Assembly: GCA_021234155.1 (NCBI GenBank)
Contig: JAJEKV010000525.1
Coordinates: 1 to 64,000, forward strand
DNA: 64,000 nucleotides
Direction: 5' to 3'
Source of the DNA: Isoetes taiwanensis
Taxonomy: Eukaryota > Streptophyta > Lycopodiopsida > Isoetales > Isoetaceae
Shown: piece by piece, positions 1 through 64,000 of the stretch
Layout of the letters: the number at the start of each line of letters is the position of its first letter
Position numbering within the stretch: the first letter of the stretch is position 1
Position numbers and translations under genes: made by a program
Notes under the pieces: generated by a model
Database searches by the model: none
Told to the model about the DNA's origin: nothing
The model's input: only the letters and a program-made list of their open reading frames with translations

Positions 1-379
1 GGTAGACATCCAAAGGTAATACAAGACTTTGTGCTGTGTCCAGAACTTATGGACCCCTGAGAAATGCCAAGGTCCCGTGATTTTCTTTGTCTTTAAACAA
101 AAGCCCAACAGGGAAACTTCAGTCAAGGTGAAGGATGCATTCATCTTGTAAAACATTTTTCTTAAAGTTCATGAATAACCTGCTCATTGATAACAAGACA
201 CTTGTGTTCATGAAATCTTGCTCAACTATAATTCAATGGCTTTACATTATATTCATATATGTCCACGATTCAATGGTGAAATTCAATGGTTTTTTACATT
301 ACATTAACGTATGTATATACATTCGGGGCACTGAAATTTTATAATTGGCCGAAAGAAAATTTAGTTACAAGGAGTGTGC

Positions 380-781
380 TTAATTTTCATTGATGTGGGA
401 CATCATATAGAACAATTTGCACTCAAACCAAGCTCTGTGGGTCATGGGCACGTGGATGTCTTTCACAATAATCGAAATTTTTTCAAATATTGCCTTAAAA
501 ATCAGTCTTCCTTGAGGCGTAAAGGCATTTTCAAAGATCAAAGAAGCAAACCGGTTTCGGGTCCAATAATATTCACATGATTCTTCATACTGAGCCATCA
601 AAAATCCTCGTAGACATTTTCCTCTTCTTAAAAACCCGCTTTTTGTTAGTTTTGCTTGATCCGTGGATTTTTCTTTTGATTGTAATGTGTGAATACGCTT
701 TTTGGCATGTATAAGGTCATTTCGGGAGGTATAGGCTATGATTAGCCCTGCATTAACTCCTAAAAAATACCAATCCCGCAT
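380..781 (-). pseudogene. Unidentified coding-like fragment, 133 codons
   Basis: An open minus-strand frame of 133 codons. I do not recognise the protein. The middle part (about residues 45-120) has the composition of real protein, with runs such as YEESCEYYWTRNRFASLIFE and FTPQGRLIFKAIFEK. The N-terminal half is basic (KKRIHTLQSKEKSTDQ) and no membrane segment or signal peptide is evident. The proposed start lies where repeat R1-1 begins, so the first residues may come from the repeat. It is probably a relic exon of a transposon or host gene. A chance open frame cannot be excluded. Confidence 0.2.
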
Positions 782-2560
782 GCATTCTCAGCCACAGACA
801 TGAATCCCAAGATGCACTAATGCTCGCTAGTAGATAATCTCGCCAAAAGGCCTTCAAAACGATCTCGATGAAATCCCCTTTGGATCCCCCCGCTTTGGCC
901 TCGCTTTTGGCAAATCCTGATCTAATCTCTCGGCCTTTTGTGAAAGATTTGGGTTTCTTGGAATTAAAAAGATTAAATCGAGCTCGGGTGATGATTGACA
1001 CGCCTAATCCGCTAAAAAAAGCCCCCGAACGTGGCCCCGCCCCTTTAGGGTTCTTAGATTTTTGTTGAATAATATCCCACAAATGAAAACCAAAACATAA
1101 ACAGGTATATATACACCGGCCCTAAAGTTTTAATTAAAATTACGCTACCTTCACGGCGGATTGCCGCCCCACATGCCCTGGGGTACCACGTATGGGCGAG
1201 GTTGGATTGGGGATGATACTATGCTTGTTGGGGGGGGGGGAATTAGATAGGATTTTTTTAAATTTGGCACGATTCCAAAAGCAAGATTTGAACAATGGTC
1301 AATATAGTTCTTTTAAAAATTCTTTTTCCAAAAGGAATATTTTTGATGCTCTACAAGATGGGGGAGAATCATTTTGCAAAAGAGCACGTGATTTTTTTTT
1401 CACTAAAAAAAAAAGAGTGAAATTTGATGATTTGGTGGGGGCGATTTGGCAAATGGGTGGTGACATGGCATTATGAAGTGATGAAGTGTTAAGTAAGGTG
1501 GCAAAATGACTTCTTTCTAGTCAAAACTTTTTATGAAGTGGAGATGATGTGGATGACATGTGTATGATGATGTGGAAGCATTTGGGGATGATGTGGCATC
1601 ATGGGATGATGACATGTCATCTAAGGTATCAAGATGACTTTACTTGGGTCAAAATTTTGAAACCATTTTTGTGGTAGGTGACGGTATGATGACATGGATG
1701 TCCTTAGGTGGTGATGTGGATGGTATTTGGCATTCTTGAGGATGATGTGGACAATTTCAAGAACCAATTTGGCACTAGTGCATATACCAAGAGATCTTTT
1801 ATGCAATGGCTTGATAATTTACTCCTCCATACTTGTTTGAAGAAAATGTGCACTTTCTCTCTAGCTTAGCTTTTTAGAGAGAGAAGATGGTTTTAGACCA
1901 TGGAAGTAGCCAAACTTGATGGGATTTTTTGCTTTTCTCAAAGGTGGTGAATGTATGATGGGAGTGTGATGCATATATGGGCTAGGGAAAATGACGATGA
2001 GGCATGAAGATGTGAGTTATGAATCTTGTATGGTGTTCATCGATGGGATTGAGGTGATAGGATCATGTGAGAAGCCTTGGAAAATAGAACTCATGCCAAA
2101 ATGATTTGGAACTAGCCACATACCAAAGAAACTTGAGAGGTCTTCCAAACTTCAATCTTGAGGGGTCTTCCAACCTCTATTTACTCAAGTTCACTTGCTT
2201 GAATCTTATCCTCTTTGCTACACTTGTATAATATCCAATGAATGTCCTTCCCGTGGTTCTTCAACAAAAGTGTCAATTTGTGATCTTCAAAGATGGGAGT
2301 CTTCAAACTTCTAGCTCTTGCACACATATATTATTCAAATATTAGACAAAAATGTGCAAATTGTGTGAATTGTTCTATGTCGCCAAAACGTGGCAAAGAC
2401 TACTTGATGTCTTCTGGAATTATTCAATGCAAAATGTTTTCAAAATCAATGGTACATTGGGCTCATGCACACATGTCAAGCAAAAAAGTTAGCTAGGAAT
2501 GTGATGTGTGCCATGGCTCTTCTGTGCTACAAAAATGTGGCAGCAAGGCCCAATGCCAAC
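725..2560 (+). repeat. Dispersed repeat R1, copy 1
   Basis: First of at least three copies of a long non-coding repeat. The head is shared with copies at about 11340 and 27245 (landmarks: a 'gattagcc...gcattaac' start, 'taatgctc', 'gataatctcgccaaa', 'acatgcc...ggtaccacg'). The middle is rich in 'gatgatgtgg' motifs (1440-1740). The tail (1855-2560) carries a landmark made of 'tctctagcttagct' followed by GA repeats, and a terminal 'gctcttctgtgctac...tgtggcagcaa' block that recurs in the duplications around the terpene synthase. No coding frame persists. The class is unknown; it could be a non-autonomous DNA element or an LTR fragment. Confidence 0.7.
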
Positions 2561-3689
2561 CATAGCCACAAAAAAACAAAAAAAATAACCTGGATTGGGC
2601 AAGATTTGAACCGAAAACAGAGGGGCTTTCGCTATGATGCATTTCAAGGCTTTCAAGGTGAAGATAGGTGAAAGTCTTGTTGAAGCATGGCCTCTACCAG
2701 ACTCACTTTGAAGTATAAAATAGTGTGCTTCAAGATTTTAGGAAACGCTGCAAAAAAAAAAAAAACCTCCAAAAAAGAGCAAAGCATAAAACATTATAGT
2801 ATGGCTAATTGTCATTGTTTTGAAAACTTAAAAGTCTCTTGCTAAGAATTTCTTGCATGAGTCTTACGCTTATATCATGATGCAATCCTTAAAATATTGC
2901 AAGAAGATATATCCAAGAAAATACATATTACTATTTTTCTTAAGTTGCACTAGTTTTTAGCAATTTTCCATCAAAAATCATGATTCCTTTGAGCAAATTT
3001 GCACCTCTTTTGTTGGCAACATCCTGATGCACACTAGTTGTGTGTTCGCCGAGTTGATGTGAAGTGTCGGGTTAAAGAAGATCACATTTGTTTGAGTTAA
3101 TAAAATTTGCTTGTCGGGTTTAGTTTTTAGGATACCGCTTGCAAAAATAAGATTTTTGAGCCTATTTGCATGATTTTTGTGGAAACAACCGGATGTACTA
3201 GTTTTACAGATCTGCCAAAGTTATTACAAAGCCGCCAAAAAAAAACTCATCAATTATTTCATCATCAAAAAAAATTAGCATGCCGCCAGAGCATTGACCA
3301 AGTTTTCACTTGGTTAGATTTGCAAATTTGAGAGTGTTCTTCATATACTTTCTTTCATCAAACTTTTGAGCATATTCTTTACATGCCGAGCATCTTTTTT
3401 GAATTGCAATTGCATTAAAATTTGATTCTAAAGAGCAAATGGCATAACTTTTATCGGGTCACATTTTTTCTTTGTTTTGGAAAAGCACTTCCAACTCAAA
3501 ATTTGACCTTTTTCTTTGCAATCGTTTTCCTCAGAGTGGTTGTCTCAAGCAACCTGGAGGTCCTGAACCACTGAGGTTAAAGCTTTGCCAGGAATACCTT
3601 CAACATTTTCCAAGATCGGTTAGCAAGACCATTGTTTCCTAGTTAAAATGCACCATTCATTCACATACCAATCGAGGTTTTGTAAACGA
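2561..3689. other. Anonymous AT-rich stretch, no gene seen
   Basis: AT-rich sequence with short A runs (2752-2764, 3237-3245). No frame with recognisable protein similarity, no RNA gene and no convincing repeat structure. Confidence 0.5.
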
Positions 3690-3698
3690 TAAGATCCA

Positions 3699-3910
3699 TC
3701 ACATACCACCGTGAGTAACAAGATCATTTGACACCGTGCGTAATGTAATGTCTCCATCTCGGATGCTAATTCCACTTAGAAAATTTTTCCAACCATTCCC
3801 AAAAAACATCCTGGAGCCTACAGATGCAACATAAACTTCATACTTCTTCCTATTTGGTCCTTGCATCAAAATATTTTGATCAGTTCTTAGAGGCACATGC
3901 TCTCATTCCT
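3699..3910 (-). pseudogene. B3-like DNA-binding domain exon relic, copy 1
   Basis: The minus strand reads an exon-like frame preceded by an acceptor-like 'tttctag' at about 3910. The product contains NRKKYEVYVASVGSRMFFG followed by GWKNFLSGISIRDGDITLR. The GW-x2-F...GD pattern is the C-terminal half of a plant B3 DNA-binding domain, the fold used by plant transcription factors to read DNA in the nucleus. Only the second half of the domain is present. A related block lies at about 22450-22935, so this is one of two copies. B3 assignment rests on motif recognition alone; the copy is probably a broken gene or an element-captured exon. Confidence 0.45.
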
Positions 3911-3925
3911 AGAAACAGAAAAAAA

Positions 3926-4970
3926 AATCCAATCATAGTAAAACAATAGAATCAAACCCTACAGTAAAGAATTAATCCTTAGCAACTTAGAAAGTGTCAA
4001 ACAAAGGATTGAGTATGCATTTGGTTGAGGGATGTCGCAAATTATTACCGGGCTAATCTTGAGGAATCTAATAAAATCTTGGGGAGCTTTTAGGAAATCT
4101 AGGGGGATCTTAATGAAATCTAGATGAATTTTTTTACACATGGTGTGTTTTGTAGAATCTAGGAAATTCTTAAGGGAATCTTTATAGGGTTTCCTTAGCT
4201 TCCAATTGAAGAATTTGGGCTTCTAGTTGAAATGATTGAAAAATGTGAGAGTGGTGATTTTAATGGAGACACCTCCATGTATTTGTTCCGCAATTAGTGC
4301 AAACTAGGGTAGAAGTAACAGAAGTTCGATTTTTAACTCCTTGGAGCACTTAGAACATATATATATCTGTTAACTTCCAAGCATGTGAAGGCTCCAAATA
4401 AGGGGACCATTTAATATGAGCTTTCAAAGATATACACTTCCCACCTACATTATCATTTAATTCTATGGATGGAGAAGTTCTAATAAACAATCAGGCGCTT
4501 CTAACCGTGAAGAATCTTGGAAACATTGAATTTGACTTATCTAGTGGAACTCCATAAGAAGATGTTTGCTAAAGGAAACATTAAATTTGGCCTATCTAAC
4601 TCGGCTTATATACTTTGTTGGACAAGTTCTTTTGTATGTCAAGCACAGGTACAAATAGTTGGTCACATCTTTTTAAGTTGAATACAATGCTTTGTCTAGT
4701 AAAATTTGAACTAGCCCTATGATTATATGGAATATCTAATTAACCTCAGTATCTACTTGCAATAGTTGTAAAGTGCATGTGGTTCAGATAAAGCAATTTC
4801 AGCCCTCTTCTAAGAGTTAGCTATCCAGATTCATTGAACAATGTATATTAAATTGGTCTAGCTGCAAATTGTTCAAATCATCGATCTTAATGCATCTAGA
4901 CACTAGCTTTAATTTCCTAATGTTGATCTAATGGCCTTTTTCAATGTCACCGATATGGTAGCATGGGGTT
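3926..4970. other. Anonymous stretch, no gene seen
   Basis: AT-rich sequence. 4030-4190 contains several short imperfect copies of an 'aatcttgggga/aaatctaggggga' motif, suggesting local slippage. No coding frame or RNA gene supported. Confidence 0.45.
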
Positions 4971-5010
4971 TTTCTGGGGGAGGGACGGAGGGAGGGAGAG
5001 AGAGCGTAGA
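4970..5010. repeat. G/A-rich microsatellite
   Basis: A GGGA/GA-rich run, read as C/T-rich on the minus strand. It resembles the 3' tails of the LINE fragments just to the right and may be the tail of a further, unrecognised copy covering about 5010-5190. Confidence 0.6.
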
Positions 5011-5189
5011 ACACCTTAGGACAAAAGCTAAACCCAGTGAAACTATATTTTAACTAAATTATAGTATAGTGTAATATTTGAGACCAGAAAAATATCTCTA
5101 TAGAGTAAATTATAGAACTATTGCATTCAGACAAATAGAAATAATTACTCCCTTTATGAAGGCAACTTTTGCCGACAAAATACGCTAAA

Positions 5190-5618
5190 AGGTCAAGGAG
5201 GGAGGGAGGGAGGGAGGGAAGAAAGAAAAAGAAAAGAAAATGGTGTGTTTATTGTCCATGAGACCATCAGTCTATAAGACATCAAAATTGCTTATACATC
5301 GCCCATCCGATCAAATGAGCTCTCCATTAGAGCATCATTGTTCTCTCTCCTCATCTTCCTATAACTCTAACAATTGTTTATAATTTTAATAGCTAACTCT
5401 CTCACTTTCCAGCTATCTATCAAATGGTTACATATATTTTCTAGTGGTAGCCTAAAGAAGGCATGTAGTGAGATCCCCCGGGTATATTAAACGACGCCTC
5501 AAGTTTTGATATGCGTGGCACTTCAAGACAAAGTGTTCTTCATCCTCTATTTCATCCTCACCACAACCCTTACGCAAGTGCGGCCCGCTTCTAGGGAAAT
5601 TACCCCATCGGCCCGCCC
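5190..5618 (-). mobile_element. LINE 3' fragment X1 (5'-truncated)
   Basis: The minus strand encodes the C-terminal end of a non-LTR retrotransposon ORF2. The frame entering at about 5618 reads a Cys/His-type tail with EDEEHFVLKCHAYQNLRRR, matching the usual 'EDE-x-HF-x3-CP-x-Y-x3-R' motif downstream of the reverse transcriptase. Frame disruptions occur after residue LTTCLL (5452). The 3' end carries a 3' UTR similar to that of X2 ('gagaccatcag' read on plus) and a C/T-rich tail at 5190-5235. The 5' end abuts the tail of X2. Inactive. Confidence 0.7.
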
Positions 5619-6531
5619 ACCCCGTGATAAGATAAGATAAGAGAGAGACGGGGGAGGGAGGGGCAGAGAGAGGGAGGGAGGGAGGGAAGATAAGATAAGA
5701 TAATGTTTTATTAAGGTCTGTGGAGACCATCAGGTCTAGAAGACGCACCATCAACACAAGTACGCTTTTAAACATCTAATGATCCTTTTCGAGGTATCAA
5801 TAGTCTATATCTCCCTCTTTCTCATAAGTATCCAACAGATCGTTATAATTTTTATAGACATCTCTCTCACTTTCATGACATCTCGTTAAAAAATCTCCAA
5901 CGGCATATGATGTCAAAGAACGCACGAGAGGCATTTTCGAGGATATCATAATATGTCTCGCCCGATATGTCGGGCAATGCAAGAATAAGTGTATCTCATC
6001 CTCGATCATTGCATGTGTGCCTATGTCTTGGAAAGTCCCCCACCGGCCCCACTTCTACTTCTAAGTGATGGAAACTAAGGCTAACTGAGAGAAGATGTTT
6101 AAAATGTGCAAGCCCGCCACCAAGTGTGAAGCCTCTTTTAGCTCGGGTTAATCATTTCCCCGTAAAACCATCTTGGTGCCGTGGATTCCTCCAGCCTTTA
6201 TCGCTTTCTTTGTAAGCATATAGTCATTTAATTTGTCTGTTTCATCTAATATCTCATATCACGCCATGTCCCATCATCTCAACCATGTAACTACACTTGC
6301 AAAACCACCTTTTAGGCTACTATGAATCATAGCCTTTCTAGGCAGCCTATCATGATCTATATCTTGAATTTTTCTAACATATTTTATGGTCCGCAAGAAT
6401 GCTTCAATTTCCAATTCATACAACCCTCGCTTCAAAGAAGCATCATCCGGGTACTCTGTTTGCATTTTAACTCCCAGTCCTGCTAGCAAAAACTTTTTTT
6501 GGATCTCCTCTACTCTAGTCCACATATCTAG
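5619..6531 (-). mobile_element. LINE 3' fragment X2 (5'-truncated)
   Basis: Second minus-strand LINE tail. From the 5' side (high coordinates) it encodes WTRVEEIQKKFLLAGLGVK and KRGLYELEIEAFLRTIKYV, the conserved region after the reverse transcriptase, then a decayed stretch, then IEDEIHLFLHCPTYRARH, the Cys/His tail motif. The 3' UTR ends with AATAAA-like sequence followed by a 'ttatc' tandem repeat and a C/T-rich tail (5619-5702). The frame breaks repeatedly (6000-6270). X2 begins at 6531 directly against the tail of X3. Confidence 0.75.
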
Positions 6532-7250
6532 GGAGGGAGAGAGAGAGAGAGAAAGAGAGAGAGAGGGAGGGAGAGGGAGGGAGATTACACTCAACATTAC
6601 AAAATATGTCTTCTAATGCATCTTCCGACAAAAACCATTAGACCCCTTTTATAACATCGCAGCCCTTGTCATTGTTCTCTATGAGATAATAATTCCTTTA
6701 AATACATACCAACCCAGGCAATTCAAAAAAAATCCAATAAAGAACTTGAGTATACCATGCTTGTGTCAAATTCCCGCATATGAAGGACATCTTATGAAGA
6801 CATGTACCTCATCTTCAACATCCTACAGATTGCACAAGTAGCAAAACCTCAATGCATGAGAAATATTACTCCAACGCCTACTTCCACCCCAAGTCTATTG
6901 GGAGCTAAGTCAAGATTCTACTTATCGTGATACCGCCAAAGGTATACCTTCCTTAAGATGCTTGGCCTCCTGAGTGTAGGGTTTATATATATTTTGTAGA
7001 TCTCCTTTTTGTTTCTAGGACTCTCCAATTCCTTCTAATGAGATGGTCATGCACCCATTCCCCTAATATTTGCTCCATTCTCGTAGGTGAAGAATGTCTA
7101 AGCCCCATTTCCTCATCCACTGCAATATCCGTGATACCAACCTTGATTTCTTTGTCTCTTCTAAAGCCGGGCCATTATCATCATATCGTGGTCTCCTCTA
7201 GTGTTATATCCCTTCTAGCCAAAACATAGATAGAGACATGGGCACTTTTG
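6532..7250 (-). mobile_element. LINE 3' fragment X3 (5'-truncated)
   Basis: Third minus-strand LINE tail. Around 6770-6850 one frame reads RFCYLCNL, a stop, then DVEDEVHVFIRCPSYAGI, again the C-x2-C...ED-x-H...C tail of plant LINE ORF2. The 3' end is followed by a (CCCT/CT)-rich tail at 6532-6587. The 5' boundary near 7250 is approximate. Degenerate, with several stops. Confidence 0.6.
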
Positions 7251-7429
7251 GTTCTGGATGAGTCGAATTTAGATCGTGGTCAAAGCATGGAGGTGGGGAC
7301 ACTTTTTGTGTCAACACACATGGTGCTTAATGGGTGCTTTTGAGCTATTTTCTTTGTATTTTTAAGAAATATTTTTCTTTTTATTTTTTCATATTTTTCC
7401 CTCGAAACGCATTCATATTACTTTGGAAT

Positions 7430-8380
7430 ACAAAATTTCAGCTTCATGGAGTTATAGAAAAAAGATAAAAATAAGTAAAATTTCCAAAGATTAGGTGCTT
7501 AGGGGTGCTTTGGTCGGGCGCAAAAATGACCCCCAGCTCCTCTAGCAAAACCATAAGCATATTTGTTGAATGGTCTATAAAAACTATAATATCGCCGCCA
7601 TAAAATGGCAAAGATAGAAGAGCTCTACACATGCTTTTTATGATTTGCTATAATATTTGACTTATATATTTGTGTGAGAGCTTGTAAAGCAAGATATTTG
7701 AAGACATCCGTCACTTGGTTTCTTCTAGAAGACAAATTTGCATGAAGAACAAAAAAAGGAGGATGTTGATTTGACATCAAGTAGGCATTTCTTGAAGGAG
7801 ATATGAGTATCAAAGCTTCTAGTCAACATTTGAAGACTTGAAGTGAAGATGTAAAGACCCCAAAGTAAAATATTGGAAGGACCATCGAAATTCAATGGTA
7901 ATTTGCATGATTCAAGCTTTTGAGATAATATTCTAGTGCTAAAGGCGTGATTTACTATGTCCAAGGCTATTCTACTTCCATTCCACGCATAAACCATTGC
8001 TCATACCATATTTTTTCTCTCATAAACCGTTACCCTTTGCTAAATCCGTAAATTGGCTAGTATATTTTTCTCAAAAGTGCACCCTTCACCATCACATATG
8101 AAAAAATAGCTAAATTCCATCAACTTTTACCCTTCCTAAGGTCCAAAATTGCATTTTCTCCGGCAAAAGTTAGCCCATCTATGGAAGGTCTCGATGTACA
8201 AAGCTGATTCTTTCCGTAAGAATTGTTTACACCCATTTTCTCCTTGATTCCCAACTGAGGTGGACTTCTTGAATCTTGGCTTGGGGGCTTGAGGAGTTTG
8301 TAGGGGATAGGAATGCAAGTGCGGCACGAGTTTTTCATACTCATTGTATGTGGGTAGAGAGTAAAATAGTTGTTAAAGTT
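7430..8380 (-). repeat. R1-tail-related repeat, inverted orientation
   Basis: Sequence resembling the tail of R1 and the tail part of the 37-42 kb direct repeats, but inverted: 'gacatccgtcacttgg' with 'gacatcaagtaggcatttcttgaag' corresponds on the opposite strand to the segment at about 38300-38420. A second inverted copy lies at 14090-14760. No coding frame supported; the open frames here are not conserved. Confidence 0.5.
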
Positions 8381-8389
8381 TACAATTAG

Positions 8390-9877
8390 ATCTCATAGGT
8401 CGATAGTGCCGATTTCAAGATAGAAAAGGGTGGAAAAAAAATAAAAAAATAAGGACAATCATGGGACGTAATGTGGAAATGATTAAGAAGTTGGGACAGA
8501 TGGGAAAATGGCGATTTGAGGGAAAAGGAAGTGTCGTGAACAGAGAAGAATAATGACAAAATAAGGGAGATTAGATTTGGTCCAGACGCTGAGTGAGAAA
8601 GGGCATAACCTAATAGAAAACGAGAATTGGAAGCGCCATATTCATAGATCGCCGGGTCATCCGCTTTGAGAAGGGGAAACGTGTAGGTGACGGGCTTTGT
8701 AGTATTTGGAGATTCTTAGACATGGTGAATACCGTGAGAGCATCCGAGTCGGAACACCGCAGCCACGCAAGAAGAAGCGGTCAAACAGATTTTGAGTATG
8801 CAAATGAGGTGCGCAAGCAAAGGCGAAAGGAGTTATTGATCGCAAAAGAACCTAAGATTTGTTGGTGAGCCCCTCGTAAACGCCGGCCGTTGAAATTAAG
8901 TTGAAATTTTAAAGTCCCGGTCTTATTGGGTGTATTCCTTATGAGGAGTCCGCCTTCAATTTCTCAAAAGTGAATTAGAGAGGATGGAACAAGGGATCTC
9001 AATTAACAAAGATCTATTGGATAGATTTTCCCAAAACCTTGAAGCTGGCGTGGGAACTTCAAATCAAGCTACCCTTAATAAAAGCCTCAAAACAAATGTC
9101 CGCCTAGCCAAATATAATGGTCGATCTCCGATAGGTGTCAATTGGGCTGCGGGTCAAGCTGAAACTTCGCCCTTTGGTGAAACTTCGCTGAAACTCTTTG
9201 GGTTCCTTTCAAGGTTTTTTCTCTTTCTTCTCATCTCACTTTAACACTTTGTCTGATGCTGCTGACAGATTATCTGGTTAGAAAACACTTGGAGGGTGGG
9301 CATGCGAGGGAGGTCCCGGCGGGCACGATTCCTCTTACTCACCAGGAGGTCATTGGGGCCCTTTACTGGGTCAAAATCCATATCATTGAGGTCAAGACTT
9401 TGAGAAGAATTCTGGCAGATGATGATATTTGGCAGTTCAAATCTGAACTCAAAAAAGTACTTCCGTGAAAAGCTTGGTATTTGTGAACTTGTTCGATTCA
9501 TGGATATTGATATCCCGGATTCCTCCACATATGGGCCCTGAAACTTGATCACCGTTATTTTCACATACAGGAAATATGTATGCTATAATTACTCTGGATG
9601 CGGTCGAGGATTTGTGAGGCAGCAATTGGATTGCGGACATGAAATTTGCAGACCCTATAGTACTTTGAAACTTCCATAACTATAGTTTTTTTCCTTTTAA
9701 AATCTAAAAGAATATATAACTGTGGTTGTTTTCTATTAATACTTTTCCTCCTTATGGAGTGTTAGGTCGATTTGATGCGGTGTCATCGCCTTTATCTCGT
9801 AGATCTTCTCTGAATTTTTGTATTACTATGTATCTTTGCATGTAATATAATACTTCTCGGGCTGCTCCTAAAAAAAA
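8390..9877 (+). mobile_element. LINE-A copy 1, internally deleted
   Basis: Shares its 5' region with LINE-A copy 2 (8390-9240 corresponds to about 15950-16700: 'taggtcgatag', 'ttagagaggatggaacaaggg', 'gatctattgg') and its 3' region with 21850-22448. A short ORF1-start frame (8984-9244) runs into a C-terminal frame (9256-9468: TDYLVRKH, EVIGALYWVK, VKTLRRI). The central several kilobases with zinc knuckle, endonuclease and reverse transcriptase are missing, with the junction near 9240-9250. It ends in 'tttgtattactatgta...tgtaatataatactt' and a short A run at 9870-9877. Non-autonomous. Confidence 0.7.
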
Positions 9878-9971
9878 CCAAACCCATGCTCTCACCGCAG
9901 CTTTGTTAATTGGCTCAAACCAGATAGCTCCAAATGTCTAACAATTTAAGGCTAATTCTAAAAGCTTTCGA

Positions 9972-10692
9972 GAATGTTTGTCTAGATTACTTCGGTAGTA
10001 TTCCTTTTACTACCATGCATGTGCCAATTTCCATCAAACGAGAACTACCTAAGCATTTAATTGTCGCAAGTAAACGGCCATGCATGTGCCTCGCAGACGC
10101 TATCGACAGCCAGACAAGATTTCATATGTTCTTATTAATCAATATAAACATTTGCATGTGTGTCCCTATGTCCATGCATGCCTTATCCACCATTATACAA
10201 AGATGTCTTTAGATATTTCAGAGATTAGAACTCAAATTCCATTATTGATCGATGCATGTAGGTCCTAATGCCAATGCATACCCTAATTTTTCATCCATAA
10301 CACTCATGCATGCAGCCATTTTAGATCGTTATTCAAAAGAATGTTTGTCTAGATTACTTCGGTAGTATTCCTTCTACTACCATGCATGTGCCAATTTCCA
10401 TCAAACGAGAACTACCTAAGCATTTAATTGCCGCAAGTAAACCGGTTATGCATGTGCCTCGCAGACGCTATCGACAGCAGACAGTATTTCATATGTTCTT
10501 ATTAATCAATATAAACATTTGCATGCAGGTCCCTATGTCCATGCATGCCTTATCCACCATTATACAACATGTCTTTAGATATTTCGTAGATTAGAACTCA
10601 AATTCCATTATTGATCGATGCATGTAGGTCCTAATGCCAATGCATACCCTAATTTTTCATCCATAACACTCATGCATGCAGCCATTTTAGAC
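9972..10692. repeat. 368-bp tandem duplication rich in CATGCATG
   Basis: Two copies, 9972-10339 and 10340-10692, in direct tandem. Both run from 'gaatgtttgtctagattac' to 'catgcatgcagccatttta'. They are nearly identical apart from small substitutions and indels clustered at a few places (10053-10080, 10108-10125, 10157-10165). Each copy contains about half a dozen CATGCAT/GCATGC motifs. Small open frames inside are not credible genes. Confidence 0.85.
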
Positions 10693-11339
10693 TGTTATAT
10701 CATGCCACCCTGTTAAAACAGCTCATAAGTGATTATTTACACTAGTGCATAATGAAAAATGCCACTTTATTACCTTCTCGTGCATAATATTCGACATTGG
10801 GATATAACAGGGCTAATACCCTGAGAACTCAGCGTTTTTGTCACATTGCCTTTTTAAATTCAATCGATATCAAAGATATGCAAACTCCATTAATCCGAAC
10901 ACAAGGGAGGCCATAATATTTTTCCATTCCAATAAAGTAATTTGCGCACAATGAAGTTTTAGAAAATACATATGCTTTGCAAACATATGTTTACTTAGAT
11001 GCTATCACACCCGCAAGCAACACTCGTGACTCATAGTAAAGGTGATGTCGATATTGTAGATCGCTTTGATCGAAAGGTGATGTCGCATATTATAGATCGC
11101 TTGACCGCACATGACATATTTAGAGTACATCGAATCCAAAAACATATAACTCTATATAAACTTTGCCTTTTAACCATTAAAACTATAAACTTCAGATAAA
11201 GTTTGCATCCGAATGTCATAAAGTTTAGTTAATCCTTCCCTTGAGACATCACGCATTATAAACTCCACTTGTTCATACAAAATTGCGCTGATGTTTTCTT
11301 CCAAATGATTTGTACTTGAAAGTAAAAAGATGACAAAAG

Positions 11340-12780
11340 AAGGAGAAACTGCATCGATTAGCCCGCATTAACCGCCAAAAAGACCGATCCCCAGATAATG
11401 CTCTCGCACATAGGACATCAATCCGCATGCACTAATGCTCAAAGAAGTCGATAATCTCGCCAAAGGCCTTCCAAAACGCTCGAGACTAAATCCCCTTTTT
11501 GGCAAATTCGGATCTAATCTCTCGCCTTTTTCGAGAGGTTTGGGTTTCTTGGCATTAAAGAGCTTAAATCGGAGCTCGGGTGATGATTAACACGCCTAAT
11601 CCGCCAAAAGGTTTAACGTGGCCCGCGCCTTTTAGGGTTCCTAGATTTTGTTGGAACAATATCCCACAAAATGCGGAGGTAAAATAAAAGTCGTGGTATA
11701 TATAGATAGCTTTCAAGTTAATAATAAAATTACGCTACCTTCACGGGATTCGCCCGCTGTCCGCCCCCACATGCCAAGGGGTACCACGTGGGCCGCTGGA
11801 AATTATATTTAGTAGATACCGGGCTTGGGGATTAGATAGGAACTTTTTTTTTCAAATTTGGCACCATTCCCAAGAAATGAACAATGAAGGTCAATATGGT
11901 TTTTTCAAAAATTTTTTCCAAAGGAATCTTTTTTGATGCTCTACAAGATGAGAGAATCTTTTTGCAAAAAAAGAGCGTGAAATTTGATGAAACATGGGAA
12001 ATGGGTGGTGACATGGCACTATGAAGTGATGAAGTGTCATGTAAGGTGGCAAAATGACTTTTTTCTAGTCAAAACTTGTAATGAAGTGGAGATGATGTGG
12101 ATGACATGTGTATGATGATGTGGAAGCACTTGGGGATGATGTGGCACCATGGGATGATGACGTGTTATCTAAGGTATAAAAATGACTTTACTTAGGTCAA
12201 AAGTTTTGAAGAAATAAATTTTGAGGTAGGTGACACATGTATGATGACACCGATGTGCTTAGGCCCAGATTCCACTAAGCCGGCCATTTCTGGATCTGCT
12301 GGCAAGAACTAGCGGGTGATCGGCAACAAAACAAGGCTTATCTACCATCTTCTACATTCCATTGCAGCTCCGGCACTTCGTGATTCTAAGCTTTGTTCAT
12401 CCAAGCTGTCAAATTTTCCCAAACTCTCGCAAGATCCCCCGCCTCGTTATTTCTATGATAACTCACTCCACGCCGGAAACTTCCACCCACAATTCTGACT
12501 GCAATGGAATCGCAACAAGGGTGTTAATTGATTATTTGTGGTCTGATTCGTTGCTGCACTAACCGACCACACAATAGAATCTCGGGCCTTAGGTGGTGAT
12601 GTGGATGGTATTTGGCATTCTTGAGGATGATGTGGACAATTTGGCAACCAATTGGGCATTAGTGCATATATCAATAGATCTTTTATGCAATGGCTTGAAT
12701 AATTTACTCTTCCATACTTGTTTGAAGAAAATGTGCACTTTATCTCTCTAGCTTAGCTTTTAGAAAGAGAAGACTTGTTG
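11340..12780 (+). repeat. Dispersed repeat R1, copy 2
   Basis: Second R1 copy. It shares with copy 1 the head ('gattagcccgcattaacc', 'taatgctc'), the 'ggtaccacgtggg' block (11780-11795), the 'gatgatgtgg' middle (12080-12150) and the tail (12590-12775, 'ttttatgcaatggcttga'). The copy is interrupted by a MITE-like insertion at 12264-12587. Differences from copies 1 and 3 are clustered at short sites rather than spread evenly. Confidence 0.7.
12264..12587. mobile_element. MITE-like insertion in R1 copy 2
   Basis: A 324-bp block absent from R1 copy 1 at the equivalent position (about 1710). It is flanked by the direct repeat CTTAGG (12258-12263 and 12588-12593), consistent with a target-site duplication of at least 6 bp. 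The ends are short imperfect inverted repeats: 'cccagattc' on the left and 'gaatctcggg' on the right. It has no coding capacity. The ends resemble hAT-type MITEs, but the duplication length does not settle the superfamily. Confidence 0.6.
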
Positions 12781-13150
12781 CAGCAACAATTGACAAAGAA
12801 TCAATGATTTTTCTTGGTGACGAGCCCCCCAGCATGACCCTTGTGCACAACCCCTTAAAACCCAAGTTTTCCCTTGAAAAGGCTTTCTAGACCTTCTTCT
12901 TCAATGGTATAGAGTGAGGATTCAAGAAGAGGGAGCTAATGCTTGCAGCCAGACACAATTGCAGTGTGGCCTTTGTACATTAGCAAAGGCCTATTGAGGC
13001 AAGGATCAACCGACGTTAGTGAGTTCTCAGATAACTAGGATCTCTGGATTGCAGACACACTAGGATCTCTGGAAAATCGATGCCATCTCATTTTACTCGA
13101 TTCTTGTTGTTTCATTTAGCCTTTTTATATTTTGGTTTGTCAATTTTCTT
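12776..13150. other. Non-R1 segment after R1 copy 2
   Basis: Sequence without an R1 match. A short plus-strand frame reads TIDKESMIFLGDEPPSMTL at about 12791-12850, which looks protein-like, but it is brief and unidentified. Contains a small repeat 'ctaggatctctgga' at 13037 and 13068. Confidence 0.3.
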
Positions 13151-14830
13151 CGGTTGTATAACACTAATTTAACGCATGAACCATTTGGTGTTTACATGCG
13201 AAAGTCACCTCCATATCATCCACATCACATTCACACCATCCACATCACCTCCATATCATCAGCACAACCATCATGTCTCATCCATGTCGCCAAAACATTT
13301 TGGCTAAGAGAAAAGATGTTTGCTAATTTCCTTGCTACATGATCACCCTTAGATGGTCATGTCATCATTTTCTTGCCATGTCACCACATACTTTGCCATG
13401 TCTATTGCCCTTAGTCCATTTTTTTACCAAAAATTAAAACAACTTATTTTCTATTTTTTTCCCCAAAGGCTGGAGCATGGAAAGGTCTTTTAGAAAATTC
13501 GTTTTGGCTATACATATAGCCCCTCAAAATCAAGTTATTGGGATGCATGCCAAATTTAAACTTTAATAGAACTAGCCTGTTCTACTCCTAAACCTACCAA
13601 GCCTATCTTTCCACCTATCACATCCAGCCACGTGACAAGACATCAAATCATGTTATGTACATGTTTGTGTGCCAATACACCTAAAAGAATGAAGCTGTTC
13701 ACTAGAACTAAAATTGCAAAGTCCAAGTCACAAGTAGCCTTAACCTCGATCAACTAGCTGGGACATCTATCTAGATTAATCCTTATAGTAGTATTATCTG
13801 TCCACACTAAGACAAATTGTCTTTAGTGCGCATTTGTTGTCCAAAACATCGAGTGAGCAACACATATCCATGACTAAACATCTAGAATCATATTATATGA
13901 ATATAATAAACAATGGCTTTAACATTTCCTTGGACATAAAGTACTATACTGTAAGTTCATATATAGAACCATCTAATAAATTAATAGCACGGTTCATACC
14001 CAAAGGTTTATCTAGGCTCGACTTGAATGGCTTTGGGGAATGTTTTTGTTTTATGAGGAGATGAAAGTTGGTATACAAAATGGCAACATAGAAGAGCTAT
14101 ATGCATGCTTGACACATTTGGCTAACATTTGACTTCATACAGCTGTGTGAGCTTATAGAGCATAAAGCTTGACGACATCCATATATCACTTGGCAACTTG
14201 TAGAAGAAATTTTGATATGAAAACCAAGAAAGGACATTGATTTGGCATCATATATATAGGAATTTGAAGAAGCATTTTGATCATCTAAGGATCTTAAGGA
14301 CTTGAAGTCAAGGTTTGAAAAGACCCCTCGAAGTTTCATATTGGTAGTTTGCACGCCTTTTGGCGTGATATTCTACTTCCCAAGCTATCATCATTCTATC
14401 CAAAACCATGTCTCTCATACCTGATTGATCTCTCCTTTCATGCACCATTGCCATTTTCTAGGACCAAAATTAGCAAGTCCATTTTTTCCTAGTAAACAAT
14501 GCATTCATCCATACACACTAAAAAATTGCTAAAATTCCATTTTGGCATTTATAAGGTCCAAAACCATATTCTCTAAAAACAAAGATAGAGAAAGAAGGGC
14601 ACCTCTAATATAACATTTCTAGAAAAGGCAAAAGTTGACCTTTGTGCCTACATGTCAAAGTTCTCCATGATTCTCAAGATCATCATATACCATCACATAT
14701 CATCATCACCACCACGTATCATCCCCATCACTCCTCAAAAATCATCACCATGTTATATCCATGTGATGAAAAGTTTTTGATTAGGAAAAGAGTTAGGCCC
14801 ATTAGGCCAACAATTGCCGGGCGAATTTAA
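13150..14830 (-). repeat. Inverted R1-related repeat tract
   Basis: 13190-13400 is rich in 'ccatatcatccacatcac', the complement of the R1 middle. 14090-14560 resembles the inverted tail at 7620-8000 (shared 'gacatccat...cacttgg', 'ttgatttg(g/a)catca', 'tttgaagacttgaagt'). 14690-14760 again has 'catcatcaccaccac' sequence. No coding frame supported. Confidence 0.5.
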
Positions 14831-15949
14831 TTCGAGAGGAATGTGTTTACTATTGTCGTTGTTGCGATACCACCGCAGGTGGAAGTTCCTTACATGGAGT
14901 TAGATATCCCAAAATTTCCTAACGAGGGATGTTGGTCGGCAGATGCCCCCGATGATGCATGCAAAGCCCGCCGCCTAAGCTAAATAATGCTTGAATCTAG
15001 GAACTACCATGACCTCAATGTTGATTCCTACAGCTTGTTTCAAATTGCCCCGGTAGTTGATGCCAACACACGATCCGAATTTGTCAAGTAGTGAAACTGG
15101 CCTTATTTGTACATCACCACTTTTACATTGCCCGTCACCAATTACTTGGCAGATCACCACATTTTTTGTCAAATCGCCCATCTTATAGCCATCTTTGCCC
15201 TAAAACTAAAAAAGTTCGTGATTTTCTAAATTTTCTTTTTCCATAAAGTAGAGCATGGAAAAATTATAATATAGGCTTTGAGAAAATTGATTATTGCCAT
15301 ATTTAGACCTCCAAAATCCATTTCTTGGTAAGCCCTGTCATAAATTAAAAAAAAAAAAGAAAAAGAAAAGGGGCCTAACTACTTCTACCCTACCTATACC
15401 CATTCTCCCTTTTACGACGCGGTACATCCGGGCGGTGTGGGTGGCAACGAAAGTGGATTCCCATGTGGAAGTCCGCTGTGAACAAATCAAATATTTTGCT
15501 TAGGATTCATTTTATATTCAATCGCCGCGATGATAGATCTTTATGAAGCAATGCTTCCCGCGGCGCTTTGTCGGTGCAACGCCATCTCCAAAATCGATGG
15601 ATGTTTTTTTTGCTATTTTTTTTTTCAACCATGGAATCCATTCCCGTGTCAAATCAAGGCCACTTTGAAAAGGAAATTATCCCACATGGCATATTTTTGA
15701 TGCTCTACAAGATGGAAGAATCTTTTTGGCAAAAAAACTCTTTGACTTTTGGTGAAAAGAAAAATTTAAATTTGGTGAGGTGGCAAGGGTGAGTGAGAGG
15801 TGATGTGGCAAAGAAGTGGTCACGGACACAAAATGAGATGATGATGTGTAGTGGAAAGGATATTTTTCTTAGTCGTAAAACATTTTATCGTGAGTGATGT
15901 GCAGTGATGTAGCACCGCTTAAGGTTGCTCTTTCTAGTCCGGTAGGAAC
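14831..15949. other. Mixed repeat remnants, no gene seen
   Basis: 15190-15310 resembles 13440-13560 ('agcatggaaa', 'ttagaaaatt'). 15640-15800 resembles the R1 middle ('gatgctctacaagatgg', 'ggtggcaa'). No coding region or RNA gene supported. The 5' edge of LINE-A copy 2 near 15950 is inferred only from where similarity to copy 1 begins. Confidence 0.4.
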
Positions 15950-16368
15950 ACATTGGTCGATAGCAAAATAGTGGTGAGAGTTTATAGTTAGGAGGCAGAC
16001 CGCTTTGTGATTTTAGGAAATATTAAAAAAATGGAAAAAAGGACAAGATTCGCTGGAAAAAGGGGTCGTGGGACGTGGTGTCCGGGAATGTACAAAAGTT
16101 GGGATGATGGGATTGGTATTGGGAAATGTGCGTAATTTACGTAAAGGGTCGATTTGGGGAAAAAGGGATAACAAAGGATCGGAGGAAATAATGACGGATT
16201 ACAGAGCTATTGATACCATCCGCACTCTGCCGAAAAGGCCATAGCCAAATTCGGGAGATAGTGGGTCACCTTGCAATGACATTGAAAAGGGTGAAAAGGT
16301 GAAGGAATTTGTTGCTTTCGGGATTTCCTTACCTCTACCGCAGATATGGTGAACACTAGAAGATCTTC

Positions 16369-18135
16369 GTGAGTGGGGACCTTGCAGCCGTAAGGAAGCA
16401 AAGGGATCAAATTTCGACTATGCTAATCAAGTGGGGAAGAAGTGCTAAAGGGACCGCTATGCACAAAGAAACCTGTTTGTGGGTAAGCCCTTCAAATGCA
16501 AAACCAGAGAAAATAAACTTAAATTTTGAAATCTCGAGGCCTTATTGGTTGCATTGGCCACCAGGGGTAAGACTTCAATTTTTAAAAGGGGAACTAGAGA
16601 GATTGGAACAGGGGGTCGCTATCGCCAAAAGATCTATTGGATTGACTTTCCTTTTTTTATGGTTGAATGTGGTAATAGTCAAAACAACCCAACATTCTTT
16701 TCTCAAACAGTGGTACTATTTCCAAAGCCAACACTCAAGTCTTCTTCCGTAAATGGTACCCATCCTTTGATTCCCAAAGCTCAACTATTCCACCCGCTTG
16801 GACTTATTTACAAGGATTAAACCCCCCGTATTGAACGAAAGCAGCTTTTGCTCACTGCTCCGTATCACGTGAAATATCATAAGCCGGGAAATCTCCCAAG
16901 ACAAAGCCCCAAAAGTATGGGCACAAATCGATATTTCAAGCCAATCCTCAAGAAATCAAATTTATGGATTACTTTGGTAATCCTAAATCCTTGAAGCTGG
17001 TATGGCAGGGTCTGCCTCAGCCATGCTCGGCTTGTGGTATAAGACTTCATGGAGGAAAAATTTGTAAAGGGGGAAGGGAGATTAAGTCTGGACTCAAAGA
17101 AGTGAATCCGGGAAAAAGAAGGAGGAGGGCTGGATTACACCAAATAAAGGAAGATTGGAAAGACAAAGGCAGAACAGAAATGGCAGTGAGAGAAGGAAAA
17201 GAAAGAAACAGAGAATCAGAGAAGAAAAAGAGAAAGAAAAGGCTAAGGCAGAGTATGGAAGGAGTGTAGAAAGGAGGACAAAGAGTGAATGGAAAAAAGA
17301 AAGTTCAATTCATGGAGGAATCTTCCAAAGTTAAGGTCCTAAATAATCCCGAGTCTAAGGGGAAAAGCATCATGGAGAATTCCACTGAAAGAAACAGATC
17401 CACTTCTCTGTCAATCAGGGAACCTCAAAGTGTTGGGAATGATTACTCCTCTTCTGAGGAATCAGCTGGTTATAAAGAAAAAGGGGAGCCAAGCTCACCC
17501 AAGTCTAGTGTAGATTCCCCCCACCGTTGTAGGAGCTTTTTCCCAAAGAGCTAGGGAGCATTGAGAGGGTTTCAGTACAAGTGCCTCCCACAGATATTCC
17601 TAAACACCATTCTGATCATGATGGAGTCTTGCCTGAAAATACAAATACAGGTGTAGATCTATGCATATCACAGGGACCTGGAAAAGCTGAGCAGAACAAT
17701 GTTCTAAGCCAAAATGTTGCAACTCCAGGAGGCCAAGGAATTGGTGCTGAACACATTAGTAGACCTCTAAGTCCAGCTGGCCAAGAATTGGGAACTCACC
17801 CCCAAATGCTTATAACTCCAGCAGGCCAGGGAACTAATTGTGAACAAACCAATAGACTTGTAAGCCCTGCTGGGCAAGAGGTGATACAGGACATCCTTGT
17901 GGCTGAAAAAGATATCTTCAAAACTCCAGCTGCACAATTAAGAGAATTGAAAGACAATTCTTCCATACTGCATGGGAAGTTTTGGGAGGGAGAAGAGGAT
18001 AGTGAAGATGAAAATGGGGGGAATCCAAAAGAACTAACCTTTGCCACCCCTCTTCCACAGACAAAAAAGAGACAGAAGAAGGTCTATACCCCCAGGGAAA
18101 ATGGACCTGTAACCAGGAGTTCCAAAGTCCAATGA
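16369..18135 (+). pseudogene. LINE-A ORF1 (gag-like, zinc knuckle), broken
   Basis: The RNA-binding ORF1 product of an L1-like LINE, which in intact elements packages element RNA. It is split into frames at 16369-16752, 16964-17269, 17285-17554 and 17581-18135. The second frame contains CSACGIRLHGGKIC at 17024-17065, an exact C-x2-C-x4-H-x4-C zinc knuckle. It is followed by a strongly basic region (KRRRRAG, EKKKRKKRLRQ). The last frame has four imperfect repeats around PGGQ/PAGQ and an acidic patch (EGEEDSEDENGG) before a basic end (KKRQKKVYTPR). Stop codons at 17270 and 17552 and a frame change near 16750 break it. Confidence 0.75.
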
Positions 18136-18159
18136 AGATTGTGTCCCGAATTTAAGAGG

Positions 18160-18860
18160 GATTAAGGGCCCCCTAAAGAGGAAAAAGGGCTCTCATTGCT
18201 TTGAAGGAATTAAAGGCGCATATAATCTTGTCGCAAGAGCATAGATTACCCTGCCTTTGAGGCATCAAATTTAGGCACGTGGATCTTCCCAATGGTGACT
18301 CAATATGGGCCCCAAAGCAGATGGCACAAAAGGGGGTATCTCAGACGCCCGAATGGATATAAAAAGGTAAATTCCTTTGTGCACCCTTCAAAGCAGATGG
18401 CGTGTGGTTTTCCCCCGGAGGTAGAACAGAAAGGGTAGGCATTATCAATGTCTATGCTTCCACTTCCCGTAAGAGAGGGAGTTACAATGGAAAAATATGA
18501 CAGAGTGGTCGCAGGGACGTAATACAAATAATTGATTCTCGCTGAGATTTCAATAATACTCCCTCATGGGAGCGAAAGGTGGAAAAACTCAACATGTCAA
18601 AAGGAGAGAGAACACAATGGGACAAGTTGGCTCATAACTTTGTATACCATGCTCCCCTTCATCTAATGCATACCATGGTGTAACAAAAGACAAGGGAATG
18701 ACAGTGGTGTATTGCCTTCTTGATGTGTTCTATACCAATATATCTACCTTAGATGGGTGGGATAGTTTGATTATTGAAAATGATCAGAGTAACTCAATAT
18801 CCGATCACTATCCACAAGTTCTCGACACGTGTATCCCGCCACGTAATAGACATGCCGATA
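18160..18860 (+). pseudogene. LINE-A ORF2 endonuclease domain, broken
   Basis: Remnant of the APE-type endonuclease that nicks target DNA in LINE retrotransposition. One frame at about 18435-18470 reads GIINVYAST, matching the conserved 'NVYAP' strand. A DFNN match follows near 18550, and SISDHYPQV near 18790-18820 carries the conserved S-D-H of the active site. Stops and frame changes separate these, and the N-terminal catalytic part is poorly recognisable. Confidence 0.65.
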
Positions 18861-19289
18861 CATCATTCAAGCTTAATGTTAGTTTGTTGAATAACAAGAC
18901 CTTTTGTGAAGACTTTGTAAGGTTTTATGCCACTCTAGAGAGGGTCAATGCTAGTGGCTCAATGAAAGAATTCATTAGGAAATGTAAGCGATCAAAAACG
19001 GGTTAAGCAATGGGGTAGGGAATGGAACAAGAAGAAGAAACAGAAAAGATGGAAGTCTATCCGAAATGAGGGATATCGATGCAGGCTTTTCCTGGACAAA
19101 ACCAATGTGTTGCTGCAGCAGAGAGAAGAACTCTTGGAAAGAAAAGTAAAGCTAATTGAAGAACATGAAGCTAAAAGTTTGGCAGTCAAGAGTAGAAGTC
19201 TGTATGTCAATCAAATGGATGACTGTGGCTCTAAATTCTTCTATAGAGCAGCTAAGATGTGATCATGAACAATGGAATAGTCTCATTAC

Positions 19290-20812
19290 ATGATGAAAAT
19301 CGTGGTGAACTTTCCAAACAAGAGGACATTCGTAAAAATATTCTTCAACAAATATAAGGAACTATTTGCAGCCACCTGTACAGATAATGAAAAAATGATG
19401 GAGTTCTTTGACTACCTTGGCCCTAAGGATACACATATTGAAGATCAGCAGCTTCTGGCCACTCCAATGGAGACAGAGATTCTTGCAACTATCAGAAGTA
19501 TGGCTCATGGGAAAAGCCCGGGTCCTGATGGACTGCCACCAGAATTTTATGAACATTTTTGGAGCATTATGGATAAAGACATTACTACATTTATCCAAGG
19601 AGCCTGGCAGGCGAGGAATTTACACCCAGCAATAAATGCAGGTTTAATTGCATTGGTGCCAAAAGTGGACAAACCCTCTACATTCTCGGACTGGAGGCCA
19701 ATATCTCTCACAAATGTATCATACAAGATATCGCAAAAAATTTTGCCAATAGAATCAAGAAAATCCTACAGAAAAAATTAATCCAGCTGGGCCAAGCTTT
19801 CTCCCGTGCGTAAGCATATTGATAACTTCATTGGGGCATATGAGGGTTTACATTGGAATGGGGTTACCAACCAAGGATGTGTAACCGCCAAACCGACTTC
19901 GTGAGAGCCTATGATACCATCAATTGGAACTTTTATACGAGCCATGGACCGCTTAGGATTTTCGTAACAAGTGATTGCAAAATTGCTGGATTCAATGCTG
20001 CTGTGGTGCTCGCAAATATGGTTAATGGTACCCCATCCTCCTTCTTTGAATGTAAAAGAGGGGTTAGACAGGGATGTCCTCTGGCTCCCTATTTGTTCCT
20101 TATTGTGGCTGAAATGGTTACAAGGATCATCATGAAGTTGCAACAAACAGATAGAATCTGTAGTCTCAAGCTTCCTGGATCAACTGACACCCTGTCAGTT
20201 ATGCAATATGCTGATGACACGTTTGTGTTCTTAAAAGAGCAGGGAGACAGTATTAAAAACTTCTTGGAGGCAATGGATCTCTTTGGAAAAGCATCTGGGG
20301 TGGTTTTAAATAAAGATAAGTGTGCAATCATTCTGGACAGCTCAGATGTCAGTATTCATGGAATCAAAGTATGTGGCCTCCATACTGCTACAAAACTGTT
20401 AGGCCTACCTCTTGCTCTTAACATGAGTATGCATGGCTTATGGGAACCAATTGTCACCAAAATTAAAAAGAAACTCCAAATGTATCCCAAGTCTCTATCT
20501 CTGGCTGGAAGGGTGCAAATAATTAATGGAGTAATAGCCAGCTCTCATGTTTATTTTTCTTCAGCCATAATTGCAGATAAGAAAACATACCAGGAGTTAG
20601 AGGTCATCATGAAAGAATTCATTTGGCAAGGGGCACACATGGTAGGGTGGAAGTATCTCACTCTCCCCAGGAAAAGAGGAGGTCTAGGATGTAAGGATCT
20701 GCTTTTTGTGCCCGTGTTTTGGCAAAGAAAGCTAGTGTGGAGATCTCCGATGTCAACATCAAGGTCTCCCCGCCTTCTAATTACCAAATTCGATTCAAAA
20801 CTTCTTTGGTAG
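19290..20812 (+). pseudogene. LINE-A ORF2 reverse transcriptase, broken
   Basis: Reverse transcriptase of a plant L1-like LINE. The first frame (19290-19781) holds GKSPGPDGLPPEFYEHFW and LIALVPKVDKPSTFSDWRPI (RT blocks 1-2). After a frame break at about 19780-19853 the second frame continues with FVRAYDTINW, GVRQGCPLAPYLFLIVAE, and the catalytic YADD at 20207-20218, then ASGVVLNKDKC and LTLPRKRGGLGCKDL. All key RT motifs, including the aspartate pair, survive, but at least one frameshift and a stop at 20810 interrupt the ORF. Confidence 0.85.
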
Positions 20813-20839
20813 GGAGTCCATCTACCCTCACCACCTCCC

Positions 20840-22265
20840 GTGATTCAAAGATTTTACCAACTCAATCCTGCTCTAGGTACATCTGTCATTATGAGAAGAA
20901 TTATCCAAGCCTGGAATAAGGTTTCTGTTTGTTTTAAGGCCCATCAAATTGAAGATGTTTCTAGGGACTTTAACTTCTTTTGGCATCAGGGCTTAGTTGA
21001 TGAGGAAGATGGATGTCTAGCCTTAAAGCATCCAAGGAAATACAAAGAATGGAAACTCAGTGGATTGGATACTGTTGGCAATATGTTAAATGGTGAAGAA
21101 TGGAAAACATGGCAGGAAATATCTAATGTGGTACAAGACTCCACTTTGAACAGGAACATTCACAAGATCCTCACTAGACATCAGATGAGAGATACAACCC
21201 TAGCTAGAGGTCAGAACTGGACTGTACAAGGCAAAGGTTACAAGCAGGCTGTAATATATGCTCGGCCGCTATGTGAACATGGAACCAAAGTCTCAAATCT
21301 GGGGTTGTACAGAAGGAGGCCATCGTGGTCATAAGGAAAGGATGGAAATTACAAAGGTGCAAAAAAAGGTTATCTTTTTAGATGGTTGGTGCTCAATAAA
21401 AGCCTAAAGTCTAATGTTTACTGTGGCAAAATACAATGCTCAAATCTCTCGATAGATGTCCTTAGGATGTGGCCAAGCTGAAACATCCCGCCATATCTTC
21501 ATATGTCCTTGGTCTGGCACCTTTTTGGGCTTGATAAGCTAATACATAGGTCCCCCCGCGCCGTAACAAGCCAGCTATATGACTTTTTAGCAAATAGCTC
21601 TACATTCATGGACACCATTAGAACTCTTGCTCTTTGGACCATATGGAAGCATAGAAATGGTGTTGCTATAAACCAGAACAACCCGGATTTGAATGTTCTC
21701 AAGACTACAATACAATTGGAGCTGGCAGAGGCAGCCATGGCTCATAGATTGAACAGGGGAACAAACTATGACAGAAATTGGGATGGGTTGGGATCCTTTC
21801 ATGGGTTCTATGCATTTTTCTCTGCTTATTTTAATAATCTTTGTGCTGGTGATGGCAGAGTACCTGGTCAACAAACACCGTGGAAGGAGGTCATATGAGA
21901 GAGGTACCGTAAGATACACGGCCAATGACTCATCAAGAAGTGCCGGAAGCTTTGCTCGGGTAAAGACGAAACCATCATGGTCAAAACATTGGAGAAGATC
22001 CCCGAGATGAGGATATCCGCAATTTAAACAGATCTCAAGCCGTACTTTGAAGACAAGCTTAAAATTTGTGTTGATGCAAGAGAATCTTGGATACCTATAT
22101 TCGACTCGGGCGCTTTGGGGCTCGAACTTGACACCGCTTCCTTCGAGAACACAACTCATGCTTTTGCAAAGGATAACTCTCGATGGAGTTCGGATGATTA
22201 AGGCCTTAACAAAACCCTCGACTATCTTATATTTACAGTTTTTATGCAAGAACTTTGAACTTTAA
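20840..22265 (+). pseudogene. LINE-A ORF2 C-terminal part and 3' region
   Basis: Post-RT region. Frame 20840-21334 continues the protein (WTVQGKGYKQAVIYARPL). At about 21467-21515 a frame reads CGQAETSRHIFICPW, the zf-RVT type C...H...C motif. Frame 21503-21898 follows (LALWTIWKHRNGVAINQN), typical of plant LINE ORF2 ends. The last part (about 21880-22260) matches the C-terminus of copy 1 (VKTLEKI / VKTLRRI). Several frameshifts are present. Confidence 0.65.
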
Positions 22266-22448
22266 AGTATCGATATTTTGGATTTAATCCTTAAAACAAT
22301 GTTTTTCTTTAACTCAATTTTCCTCCTTTTTGGAGTGATAGGCCCGTTATACCTTATAATGAAGTTCTACTGGCATTTTGTATTACTATGTATTACATGT
22401 AATATAACTCTTCCGCCGCTTCTACAAAAAAAAAAAAAAAAAAAAAAA

Positions 22449-23232
22449 TAAGATCCATCACATACCACTACAAAGAACAAGTTCTGCTTGACACTATGCA
22501 TAATGTAATGTCCCCAACCCGGATGCCAATTCCACTAAGAAACTTTTTCCATCCATTCAAAAAAGCCCCGGATCCTTAATTCATAATAACCTACAAATGT
22601 TCCTTTACTATGAAGTTATGTTGCCATCTTAGCTTAAACATGCCACATAATATCAAACATGCCACAAGGGTCATAAAAATACTCTTTTCAAATGATTTAT
22701 TCTTTTGAAAGAATGAAATATGGTTTCAGATTTTTTTTTATATGGTTGAAATGTTGTGCCCCGAGGCTCAAGCATTCCCCTTAGGCTCTAATATGCCACC
22801 TTGGCTCATGAAATATGCTACATTGGCAAATGTAACATAGTCTATAGATGCAACATAGCTCTTCATATCGCTCCCATTTGGTCCTTGCATCGTAATATTT
22901 TGATCACCTCTCGAGGCAATAACACTGAATTCCTAGAAACAAAAGAAAAGAATTGTAAACAATAGGATCAGAAACCAAAAAAGAAAGAATTAATCCTTAC
23001 CAACACGGGATCCCAAACTTGACATCCCACCAAGAATTCTGCACCGACATTGCCATCGCAATTTTGTAGGAAAAAAAAGGTAGAGTGTAGGAAGTGAGCG
23101 AAGTGTATTCTTGGCTACCGTATTTTGGTAGATCGTGAGAAAAGACAACTTTATGTCTAGAATTAGAGATAATTGATGCTACAATTCTGTATCTAGCTGC
23201 AGTATCTAGGCTACTATTTCCAATCATTTTTT
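22449..23232 (-). pseudogene. B3-like domain relic, copy 2
   Basis: Minus-strand relative of the B3 block at 3699-3910. Matching landmarks are 'aagatccatcacatacca', 'tgtaatgtc', 'ggatgc(c/t)aattccact' and 'tttggtccttgcatc'. About 240 bp of unrelated sequence (22585-22830) splits this copy. An acceptor-like 'tttctag' sits at about 22935, and a possible upstream exon at 22998-23227 ends at a donor-like 'GTAAGG' (about 22995-23000) and reads KVVFSHDLPKYGSQEY...NSWWDVKFGIPC. The left edge is where LINE-A copy 2 inserted. Broken; B3 identity is moderate. Confidence 0.45.
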
Positions 23233-24380
23233 TTAATATTCTTTTTTTTTGCCATTTTTTCTCCTTTTCATAAAATAGAAAGTTATTGTATCCCTTTATT
23301 TATTGCACACTCCATTGCACACTTAGGATCGTTGGATCCCACGGTAGTACCAAGAATATTAAACAAACCTCGCACTCATGTAGAAAGAATTGATCCTCTA
23401 TCTATACAGGTATTAATACATAGAAACAAATTACAAAGGCCAAAGCATGGCAACGAATCAGGCTTGTCAAACATGCCTTCATATACAAACCCACAAAACA
23501 TGCTTCATATACAAGCTTTAAGTTTCGTAAAAGTAGCCTCACAAACAAGCTGTTTACATAAGTTAGAATATGTATGCCTTCTGACTTCCTCATAGGAAAA
23601 TGGTGCAAACAGCAGGATTGTGATCAAAACAAGGGTCGGATTTGGGCTCTGATGGACTATGCCAGATTTAGAGCCCTACAGTCGGATTTGAACACCCAAA
23701 TCTAGGGCAGTGATTTTACTTGCTTCAATCCAGCGAAAAGGGCTTCTCCAATGTGGAAAATCCAGAGGACAACTTTCCAAAAAGAAATATAAATGTGCAA
23801 TTGATCCGGTTGATTGTCTCCAGAAAGCAACCGGTCGATTTTAGAAGGCCCATTTATTCGTGCCTCAACTAGAAGGCCCACCCGCACTCCTAAATGGAAA
23901 CGCTTACATTAAACAAGCACAAACAAATAGAAATAAAAACCCCTTGATCAAGTGGGGAAGCAAACTTCAGACACCACATCATCCATGTATAAAGAATGGG
24001 TCAATAAAAGTGGGTTGAATCTTACAGCTGTTGGATCGCGAGGACCATTCTGATTCTAGTAAAAATATGTGTGCTTTCACAAAGAGAGAACTTTGAGGAT
24101 TCTTTAAAAATAGTGTAGGTCTATAAGCTTTAATCGCCCTTTTCACAAATCATTCATGATCAAACCAGAAAAGCCTATGTGCCAAGACAAAACATTACAT
24201 TTCATATGATGGCAATTTCATGTTATTGAAGAAAGAGATTCGGGATGCTAGTTACATGCATTTCATTTTTCGAATTATGATTATTCTCGTGTAAAAGAGA
24301 ATTTTTCTGACTCATTTCATAAATGCGTTGTGCTTAAAAATTATCCAAGAGTAGAAGGGTCCCTACAAATGAACTTATTG
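23233..24380. other. Anonymous stretch, no gene seen
   Basis: AT-rich sequence with a short repeated 'acaaacatgcc/acaagctt' patch at 23460-23560. No supported coding region or RNA gene. Confidence 0.45.
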
Positions 24381-24388
24381 TCTTCCAG

Positions 24389-24580
24389 ATGAGGTACCAT
24401 TTCTCATTCCCGGAAAGGTTGACAATCGCTTTAAAGGATAGCTGCAATTTACCCGATACATGGCATATCAAACTTGTCAAAAGTATTGCACTCACACCAC
24501 GCGCCGTACAAGAAGCACCAAGAGTGAAGAAAATACAAAGAAATTATAATCAAGCTATATGGAATCTTTTAGGTGCTTAA
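24389..24580 (+). other. Exon-like open frame, unidentified
   Basis: A 63-codon frame directly after an acceptor-like 'gtcttccag' at about 24380-24388. The product begins MRYHFSFPERLTIALKDSCN and continues LPDTWHIKLVKS. The 'L-x-D...W-x-I-K-L' pattern faintly recalls the first half of a B3 domain, but this is not enough to name it. Probably an isolated relic exon. Confidence 0.2.
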
Positions 24581-27240
24581 TGCATGAATTATAGTGATTG
24601 TTAACTACTAGTATTTGTAACCCAAATTCAAAGATTTGGGGCATATAAAGGTGACAAGTGAAACATAGTCCCGATGTGATCAGCGCATCTTCAAAATTTG
24701 TCTTGGTATATACCGCACTATATACAGTTTACCCTGCTTGCGTAACATTGTCAAAGAGATCAACAAAGACACTACATGGCATCTCCTTTTCTTTTCATTA
24801 TTATGCTTCACACTTTTGATCGATATTGGAAATTGCTGATGAAGGATGTTATGCCGTGATCTAAATCCGTGAATGTAACATTTTAGATGCCGCAAAGCTT
24901 GTCCTAACCAAGCCCATGATCTTCATGATAACAAGCAAGGAGTTGCAAGGGAAACCGAAGAGGAGAAAGGGAGCAAGCCGAGAAGGGATGGGAATACCGG
25001 CCATCATTAATTATTTTGGGGAAGTTCAATCTAATCAATGCCACCATTAATGATCACCAATATGTGTAAACTTGGGGTCGCCCGCCCGGGTGGTTTGACG
25101 TAATGCCTTCACGTTGTTTGTTGGAATGCAATGGCTAAAGCACTCACCGATATGATCCCCAAGTTAAATAATGCAGCGACTATGTGATGCCCCATGCAGC
25201 CATATCATTATTCCATATTATAAATGGTCACTTTGTAGCTATCATCTAGCTAGTCTTTTCATGAATATGCAAATATATGATGATTTAGAATGGGAAAGAA
25301 TAGCATTTGTAGATCATTATCCATAGCAATCCATGAAGAAAATATGTTAAGGGAAGAAAGGTCACCAATGCAAGATGATTTTGAAGCCTGGTGTTTCAAA
25401 TAAGCACTACAGATCCAAGGCTTTTGGCATTGGTTTTAAATGGATCCTTTCACCATTTTTTCTTGTACTTTTAGCTTTGATGTAAAATTGCCTTTGCAGG
25501 TCATATTCGAAGTTTGAACCGCATTGAATAGGATATGGAGAGGATTCGTAATATTGCAAATTTCGCTTAGAGGTATCGGTTATGATGCTATTATAAGTCT
25601 TGAGCACTAGAAAATTTGTAGATGTTAGACCTGATGCCTTGAAATTCATGGACTTATAATGAAAAACCTTCGATTTTAACACATCAATTTATAATCTTGC
25701 TTATGCATTTCAATATATCTAAGGTCTTGTTTATGCAATCCAATCATTTATCTCATAATAAAAATAAGCCTTCCCAGATAGCACAAAAAGGCAAGCTGCA
25801 CACTTGCCCATTTTCGCCTTCATTCCCCTTTTAAGAAGTGCATGCTATCAAGGCTTAGAGGTAGGCACATGTAACAAAATTTCTAATGGAAAGTGTAAGC
25901 TCCTCAATTAGTGCAAGAATGCACCATCACCGGCTTCCTAATATTTTGAGGTAATATATTCACATCCAGTACTATATCGCTACTAGTTTCTTTTTTATAT
26001 TACGATACTTTGATGCTTGCATGCAAGTATAGATGGCCCCAATGTGTGGAGAAGCATTTGTTGATTTTGAATTGGATGTTTTTAATTTGGTATTTGCCTC
26101 TCCTTTAAGGAATGGCCGAACTAAATTGCTTAAGAGTTTTAGAATTTAAGGCTCTTATAATCTTAGTGTGCAATGCTAGTAAGTCCTATGACACCAATTC
26201 ATGATTTCTTTGCAAAACCTCTAGTAATTTGGGATGGTAAACCACAAACTTGAATATTTCCCACCTCCTAAAGGGATTGATCTTATATTGTGGACAAGCA
26301 AAGGAAAAAGGAATAAAATTGTATAGTAGCATATTGAGCCTAGTATTTTGTCTCATTTGTGCTCTAGACTGCTCTAGGAGTCTAATATCTTCTCCTCAAG
26401 CCCGCCCAGGGGATAAGTTGTAAGACTCAACGTTGCGAGAACTTTGAAGTCCTAAAAAAATTTCCTTTTATTATATTATCTATAAGGAATTATCTCAACA
26501 GAAATAGATTTGGGACATCTTTCTTATTTAGGGAATGCCGAAAGGGCATCAAATCTGGCCTCCAATTTAGAAATTCAAAAGGTTGGATAAAATGCCATGA
26601 GAGAATGGGGGGTTGAATAAGGAAGACTAATCTTAGATTCCACACCAACAAAAAAAGGGAGGATTTGGTTTCCAACCATTTTACTCCACAAAAGGTTGGT
26701 TGAATGTCAGGGAGAATCGATGCAACATGCAAGATTTCCACAACTTTGTCGCTTTTTTTTAAGGTAATGGACTTTGTCACATAAACCCAAGTAACTTTCC
26801 TATTTAATAAGAAAAGGAAAAAGTTTTCTAGTAAAGATGTGTTGCAAAACTTGTTTCAAACCCTTCAAAACTTTCCTAGGAATTCTAAATGCACCCTTTT
26901 AAAGATGATATGTAGACTTGTTTCACAATTTGAAGGAAATGCATTCCTTAAGAAGATGTGTTGTAAAACTTGCACAACTTCATAAACATTCACAATTAAT
27001 TGGGCAATAAAATCATAATAAAAAATAAATCTTTGTGAGCTAGAAAAATGCAAACAATTTTTTTTCTTTTTCTTTTCTTTTTATGTCCGGGAGGTCAAAG
27101 ATTAGAAGAACCCTAAACTTAGGTCCGCCAAGAATCGGGCCTTTAGTCTATGGACCAAAATATTTTGGATGATCCTATCTATGCCAAGATATCTACTTAC
27201 ATTTTAAAATCCAAAACCAAAAATTTGATCATGCAAAAAT
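24581..27240. other. Anonymous stretch, no gene seen
   Basis: AT-rich sequence. A short direct repeat lies at 25670-25760 ('cttgcttatgcattcaat' / 'cttgtttatgcaatcc'). Small open frames on either strand have no recognisable motifs. No RNA gene seen. Confidence 0.4.
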
Positions 27241-27244
27241 GATA

Positions 27245-28030
27245 AAAGTGTATAGGCTATGATTAGCCATTTGCATTAACTACAAAAGGTTTTTAATCCC
27301 GCATTTGACGCTCTCGGAATACAAGACATCAACTGCATACACTAATGCTCAACAAGTCGATAATCTCGCCAAAGGCCTTCCAAAGTCCGAGACGAATCTA
27401 TTTTTGGCAAATTCAGATCTAATATCTGAACCAAAGGTTTGGGTTTGCATTACAGAGCTTAAATCGACTTGATGATTAACACGCCTTAATCCGCCAAAAA
27501 AAGGCCGGAACGGGTCTCCGCCCTTTTAGGGTTCCTAGATTTTTGTCGAACAATATCCCACTCAAGACAAAAAAGTTGTAAAGTGGTATATATAGATTGA
27601 TTGTCGTGATCCTTTTTATTAAAATTATCGCGGCTACCTTCAATGGATTCGGACATGTTGCTATTTAGGCCCCACATGCCGTGAGGTACCACGCGGGCGC
27701 CTTTTGGAGATTGGATTAGTTAAATACTAGGCTTGATGGGGATTAGATAGGAATTTTTCTTTTTCAAATTTGGCACCATTCCCAAACAATGAAGGTCAAT
27801 AATATGGTTTTTTCAAACATTCTTTTGGATTAGATAGATTTTTTTTCTTCAAATTTGGCATGATCTCAAGAAATGAAGGTCAATATGGTTCTTTTTCAAA
27901 AATTTTTCCAAAGGAATCTTTTTTTTGAGTTCTCTCTAAAGATGGGGAGAATCTTTGCAAAAAGAGCATTCTCGCCATCTTCGTGTGTCCAATAATTTGC
28001 ATGAGCTTGTTCAATTGTAAAGGCATGATT
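27245..28030 (+). repeat. Dispersed repeat R1, copy 3 (head only)
   Basis: Shares the R1 head with copies 1 and 2: 'ggctatgattagcc', 'taatgctcaacaagtcgataatctcgcc', 'cacatgccgtgaggtaccacg' (27670-27695), 'ttagataggaa'. The 'ttagataggaattttt...caaatttggca' module occurs twice here (27735-27780 and 27829-27865), a small internal duplication. The 'gatgatgtgg' middle and the tail are missing. Confidence 0.65.
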
Positions 28031-28269
28031 TAACACCTGGCCGTTATTCCTAAAGTCGCCGCAGATTCAAAAGAGCGTACCGATCCTTCCGTAGGCTGTT
28101 CCTAAAAGAGTAGCCGATCCTTCCGCTTGGCCGGATTCTTAAATTTTGAGCTTGATCAAAGCCAAGCTTACACTGTGATAATGGCATCAAGACTCCGGGA
28201 TTCGTAGAGGAGTTTAATAATGGACCGAGAGAATCTATGATCATATAGCAAAAATGTTTGTTGGGGATA

Positions 28270-31200
28270 AATTTCAGGAAGATGTGAGGATAATCAAGGA
28301 GGTTTTAGAAGTCGGGCAGTGAGGAATGGCATGGCATTCCTCAACCTTGGAGTGGACCATTGATGAAGCTCCCAACAATGCCAATAGGCATTGCAAGTAC
28401 AATGGTGGGAATAGCCAATGAGATTCTCCAACCAAGAGACAATCGTTTTCGCTCAAGGCCAAGCTACTACATCTCCCACATCCGTAATTATATCTTCAGG
28501 TGGTTCTTCCTGCAAGGTCCCCGAGGATTTGTTGCAAAAGACCCAAAATGGTGTATGGGAAGTCAATGAAAAGAAGTTCCACACACCTTGATTTGAAGAG
28601 GGCGGGTATGATCAAGAAAAGTGCGGACATGCTTGCTCAAAATAGTACAATCCGGAGAATAATGCAAGCACTTCCCAATATATGATGAAGTTGGATTTCG
28701 TGAGGGGAGAAGACCGAGGATAGGAACTTAAGAGACGAGGTGGCGCGAGAGATACTAGCAAGTGGATCTATGAGGCCTATTAGGTTCAAGGATGGAACGA
28801 CCGACATGCCTAGCGGATGTCGCTAAAAAAAAAAAGTAAGAGCTTGTAATGTTTATTTCTCTTGGTTTTATATAGCTTTTCTTTTTTTTGAATGGCTTGC
28901 TTTCTTGAATGGCGTGATCTCAAAATACTTGCATGATAAGAGAGCTCGGTTTAAAGATGAAGCAAAACGCCTAAGACACCAAGGACCTATGACTTTGGTG
29001 ACACTATCGCGGTATTTATATATGGAAGCCACCCCGAAGTTTTAGAGTTAAGAGAGATGAAATTTTGTGATCGTGATCTTCATGCGTGTATCACAAAAGA
29101 GAGAAATATTTTGATCGACTAACGCCTATTGTGGATCCAAGGGTTGTACTTGGCATTGTGGAGGCCGTGGAGGATAGTGAAGTGCGGAACTTGAAGTGTC
29201 CATCAAGCTTTTAGTACCGAAGAAGATCTAAACAAAGAAATGTTTGTGCCCGCCAAGATTTATCAGTTTTTGATCTAAAACTTGAGGTAAGTTCGTGAGG
29301 TTATCTTGCATTTGCCCTTTTTTGTTGTTGACTTCTAGCTTTTGTATTATAATTCGCCATATAGGAGAGGATCTTTTGGGTCCTAATGTATGACAGATTT
29401 GCATGGAGATGTCCGCAAAACGCAGAGGGAAGAAAAAAGGTTAGGGTTAGGTTACGAAGGGAGGCTTACCATGCTATCGCCAATCGGTAGTTCTAGGAGC
29501 AAGGACAAAAAGAAAATTGCTACAGTGAAGGAGAAGCAGTACGTGTTGAGGACCAGAATACAACGGGTAAGAACGTGGTTGTTAAGAGTGAATGAGAGTA
29601 AACGATCTCATTAGAATTTCATTTGTGAACGATCTTCTTGTCCTCGTGAATGACAGAGAGTAACATCGAATTTGCTGATCCTGTTGTCCTTTGTAGGCTT
29701 CAACAATGGGTGTTCCAAAGAATGGGCATTCTTTTGACTCTCAAGATCCAAAGAAAGGATGCCTACTTATGAATGTTGTTGAGAAGAGCCATGATTATGC
29801 AGGGGATGACATGGATCGATGATGAATTCTTGGGAGCGCTTGAAAAGGACGAATGTGATAAGGACATTCCCCCATCGAAAAACGAGAGCAACGAGAGCAA
29901 AACTTAAGAAGATGTAAGTGTTAGTGGCTTCATGATATGTATTTGGTAGCAACGCCATTTGTTGATACCTTAGTCTAATAGGACGGTGAAGATAAAATGC
30001 ATGAAGGAGACATACTAGTCTTGTCCAATGAAGATGGCGGCGAGGTTGCCTATGGGAAGGTGCGCAAATGGGATGACTATGAGTTATTAATTCTAATACG
30101 TATGACTCGACAAAGCAGAAGGATCTCCTCATTGCAATGGTCTCTTATCCTCCCAAGGCTCTTAGTTGGTCTTACGATAAGGTATACTTTTCTCTAAACC
30201 ATATTCCATCTTAATTTTGTTGCCAACTCCATTAAATGTCCTGCTTATGCCATGAAAATTTCTCATAGATCTAAAATACCAATGACCTTCATCCACAAGG
30301 CCCGCATGAATGCATAAAATCAAAACACTTGTAAATACTGACCTCAAGCCCTTTGCTTGAATATAATCTAATTAAAGGAATTTCACAAAAATTTTAAATG
30401 GAATCGATGAGGATGAGGACAAATTGATGTTCTCGCTTACCATCTTCCAGATGAGTGGAAGAATAAACCGCAGAGGAGTCCCAGATATAAGAGTTCTTGC
30501 CGCATTTGTTACTAATGATTATCATAGGCGCAGTCTCCAAGGAACGATCGTGACTTTCTCTCGCCAAGACAATGTAAGTACCCTTGCAAGTTCAATCTTA
30601 CATCCAAGAACATAGGCGACTTCTTGAGAGAGTTCATCGAAAGCAATGCTTGGAGTTCAAGCCGCTATTTGTGAAGACGAATGCATGGGAGGGTGATAAA
30701 TTTGAGGAAAAAGATCTTCTTACCATGTAGTTCTCGTTTCTTACTCTTTGGGTCTCTACATTTTAAATCTAGTTTGGGCGTAAATATCTTTTGTCACTTC
30801 ATGTTTTTCTATTGATCTTTCTATAACTTAAAGTTATAATGGCCATGTATAATTTTCAGATACAATATAGCTATACCTCTATTTCCATATATGAATGTTT
30901 TGCACCTCTCAGAAGTTAATTAAACTGTTCCCGCCATGAAGTGAATGGAAGTAGTTTCTTGAACCATTAGTTCTTGGCTATTGGAAGTGAATGCATGCAT
31001 GAATAAGTGAAAAGCACATATTCATGCAAGTGCTTTTAAGAGTGATGTCATTGAACCGCATTAATTCACATGTACACCTTATAGAGGTTCGTCTTGCATC
31101 AATCCCTATCATCGGTAACGCCCTTATCGGCCAAAGAACGGCATTGGGATGACGATCATTGGGGAATATAAACAAGCAAGCTACAGTGTTTGTAGACATG

Positions 31201-34030
31201 GATATGATAAAGAATAGCCACCTTCAAGAAATAGGCTGTTACCCCTGAAACATTGAAATGGAGGGTGCAAGCAGTCATATTCAAGATTCCAAACCGTGGA
31301 AAGGTAAAGGTCCGCTACGCAGACGATCCGGGTATATTGGAAGACACAAATGAAACCAAAATTTCGCACAAGGTATGCATGCTTTTTCTACCCTCTACTT
31401 CCCTTCCAGCCATTAAGCTTGTTGGACAGTGGTAGTACTAAGTTCTTTTTGGTGACATGTTCCACTGGACCTTATCGAACACCGTTATGATATTATAGAA
31501 TTGAATGGTTGACATGACTCTTAATCCACCGTAAATATAAAGATGTCGAGGAAATACTTAAGTTTCTACATTTTATTGTCACTCGGCCGGGCCTTTCTTT
31601 TTCCTTCATACTTCGCTTAAGTAATGTAAAACTAACCCTAAGCCGCTTAAGCACTTTTCCTTTATTGGTGCTTTTAGGAATAACGAAGGCTTGTGTCACC
31701 TAGGAGTCCCAATGAGGCTTGATTTTGGCCAAAGAGACACCAAGTTTTCAAAGTTTAGTCCGCATAAGTTTGATACCTTGAGATTTAGTTGATGAAGTAT
31801 TGAGATTAGATTGTTTGTGGCATGGTTGCAGATGACTTATCAACTTGAATATGATGGTGCCTCAAAAGGAAATCCCGAAAGTCCGGTGCAGTGCAGCCTT
31901 TTATTAAGGCCACCCGATGGCCATATATTGTATGTTCTTAAAGTCAGTCTTTAGTCCGGGCAAAGATTTTGAAGTATATCTAGTCTTGTTTTCAAGAACA
32001 TTGCCAGATAAATTGTAGGTTGCAAGTGAATTATAAAGCATAGTCAATTCATCGTGATTTATCTCAAGTAGTGCATTTGCAAAGCGCGGAAGGTCATGCC
32101 GCCACTTAAAACAACACCGATGTGCACCTAGCCACATTGATAAGTTATTTTTATTCGCTTTTATTTATATGTATATTTTTCTTGCTCAAAATAATGATGA
32201 CGCTTGTGTGGTATGTCAAAATAGGTTCGTGGATGCCGGAAAGTCGAAAATATCACATTATTATTTAAGAAGCAAAATAAGCCGACATGGTTTTGACAAT
32301 TTTCGATTCACTGTGTTAGAAGGGTAAGGCTTTGTACCTTGTTCTCAGAGCGGCCAGCCATTGATGAGAGCGTAAGTATCATTTGTTTTGAACTCTATAA
32401 ATGACATGTCACTTCAGAGGATTCAAATATTGTTAGATGCATTGGCAAATATTGCCGCCAGTTCTTCAAAGTTGTCATCGAAGATCTACAATACTCTTTT
32501 TAACTTAATTTTATAACTTTTGCCGTAATGCTATATTAGAAGGTAATAATTAAATTTTTGAAATGGCGTTAAAGAATAAGTTAGAGTTAACAAAGGCAGA
32601 TGTGTTTGTACCGAGACACTTGGCTAATAGCAAACTTGTCATAATGCGTAAAATGATGCTGAAAGCCCAAGGTGTGGAAATGACCAGGATGTGGATGCCT
32701 AGAAACAGCTTCATCAAAGGCAAATGCTTGCAACTTAAGACACTCGCTAATAGCAAACTTGTCGTTAAGAAAGTATTTTTATAAATAAATGTATTGAGTT
32801 ATTTGTGGATAATAGAATCTGAATAAATTAGACCGCTTGGTGCAAAGAATTTTGAATTCATCACAATTTAATGAGACATTGTGATTTTATGAAGCAAAGA
32901 ATGGCTAACTTATCTAAGAAAAACGATGAATTCAAGTTCTTATTTTGTTGATTTGTATTGAAAGTGTGTGTTGTTCAAACGATTGATGTTCAAAATGAGT
33001 TGTGTTTTTGGGTCAATATCATTCCATAATTCGCTTGACCGATATTGCTCTCATGTTCTCGCAATAAGGTTGCCAAAGAGGTCCGAAAATGATATTAGCC
33101 GGATGACAATTTTAGCACGATAGTGTCATCCCATTCAATGGACGATCCATTCATAACAACATGAAGGCTTTTAAAAAAAAACTTTACCTTTTCTTATTGA
33201 TGAATCCTTCATCGGGTTATTTGATGTCTAATTTTCTTTTATTAGGTACATGATTTCCTCAAATGTTGAGAAGTTGCTTCCATCTTCTTGACAAATGCCC
33301 TTTGGTATGCCGGAAGGATTAATTTCAAATTGGATTTTGTGGGTGAACCTAGTTACGGATGGACCGCACCGCCAGACTTTGGGCGTTGATATCATGAGAA
33401 AAGTCTCGTAAAGGTGATGACCATCTTATTAGTTTCTGGATATTCTTTTTGCTATATGGTATGTTGATATAACAGGAGCATTTGTTCAATGTTCTTTTCA
33501 TTTATTAATCGCTAAATAACTTGAATTGAAGAGTTGAAGCATAACCGAAAGCCACATTTTTTTAAGTTTGAACTGCTTCCGTGAAATGCTCTACATGGAC
33601 TAAAGTTGATAAAGTCACATATGCAAACATTTTTGTTGCATAATAAACATGTCGAGCTTTTAGGATTGGGTAAGCTCATTCACTCATATCTCTTGAAAGC
33701 TTACCTAGTTACTTAGTAACCTCACCGCATCGCATGTCCCTTGGGTAGGCTAAAGAAGAACCAAATATTCAAGGGAAAAGAATGAATGGTAGTAGGCAGG
33801 CTATGCTGGTGAACTCCACTTTTGTATAAAAATATGTAAGTTGTTTTATCTGAGGTGGCGTTCAGATTTAGTTTAATTTAACGGAAAAATATTTGATATA
33901 ATCCATTAGCTCAATTAATTGTTTTGAAATCTACAGGTCTCTCTTTTGCATGGTGATGCTCTAGAGTCCAATACATTGTGGACCGTTTTACAAATATGGC
34001 CAGCTGGATCAATCAATCTTCCGGATGTAA
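28270..34030 (+). pseudogene. Decayed multi-exon locus with RNase H-type exon
   Basis: A string of short exon-like plus-strand frames separated by intron-like AT-rich DNA with donor-like GTAAGT/GTATGC. Examples: GDTIAVFIYGSHPEVLELRE (about 29000), RLTPIVDPRVVLGIVEAVED (about 29120), MHEGDILVLSNEDGGEVAYG (29997), MSGRINRRGVPDIRVLAAF (30451), VQAVIFKIPNRGKVKVRYAD (31262), and the RNase H-type exon at 31832. The frames do not join cleanly and stops intervene. I cannot name the complete protein; apart from the RNase H piece nothing is recognised. It may be one old host gene, or several captured exons in an element. Confidence 0.35.
31832..31954 (+). pseudogene. RNase H-like exon fragment
   Basis: Follows an acceptor-like 'ggttgcag' at 31824-31831. 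The 40-codon frame starts MTYQLEYDGASKGNPESPVQ and continues LLLRPPDGHILYVL before a stop at 31952. The 'DGASKGNP' strand with the first catalytic aspartate, followed by 'R-x2-DG-x-I', is the signature of plant type 1 RNase H domains, which cut RNA in RNA-DNA hybrids. The glycine-rich second half (normally GPAGAGAVL) is corrupted to ESPVQCSLL. The remaining catalytic residues were not found in frame downstream; a frame at 32563-32784 with two 'NSKLVI/NSKLVV' motifs could be a weak, duplicated relic. Confidence 0.5.
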
Positions 34031-34309
34031 GTATCATTTTCATTTAAAAGAGGTGAGTACTTTTTGTGTCTTGAAGGGAACATCTCAAAATTAAAAGATA
34101 GACATTCTTCGCTATAATGTCAATACTTTGATTGATACTACTTCATCTACATTATCAAAAGAATTTAATGAAACCACACTTTTGTTCTTAATTTGAAGTG
34201 CTATTTTCGTGTAGATCTTTGTTGTTTCCAAGATTTCAGATAGTCGTTTTAAAATAGCTTTAAAAGACTTTTCTAATATGTGAAAAAAAACAATAGGTAA
34301 GACCTACAT

Positions 34310-34750
34310 GTCGCTTTTTTAGGTTTTATTAAGAACCACATGTTCAGGAGGAAAGCAAAGACTTGAAAACTGCAGCCTACTATTAGAAAAGACATATAGA
34401 AACAGATGTTATACTACATGTAGATAAACCTTGAGAAAGTGAAACAACAGCTTAAAACTTACACGCTATTTTTTAAGTTATTAAAAGCCACATGTCTCAT
34501 TTCCAGAGGAAACCAACACTTGAAAATCCAGACCTATTTTTAGAATCAACATGTAGAAATAGATGTTATTCTACATGTAGATCTTTGTAAAACCTACACG
34601 CCATCTTTGTAAGGTTTATGAAGAACCACGTCTGCTTTGAGGAAAACAACATTTGAATACTACAGCTGTTATTAGAAACAACATTAGAAAAAGATGTTAT
34701 CCTACATGTAGATTAATCTTGAGAAAGTGAAACAACAGTAAATAATACAT
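34310..34750. repeat. Degenerate flank of the 144-bp satellite
   Basis: Diverged repeats containing the same words as the regular array ('ccacatgt', 'ggaaa(t/c)caaca', 'acatgtagat', 'acaacatgtaga'), with irregular spacing. They look like an older edge of the satellite. Confidence 0.65.
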
Positions 34751-36490
34751 GTCTAACAAAAAGCCACATGTCCGCTGGAGGAAATCAACACACCTACTTT
34801 TAGAAACAACATGTAGAAAGAGATGCTAATCCCATGTAGATAAATGTGCTCAAACAAAAACAACATGTAAAAACTACATGTCACCTTCTGAATTTAACAA
34901 AAAGCCACATGTCTGCTTTGAGGAAATCAACACACCTACTTTTAGAAACAACATGTAGAAAGAGATGCTAATCCTACGTAGATAAATGTGCTCAAAACAA
35001 AAAAACAACAAAAAACTACATGTCACCTTCCTCAATTTAACAAAAAGCCACATGTCCGCTTTGGAGGAAATCAACACACCTACTTTTAGAAACAACATGT
35101 AGAAAGAGATGCTAATCCCACGTAGATAAATGTGCTCAAACAAAACAACATGTAAAAACTACATGTCACCTTCCTCAATTTAACAAAAAGCCACATGTTG
35201 CTTTGAGGAAATCAACACACCTACTTTTAGAAACAACATGTAGAAAGAGATGCTAATCCTATTGTGTAGATAAATGTGCTCAAACAAAAACAACATGTAA
35301 AAAACTACATGTCACCTTCTGAATTTAACAAAAAGCCACATGTCTGCTTTGAGGAAATCAACACACCTACTTTTAGAAACAACATGTAGAAAGAGATGCT
35401 AATGGGCTGTGTAGATAAATGTGCTCAAACAAAAACAACATGTAAAAACTACATGTCACCTTCTGAATTTAACAAAAAGCCACATGTCTGCTTTGAGGAA
35501 ATCAACACACCTACTTTTAGAAACAACATGTAGAAAGAGATGCTAATCCTACAGGTAGATAAATGTGCTCAAACAAAAACAACATGTAAAAAACTACATG
35601 TCACCTTCTGAATTTAACAAAAGGCCACATGTCCCGTTGGAGGAAATCAACACACCTACTTTTAGAAACAACATGTAGAAAGAGATGCTAATCCTACAGT
35701 GTAGATAAATGTGCTCAAACAAAACAACATGTAAAAACTACATGTCACCTTCCTCGAATTTAACAAAAGGCCACATGTCCGCTTTGGAGGAAATCAACAC
35801 ACCTACTTTTAGAAACAACATGTAGAAAGAGATGCTAATCCTAAGGTGTAGATAAATGTGCTCAAACAAAACAACATGTAAAAACTACATGTCACCTTCC
35901 AATTTAACAAAAGGCCACATGTCCGCTGGAGGAAATCAACACACCTACTTTTAGAAACAACATGTAGAAAGAGATGCTAATCCCTGTAGATAAATGTGCT
36001 CAAACAAAAACAACATGTAAAAACTACATGTCACCTTCTGAATTTAACAAAAGGCCACATGTCTGCTTTGAGGAAATCAACACACCTACTTTTAGAAACA
36101 ACATGTAGAAAGAGATGCTAATCCTACAGGTAGATAAATGTGCTCAAACAAAAACAACATGTAAAACTACATGTCACCTTCCGGAATTTAACAAAACGCC
36201 ACATGTCTGCTTTGAGGAAATCAACACACCTACTTTTAGAAACAACATGTAGAAAGAGATGCTAATCCTACAGGTAGATAAATGTGCTCAAACAAAACAA
36301 CATGTAAAAAACTACATGTCACCTTCCTGAATTTAACAAAAGGCAACATGTCTGCTTTGAGGAAATCAACACACCTACTTTTAGAAACAACATGTGGAAA
36401 GAGATGCTAATCCTACAGGTAGATAAATGTGCTCAAACAAAAACAACATGTAAAAACTACATGTCACCTTCTGAATTTAACAAAAAGCCA
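34750..36490. repeat. Satellite of about twelve 144-bp units
   Basis: Tandem units starting at about 34756, 34897, 35039, 35184, 35328, 35471, 35618, 35762, 35908, 36049, 36192 and 36337, with a last partial at 36480. Spacing is 141-147 bp. Each unit contains 'aggaaatcaacacacctac', 'acaacatgtagaaagagatg', 'gataaatgtgctcaaac' and 'aactacatgtcacctt'. ACATGT palindromes recur four or five times per unit. Units are nearly identical except at three short sites. Open frames inside are not genes. Diverged sequence with similar words continues to about 36800. Confidence 0.9.
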
Positions 36491-37140
36491 CACATAGTTT
36501 TTAGCAAATCCGGACAAAACTCTACACGTAGTCTTTTGATGTCTTTTTTTGTAAAAGAACAACACTTGAAAACAACACTTGAAAAAACAACATGTTGACT
36601 TTTGATGTTTTTGCAAGAACCACATGTAGAGAAAGTTGCAAAAATTCTATGTAGATTTTTGAAAAAAAAAAAGACATGTCTAAAATTTATGCTAAAAAAC
36701 CACACGCCATTTCTAGTAAATCCGACAAAAACAACCTTCAGTTTTGGTGTTGTTTTTTTTTGCAAAAAGACACTAAAAACAACATGTGGACCGGTTTTAG
36801 TGGTAGTGTAGAATCAGAAGAACACACTCACATGGAAGGTATTACCAAGCTGGTGGTTTTTTGGATGGAGAGCACTCTATGCAATTAAAACAATTGTTTT
36901 CGCGCAAAAAATTCATGATTGGCCACCTTTAAAGCCCCACTACCTCGGGCTTTGGTAGAGCCCCGCTTTTTTGTATGGTTCAAGTGCAGGGGCCCACGCC
37001 ATTAGTGCTAGTGCTTGGGAGAGCTTTGAGCGGTGCAAAGTCCTTTCACTTCACTTACTTTGAGTTAAAAGAACGGTGCCCTCATGCTATTCTTTACAAG
37101 AGATGTGTTTTGGCCTCTTCAACATTCCGCCATGAAGCCA

Positions 37141-39075
37141 TTTCTATAACATTGAGCTTGAATCTAAAAACTAGTGCTACATCCTTTACATTGATTGGTG
37201 GAGGGCCATACCCCTTTGTATTTTTTGTATAAGAATATGGAGTGTTTGGGATCTTTGGTCGATGGCCTTTATGGATCGAGAATTTGGACCCCATGTTTTT
37301 GTTAGAAGAATGAATGCTAAGTACTTTACATTGGTTAGTGGAGGGCTTGTCTACTTTTTGTTCAAGCACATGGTTTTGGCCATTATGTATAAAAAAATTG
37401 GACCACATGTTGTTCTTAGAAAAATGAGTGTTAACTCCTTTAAATTGATTAGTGGTGAGCCATACTAGTTTGCAATTTGTATAGACATGTGGAGTGTTTG
37501 GGATCTTTGGCCAATAGCCCCTCCTTATGTGTAGAGAAATTGAACCCTTTGTTTTTCTTAGAAGAACGAGTGTCAAAGTCCCCATATGTGCAGAATAATT
37601 GGGCCCCATGTTCTTTCTTGGAAGAAGGAGTTACTGTAGCATCTAGCCGTGGAACTAGAAACAACGGGACAAGAAAAAGTGTGGAAAAAAGTGTTGGCCG
37701 TGAAATGTTTCCCAATAGGTTCCTGCCTTTCATTGTCTAATGTTGGTGGAAGTTGGCATGATTATTAATTAATGGTATTGGCCAATTGACAATGGCCAAT
37801 TTGATTTTCTTGTATTGTCGGCATGCAATGAATTTTGACAAAGATAAGATTTTCTTGTAGTGCTTGGATTTTGAGATTTTTAGGCCAACGTTTTTTCCTT
37901 TTCCACAAACGTCATATCAAAGGTGTACGTTCTCTCTCTATCTTTGTCTTTTAGAGAGAGAAGATGGGTTTGGACCTTAGAAATGGCCAAATTTGATGGA
38001 ATTTTAGCAATTTTTCATATGTGATGAATGAATGATGTCCTTTGACTAGGAAAAATGCTCTTGCTAACTTTGGTCTTGGCAAATGGCAATGGTGTATGAA
38101 AGGAAAGAAAATGATGTATAAAAGATGATTTTTTTGGGTGGAATGATGGTACCAAAGCCTTGGGAAACAGTAAGTCATGCCTTAAGAAATAAAATCATGC
38201 CAAAAGCTTGAATCATGCAATTACCATTGAATCTAGAGGGTCTTCCAAACCTGATATTGGGGTTCAATCTTTGACTTCAAGTGTTCAAGATGCTTAGGTG
38301 ATTAAATTTACTTCAAGAAATGCCTATATGATGCCAAACCAATGTCCACCTTTTGATTCTTCATATCAATGTGTCTTCTGTTGCCAAGTGATGGATGTCT
38401 TCAAGTTTCATGCTCTACAAGCTCAAACACACAAGTATGAAGTCAAATCTTAGCAAAGTGTGTCAAACATGCATTTAGCTCTTCTATGCTACCATTTTGT
38501 GGCAGCAATGACATGTGGATAACTTGATCATACATGGATTCTTAAAAAACCATGAAAAACACACCTCAAATGACACTACCCTAAAAATCCATGTCTTAAA
38601 AAAACAAACATCCCCTCAAAAAACCATACCTTCTTAGAAAACAACACATCCTTAAAAAAGAAACAACATCTCCTTAAGAAACCATTCATTCTTCCAAAAA
38701 AACTACAGCTCCTTAAAAAAAACAACAACATGTCCTTGAAAAACCACACCTTCAGATAACTATGTTATAATCTTTAAAAAAACAACATGTGTTTTATTTT
38801 TACTGTTGTTTTCAACTGTGGACCAAATGTTGGGGTTGTTGTGTATATTTATGCCCGGCATCGACGTGCAATTGTTACTAGTATGTACAAATTGAAAGAC
38901 GTATAGGTAAGAGTAATCATAGTGGTTCACATCTTTATCTAATTATGCATTCCTACAGACATTTTTATTAATGTTCCATTTTGTTTATTTATTTTTTCAA
39001 CAATATAGTTACAACAACTTATTATGCAAATGATGTCGCATTACAAATTAATACAACAACAACAACTTATGCTCA
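37141..39075. repeat. Long direct repeat, copy A (left of terpene synthase)
   Basis: A 1.93-kb segment repeated in direct orientation at 40947-42869 with a few per cent difference. It starts at 'tttctataacattgagc' and ends at 'caacaacaact...tgctca'. Its first 450 bp contain three imperfect internal repeats ('ggagtgtttgggatctttgg', 'gaatgaatgctaa', 'attggttagtggaggg'). The centre carries the R1 tail landmark ('tctctctatctttgtc' plus GA repeats, 37929-37968) and a distal block rich in 'ccttaaaaaaa(c)aac'. No TG...CA ends, primer-binding site or polypurine tract seen. Confidence 0.9.
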
Positions 39076-39192
39076 CCGTTGCCAGTTTGCATAAAAATCA
39101 CATGACTAAAAAACCCCGCCCGACTTGAGGGATAAACCTTGGTAGTAATAAGCCAACTGTAACAAACTTCAACAAATAGTAGCAAAGAAGTC

Positions 39193-40347
39193 CTAGCGAA
39201 TAAGCTCAAGCTCAATGCATGGCAAATCTACTTGGGCTAGCCCGTTAGCATTTGGGCCTCGAAGGAGGACTTGAAGAGGTGCATCTTGGGCTTTGGGTTT
39301 CTCATCCACGCCATGGTATCGAGCTGACACGTATGAATAAACAAGATTGCCAGATACCCAGTGGCATAATTCAGCAACATAGCTTTCCAACCCAGGTCTT
39401 TTTATCAGCTCTGAGCCTCTTATTTCTTTTAAGATTCTCACACAGTCAGCATCCCTTTCCTTGATCATTTGACAGACGATCTCAACACTGGTCTGCATGT
39501 CGTGTGACTCATGGTTGAAGCAAACGACAGAAGGAAGATTATCATATTCTCCACGAGAATACTCATAGTTTAGTGACAGCAGATCATTGACCCATGAAAT
39601 CACATCGTTGACAGCGTCGTGCAATTCAGAAATGAGCGGATGAGATAAAACCTCCTCATCAATTTCTATTCCGAGTGAATATTCCGACAGGACGAAGCAA
39701 GGAAGGCAGGCAGAAGCTTTGCGACGCTGCTGAATGTAGGTTTGCACATCGGGGATGGTGCCCTTTTCCCGGCGGATTATTTGTGATTTGCAAGCATCAA
39801 CTGAACTTTTGAAGGTTCTAAGGAAGCGTTGTTGCAGTGCAGGGGACATATCGGGGTGTATTTCAGCCCACCAATCCAATGCTATTGCCACGGCCTTACG
39901 CCGCAACTGCCCATCAGAATTAGAATCCTTTGCTTCAAGAGCATCCCCAAGAGCTTGGAATAGCTCCTCCGCGGCCAGGGAATTGTTTCCCACTCCATTA
40001 TCCATGTTGTCATTAATGTCATCCAAAGCAAACATCCATGCTATACATTTCCCCACGCATACTACCCTTGACATTTTGCCATTTGCGTATGCTGTCGACG
40101 TGAGAAGCGGGAAGCCGGACTGTATCAGAAGTTTTTTCTGATGCTCTGACGATGGGTTGAACTGAGAGAACATCCATGAATCGAGCTTCTCTTTGATTTC
40201 AGTCTGATTCTTGTGGAATGCGAGTGGCAGGGAACAAACGAGAGGAGGAATGGTGATTTGTTGTATCGTGCTAAGATAAGCCATGATTGACAAATCCTTG
40301 AGCAGAAGCTCGAAGCAAGCCTTAAAATTGATTGGTGGTAGCTCCAT
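39193..40347 (-). CDS. Microbial-type terpene synthase-like protein (MTPSL)
   Basis: Single uninterrupted frame of 384 codons. It should be a class I terpene cyclase that ionises a prenyl diphosphate with Mg2+ to give a mono- or sesquiterpene; the product cannot be predicted. Visible motifs, numbered from the chosen start: metal-binding ALDDINDNMD (D109, D110, D113), arginine pair QQRRKA at about 208-209 upstream of the second metal site, NSE/DTE motif NDLLSLNYE (N254, S258, E262), and C-terminal ARYHG (R343, Y344). Length and single-domain alpha fold match MTPSLs of non-seed plants, not the larger seed-plant terpene synthases. No transit peptide is obvious, so a cytosolic site is likely. The frame stays open to 40443, but those 32 extra codons lie mostly in a foldback, so the ATG at 40345-40347 (MELPPINFKACFE) is preferred. 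A TTTATTTATTT run at 38989-38999 could supply an AATAAA polyadenylation signal. No frame damage seen; an extra 5' exon is possible. Confidence 0.93.
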   Translation of the reverse strand: MELPPINFKACFELLLKDLSIMAYLSTIQQITIPPLVCSLPLAFHKNQTEIKEKLDSWMFSQFNPSSEHQKKLLIQSGFPLLTSTAYANGKMSRVVCVGKCIAWMFALDDINDNMDNGVGNNSLAAEELFQALGDALEAKDSNSDGQLRRKAVAIALDWWAEIHPDMSPALQQRFLRTFKSSVDACKSQIIRREKGTIPDVQTYIQQRRKASACLPCFVLSEYSLGIEIDEEVLSHPLISELHDAVNDVISWVNDLLSLNYEYSRGEYDNLPSVVCFNHESHDMQTSVEIVCQMIKERDADCVRILKEIRGSELIKRPGLESYVAELCHWVSGNLVYSYVSARYHGVDEKPKAQDAPLQVLLRGPNANGLAQVDLPCIELELIR

Positions 40348-40354
40348 CTTTTGT

Positions 40355-40446
40355 AGAATGGCATGGGAGAAGCCATTCATTCTGCCCCCATGACCTGCAA
40401 GTTGCAGGTCATGGGGGCAGCAAGAATGGCTTCCCCATGCCATTCT
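40355..40446. repeat. Foldback (46-bp arms) at the 5' end of the terpene synthase
   Basis: Left arm 40355-40400, right arm 40401-40446, with no spacer at the centre ('ctgcaagttgcag'). Arms match except near 'cattcattctg'/'cagcaagaatg' and one C-run difference. It begins 8 bp upstream of the preferred ATG, so transcripts starting further upstream would carry a long hairpin in the 5' leader. The two upstream in-frame ATGs (ending at 40443 and 40380) lie inside it. Confidence 0.9.
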
Positions 40447-40540
40447 ATTGCGTCAAGGTAAGGGAGACCTGGATTCTACAGGTTTTGGAGGGGCAATTTC
40501 TCATTCTTCACAAGGATGATTCAAGAAGATGCAAGAACGC

Positions 40541-40860
40541 AGGCCCACTTACCTTGACGTTTTTCAAGGACAACATTTGGAGTTGCCATTCATGTTGGAT
40601 GGCAACTATGCAGGCCCACTTACCTTGACGTTTTTCAAGGACAACTTTTGGAGTTGCCATTCATGTTGGATGGCAACTACGCAGGCCCACTTACCTTGAC
40701 GTTTTTCAAGGACAACTTTTGGAGTCGCCATTCATGTTGGATGGCAACTACGCATGTCCACTTACCTTGACGTTTTTCAAGGACGGAGTTGCCATTCATG
40801 TTGGACAACTTTTGGAGTTGCCATTCATGTTGGATGGCAACTTTTTGAAGATGCCATTCA
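40541..40860. repeat. 71-bp tandem repeat upstream of the terpene synthase
   Basis: About four units with 71-bp spacing (unit starts about 40544, 40615, 40686, 40757), then a broken unit to 40860. Each unit contains 'cccacttaccttgacgttt' and an inverted pair 'gttgccat...atggcaac' with 8-bp arms. A 12-bp complement of 'cttaccttgacg' occurs at 40453-40464, between the foldback and the array. Lies in the promoter or leader region of the minus-strand gene. Confidence 0.85.
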
Positions 40861-40946
40861 TTTAAAGCTTAAATTTTTTTTTATCCATTCATTAAAAAAA
40901 TTTGCAGCTGCAACAAACAAGCACATCTCGTCATACTCTTTGCCTT

Positions 40947-42869
40947 TTTCTATAACATTGAGCTTGAATCTAAAAACTAGTGCTACATCCTTTACATTGA
41001 TTGGTGGAGGGCCATACCCCTTTGTATTTTTTGTATAAGAATATGGAGTGTTTGGGATCTTTGGTCGATGGCCTTTATGGATAGAGAATTTGGATCCCAT
41101 GTTTTTTTTAGAAGAATGAATGCTAAGTACTTTACATTGGTTAGTGGAGGGCTTGTCTACTTTTTGTTCAAGCACATGGTTTTGGCCATGGCCCATTATG
41201 TATAAAAAAATTGGACCACATGTTGTTCTTAGAAAAATGAGTGTTAACTCCTTTAAATTGATTAGTGGTGAGCCATACTAGTTTGCAATTTGTATAGACA
41301 TGTGGAGTGTTTGGGATCTTTGGCCAATAGCCCCTCCTTATGTGTAGAGAAATTGAACCCTTTGTTTTTCTTAGAAGAACGAGTGTCAAAGTCCCCATAT
41401 GTGCAGAATAATTGGGCCCCATGTTCTTTCTTGGAAGAAGGAGTTACTGTAGCATCTAGCCGTGGAACTAGAAACAAGGGGATAAGAAAAATTGTGGAAA
41501 AAAGTGTTGGCCGTGAAATGTTTCCCAGTAGGTTCCTTCCTTTCATTGTCTAATGTTGGTGGAAGTTGGTGTGATTATTAATTCATGGTATTGGCCAATT
41601 GACAATGGCCAATTTGATTTTCTTGTATTGTCGGCATGCAATGAATTTTGACAAAGATAAGATTTTCTTGTAGTGCTTGGATTTTGAGATTTTTTGGCCA
41701 ACGTTTTTTCCTTTTCTACAAAAGTCATATCAAAGGTGTACGTTCTCTCTCTATCTTTGTCTTTTAGAGAGAGAAGATGGGTTTGGACATTAGAAATGGC
41801 AAAATTTGATGGAATTTTAGCAATTTTTCATATGTGATGAATGAATGATGTCCTTTGACTAGGAAAAATGCTCTTGCTAACTTTGGTCTTGGCAAATGGC
41901 AATGGTGTATGAAAGGAAAGAAAATGATGTATAAAAGATGATTTTTTTGGGTGGAATGATGGTACCAAAGCCTTGGGAAACAGTAAGTCATGCCTTAAGA
42001 AATAAAATCATGCCAAAAGCTTGAATCATGCAATTACCATTGAATCTAGAGGGTCTTCCAAACCTGATATTGGGGTTCAATCTTTGACTTCAAGTGTTCA
42101 AGATGCTTAGGTGATTAAATTTACTTCAAGAAATGCCTATATGATGCCAAACCAATGTCCACCTTTTGATTCGTCATATCAATGTGTCTTCTGTTGCCAA
42201 GTGATGGATGTCTTCAAGTTTCATGCTCTACAAGCTCAAACACACAAGTATGAAGTCAAATCTTAGCAAAGTGTGTCAAACATGCATTTAGCTCTTATGC
42301 TACCATTTTGTGGCAGCAATGACATGTGGATAACATGATCATACATGGATTCTTAAAAAACCATGAAAAACACACCTCAAATGACACTACCCTAAAAATC
42401 CACGTCTTAAAAAAACAAACATCCCCTCAAAAAACCATACCTTCTTAGAAAACAACACATTCTTAAGAAAGAAATAACATCTCCTTAAGAAACCATACAT
42501 TCTTCCAAAAAAACTACAGATCCTTAAAAAAAACAACATGTCCTTGAAAAACCACACCTCCAGATAACTATGTTATAATCTTTAAAAAAACAACATGTGT
42601 TTTATTTTTTTTGTTGTTTTTTTGGACCAAATGTTGGGGTTGTTTGTATATTTATGCCCAGTTTGCAATTGTTAAGTATGTACAAATTGAAAGACGTATA
42701 GGTAAGAGTAATCATAGTGGTTTACATCTTTATCTAATTATGCATTCCTACAGACATTTTTATTTATGTTCCATTTTGTTTATTTATTTTTTCAACAATA
42801 TAGTTACAACAACTTATTATGCAAATGATGTCGCATTACAAATTAATACAACAACAACAACTTTGCTCA
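40947..42869. repeat. Long direct repeat, copy B (right of terpene synthase)
   Basis: Direct copy of 37141-39075. Differences include a 7-bp insertion near 41186 ('ggccatggcccatt' against 'ggccatt'), scattered substitutions, and a shortened segment at about 42620-42680, where copy A has 'cggcatcgacgtgcaattg' and copy B 'cagtttgcaattg'. The left edge joins the unique sequence carrying the 71-bp array. The right edge ends at 'tgctca' (42864-42869). Confidence 0.9.
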
Positions 42870-43870
42870 AGGTCTAAAATGAAGAATAGATCTTCCAGCT
42901 TTCTTAGAACAAGCAAAAATTCTCCATTCAATCATTACCTTCCATTCTTTTCTATGATACATAAGCATCCGCTCCATAGTATTTCCTTCATTAGTTGCCG
43001 CTCCAGAAACTTGAAGGTCTATATTTGCAAAACAAAGTTACAATATTACATCCGATTATCTGTTTCATTCGCAACAGCTGTAGCCATAACTAGATTTCAT
43101 CACAATATATCATACCTGTATTAACGATCCATTTTGAACCTTATTCCCATTTTCGAGCTAGAATCAACTCTGCTAGTCAAGAATTTAAGGTGTCTAATAC
43201 TGAGAGCTGAATTGTTTCTGCATTTCCAAGCCCCTAAAATCTGTGTCCATTTCTGCATTGCCAAATCCAAATGAAATAAAGTATCACACAACCTGGTCTG
43301 TCCTGAAGCATCTGGCAGTGCAATCCTTCATTGCTATACTGAGCTGCCTTGTCTGTAGTATTGAGCGGCCTCTGCCGCTTTGCCTCTATATATGATTAAA
43401 AATGCCATATCCTAATCCTGTCTTTTGCTGCATTCAAAAATTTGATAGTGCATTTCATTAGATTACTATGTAAAACATGTTACCTTCTCTGATCATGCGC
43501 CATATCGGTTTGCCGCTCCGCCAGACTCTGTTGTCCCTCCTGAACGAAAACCTAATGAAAATGAAACCCTAAAACGAAATAAGAGAAAGGGATAAAAAAC
43601 GAAATAGAAAATAAAGAGGGAAAAAGGGACCGGGAAAAGCAAAAAATTGCTAAAAATATATATTATATCCAAAAAACAAACAAAAAATGCCCACATAAAA
43701 TTTAAAATGGATAAATGCCCGTGTACATGGAAAATAATAGGGCATTTACCTTCTATATATTTTTTTGGCGAGAACAAGGTGAGCTTCTTATTTAACAACC
43801 ATGGTCATGCACTCTTAGACAAAAGCATCTAATGAGAATATTATGAAACATGTTTAGATAAAATGTTAAC
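42870..43870. other. Low-repeat stretch, no gene identified
   Basis: Less repetitive than the surroundings and richer in CTG/CAG words (43190-43430). A minus-strand frame at 43493-43798 is hydrophobic (FFVCFLDIIYIFSNFLLFPV) but has the composition of a translated AT-rich leader. No domain recognised. Could contain non-coding exons. Confidence 0.3.
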
Positions 43871-43874
43871 AATA

Positions 43875-43930
43875 TAACACCATGGCCTAAAAAATAACGT
43901 AACACGCAAATGCAAGCCATTTGCGTGTTA
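43875..43930. repeat. 48-bp direct repeat (left) with a palindrome
   Basis: 43875-43922 is repeated at 46061-46108 with one mismatch ('taacaccatggcctaaaaaa...'). Overlapping it, 43900-43930 is a perfect palindrome with 13-bp arms ('taacacgcaaatg' and 'catttgcgtgtta') around a 5-bp spacer. The right-hand direct repeat lacks the second palindrome arm. Confidence 0.8.
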
Positions 43931-44049
43931 GTTTCTCTTTCGAACTGACTTACTATTGTTTGAATTGTGGTAGTTAGCCCTAATATAAATATGGATGTTC
44001 GAAATCCGTTTTAGTTTGAGCGATTGCAAAAGAAGCCATTGACATTAAT

Positions 44050-44205
44050 TAGATACTTTTAAATTAATCGTTCCGTATGTTAGCTAATATTTTATATGCT
44101 AATTGTGGGGGCACGAGTTTGGGAGTATATCATTGATTAGATACTTTCAAATTAATCATAATGTTTTATATGCTAATTGTTGGGGGCACGAGTTTGGGAG
44201 TATAT
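44050..44205. repeat. Short tandem duplication
   Basis: Two imperfect copies of 'ttagatactttnaaattaatc ... tttatatgctaattg ... gggggcacgagtttgggag', about 44050-44132 and 44136-44205. No coding role seen. Confidence 0.75.
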
Positions 44206-44866
44206 CGTGCAAGGCCATAGTTTGCCTCGTCCATACATAGGTCAAAATGTAATGCCATCAAAAAGTTATATCTCAAATTTCTAGGTTCTTTTTATTAGCA
44301 CCTCATATGCTCTTAGACCTTCTCGGAGTGGCTTGGTCCTAGATCGAAGTTATCAAAGGTGCTACCCATTCAATAAAGAGGGAATCAACTTCATCAATGA
44401 TAACCCAATCATTGATATATATAAAAATAAAGCCATTCATGGAGGTAATGTCCAACGCACTCAAAGTGATGTTTCTATGGATCACTCTCCAAGTGAATAG
44501 AATCCACGGCATGCAAATGCTACAAAGCAAGGGGGCATTAACATAACATCTAACAATGTATTGAGTGGAGAAACAATGTATTGAGTTAGGCATTGGATTG
44601 TTTATGTGAAATTGCAATGACTAATGAAATTCATGTCCATCACTATGCCTTTAGCAAATGTTGAGTGGAGAATGTCGAGTGGAGAAGATGATCTGAACAA
44701 CAAAACATTATGGAGAGAGGAGAAGACGCAGCAAGCAACAAAGGAGGAGCAAGAAACTTGTGTATATATCTAATGGTCTTGTCATACCCCACAAAGGCAT
44801 CCCTTAAAAATAACATGGGATCTTTAAATAGATTTTCAGGCTCCAGAAGAGCTGCAGATGGGATCT

Positions 44867-45743
44867 TTAAATAGATTTCCAGGCTCCTTCATTCCTATCC
44901 TCTGCTTCAACATTTTTTTCCCTGGAAGTCACAGTGTGATGATAAAATTCAATAGGGTTAAGACCAGCCAAGAAAGAACTTCTGATTAGTCCTTCCTGTT
45001 CCGAAAGCTCGCTTGTTTCGGGATGCTTAAAACCATAAGCCACGGCCATGAGGCAGAAGAGTTGCGGATTTTTGGCGGGGCAGTAGGCCAGATAGACTCT
45101 GGGAAGAAGCACCTGCCTGATTGGTTGCCTAAACCTCAGGAAAACAAAGCCTAGAAACAGATCAAAAAAAAAGGGGATTAAACTATGGGGCTTGGCTCTG
45201 CTTCATCACACAGCCCTTAATTCAAACCACAACCAGGTGGTCTTCCTGCCATCTCCGTGCAAAATAATCTGGGCAAATCGGTTGCTTCTATTGTGGTGCA
45301 CAAACCCATCTTCCAGCAAACACACTGATTTTTTTGCAGCACAACCCCAGTTCCATCTTATATATTGTGGCCATGTTTCTGTTTTGCTACTCTACTGCAA
45401 TGAGCTTTGTAAATGCCGAGTTCCAGAGTTACACCATTGATCTGCTTCCTTCAAACATCACCTGCGCCTTTTGGGTCTTTACCGGCTCAATGAAATAATG
45501 GAGGAACCTATACTTTCTTTGATAGTGACCAAGCTTCATTAGAATCATCAACAAATCTGGCAAGTCTACATGCACACCTGCACAAAAAAGCAGGGCCCCA
45601 ACTCCGACCAGCAAGGCAAAACAGCTCTCTGTATTTCTATTGTTACAGTTTTTATTGAGGGAGCACACGCGTCGCCCTATTTCCATCCCAAGGATGCCCA
45701 GAGATGAACTCAGCAAACTTCCGCTTCCTTGAAGCCATTCCAT
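44867..45743 (-). CDS. Possible two-exon gene, unknown function
   Basis: Two minus-strand frames in a low-repeat region. The 5' one (45743-45429, 104 codons) starts MEWLQGSGSLLSSSLGILGM and contains a hydrophobic stretch CFALLVGVGALLFCAGV that could span a membrane. The 3' one follows an acceptor-like 'gtttctag' at about 45150 and reads VLLPRVYLAYCPAKNPQLF then SEQEGLIRSSFLAGLNPIEF, ending at 44867. I do not recognise either part, and no clear donor joins them. They may belong to one gene, to two fragments, or be chance frames. Confidence 0.25.
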
Positions 45744-46060
45744 CGAACCAACTGCTGGCAGCCGAAATATATAGGAGCATCGAGCAGCTCCTTAAATTGC
45801 TCGGAATCTCTCATCAATGCCAAATATTCCAATTGGCCCCAGTTATGACCTCGGGGCGTGTACTACCTGCCTAGCACAGCAGGTCCACAGGGCCGCAATC
45901 TTTCCATAGATCCGGGCAATCCTTCCAGCCAATTTCAGAAGCTGTCACTCCTTTTTTTTCTTTTTTTTTTTCAAAGACACGTGTCTCTCCCAGGTTTTTT
46001 TTTTTTGCATCAAAGAAAATAGAAAGAAGAAAAAAAGGAACATGCTTTATATATGAGTGA

Positions 46061-46108
46061 TAACACCATGGCCTAAAAAATAACGTAACACACAAATGCA
46101 AGCCATTT
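46061..46108. repeat. 48-bp direct repeat (right)
   Basis: Partner of 43875-43922, 2186 bp to the right. Followed by T runs (46107-46114). Confidence 0.8.
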
Positions 46109-46114
46109 TTTTTC

Positions 46115-47119
46115 CCAATAACAAAGGTATCCATTTTTGTTATTTCTCAAATTCCTAGTCTAAATATGTCAAACATGTCGTCATGAACTTTCTATCTTAA
46201 TTTTAGAGAGTGTTACTTGAATAGATGTATAATGCTCATGTAATACAAACATGGGGCTTCACATCTAAGGCATCGATATTATTCTTAAACAACAATATGG
46301 AAAGCACATGCTTCATTGTCACGTAGTAGATCTCCTTTATATATAAATGCTTGTAAAGTGAATCCTCAAAGATGGGACTACCAACATTAGGCTATGCTTT
46401 TTGAATTCTCCATTCATTTTAATGGCAGTCATCTTATATGTCGGGCTAACATCAAACATGCCATTTTACATCAAATACGCCATAATATAATGCTCCTGCT
46501 CCAACCATATCCTTAGCAATATCAATGGGTTTAAAAAGGGTCTTAGGGAGGATTACATGGTACTATAGTTATATGAGTATTATATATTGCTAGAAAAAGT
46601 ATTTAGCATTACTACACTTTCATTGGGATCTTGTCAAAATAGCTTATAATAAAAACACATTGCAAGTGCTTGATGATCTTTGGAACATCATAGACATTGG
46701 TACTTACTTTGCTAAGCATTTGAAGTTGATATGTTGTTAAGCAAGAAGTGCATCATTATAAATTGTAGGTGTGAAATTTTTCTAAAAGAAGTTCCTCAAG
46801 CGGGCAAGTTGATGGGCTAAAGTATTTGGTTGTTGTTAAATGTCTAAAAGTGGATCTCGTGTGAAATATATTCCTGATTGCTTTTAAGTTTGAAGGTACA
46901 TGAGAGGAGAAAGAAATTGTAGTAAACAACACCTAAACAAACACATAATTTACTACCAACTCCTATTTTTCCATTGCAATGGAGTTGGTGAAACATGATC
47001 TCCTCAAATTACAAAACATTTGGAGTCAATTAAATAGAGATGTTATTCGATAAATGAGAAAGTCTAGATGCTTAATATATCATTTACATCATTATATTAA
47101 TAAAGGAACTAGGGAATAG
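46115..47119. other. Anonymous stretch, no gene seen
   Basis: AT-rich sequence between the 48-bp repeat and the CACTA-like block. No coding frame, RNA gene or strong repeat identified. Confidence 0.45.
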
Positions 47120-47330
47120 CAGTAACTACAATAGATATTATGCATGACCATTATTCTGACGAATATAGGAAGATAGTCAGCATAATAGTCACAAAATTAA
47201 TCAGTGTGATCGTCAACTTGTAAGTCATCTAATTAGTCAGATATTTAGTCAAACATTTGGACAGACAGATAGTCAGGCTACAAGTCAGACTCTTAGTCAA
47301 CAAAATCGTCAGAAATAATTCGTCCGACTA

Positions 47331-47427
47331 CTCGTCACCTCATTAGTCAGATTATTAGACAACTAATTAGTCAAGCTAAACGTTAGTCTAAATGTCAGGT
47401 AATTCGTCAGATGCTTATTAGTCAGTA
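47331..47427. repeat. 97-bp duplication, left copy
   Basis: Identical by eye over 97 bp to 55271-55367, running from 'ctcgtcacctcattagtcag' to 'attagtcagta'. It borders the Helitron-like element directly. Confidence 0.92.
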
Positions 47428-47778
47428 CTAGTAAACGTGTGCCCGGCGTTGCCGGGCTAATGTCCTAGCATGTGTTTTTGCTCGGCCTTTAACGTCCATA
47501 TGTGCAATTTCGACAGCAGTGCATGTTGATAGTGGTTAGAATGGACATTGTTTGCTTTTAGGGTTTGTTTATACGATCTTTCTTTATCATACATCCTAGA
47601 GATGTATGGGTACAATTATCATACATCTTAGAGGTGTATGGTATAGTTAAACTCCTAGTGTGGTGGTGGTCTTGAAGGACCAACATGCGTCAGTCAATGT
47701 CATCAATCAATGGTACCACATATACCATACTTTTATCTATTGTCGTCAATCATCATTAATGTCAATCATCATTAATAA

Positions 47779-48043
47779 GGATGTGTCTACATGTGATTGC
47801 AAATCAATAGGAAGGCACAAATTCATATGGCAAAACCTGTGGCAAACAATGGCATATGTTGTTGGACCACATACAATTATATTTGGCATCCATTGAACCA
47901 TATACAATTATATTAATGTGTTTGAATGTTACATGTAACTTCCTAGGGTGTGGCTACACATTAATGGCAAATTAATATGAAGGCACAAATTCATAGGGTA
48001 AACCTGTGGCTGACATGGCATACATTGGACTACATACAATTAT
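47779..48043. repeat. Imperfect tandem duplication inside the Helitron-like element
   Basis: Two copies, about 47779-47881 and 47945-48043, sharing 'aggcacaaattcata', 'acctgtggc' and 'acatacaattata'. Non-coding. Confidence 0.7.
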
Positions 48044-48429
48044 AACCCAAACCTTGACTTGTTTACTGCGGAACTTTAAGTCTACAATCAAGCATGCTCT
48101 CATTGGGTGGATTCAGTTGCCATTACAAATCCAATGGAGCTCAGCTATTTGCTAGTCTACACTTGATGATTGTTCAATGAGGATCTCTCTTATGTGTAAA
48201 TAATCTAATAGTTACATTAATATAAAAGGGCAACATATAAGCATAGAGTTGCAGATGCCCCAAAATATGCCACCAAGTCTTAAAAAAAAGGTGTTGCCCC
48301 TCGGCATAACAAAAGGTAGATTAGATATTGGACAAATTTTATGCTCAAAATATTACATATAGCCACATTTGTGGTTGATGGGAGAAGAATAAAAATCATA
48401 AGTGAAATCAGTACAACAAATTAGAATGT

Positions 48430-49075
48430 GCACTTGGTCGGTGGTTCAAACCCGGCCAGTGTATGTTTATATTTGGGAGTTGGTTACTGGGGTTATACGG
48501 CCATGATCCCCGACGTGGTAGAACTTGTGCCTATACGTGTCCTCCACTTTGGTTGCCTTGACCGGCAGTAGGATATTTCTAGCTAGTCTGTACAAGATGA
48601 TATTCTAGTGACAAGACTAGTCTAGCTGGACCAAAAATAAAAAATACAAAAATTTCCGTGACTTCCTAAGGCAGGAGATATCCTGCCTACAAAGTGTGCA
48701 TATATGGCTAAAGTTTTGCCCAACGGATGTGTGGTGAGTTGGTATAGGTATAGGCCAAAATAAAGTAATGCCAAAATAAATAAACATGTTGCACTTGGTC
48801 AAAAGATGATGATATATTTGGTTCAAACCATAAAGTACCTTACAACATGTATGTTTATATTTAGGGAGTTGGTTCTGGTAATGTTTGAGGTACCTTTTTG
48901 GTATTTTTATGTAGGCCCTAACATGGCCATGATCCCCCGAGCGTGGTAGAACTTGTGCCTATCGTGTCCCTCCACTTTGGTTGCCTTGACCGGTGATGGG
49001 ATATTTCTAGCTAGTCTGTACAAGATGATATTCTAGTGACAAGACTAGTCTAGCTGGACCAAAAATAAAAAAAAC
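48430..49075. repeat. Direct duplication of about 220 bp inside the Helitron-like element
   Basis: Copies at about 48430-48651 and 48800-49075 share 'cttgaccgg', 'gggatatttctagctagtctgtac' cores and 'tctagctggaccaaaaata'. The first copy contains 'ggttcaaaccc', matching a Pol III B box, but no A box is evident at the right distance. The source may be an old SINE; this is not shown. Confidence 0.7.
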
Positions 49076-52000
49076 AATAAGTGAAATCATAAGTTAAAAA
49101 GTTTTTGGGGGCGGGTGTCCTCTTTTTCCGCCCGGCCCGTGCGCCCGGTAACACTCCTTTTTCGACCAAAAGCGTGATTTTGAATCGGAAAAATATTTTT
49201 GAAGCAACACAACGTTTTTTTCTCCACCCACCGTTTTCTCACTCATTTCTTTCTTCACCGAATTTTTTCGTTGAGGACTTCCGCCATATACCGGTTTGAG
49301 AAAATAGATAAGCGTTGGGATCCTACACCGATCGAGGCCTCCGGAAGCGCCGGTATCTCGAAGCCGTGGTATATCATCCTCAATCTTCATTTTCTTGATG
49401 TTTAGGAATGAATCGCTTAGAGGAAGCTTAGTGCAAGGGCTTAGAAGCGGTGAGCGGATTATTTTTTTTTTTTTTTTACGTTTCAAACTCTACTATGCGT
49501 ATGTAGGTTTTGCTCAATTTGCGCCATAGTTGAGTCACAAGATGTATGTGGGTTTTTTCTCAATTTTGACTCATAGTTGGCGCAAAGATATTTTGCCAAT
49601 CGGATTCAAGGAGCAACGAGCAATTTTAGGTAGATTTCATTTTGGGTGTCTCGGTCTTGAGGTCTCTGTTTACATGTGCACGGTAACTCTTTGGATTTGT
49701 TCAAATGGGTCTCGATTTTTTGGATCAAATGTAGCATTGGGGAAGCATCATTAGTTGTAGCTCTCTCAAGATCAAGCCATGCAAAAGCGAGCTTACGTGT
49801 TTGCACTTTTACCGTGTAGTAGTCCTCCTTCATCGAAGTTTTATCACATTTCATATTCATACATTGGCATCCAGCGGCAGCTAATTTTGTAAAAGAGCGT
49901 GAGCTTTGTTTTTTCGTGTTTTTATGCTTTAGGTTATGTTAAACTAATTTCTTGGTTTGGAGTGTGTTCGAACTTTGGGCCGAAGTCTTTTGTGAATTGC
50001 ATTGTGGGACGAATGTGGATCTAAGTTCAAATATATTCTTCTTTGTGTCCGGATGTCAATATTCGCATTTAAGCGTCTTCAAAGCAAAGGTAAACTTTTC
50101 GATTTTTTGCTTCCTTTGTGGTCGACTTACGGGTTTGTGGCAGCCATTGATTTCGATTAATGATGTGGACATGATGTTTGTTGTAGGTGCGGCGGATATT
50201 TTAGATGTGGTCTTTTCGTGAGTGCGCTAGGTATATATAAGTTTGTTTAAGGCAAATCCTTGCTACTCCATAACGATCACGGGACTTGCAACATTTTCAG
50301 CGAAAAACTCTGAGAACCTTATTGGCGTTCTCTTGGTTCCAAAACCATCATTCTCGGTTGGTTACATGGACCGCAAAACATCAAACAAAGGTGAGAATGT
50401 CCATATATTTTTATTTTTCATAATTTTGTTCTTCGAGGAGGTTGGTTTGACATAAAGCAAGAGGATGACATGGAAATTTTAGTGATATGGCAGCAAACGC
50501 ATGCCTCCCCATATTGTTAGCTTCCAGGTTCAGATAGCGGGGCGGGAGCTTCATGTTTTTTCCCTTTAGGGTTCATTCTTTCAAGTTTTGCCTTTGCCTT
50601 CTCTTAACGTGTATTTTCTGGGCACAAAGCGGATGGAGGACATTTTCTTTCAAAACTGCAGAGAGTTAAGGAGCAAACAGCTAGGTCTGAGACAACGTAA
50701 CCAGTTGGTTTTTCTTCTGAAATTTAGAAACGTAGTAAGCATAACAGGAAGAGTGAGTATGCTATGTTCTTTCCTTTCCAGCAATAGAGTTAACGGATCT
50801 GGACCAGTCCATTTGTGTGGCAATACATATTATTGCATTATTGCAGCTCAACATTTTGGTCAGATCCAAGGGCATCATGATGAGCCCAATATTGTAATAC
50901 TTGCTGGAACATCCACTTCAAATGTCTCTTTATCTGTTAAGTAGAAAACATCATGCATCAGATATTTTTGTATACCTAAATGTGCTAGGCATAGAGCAAA
51001 TATTTGCAGGCCTTGCCAAACTCAAGTTTACATTCTAACCTACTTGCAAATGTTACAGCAGATCTTCCCCTGGCATAGCAAAGTTTTGAGCAAGGTGTTT
51101 GGTATGTTTCATCCATCTTCCTTTTCCCGCATCAAAACTCTTCCTTTGTATACAAACAAGTTGTCTCTGCATTGCTGGAGTAATTGGTTTCACGTTGTTA
51201 TCTCTAAGACTCTACATTCTAGATTGTTTATCCCTTCATTTTCTAAAACAGGAATGACATTTAATGTTAATTGATGATTCCACTACAGTAACGGGTTGTA
51301 GAGCATATTTTCTCCATCTATTGTTCCTTTGCCTGGCATTAGAATTTGCATGCAGATGTAAAGCACCCAAGTAATTGAAAGTAACTACAAATGATTCTAC
51401 CCCATCTCAACTTTTCACCGTTATCATTAGCAAGTTGGTTATTATTTGATATGCATGTTGGTTGTAGAGAAAATTTGCCTAATATTGCATATTCTGGCTT
51501 TACTAGCTGCCTTCTTTCACTATGTAGAATTATAGGTTTCCATGTCTTTTCTGCTCACATTGCGCTTACATTTTAGAAACTGTAAATAAATTTTGAAATG
51601 TAGACGATGTTTCAACTGTAAATATGTTGTCACAGCATCAGCATCACGAACTTTGAAGGTTCCAATTTTTGCAAATGAATCTACAAGGTGATATTCTAAG
51701 CAGCATTAGGTTCATGCATAAGATCTTCTGCCCCGTCCTCTAAGTATTTTATGTTTATAGAGAGATTTAACACCAAGAATTTTGTATTCTTTCTCTTTCA
51801 GTTGCATTTTTACGAAGGCAAGGAGGTAGAGAGTATGCTAAAGGACCATGTCAAGTATTTCTGCTAAGAAGGCAGAGATTCTGATGCATAACTTCTGGTA
51901 GTATTTGTGCTCCATAATCCCTGCAAAGAAGTTTCTATATTTAAGTGCATTATTTTTTCTCTTAATTGTTGCATTTTTTTGCAGTTATAGATGAGTTATA

Positions 52001-52900
52001 GTATATGAATGTGATGCAGAGAGATTCTTATTGATACATGCCTTCCAGCCATAGGAGATGTCATTTTTATAGTTCCCTCTAGGTAATGATTCGATTTTCT
52101 TGAAATAATTTGCCTGCAGGCATCAATTACTAGGGATGGAATGGTCAGAATAAAGTTTTTGCACTACATTGGAATACATGAAATCATGACATGAACTATC
52201 TTTGGCCCTACTTTAAACATGTTTCTGCAATTTATAACTGTTGCGGATCTTGAAACAAAGCATGTCACATTTAAATCCTGAAGTTTCAAGATCTTCTTAC
52301 ATCTAACATTACTGCTTAATAGTTCACGTAATAGCTCATTACAATTTGCTAATTAAAGAGACAAAAGTTATCTTATTTGGCTACTATTTATCTGACACAA
52401 GTTGGAGCCCTGGATACCAATGGGAAGAGCCAAAAAAGTGATACATAAGCCTTTCACATCCATAAAAAAAGGTAGGAGCATATAAGATTCTATTCCAGAA
52501 GGAGATGACAAAGCAGAAAGTATAGAAAGAAATACAATAACAGGTTGCGCGTTCACTCTGTTCGTCGGGATGCTTAAGATGTTGAGGATTACAGAATAGG
52601 GGCACATAGTGCATTGACAGTGAACTTATGGGTGCCGTGTTCTGCAAGCAGGCCATACTCAGGTCTTTCACTCAATCTCGAAAACTTTCTATTTGTAGCC
52701 ACATTGTTCACTAGATGATATTTATGTTTTGGGGCAACTTTTTAATAAGTAAAATGAAATGCTTCAGAGAGCTTGCTTTGAGCCAGGAGATTTTCGAACT
52801 TTATTAGCGATGTAGATGGCTTGCTTCAGAGCAACCAAGGGGTCATGCAATATCAGTTTTGCTTTCTATATGGTCCGAGAATTTTTGGCTGAAAAATTTT
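49076..52900. other. Internal sequence of the Helitron-like element, possible captured gene pieces
   Basis: Starts with a locally GC-rich patch (49105-49155). Later stretches have exon-like frames on the plus strand, such as 50243-50455 (ATFSAKNSENLIGVLLVPK) and 50780-50944 (RVNGSGPVHLCGNTYYCII), with splice-like 'cag' and 'gtaagc/gtgagt' nearby. None is recognised. No frame spans more than about 120 codons. Confidence 0.3.
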
Positions 52901-52901
52901 A

Positions 52902-54693
52902 CGATTGAATTTTTTTTTTTTTTTTTTTTTTTTGATGGCAAGGTATTTTTATTTTTATTAATAATATGTAAAAATTACATTTATTCAGGCTCTATAATAG
53001 CCAGATAGCCTAACCGTGTCAGCCCAATGGCAAACCCAAGTGTGAAAATCAGGGAAGGTACCCCTTATGACAATCTGCCCCACAAAAGTGATCTTATGTT
53101 GCCCAAAGACGATACCCCTTCAAGCTCCTCTCAACGAAAATGCAAGCAAACTAGGCCAGAGTAGTGGAAGTTTCATCCCTCGCGTTAACTCGACATTAAA
53201 CACGCCTCTGACTCGGTAACTACTAGGAGAATCGAGCACATTTCCAATTACTTGTACCTCTGAGCTCCTACTCTCACTATCTTCGGATGTAAACAGACCA
53301 TGCCTATCCCATCGGGGTGGTCCACAAGCCACTATACTCACCCTGATTGCTTCCACGGGTTAACGTCTCTATTGTGCTCTTAGCGAAACTAGAAATGGCC
53401 TCAAGCCCCCCCTCTGGTTGAGCCGGAGTCCCACGCGAACTAACACGCTACGGTGGAGAACATGTGGTCCTCCCGTACCAATGCCTTCTTTAGATCACTT
53501 AACTGAATCAAACTGCTTTCAAGAATACTCTTTTCTGAAATCACACCTTCTTCCAGCTGGGATGGAAGAGGGCAACATAAAATCTTGTTCTCCTTTCCAA
53601 ACAACAACTGTTCCACCATTCAAATCAGTCCTGGGAAATCATAAGCAAAGGTAGAGCAGCCACACATATCGAAGGTCCACTACAACAGCAAGGCAACGTT
53701 TCAGGCTAAGGCACACTAATCTTGAGAAATCGGCTTTCTGCACATCTTTAAGTTAACTCCGGAAGATTTCATACAAAAAGTCTGCTCAAGAACTAGCATG
53801 CTACATATCCCAAGTCTTTTCCACCACTGGGCAAGCCACAAGCAAAAACAGTACCTAAGATGCCGGCCAAATAAGTCTTAAGCACTCATTCTCACTATAA
53901 CCAGCCTGTTAGCAGAATAGAATGAAATACCCCAAGCTGTAACTAGTGCAGTAGCAAAGCTAAGATAAAGGGGCCGCCCCATTCTACCTGTGTTTGCCCC
54001 AACCAATCTAACTGTAAAATCCGTGAGCTTGGAAAGTAGATCAAGTATTTTATGTTAAAAGAATGGAGAACTTTCCTCAATCAAGAAGTCTATTCCCCAT
54101 GTTTTAGACTGTAGCAAGGACACGAACTGGAAGAGATAAGCCTCAAAGATTAAACAACCACCACAGTTTCCATTAGTCTTGAACAGAAACCTTACACAAC
54201 TGCAGTGAGTGCAGTGTAAAACCGCAGTGAGTGCGGGCCAAAGTCCAGCAGATAATCAAACACAAAGCCTGAAACTATGGAAGAAGGTCATTCTCTGAGC
54301 TAAAATCAGAGCTCATGTACTCACCCGTCTGACGTTGCAGCCGGCCTCACGAACTTCAAGAGCTTGGTGACGCCTTAGATGATGTGAAGATCTCCGAGAA
54401 TCCCTGAGCTAAAGGTCGAGCAGCTTCCACTGAGTTGCAATGGCCACGGTTTACAGAGCAAGCCTGCCAGCGATTCTGAGAGCTCAAACAAAACACACCA
54501 GAGCTTAGATGGCATCTCCATAGCTCCAGAAAACAAATCATGAGGGTTTCGAACTACAAGCCTGGCCAAGAGGCCCTTCCAGCAAGCTCCCCTTCTGAAA
54601 CCTCACGAATCAGGGCGGCCGCCGAAGGCGGCTACCCTAGCCGCTCTGAAACCCTAAACATCGCGAAAATTTGATCACCCGATTGAATTTTTT
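52902..54693 (-). mobile_element. LINE-type retrotransposed insertion with target-site duplication
   Basis: Bounded by the direct repeat CGATTGAATTTTTT (52902-52915 and 54680-54693). On the minus strand the insertion begins near an AAACCCTAA-type leader (about 54640-54655) and ends with 'tattaataaaaat' sequence and a run of A (T run at 52910-52933 on plus). This fits target-primed reverse transcription. The body of about 1.76 kb has no reverse transcriptase; only short frames occur, for example 53120-53356. It is a short non-autonomous LINE derivative or a processed transcript copy. Confidence 0.75.
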
Positions 54694-55270
54694 GTCTGCT
54701 ATTATGAATTGTTATTAGATGTTTTGATTGATGCATGTGTGTCATTGTAAAAAGAGTATTTTTGGAGGGACTCTTTCCCTTGGGTGCAACATTCACTCCT
54801 ATTTTCATTTTATGAACCTTGCCATCAACAAAGAAACAAAAAAATCATTGCCCCTGCATCTCTAGCTTCTCTCTTACACTAGAGGGTGAAACAAAAGTAA
54901 TTTTGTACTTTACAATCCTAGGGTTCTTGGATTCATTTAGAATCATATAGAACTTGCAATTTTACTTACTTGAAAGACGTAAAAATATGGAACTTCTAAC
55001 ACAATTTCTATTCGTAAAGGATTCAATTAACATGAAATTTCGTATTTACTACCAAGAACATCGCATTGACAACAATAAAGAAACGCAATTACAAGTCCCA
55101 AGTGTTAGAACCTAAAAAATGCTTTTCAAGGTTGGCGTGACAAAAATGTCTATTTGAAATTATTTAAGCCTTTGCCTTCGAAAGTTGCACAAATGGATAT
55201 TAAAGGCCACATAATAGCACAAGTCAAGACATTAGCCCGGCAACGCCGGGCACACATTTACTATTTGTGA

Positions 55271-55367
55271 CTCGTCACCTCATTAGTCAGATTATTAGAC
55301 AACTAATTAGTCAAGCTAAACGTTAGTCTAAATGTCAGGTAATTCGTCAGATGCTTATTAGTCAGTA
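55271..55367. repeat. 97-bp duplication, right copy
   Basis: Right partner of 47331-47427. Part of the CACTA-like subterminal region. Confidence 0.92.
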
Positions 55368-55510
55368 TATTAGTCAGATTTTTCGTCAGATCTAAACGTC
55401 AGTTTGTTAGTCAGATCAAGCGTCATATTAATAGTCAAATACGCATTTGACAAACTATTTTAGACCCTCTGCCAATTTTTCTGACGTTTAGCTGTCATTC
55501 TCTTGTAGTG

Positions 55511-57085
55511 AAACAAAATCATCTTATGTACATTATAATACCTTGTTGTAAAGTAGTCACTATGAACTATTGTCTACTACTTTTAATACACCATGTGCAC
55601 CAAAACGATCACCCCATCTAAAGCATGCAATCTATTATTAAGATCATCTATACCATATCTTTGCCATATGTACTCAGACTATAGAATACAAGACCAGCCT
55701 GTTATATAAATCGAATGAGTGCAATCTTATTCTAGAAGAGCAAGACCTATGGGCCAACACCATAAACAACGACCTACAACTATGCCAACACAGTTTTATA
55801 GCCTACACCTGAGGTGTATGCCTATGTTACTATCCCTAATACCAATGACACCCAGCCTTACATCAAAGTAAGACACAACCTGGCTACGAACATATAACTA
55901 GGCCAAGCCTTAAGCGATTTTAGCAAGCAACTACAGGTTAAGAAAAGTAAGTACAAGAAACTATTTTGCACATGAGTCTATCATTTAACAAAGCCTCCAA
56001 GCATAACCATAGACCAGACTACCACATGCCTAACAGCCCAAGACACTTGAGCATAAAGAGCATCTCTGTTCTAACAATAGAAAACATCAATTTGCATCAT
56101 TCAAAAACTTGCTATGAATCCATCCTTTCATGAAAATATCTAAATGGAGAACAAATATGGGCGTGACTTTTTCCAGCTACATATTGATAGCTTGATCTTT
56201 TCCAGCAACAAATGAATAGCATAGATTAAAAGCAATCTTATATTATAAATTTTTAGTGTAAGTGTTGGACCCAGCCCTAAATCCAAAGGCTGAGCTTTAG
56301 GGTTGAGATTTAATGGTTAAGATTTGGACAGCTAGGATTAGATGAGCAGAGGGCTCTAGCGATGGCTTAGGAAAAGGCCGCCGGATTCCTAAAAGAGGCC
56401 ACCATGGCTGCATGAACCGGGCTTTAGGGTTCGCGAGGGCAGCCTTCGACGAAAAGCAGAGGCATGAAGCTTGGGCATGGGCTTCTAAGACCGACAGAGG
56501 CACCATAGACAGCTTACATAATTTTTGGGCTTCAGTAGGCTGGCTGTGCAGTGGTCCAATTGAGCAACACTGAAGTAAGAGCAGGCAGTGGTCCAATCGA
56601 GCAGCACTGAAGTAGGAGCAGGCAGTGATCCGTATGTAGCATTTGCCATAATCTTTGGCTAGTTTATGCCTCTCTGAGATTGGTTTGGCTGGTTTATGTG
56701 ATCAGTAAGTAACTGTTAAGGGTTTGAGGAATTTTCGATCTACTAGCCAGTAGCCACACATGCCTTGTATCAACGTGGTGTATTCTGAGAGGAGTTGGGC
56801 ATTTTCAGTCAGCTCTAAGTTATTTTTTGCATCAGAGGCAATTTACGGAACCTTCGGTGCATTATAATGTGTAAAAATCCGGTCTGAGTAGCAAGACAAT
56901 TTGAACGTGATTGAGGTTGAATTTTTGAACGCTTTGTTGAATTCCGTCTTTAGCTGGCCAACATTGATAAGGAAATGGCTTTTATGATTTCTTCTGAAGA
57001 GCTGCTCTCATCAGGACATAAATGTGTCATGTTATAGCCATGTTAATGGTGGTATATTTTGAAATTTGAAATAGCATATTTTTGG
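55511..57085. other. No gene identified; one short tandem duplication
   Basis: Mostly unique sequence. At about 56549-56629 a 40-bp unit ('agtggtccaat(t/c)gagca(a/g)cactgaagta(a/g)gagcaggc') is repeated twice. A minus-strand frame at 56297-56596 overlaps it but has no recognisable motif. Confidence 0.45.
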
Positions 57086-57372
57086 TTGATCAACATGAAG
57101 ATGCCCAACTTCAAGATGCAAATGGGTTGATGGATTATGCAGGATTCAAAAGGTTAGAAAACGTTTTAAAGCGTATGCAACAGAATGTTAAAGGGGATTG
57201 CCCAGTTTCTTAGGAGGCAATGGCAATTGAAGCTGGAAACATTTCAGAGCCTATAGTATTTTGTATGGTATGTGGTGATAATGTACACAAAGATTGCTTT
57301 GAGAGATGGAGTAGGAGCAAGGGTTCAGGTATTGTTACATGTATTTATTGCAGAGCTGTTTGTAGTGTTTGA
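57086..57372 (+). pseudogene. RING-finger protein relic (SWIM/RING type)
   Basis: Plus-strand frame beginning near 57086 (EDAQLQDANGLMDYAG, KRLENVLKRMQQ) and reading into a RING domain: DCPVS, stop, EAMA, then FCMVCGDNVHKDCFERW and TCIYCRAV before a stop at 57370. The C-x2-C-x4-H-x2-C and final C-x2-C ligands are present. The second ligand of the first pair is serine (57208-57210) and the next codon is TAG (57211-57213), so the domain is broken twice at one place. The pattern matches plant RING proteins of the SWIM/RING (ZSWIM2-like) group, which act as ubiquitin ligases. The downstream frame at 57855-58034, after an acceptor-like 'ttgtttcag', may be a further exon remnant. Confidence 0.6.
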
Positions 57373-57489
57373 CTCACACCTGTGCTCATTTTCTTTGTAT
57401 TGTAATACTGAGAATGAAATTTTTGCGAAGCTACCATCTACTGCATTACTTAGTAGTAAGGGCCAGAATCATATGTGATAGACATGCTC

Positions 57490-57741
57490 CAGATCTGTAT
57501 GGACTACCACTTTTATATTTTGAAGGTATTTTGTGCAGATCAAGCTTTCTTAAATTTTTTTCTTCTGAAATTTTCCTCAAATGGCCATATTACAGCTTGC
57601 TCAACTTTCTTACATTTTACATTTTACAGCTGGCAGCACACATGTGCAGATCTGTATGGACTTCCACTCTTCTGTTTTGAAGGTATTTTGTGCACGTCAA
57701 GCTTTCTTACATTTTTTTCTTCCGAATTTTTTCTTAAATGG
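57490..57741. repeat. Imperfect duplication downstream of the RING relic
   Basis: Copies 57490-57584 and 57647-57741, offset 157 bp, share 'cagatctgtatggact', 'ttttgaaggtattttgtgca' and 'caagctttctta'. Non-coding. Confidence 0.8.
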
Positions 57742-58189
57742 TCATTTTCTCATAGCATTTTCTATTTACATTATATGATGTAACTTACTACATGCTCTAT
57801 AATGCAGAAAGCAGCTTAAAATTGCCTAAACTGAGTAGTGTTGTCTCTAATTTTGTTTCAGCCTCAGAAGACGTAAAAATTTTGGCGAATATTTCTCAAA
57901 TGAGATTAGCAAATGTGGCGAAAGACCAAAAATCTCAAAGGATTTTTCAGTTTACAAGGCGAATCTTAATCAAGGGCTTGCATTCATGGCAGATGTTCCA
58001 AGGGATGGTACATTTGATGCAAAATAGTGTTTAGGCACATTTATCAATTGTAATTGCAATGTTTGAAATGTTTAGTTGAAGTAAATGTTAATCATTGTAC
58101 TTACATTACAAATGTAGTTATGAACACATAGTAGGATCAGGAGGGGATAGGGCCAAGGGGAGAAGGGTTAATAAAGTAATTCTTCCTGC

Positions 58190-58290
58190 TTCATTTTTTT
58201 CCCTAGATTGTTGTTGGGCAACATTGCCAAATGTATTTAGTTTCTGCTTCATTTTTTCCTTAGATTGTTGTTGGGCAACATTGTCAAATG
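58190..58290. repeat. Short tandem duplication of 60 bp
   Basis: Two copies of a unit reading 'ctgcttcattttttccc(t)tagattgttgttgggcaaca', about 58187-58240 and 58245-58300. Non-coding. Confidence 0.75.
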
Positions 58291-58316
58291 TATTTAGTTT
58301 CAATTCTATAGGAATA

Positions 58317-58341
58317 CTAGAAAATTGCCCACCGTTGGTGG
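58317..58341 (-). mobile_element. Second Helitron 3' end
   Basis: On the minus strand: hairpin GCCCACCAACGGTGGGC (58325-58341 on plus), six bases, CTAG, then T. This is the Helitron 3' terminus with a different stem from the element at 47428-55270 but the same layout. The element would extend to the right; its 5' TC end was not located. Confidence 0.6.
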
Positions 58342-59415
58342 GCTTTCCATGTGATTATACCAAGGCAGTTCAAGCATGAAAAACATTAGTGGTTGTTTGA
58401 GCAGCTTTCTATGTTCAAAATGCAGTACATTGGAACTCAAATTGTGTTCGGTGGGAGGTTGCTGGTGTTAATGAATATTTGGTTATGTTTGTCTCCTAAC
58501 TTAATTAAAATGCAGTTACTTGTTGCCTCTATCAAGAATTATCAATTTAGACATGTATTAAGGTCTCAAATGCACATAAAGATTGGTGTAGTAATGTGTG
58601 GGATATTAATGTGTCACATTTATCTATTATATTTTGGCTCTAATTAGAGGAGTCAAAAAAGTATGTGGATAGAAAAGTGCTTGAATATTGATTGTGCATA
58701 TAAGAATGTTTCATATATGGCAATGCACCATCTTTTCATACCACCTTTAATATCAATGTGGCTTGGAGTAAGCAATGGCAATGCAATTTTCTCAATGCAC
58801 CATATACAAATCTAGTTTTTAGCAAATAATTTAGTGCCTTCAATTTGTTTAGAGCACATGAAGATGCAGAAGAAGAAAAGATTAACTGATACAAAAATAA
58901 AATGGTTAATTTATATCTTATTTGTGCATTTGATACATAAATGCAATGCATGTGCAAAGGTTGCTCCTCCAAGTTATATTTTCATCACAGAATCTTGCAC
59001 AAACTTGCATAGCTCGATTTAGAGATAAGCCAATCGAGATAAGCCACTCGAGTCACATTCAAGACATTTTTGCATAATAAGCATTTTTTAAAACAGTCTC
59101 ATCCCCAGTAGAAAGATTTCATTTTTTGTCGTGGTAGCCTAGAACCTAAAATTTCTCCATATGCTTTTCATGAGCCATGAAAAAGCTATAGTGTAAAAAC
59201 AACTACTTGTGTGTAAGGATTAGCTCTTGAACCGTGAAAAAGAAAACTGTAAATGCCAAGGCACATTTAGTATCTACTTCCATGAAAACATGCAATACGC
59301 ATTTGTAGCTGAAAAATTTCAAAGAATTAGCTCCCAAAATCATGGAAAAGTTCTTGAAGCCTCAATTTTGATGTAAAGTTCAAACACGGACAAAATTCTG
59401 AAAAAGATTGAATCA
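58342..59415. other. Possible Helitron body, no gene seen
   Basis: AT-rich sequence to the right of the Helitron 3' end. Two nearly identical phrases 'caatgcacca(t)' occur at 58720 and 58793. No coding region supported. Confidence 0.35.
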
Positions 59416-59817
59416 TTAGCTCATTGAACCGGGATTTGCTATAGAACTTCGGCCCTCTATGTAGTATCCGGTAATATAGTCATAACATCTGTCTTTGAGC
59501 ACAAACAGGGCATTGGAAATAGTGTCAGAGGCATTTTTGCTTCCAACTATCTTGATCAATTTCTGTTTGTATAAGCAGTAAAGCTGCTGGTTCAAGAACA
59601 CATTATGCAACAAAACAAAAGATGTAAACTTCAAATTGAACGAATAATACAGGACTTGAAAAGGTATGCTCATCATCAAAACAACTAAAAGTTCTCTTAT
59701 AAACAAACGCCTCATAGTTGATCTTCTCGCTAGTAAGAAAGAATAGAGGAACCGGCAAGCATAATCCATGGCTTCTTTCCAATCACACAAATTAAAATCC
59801 TCGTTGAATACGGACAT
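59416..59817 (-). other. Unidentified open frame, 133 codons
   Basis: Minus-strand frame starting MSVFNEDFNLCDWKEAMDYA. Contains hydrophobic segments (LLVVLMMSIPFQVLYYSF at about residues 44-61) that could be membrane-spanning, and a more polar C-terminus ending GRSSIANPGSMS. No family recognised. The length and amino-acid balance are compatible with an exon, but there is no splice or promoter evidence. Confidence 0.25.
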
Positions 59818-60129
59818 ATCAAAACTTTTCTACATAACTGGATTTCACTTACAGCTACCCATCTTCACCTAGGTCGAAGCCCAATCATCTGCTGCAAATG
59901 AAGACCGGATCATGGCCGCCTAAGAAAGATCAATTCACCTAGGTCGAAGTCCAATGATCTGCTGCGAATGAAGATTCTTTTACAACTGTACCATTGGTTC
60001 CATGAATTAACCTAACAGTTCAGGAATTTGGCAGTGCTAATTTAGACCTTGGGAGGAACATAGCCCTGTTTAAACCAGGGATCTTCCAAGATCTGATTAA
60101 AGGTAATACGCAAGGGTAAAAGAAAGCTA

Positions 60130-60185
60130 GGGTGTCTAAAAAAAATGCCCTTACATTATGTATAATGTAGGGCATGTAGGCACCC
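60130..60185. repeat. Hairpin, possibly a MITE remnant
   Basis: Inner arms 60145-60159 and 60161-60175 ('atgcccttacattat' and 'tataatgtagggcat') pair with one bulge. Outer 8-bp arms 'gggtgtct' and 'aggcaccc' pair with one mismatch. The total is about 56 bp with a tight loop. Confidence 0.65.
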
Positions 60186-60429
60186 GTTTTGTTATTTTTT
60201 GAATTTTAGTTAGTTGGGATATGTAATGATTAGGAGTAGCCACGTCGGCAATTCAAAATTATGAGTGGCGATGGCAACCGAGAGCGGACCTTCATTGCAA
60301 TTTTTAGGAGGGAGATTGCGAAGTGTTTCTGTTTAGGAAAAAAATTTGCCGCCGTTCAATTTTACGTGTTTACGGTGATCAACGAAGTAATTAAACTGTA
60401 ACTATTCTTCTTCCTCGAAATCCTTGCCA

Positions 60430-63400
60430 AAAATCCAAGCAATGGGCCTTTGCCTCGGGAAGTCACCAGGATTAAACAAAAATTTGAAAATAGCCGATTC
60501 TAGCAAGAAAGCCAAAAAAAAAAAACAAGAGGAAGGTTCAAACTTTCGAGGAACCAGGGCCAAAAAGAAGACTTATTTGTGAAGAACCCGCTGTTGTGGA
60601 AGCAAAGCATGTAAGATGTGTAAATCACGGATGAAATTTTTCAGTTACAACGAGATAATGGAGCCCGGCGAGTGGGGGCCCAAAGACATCTGGGGTTCAA
60701 AGAATCTAGCGTGAAGCCAGTGGGCGAGAACTTCTACAAACATTATGAAATTGTTTTTGGTAGCGGGAGGTCACAAATCGCCATGTACACGAGTACTTTG
60801 CTCGTGCATTTGCCCTTCAATTGGCGAGGTAAAAAAGTAGATTGGGATACTTTTAAAGTTTTGGCCAAAAGATTTGGCAAAGGGAGGAACAAAAAGAATC
60901 TGCTATTCTGAGAAGAAATTGCGACCTCTAAATCCACATCAAGGTTCCTAAATTTCAGCAAGGATTTTACCCTAAGGAAGAGCTTGAATTTGCGAGAAAC
61001 TCTGTTGCGGCGGTGTCATGGAGAGTTAATTAGCAAGCACATCAAGGTTGAAGAACCGAAAATCCAATGACGAATGCGTGACAATATAAATAAGATTTCG
61101 GGGAAGAAAGGATGCACATGAAGAGGACCTAGCCGGGATACAAGAAGACATCAATAGTGTTCTCGGCGGCCTTCATGAGAATAAGAGACATCAAGGCTGT
61201 CTGCGGCGGGGAGGTAGACCTTTGATGAGAGATAGAAGCGGGAGGAAGGAAGAAATGCTGAAGAGAATTGAGGAGCCATTGGAGAAAGCCATTCGGGAGA
61301 AGGAGTTATGTGAAAAGAGGATTGCGAGAACTTGAGGAGGCCCACAAAGTTCGGTTTGAGTCTTTGCGAGGCGGCTTGATGATATGCATAAGTACATGAT
61401 GCATTGCGCGATTCTCCTTGACCCAAAACAAGCTTAGTGATCTCTCCGGCTGAAGAAAAATTCATATCGTGCATGGATGTGTGTTTTGCGATAATGGCTT
61501 TGCTAATAATGAACCTATCCTAGTTGCTCCATGCGAGCATTCATTTCATATCTTACGTTTCTCATATTCTATTTACTTTGGACTATCACTGCCCAAGAGC
61601 ATGCAAATGGGGCGATAACATTTCAAAGACCTTGGGTGTGTACTGCTGGAGGTAAGCGGTATTTCATGATTTATGTTCAATTTCTTTGCACCGGGATTGC
61701 GCAATGTAGAATCCATTTACATGTAGAATCCATTTACATGTAGATTCTTTGCACTTAAGGTTTTGCTACTGACATGTAGGAGTGTCTTGGTTATTTTATA
61801 CTTATAGTTCCTTGGCTTGCATGTCATACATATATGTGTTTCTTACATACATGTTGTACATTCACGGTGTAGGGTCCTAAATGTAGAACTTAAATACATA
61901 AAATTAGGAGTTGTGTCTTGAGTTTTGTGTGAGAACATTTAGAGGTATTTTATGTCTTGTGTGATGTGTACATGTGCATACATTGGAGCACATTCATGTA
62001 CATTACATGTACATTCCATCGGATAAATAATTTGTTTACATATGTATGTACTCAAAGTACTTCAATGTAGATCGAGTTCTAGTAATATGTCTGACTATTG
62101 ATATGTCTGAAACAGTTAGAGGCCGATTAGTTTGAGGCCCGATATCATTGTTATGTGATTTATTTTCGAGCTTCAAAGTGCCAAAAAAAACTCTTGGCAG
62201 AAATTACACCACGGTCAGTGCGCTTGTTTTCAAATTCGATTTGCATTGTGTCGGAGGAAGCAATTTCTTATTCTTGGTTCGGTTTTCCCGAGTTTTGGAG
62301 GTTCCAAAAGAAAATTGAGGTGCAAAGATGTAGGAAAAGCGATGATTGAAGGAAAAAGCAAAATCACTATTCTGCGGTGTCTGAGGTTGAGGAGGCGGCA
62401 CCAGTGCATGGTGACATTCAGTTATGGCGAGGAACTTCGAGAGATTGAGGGGCGGGCTAAAGGCCACATCTTCAAAAGTAAAAGCGGCGAAGATGTGACT
62501 CAAAAGAAGAACTCCGCCTAAAAGCCCACGAGAAGAAGATAATTGAAGCGGTAGAAGCAGGTAAGAAAGCATTTTATTTTAGTGTAATACGGTGAGAAAT
62601 CCATGACATCCTATGTTTCTGAGGTCCTAATGAAGAGGAATATTAGAGCATCAAGATGTAGAGCCCTATACTTTTAAGTTTGTGTCAAAACTTGCCGACA
62701 TAGCAAAGGGCGCTGAAATTCGACAATGAGAAATCGAGGAAGAGGTTGCGAGGCGAGGATTACGGACCTAATAAGAATCAGTGAGAAAAAAAAAAAAGTA
62801 GGGAAGGAAATGGATCTTGCGACTCAGAAAGCGATATCGGTGAGCGGAAGAATGATCTCTGAGGTAACTTGATCTACATTTCTTACATTTTTTCTACATC
62901 TAGTATCAAGTTAAAAACTTTAAAATAATATGGATAGTAGTAGGCGAATGTAGATGATTTGTGTAAATGTAGTGGTCATTGAACCAATTTGCGAGTTCTG
63001 AATCTGAGGCCATCACGATGCCTTGCTGAACCAGAATGATGAAGCTCAAGAAGGCAAGGATTTTCAGGATCTTTGCACGAAATGGAGTGTTATTTATTTG
63101 AACAAGATGTCTTTGGACATGGATGTGGGGAAATTTTCCAACCGGCATGTGGATATGTATGCAGTCTTGGACTTTGAACTTGTTCATTTGTATGTGTAAG
63201 TCAAGTTAGTAATTGTATCCTTTTCAACTTGTTATAGGTACTGCAGCTCTCGTGTTTCGGATGATAAGAAGGCCGGCGTCACGGTTCTTCCCAGGACGAC
63301 TTCATGGAATTTGCGGCATGGGCCAAGGCAAGCGAAAAAAGATAAATCTATGGCGACCTCGGCGTGGAAGAGATATTGTAAAGGTAGCTCTTACAGGGGA

Positions 63401-63835
63401 TAAATTGGCTGAAGTGCAGATGGATCATGATTCCAATGCTATGTAGAGTTCTTGAACATCACACTTTGGCCATCTTCAACATGGCACTTACTAAGAGTAA
63501 GAACACCATCAACATTGGATCTTCAATTTGCAGGGACATTGGCGTTGACATGCTTGCACTTAAGAGGTATTTTGTATTTCACATCTCCTTTTATTAATAT
63601 TGAGTAGATTGGATACCATGTTAGCGGCTTCTTTCATTCATTTGCTACAAAATAGATCACGGTCTTTTGCGGGCTCCATATCCTCACTATGGCGCTTGCG
63701 GTTGTGTCGAGTGTCCCACTTTTTTGAAGCATGGACAAAATCCTTCACCCGGTTGTGAAGATTCATAAGTGTCCTGGCAGAAAGATGGGGATTCATGTGG
63801 CCTCTATGTTGCGGCTTATATGCGAAGTTTGTAGA
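60430..63835 (+). pseudogene. Decayed gene with Ulp1/C48 protease C-terminus
   Basis: A series of charged exon-like frames (60672-60911: YKHYEIVFGSGRSQIAMY, LPFNWRGKKVDWDTFKVLAK; 62380-62560, rich in Glu/Lys) ends in a peptidase C48 signature. At 63433-63480 a frame reads IMIPMLCRVLEHHTLAIFNM, matching 'IPV...HW-x-L...N' with the catalytic histidine; the Trp is lost. At 63773-63830 QKDGDSCGLYVAAYMRSL holds the catalytic cysteine (codon 63796-63798). C48 proteases cleave SUMO-like modifiers, and such domains are often carried by plant Mutator-like and CACTA elements. Stops and unmatched frames indicate decay. Whether it is a host gene or an element ORF is unresolved. Confidence 0.5.
61705..62100. 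other. Stretch rich in ACATGT/ACATGTA words, no gene
   Basis: Includes a perfect 18-bp tandem repeat ('agaatccatttacatgt' twice, 61708-61743) and many 'acatgtac/catacat' words to about 62045. No coding frame supported. Confidence 0.5.
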
Positions 63836-64000
63836 CACGATCGTGTGTGGTAAAACTACCAATGTGAGTGTCTCACTTCTTTTGTCTTGCAAACAAATGG
63901 TTTTAATACTTATTATGTAAGTATTGTTGTCACATTCTGATTACGAAGCTGGTTCTTGACAAAGTATGCATCGATCGTCGTGATGTTCTCACCCGAGCAC
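63836..64000. other. Window edge, no feature identified
   Basis: Sequence after the C48 cysteine motif. May hold a further exon of the same locus, but nothing can be supported. Confidence 0.3.

Follow-up and report, generated by a model that had tools for sequence, protein, structure and literature searches.

The window that we analyzed, a stretch of 64,000 nucleotides from Isoetes taiwanensis, contains an open reading frame (ORF) that is, on the evidence of its sequence, a real, intact, microbial-type class I terpene synthase gene of this species. It is a further member of the known MTPSL family of spore-bearing plants and, given its paralogues, not a unique survivor. Taking the whole account together, we consider it quite likely that the gene is a recent within-species duplicate with a tandem junction, that it lost its native promoter, and that it was later homogenized. 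What is most interesting about the locus is that an intact coding sequence occurs together with a replaced 5' region and what may be a conversion tract.

The uninterrupted minus-strand ORF at positions 39193 to 40347 (from the ORF list of the window) matches the Terpene_syn_C_2 domain (PF19086) with an E value of 2.7e-40 and a score of 138.7 bits, compared with a curated cutoff of 23.7. Solved terpene synthases are matched by the same ORF (best E value, 1.4e-28) and by a profile of its subfamily (best E value, 6.7e-32). Based on the PF19086 match, a start shared with paralogues, and a 5-row alignment, we assign the coding sequence to a single exon at 39193 to 40284 (minus strand) that encodes 363 amino acids; with this length, and with PF19086 as the sole Pfam match of the ORF, the protein is alpha-domain-only. 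With the ATG at 40284 used as the start for computing motif coordinates, the aspartate-rich motif DDIND (residues 88 to 92) is at 40009 to 40023, the NSE motif NDLLSLNYE (residues 233 to 241) is at 39562 to 39588, and the RY pair (residues 322 and 323) is at 39316 to 39321, all on the minus strand. DDIND is placed by both the 5-row alignment and an 8-row alignment that includes four plasmid-borne Streptomyces enzymes. D88, N233, D234, S237, E241, R322, and Y323 are invariant in 8 of 8 rows of the latter, and D88 is the only residue of DDIND that is invariant. The aspartate-rich motif has a role in Mg2+ binding, and the roles of the NSE and RY motifs are likewise known from the family. The first-pass annotation of this DNA had described an intron-free class I synthase of the microbial type with its DDxxD, NSE, and RY motifs intact, and each part of that description holds: the protein matches are to terpene synthases, the three motifs are present, and the catalytic domain lies in one uninterrupted ORF. 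Its placement of such genes in non-seed plants agrees with the host, a lycophyte, where they are expected. A single-sequence AlphaFold model of the window protein had a mean pLDDT of 42.7 and was too poor for use.

The ATG at 40284 is common to five paralogous loci (L001 to L005), in all of which an in-frame stop is found 16 to 28 codons upstream of the equivalent ATG with no ATG between. The start had earlier been placed at 40347, which gives an N-terminal extension of 21 codons (40285 to 40347, minus strand). This extension is unique to the window copy; alignments to the six other close copies begin at residue 10 or beyond. It is made up of 32 bp of native sequence (40285 to 40316) and 31 bp of a repeat (40317 to 40347). 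Since the repeat begins beyond 40316, the first ~10 of the 21 extra codons are repeat-derived, and the remainder is native 5' sequence. Based on the stops in L001 to L005 and the repeat origin of the 5' bases, we reject 40347 as the likely native start, and the first 21 codons of the earlier reading are probably not coding and not translated.

The BLAST matches to L001 to L005 all end at 40316, which is 32 bp before the ATG, and the sequence beyond this position is a repeat (R2) that is present without the gene at C223:869261-870157, where the match covers 40315 to 40352. We propose that the boundary at 40316 to 40317, where homology ends and R2 begins, is a tandem-duplication junction. R2 is found in the window as a short piece (40317 to 40352) and a remainder (40808 to 41663), both on the plus strand; at C223, the match to the remainder is 87% identical and follows that to the short piece within ~10 bp. 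The exact 33-base edge of the repeat has no match among 56 loci, and the C223 copy carries mismatches. This arrangement fits the loss or replacement of the native 5' region of the window copy, with its promoter cut off. The native promoter is itself poorly defined, because most of the other copies likewise have little sequence in common with one another upstream of 40316 (12 to 65 bp, with 277 bp for the C974 pair and the entire locus for C919 and C1093).

In the searched assembly (1,658,258,908 bases in 1110 contigs, with the window contig labeled C248), the protein matches 50 places, and 13 of these 50 rows belong to the window subfamily. Seven are substantial loci with 81 to 100% identity, and their matches span from 308 to all 384 residues of the query. 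Four of the seven are intact (the window copy on C248, C985, and C974 at 4.43 Mb and 5.03 Mb), and three are damaged (C919, C1093, and C974 at 10.9 Mb), each with an internal stop and the last also without its 5' end. Some of the damaged copies may be assembly errors. The remaining subfamily rows are a second C1093 piece, three 3' fragments on C974, a 51% identical fragment on C1036, and a 58% identical sister on C1036 (L007), which is a single exon of 365 amino acids with DSIND in place of DDIND. The 37 further matches are diverged; 26 of the 33 diverged loci that were fetched pass a length and motif filter, each with one uninterrupted ORF of 303 to 415 amino acids, which indicates that the family is largely intronless in this genome. 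The suggestion of a recent arrival is therefore borne out as a recent duplication, since the nearest copy differs at only 5 of 1092 coding sites, but it does not extend beyond that, given 50 matches in the same genome.

Other features of these loci are recorded here. The two intact C974 copies (near 4.43 and 5.03 Mb) face in opposite directions, and the interval that separates them contains two 3' fragments, each on the minus strand. Such an arrangement might stem from a large inverted duplication that spans ~0.6 Mb or from a join made in the assembly. At the L007 locus (G000:C1036:1512000-1521900), a cytochrome P450 gene is located ~1.4 kb upstream of the synthase (L007:1441-3051 and L007:4496-5593, respectively); it is split into two open pieces that match PF00067 with E values of 1.7e-32 and 5.7e-66. 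A partial P450 (93% over 191 amino acids) and a synthase fragment are found ~65 kb away (L008). Further diverged synthases, several of them clustered, are located at C1053:4.84-4.93 Mb and C1034:28.04-28.16 Mb and on C922, C985, C1041, C1055, and C1026, and in some diverged Isoetes synthases the aspartate motif is DSxxD or another variant.

The description of the window as transposon-dominated in the first-pass annotation is supported by many dispersed high-identity matches to the stretches that we tried. It contains 7 ORFs of at least 150 amino acids, and the other 6 yield just a reverse-transcriptase fragment above the Pfam cutoff. The synthase is thus the only undamaged long gene among these 7 ORFs, a comparison of single exons, but it is not a lone survivor genome-wide. 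Positions 19290 to 21334 contain LINE-like reverse transcriptase fragments with broken frames (PF00078, E value of 3.6e-16 in 1 of 3 ORFs); one ORF in this stretch matches a viral Tat model below the cutoff, which we take as chance. Positions 28000 to 34200 belong to a dispersed element; seven contigs carry near-full-length matches of 84 to 91%, and there is one at 77%. A 144-bp tandem satellite of ~12 copies occupies positions 34288 to 36492. Contamination is unlikely, since the surroundings of the gene share repeats with many contigs.

Constraint on the gene is visible only over a long time scale. Compared with the sister L007, dN/dS is 0.19 (NG86) or 0.23 (maximum likelihood [ML]) at a dS of 1.4 to 1.6, at which synonymous sites are near saturation; this sequence comparison indicates long-term constraint on the gene. 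Compared with the closer L003, dN/dS is 0.56 (NG86), 0.75 (YN00), or 0.82 (ML), and compared with L004 it is 0.68 (NG86), 0.94 (YN00), or 0.99 (ML). The window copy and L003 differ at 20 synonymous and 41 nonsynonymous codons, against neutral means of 15.3 and 41.8 in 4000 simulations, with nonsynonymous counts as low in 46% of the simulations and synonymous counts as high in 11%. The corresponding values are 72% and 26% for L004, and 21% and 16% for L001, from which the window copy has only 5 differences. Because the simulated neutral sets resemble the counts observed for L003 and L004, neutrality is not rejected for the recent divergence. The dN/dS comparison proposed in the first-pass annotation therefore has two outcomes, low against L007 and near neutral against L003 and L004, and the nearest copy, L001, offers just its 5 differences. 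The accompanying suggestion that survival of the gene reflects selection is not supported for this copy: its recent change is indistinguishable from neutral, and 3 of the 7 close copies are damaged.

One possible explanation for these results is that the window copy is a silent duplicate that is drifting toward decay and is intact merely through its youth. We give this explanation nearly an even chance. It is consistent with the loss of the native 5' region, with the small number of differences from L001, with the near-neutral divergence, and with the damage already present in 3 of the 7 close copies. Set against this, the pairs window/L001 and L003/L004, which are 5 to 6% apart, all have full frames; the window coding sequence aligns without indels to L001, L003, and L004; and the chance under neutrality that no stop would have arisen is ~0.08 for each of the L003 and L004 comparisons. 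In addition, gene conversion from an active copy could equally preserve the frame.

A candidate conversion tract is in fact present. The window copy and L001 share an identical tract of 909 bp (+256 to +1164). Outside this tract, 13 sites differ between +1165 and +1182, an interval in which L001 has a poly-G run, and 6 of 94 sites differ between +1201 and +1300. L005 (C1093) is a mosaic. Up to +571 it follows the window copy, apart from the interval +135 to +199, which is scrambled; from +577 it follows L002, apart from a patch at +825 to +840 and one site. The tract and the mosaic are the pattern expected of gene conversion, and polishing errors could leave the same pattern in the sequence. 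According to the available text of the genome paper, the I. taiwanensis assembly is a Nanopore assembly polished with racon and pilon (PMC8566536). The scrambled patches of L005 and the poly-G run of L001 resemble residual read error. In contrast, the L005 locus resembles L002 over 10 kb, and the 3' half of L005 tracks L002 while its 5' tract tracks the window copy rather than L001, as in conversion. We therefore regard assembly-polishing artifacts as a serious explanation for the identity and the mosaic, although one that we lean somewhat against.

The new 5' surroundings of the gene consist of repeats. Between the two pieces of R2 is a near-perfect palindrome of 94 bases (40354 to 40447) that is part of a dispersed repeat and is absent from the C223 copy of R2; the 121-nucleotide stretch around it (40340 to 40460) has a DNA hairpin dG of -52.5 kcal/mol with a z score of -13.8. 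The palindrome adjoins a 71-bp tandem repeat of 3.5 copies (40537 to 40784, plus strand), and the element formed by the two (40353 to 40790) has matches at many loci. R2 or this palindromic element might have supplied a new promoter, such that the window copy is expressed and functional, possibly with the 21-residue extension. The frame is intact and is open through 40347, with an ATG there, and both the lack of indels and the low neutral chance of a stop-free frame described above favor this possibility. However, the extension is confined to the window copy and is partly repeat-derived, and recent change in the gene is indistinguishable from neutral. We regard recruitment of a promoter in this way as possible but doubtful.

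The origin of the subfamily was examined with a tree of 45 rows: the 5 of the window clade, 26 others from Isoetes, 10 from prokaryotes, and 4 from solved structures. The length and motif filter left out 7 of the 33 fetched diverged loci (L010, L011, L019, L026, L028, L030, and L036); also left out were the damaged L002, L005, L006, and L008, the fragments L042 to L044, and 4 of the 37 diverged matches. The 5-row window clade has support of 100/100 and, in the free tree, is outside the main Isoetes group of 22 rows (93/84), but the branch that joins it is weak (58/81), with long-branch warnings. The AU test does not reject a single clade for the full set of 31 Isoetes rows (P value of 0.385) or a grouping of the window clade with the main group (P value of 0.49); the groups in these tests were named after inspection of the tree. 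Since the AU tests reject neither grouping, a separate horizontal transfer is possible but unsupported.

Recent transfer of the subfamily from a bacterium or fungus, independent of the other Isoetes MTPSLs, would account for the position of the window clade in the free tree and for an identity to Isoetes L009 (25%) that is in the same range as that to Streptomyces enzymes (23 to 27%). Nevertheless, we consider it unlikely, in view of the AU results and the lack of a close microbial match: among 31 plasmid records with a match, identity does not exceed 29% for short pieces or 27.5% for long ones, and the top prokaryote hits that span most of the query come from Streptomyces plasmids and are 26 to 27.5% identical. 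When prokaryote genomes were scanned for the pattern of the subfamily alignment, 0 of 61 stretches were confirmed; this is a weak test, since the equivalent scan with a Streptomyces protein likewise turned up no relative of it. Fungi are represented in these comparisons by solved structures alone.

On a larger scale, the gene lies between two direct repeats on the plus strand, copy A on its 5' side (40947 to 42869) and copy B on its 3' side (37141 to 39075), which are 97% identical over 1942 columns. The gene-proximal 85 to 230 bp of copy B are the 3' flank shared by the paralogues (38846 to 39192, minus strand), which extends to 38991 in L001, to 38877 in L002 and L005, and to 38846 in L003 and L004. 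Beyond copy A is a dispersed repeat (42878 to 43813) with its edge 9 bp past the end of the A/B homology, and nine matches start at 42878. Capture of the gene in a nonautonomous long terminal repeat (LTR) retrotransposon, with A and B as LTRs, is suggested by such 1.94-kb, 97% identical repeats on both sides of the gene, but we reject it as highly improbable, because the R2 match at C223 crosses the supposed LTR edge at 40946/40947 unbroken and the other repeat end is inside the 3' flank of the paralogues, and there is no clear TG...CA pair at the printed repeat ends and no other full-length repeat among the 40 of 1640 candidates that were scored. Retroposition of gene copies is unproven: L001 has just six A residues at the end of homology, and the longer A runs of L002 and L005 are located further downstream instead of at that end. 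Intron loss is uninformative on this point because the family is intronless here.

From the breakpoints, repeats, copy number, domain, and motifs that we observed, we infer the following order of events for the tandem-duplication account that we prefer. Tandem duplication would have involved a unit made up of the gene, the 32 bp that precede its ATG, the 3' flank, and the adjoining repeats, so that the retained gene starts at the unit junction (40316/40317) and hence is without its native promoter. The gene of the second unit would since have been lost, with the dispersed repeat at the break (42878), and the palindromic repeat would have been inserted just upstream of the retained gene. The coding frame would have stayed intact, and its sequence would have been homogenized with that of one or more dispersed copies, through gene conversion if not through polishing of the assembly. 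Two observations count against this order: copy B ends at 37141, whereas the repeat of copy A continues to 40317, and a second synthase gene was not found on contig C248 (158,939 bp), which has one match only. A broader scheme, in which an intronless subfamily is maintained by conversion while its 5' regions are replaced through transposon-driven rearrangement, and in which the window copy is young, encodes an intact enzyme, uses a promoter derived from a repeat, and perhaps goes back to a horizontal transfer separate from that of the main Isoetes group, seems improbable to us as a whole. By analogy with the family, the enzyme would bind Mg2+ through DDIND and NDLLSLNYE and ionize a prenyl diphosphate; the substrate is most likely geranyl diphosphate (GPP) or farnesyl diphosphate (FPP), with FPP as the leading candidate. 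The carbocation would then be released or cyclized to give a mono- or sesquiterpene.

MTPSL-type genes are reported to be widespread among non-seed plants but missing from seed plants (PMC13137197). The word "terpene" is absent from the text of the I. taiwanensis genome paper (PMC8566536), and as judged by titles and abstract openings, we found no description of these genes in the literature on Isoetes terpene synthases. Our results indicate that microbial-type terpene synthases are present in Isoetes, as they are in Selaginella and Huperzia; besides the window subfamily, the genome has 37 diverged matches. The P450 gene beside L007 hints at a possible small pathway. Taken together, the copies would allow expression and chemistry to be set against promoter loss, damage, and possible gene conversion.

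Compared by description with the eight MTPSLs of Selaginella moellendorffii, which mostly have zero or one intron, are 323 to 372 amino acids long, and make mono- and sesquiterpenes in vitro (PMC7826640, available text), the window gene is alike in its lycophyte host, its size, its few introns, its DDxxD and NSE-type motifs, and its presence in several copies. HsMTPSL1 of Huperzia serrata, as presented in the available part of its description (PMC13118282), is likewise a microbial-type enzyme of a lycophyte, with DDxxD and NDxxSxxxE motifs and a reported closeness to bacterial enzymes. It is a diterpene synthase, in contrast to the window enzyme, which we liken by analogy to mono- and sesquiterpene producers. 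Within Isoetes, L007 resembles the window gene in being a 58% identical single exon and differs in its DSIND motif and nearby P450 gene. The solved class I synthases 9lpb, 7ofl, and 8gr5 (AcCop4) are related in sequence, with E values down to 6.7e-32 for the subfamily profile, but the relationship is distant: the four aligned Streptomyces plasmid enzymes are 23 to 27% identical to the window protein, and the window gene resides in a plant genome.
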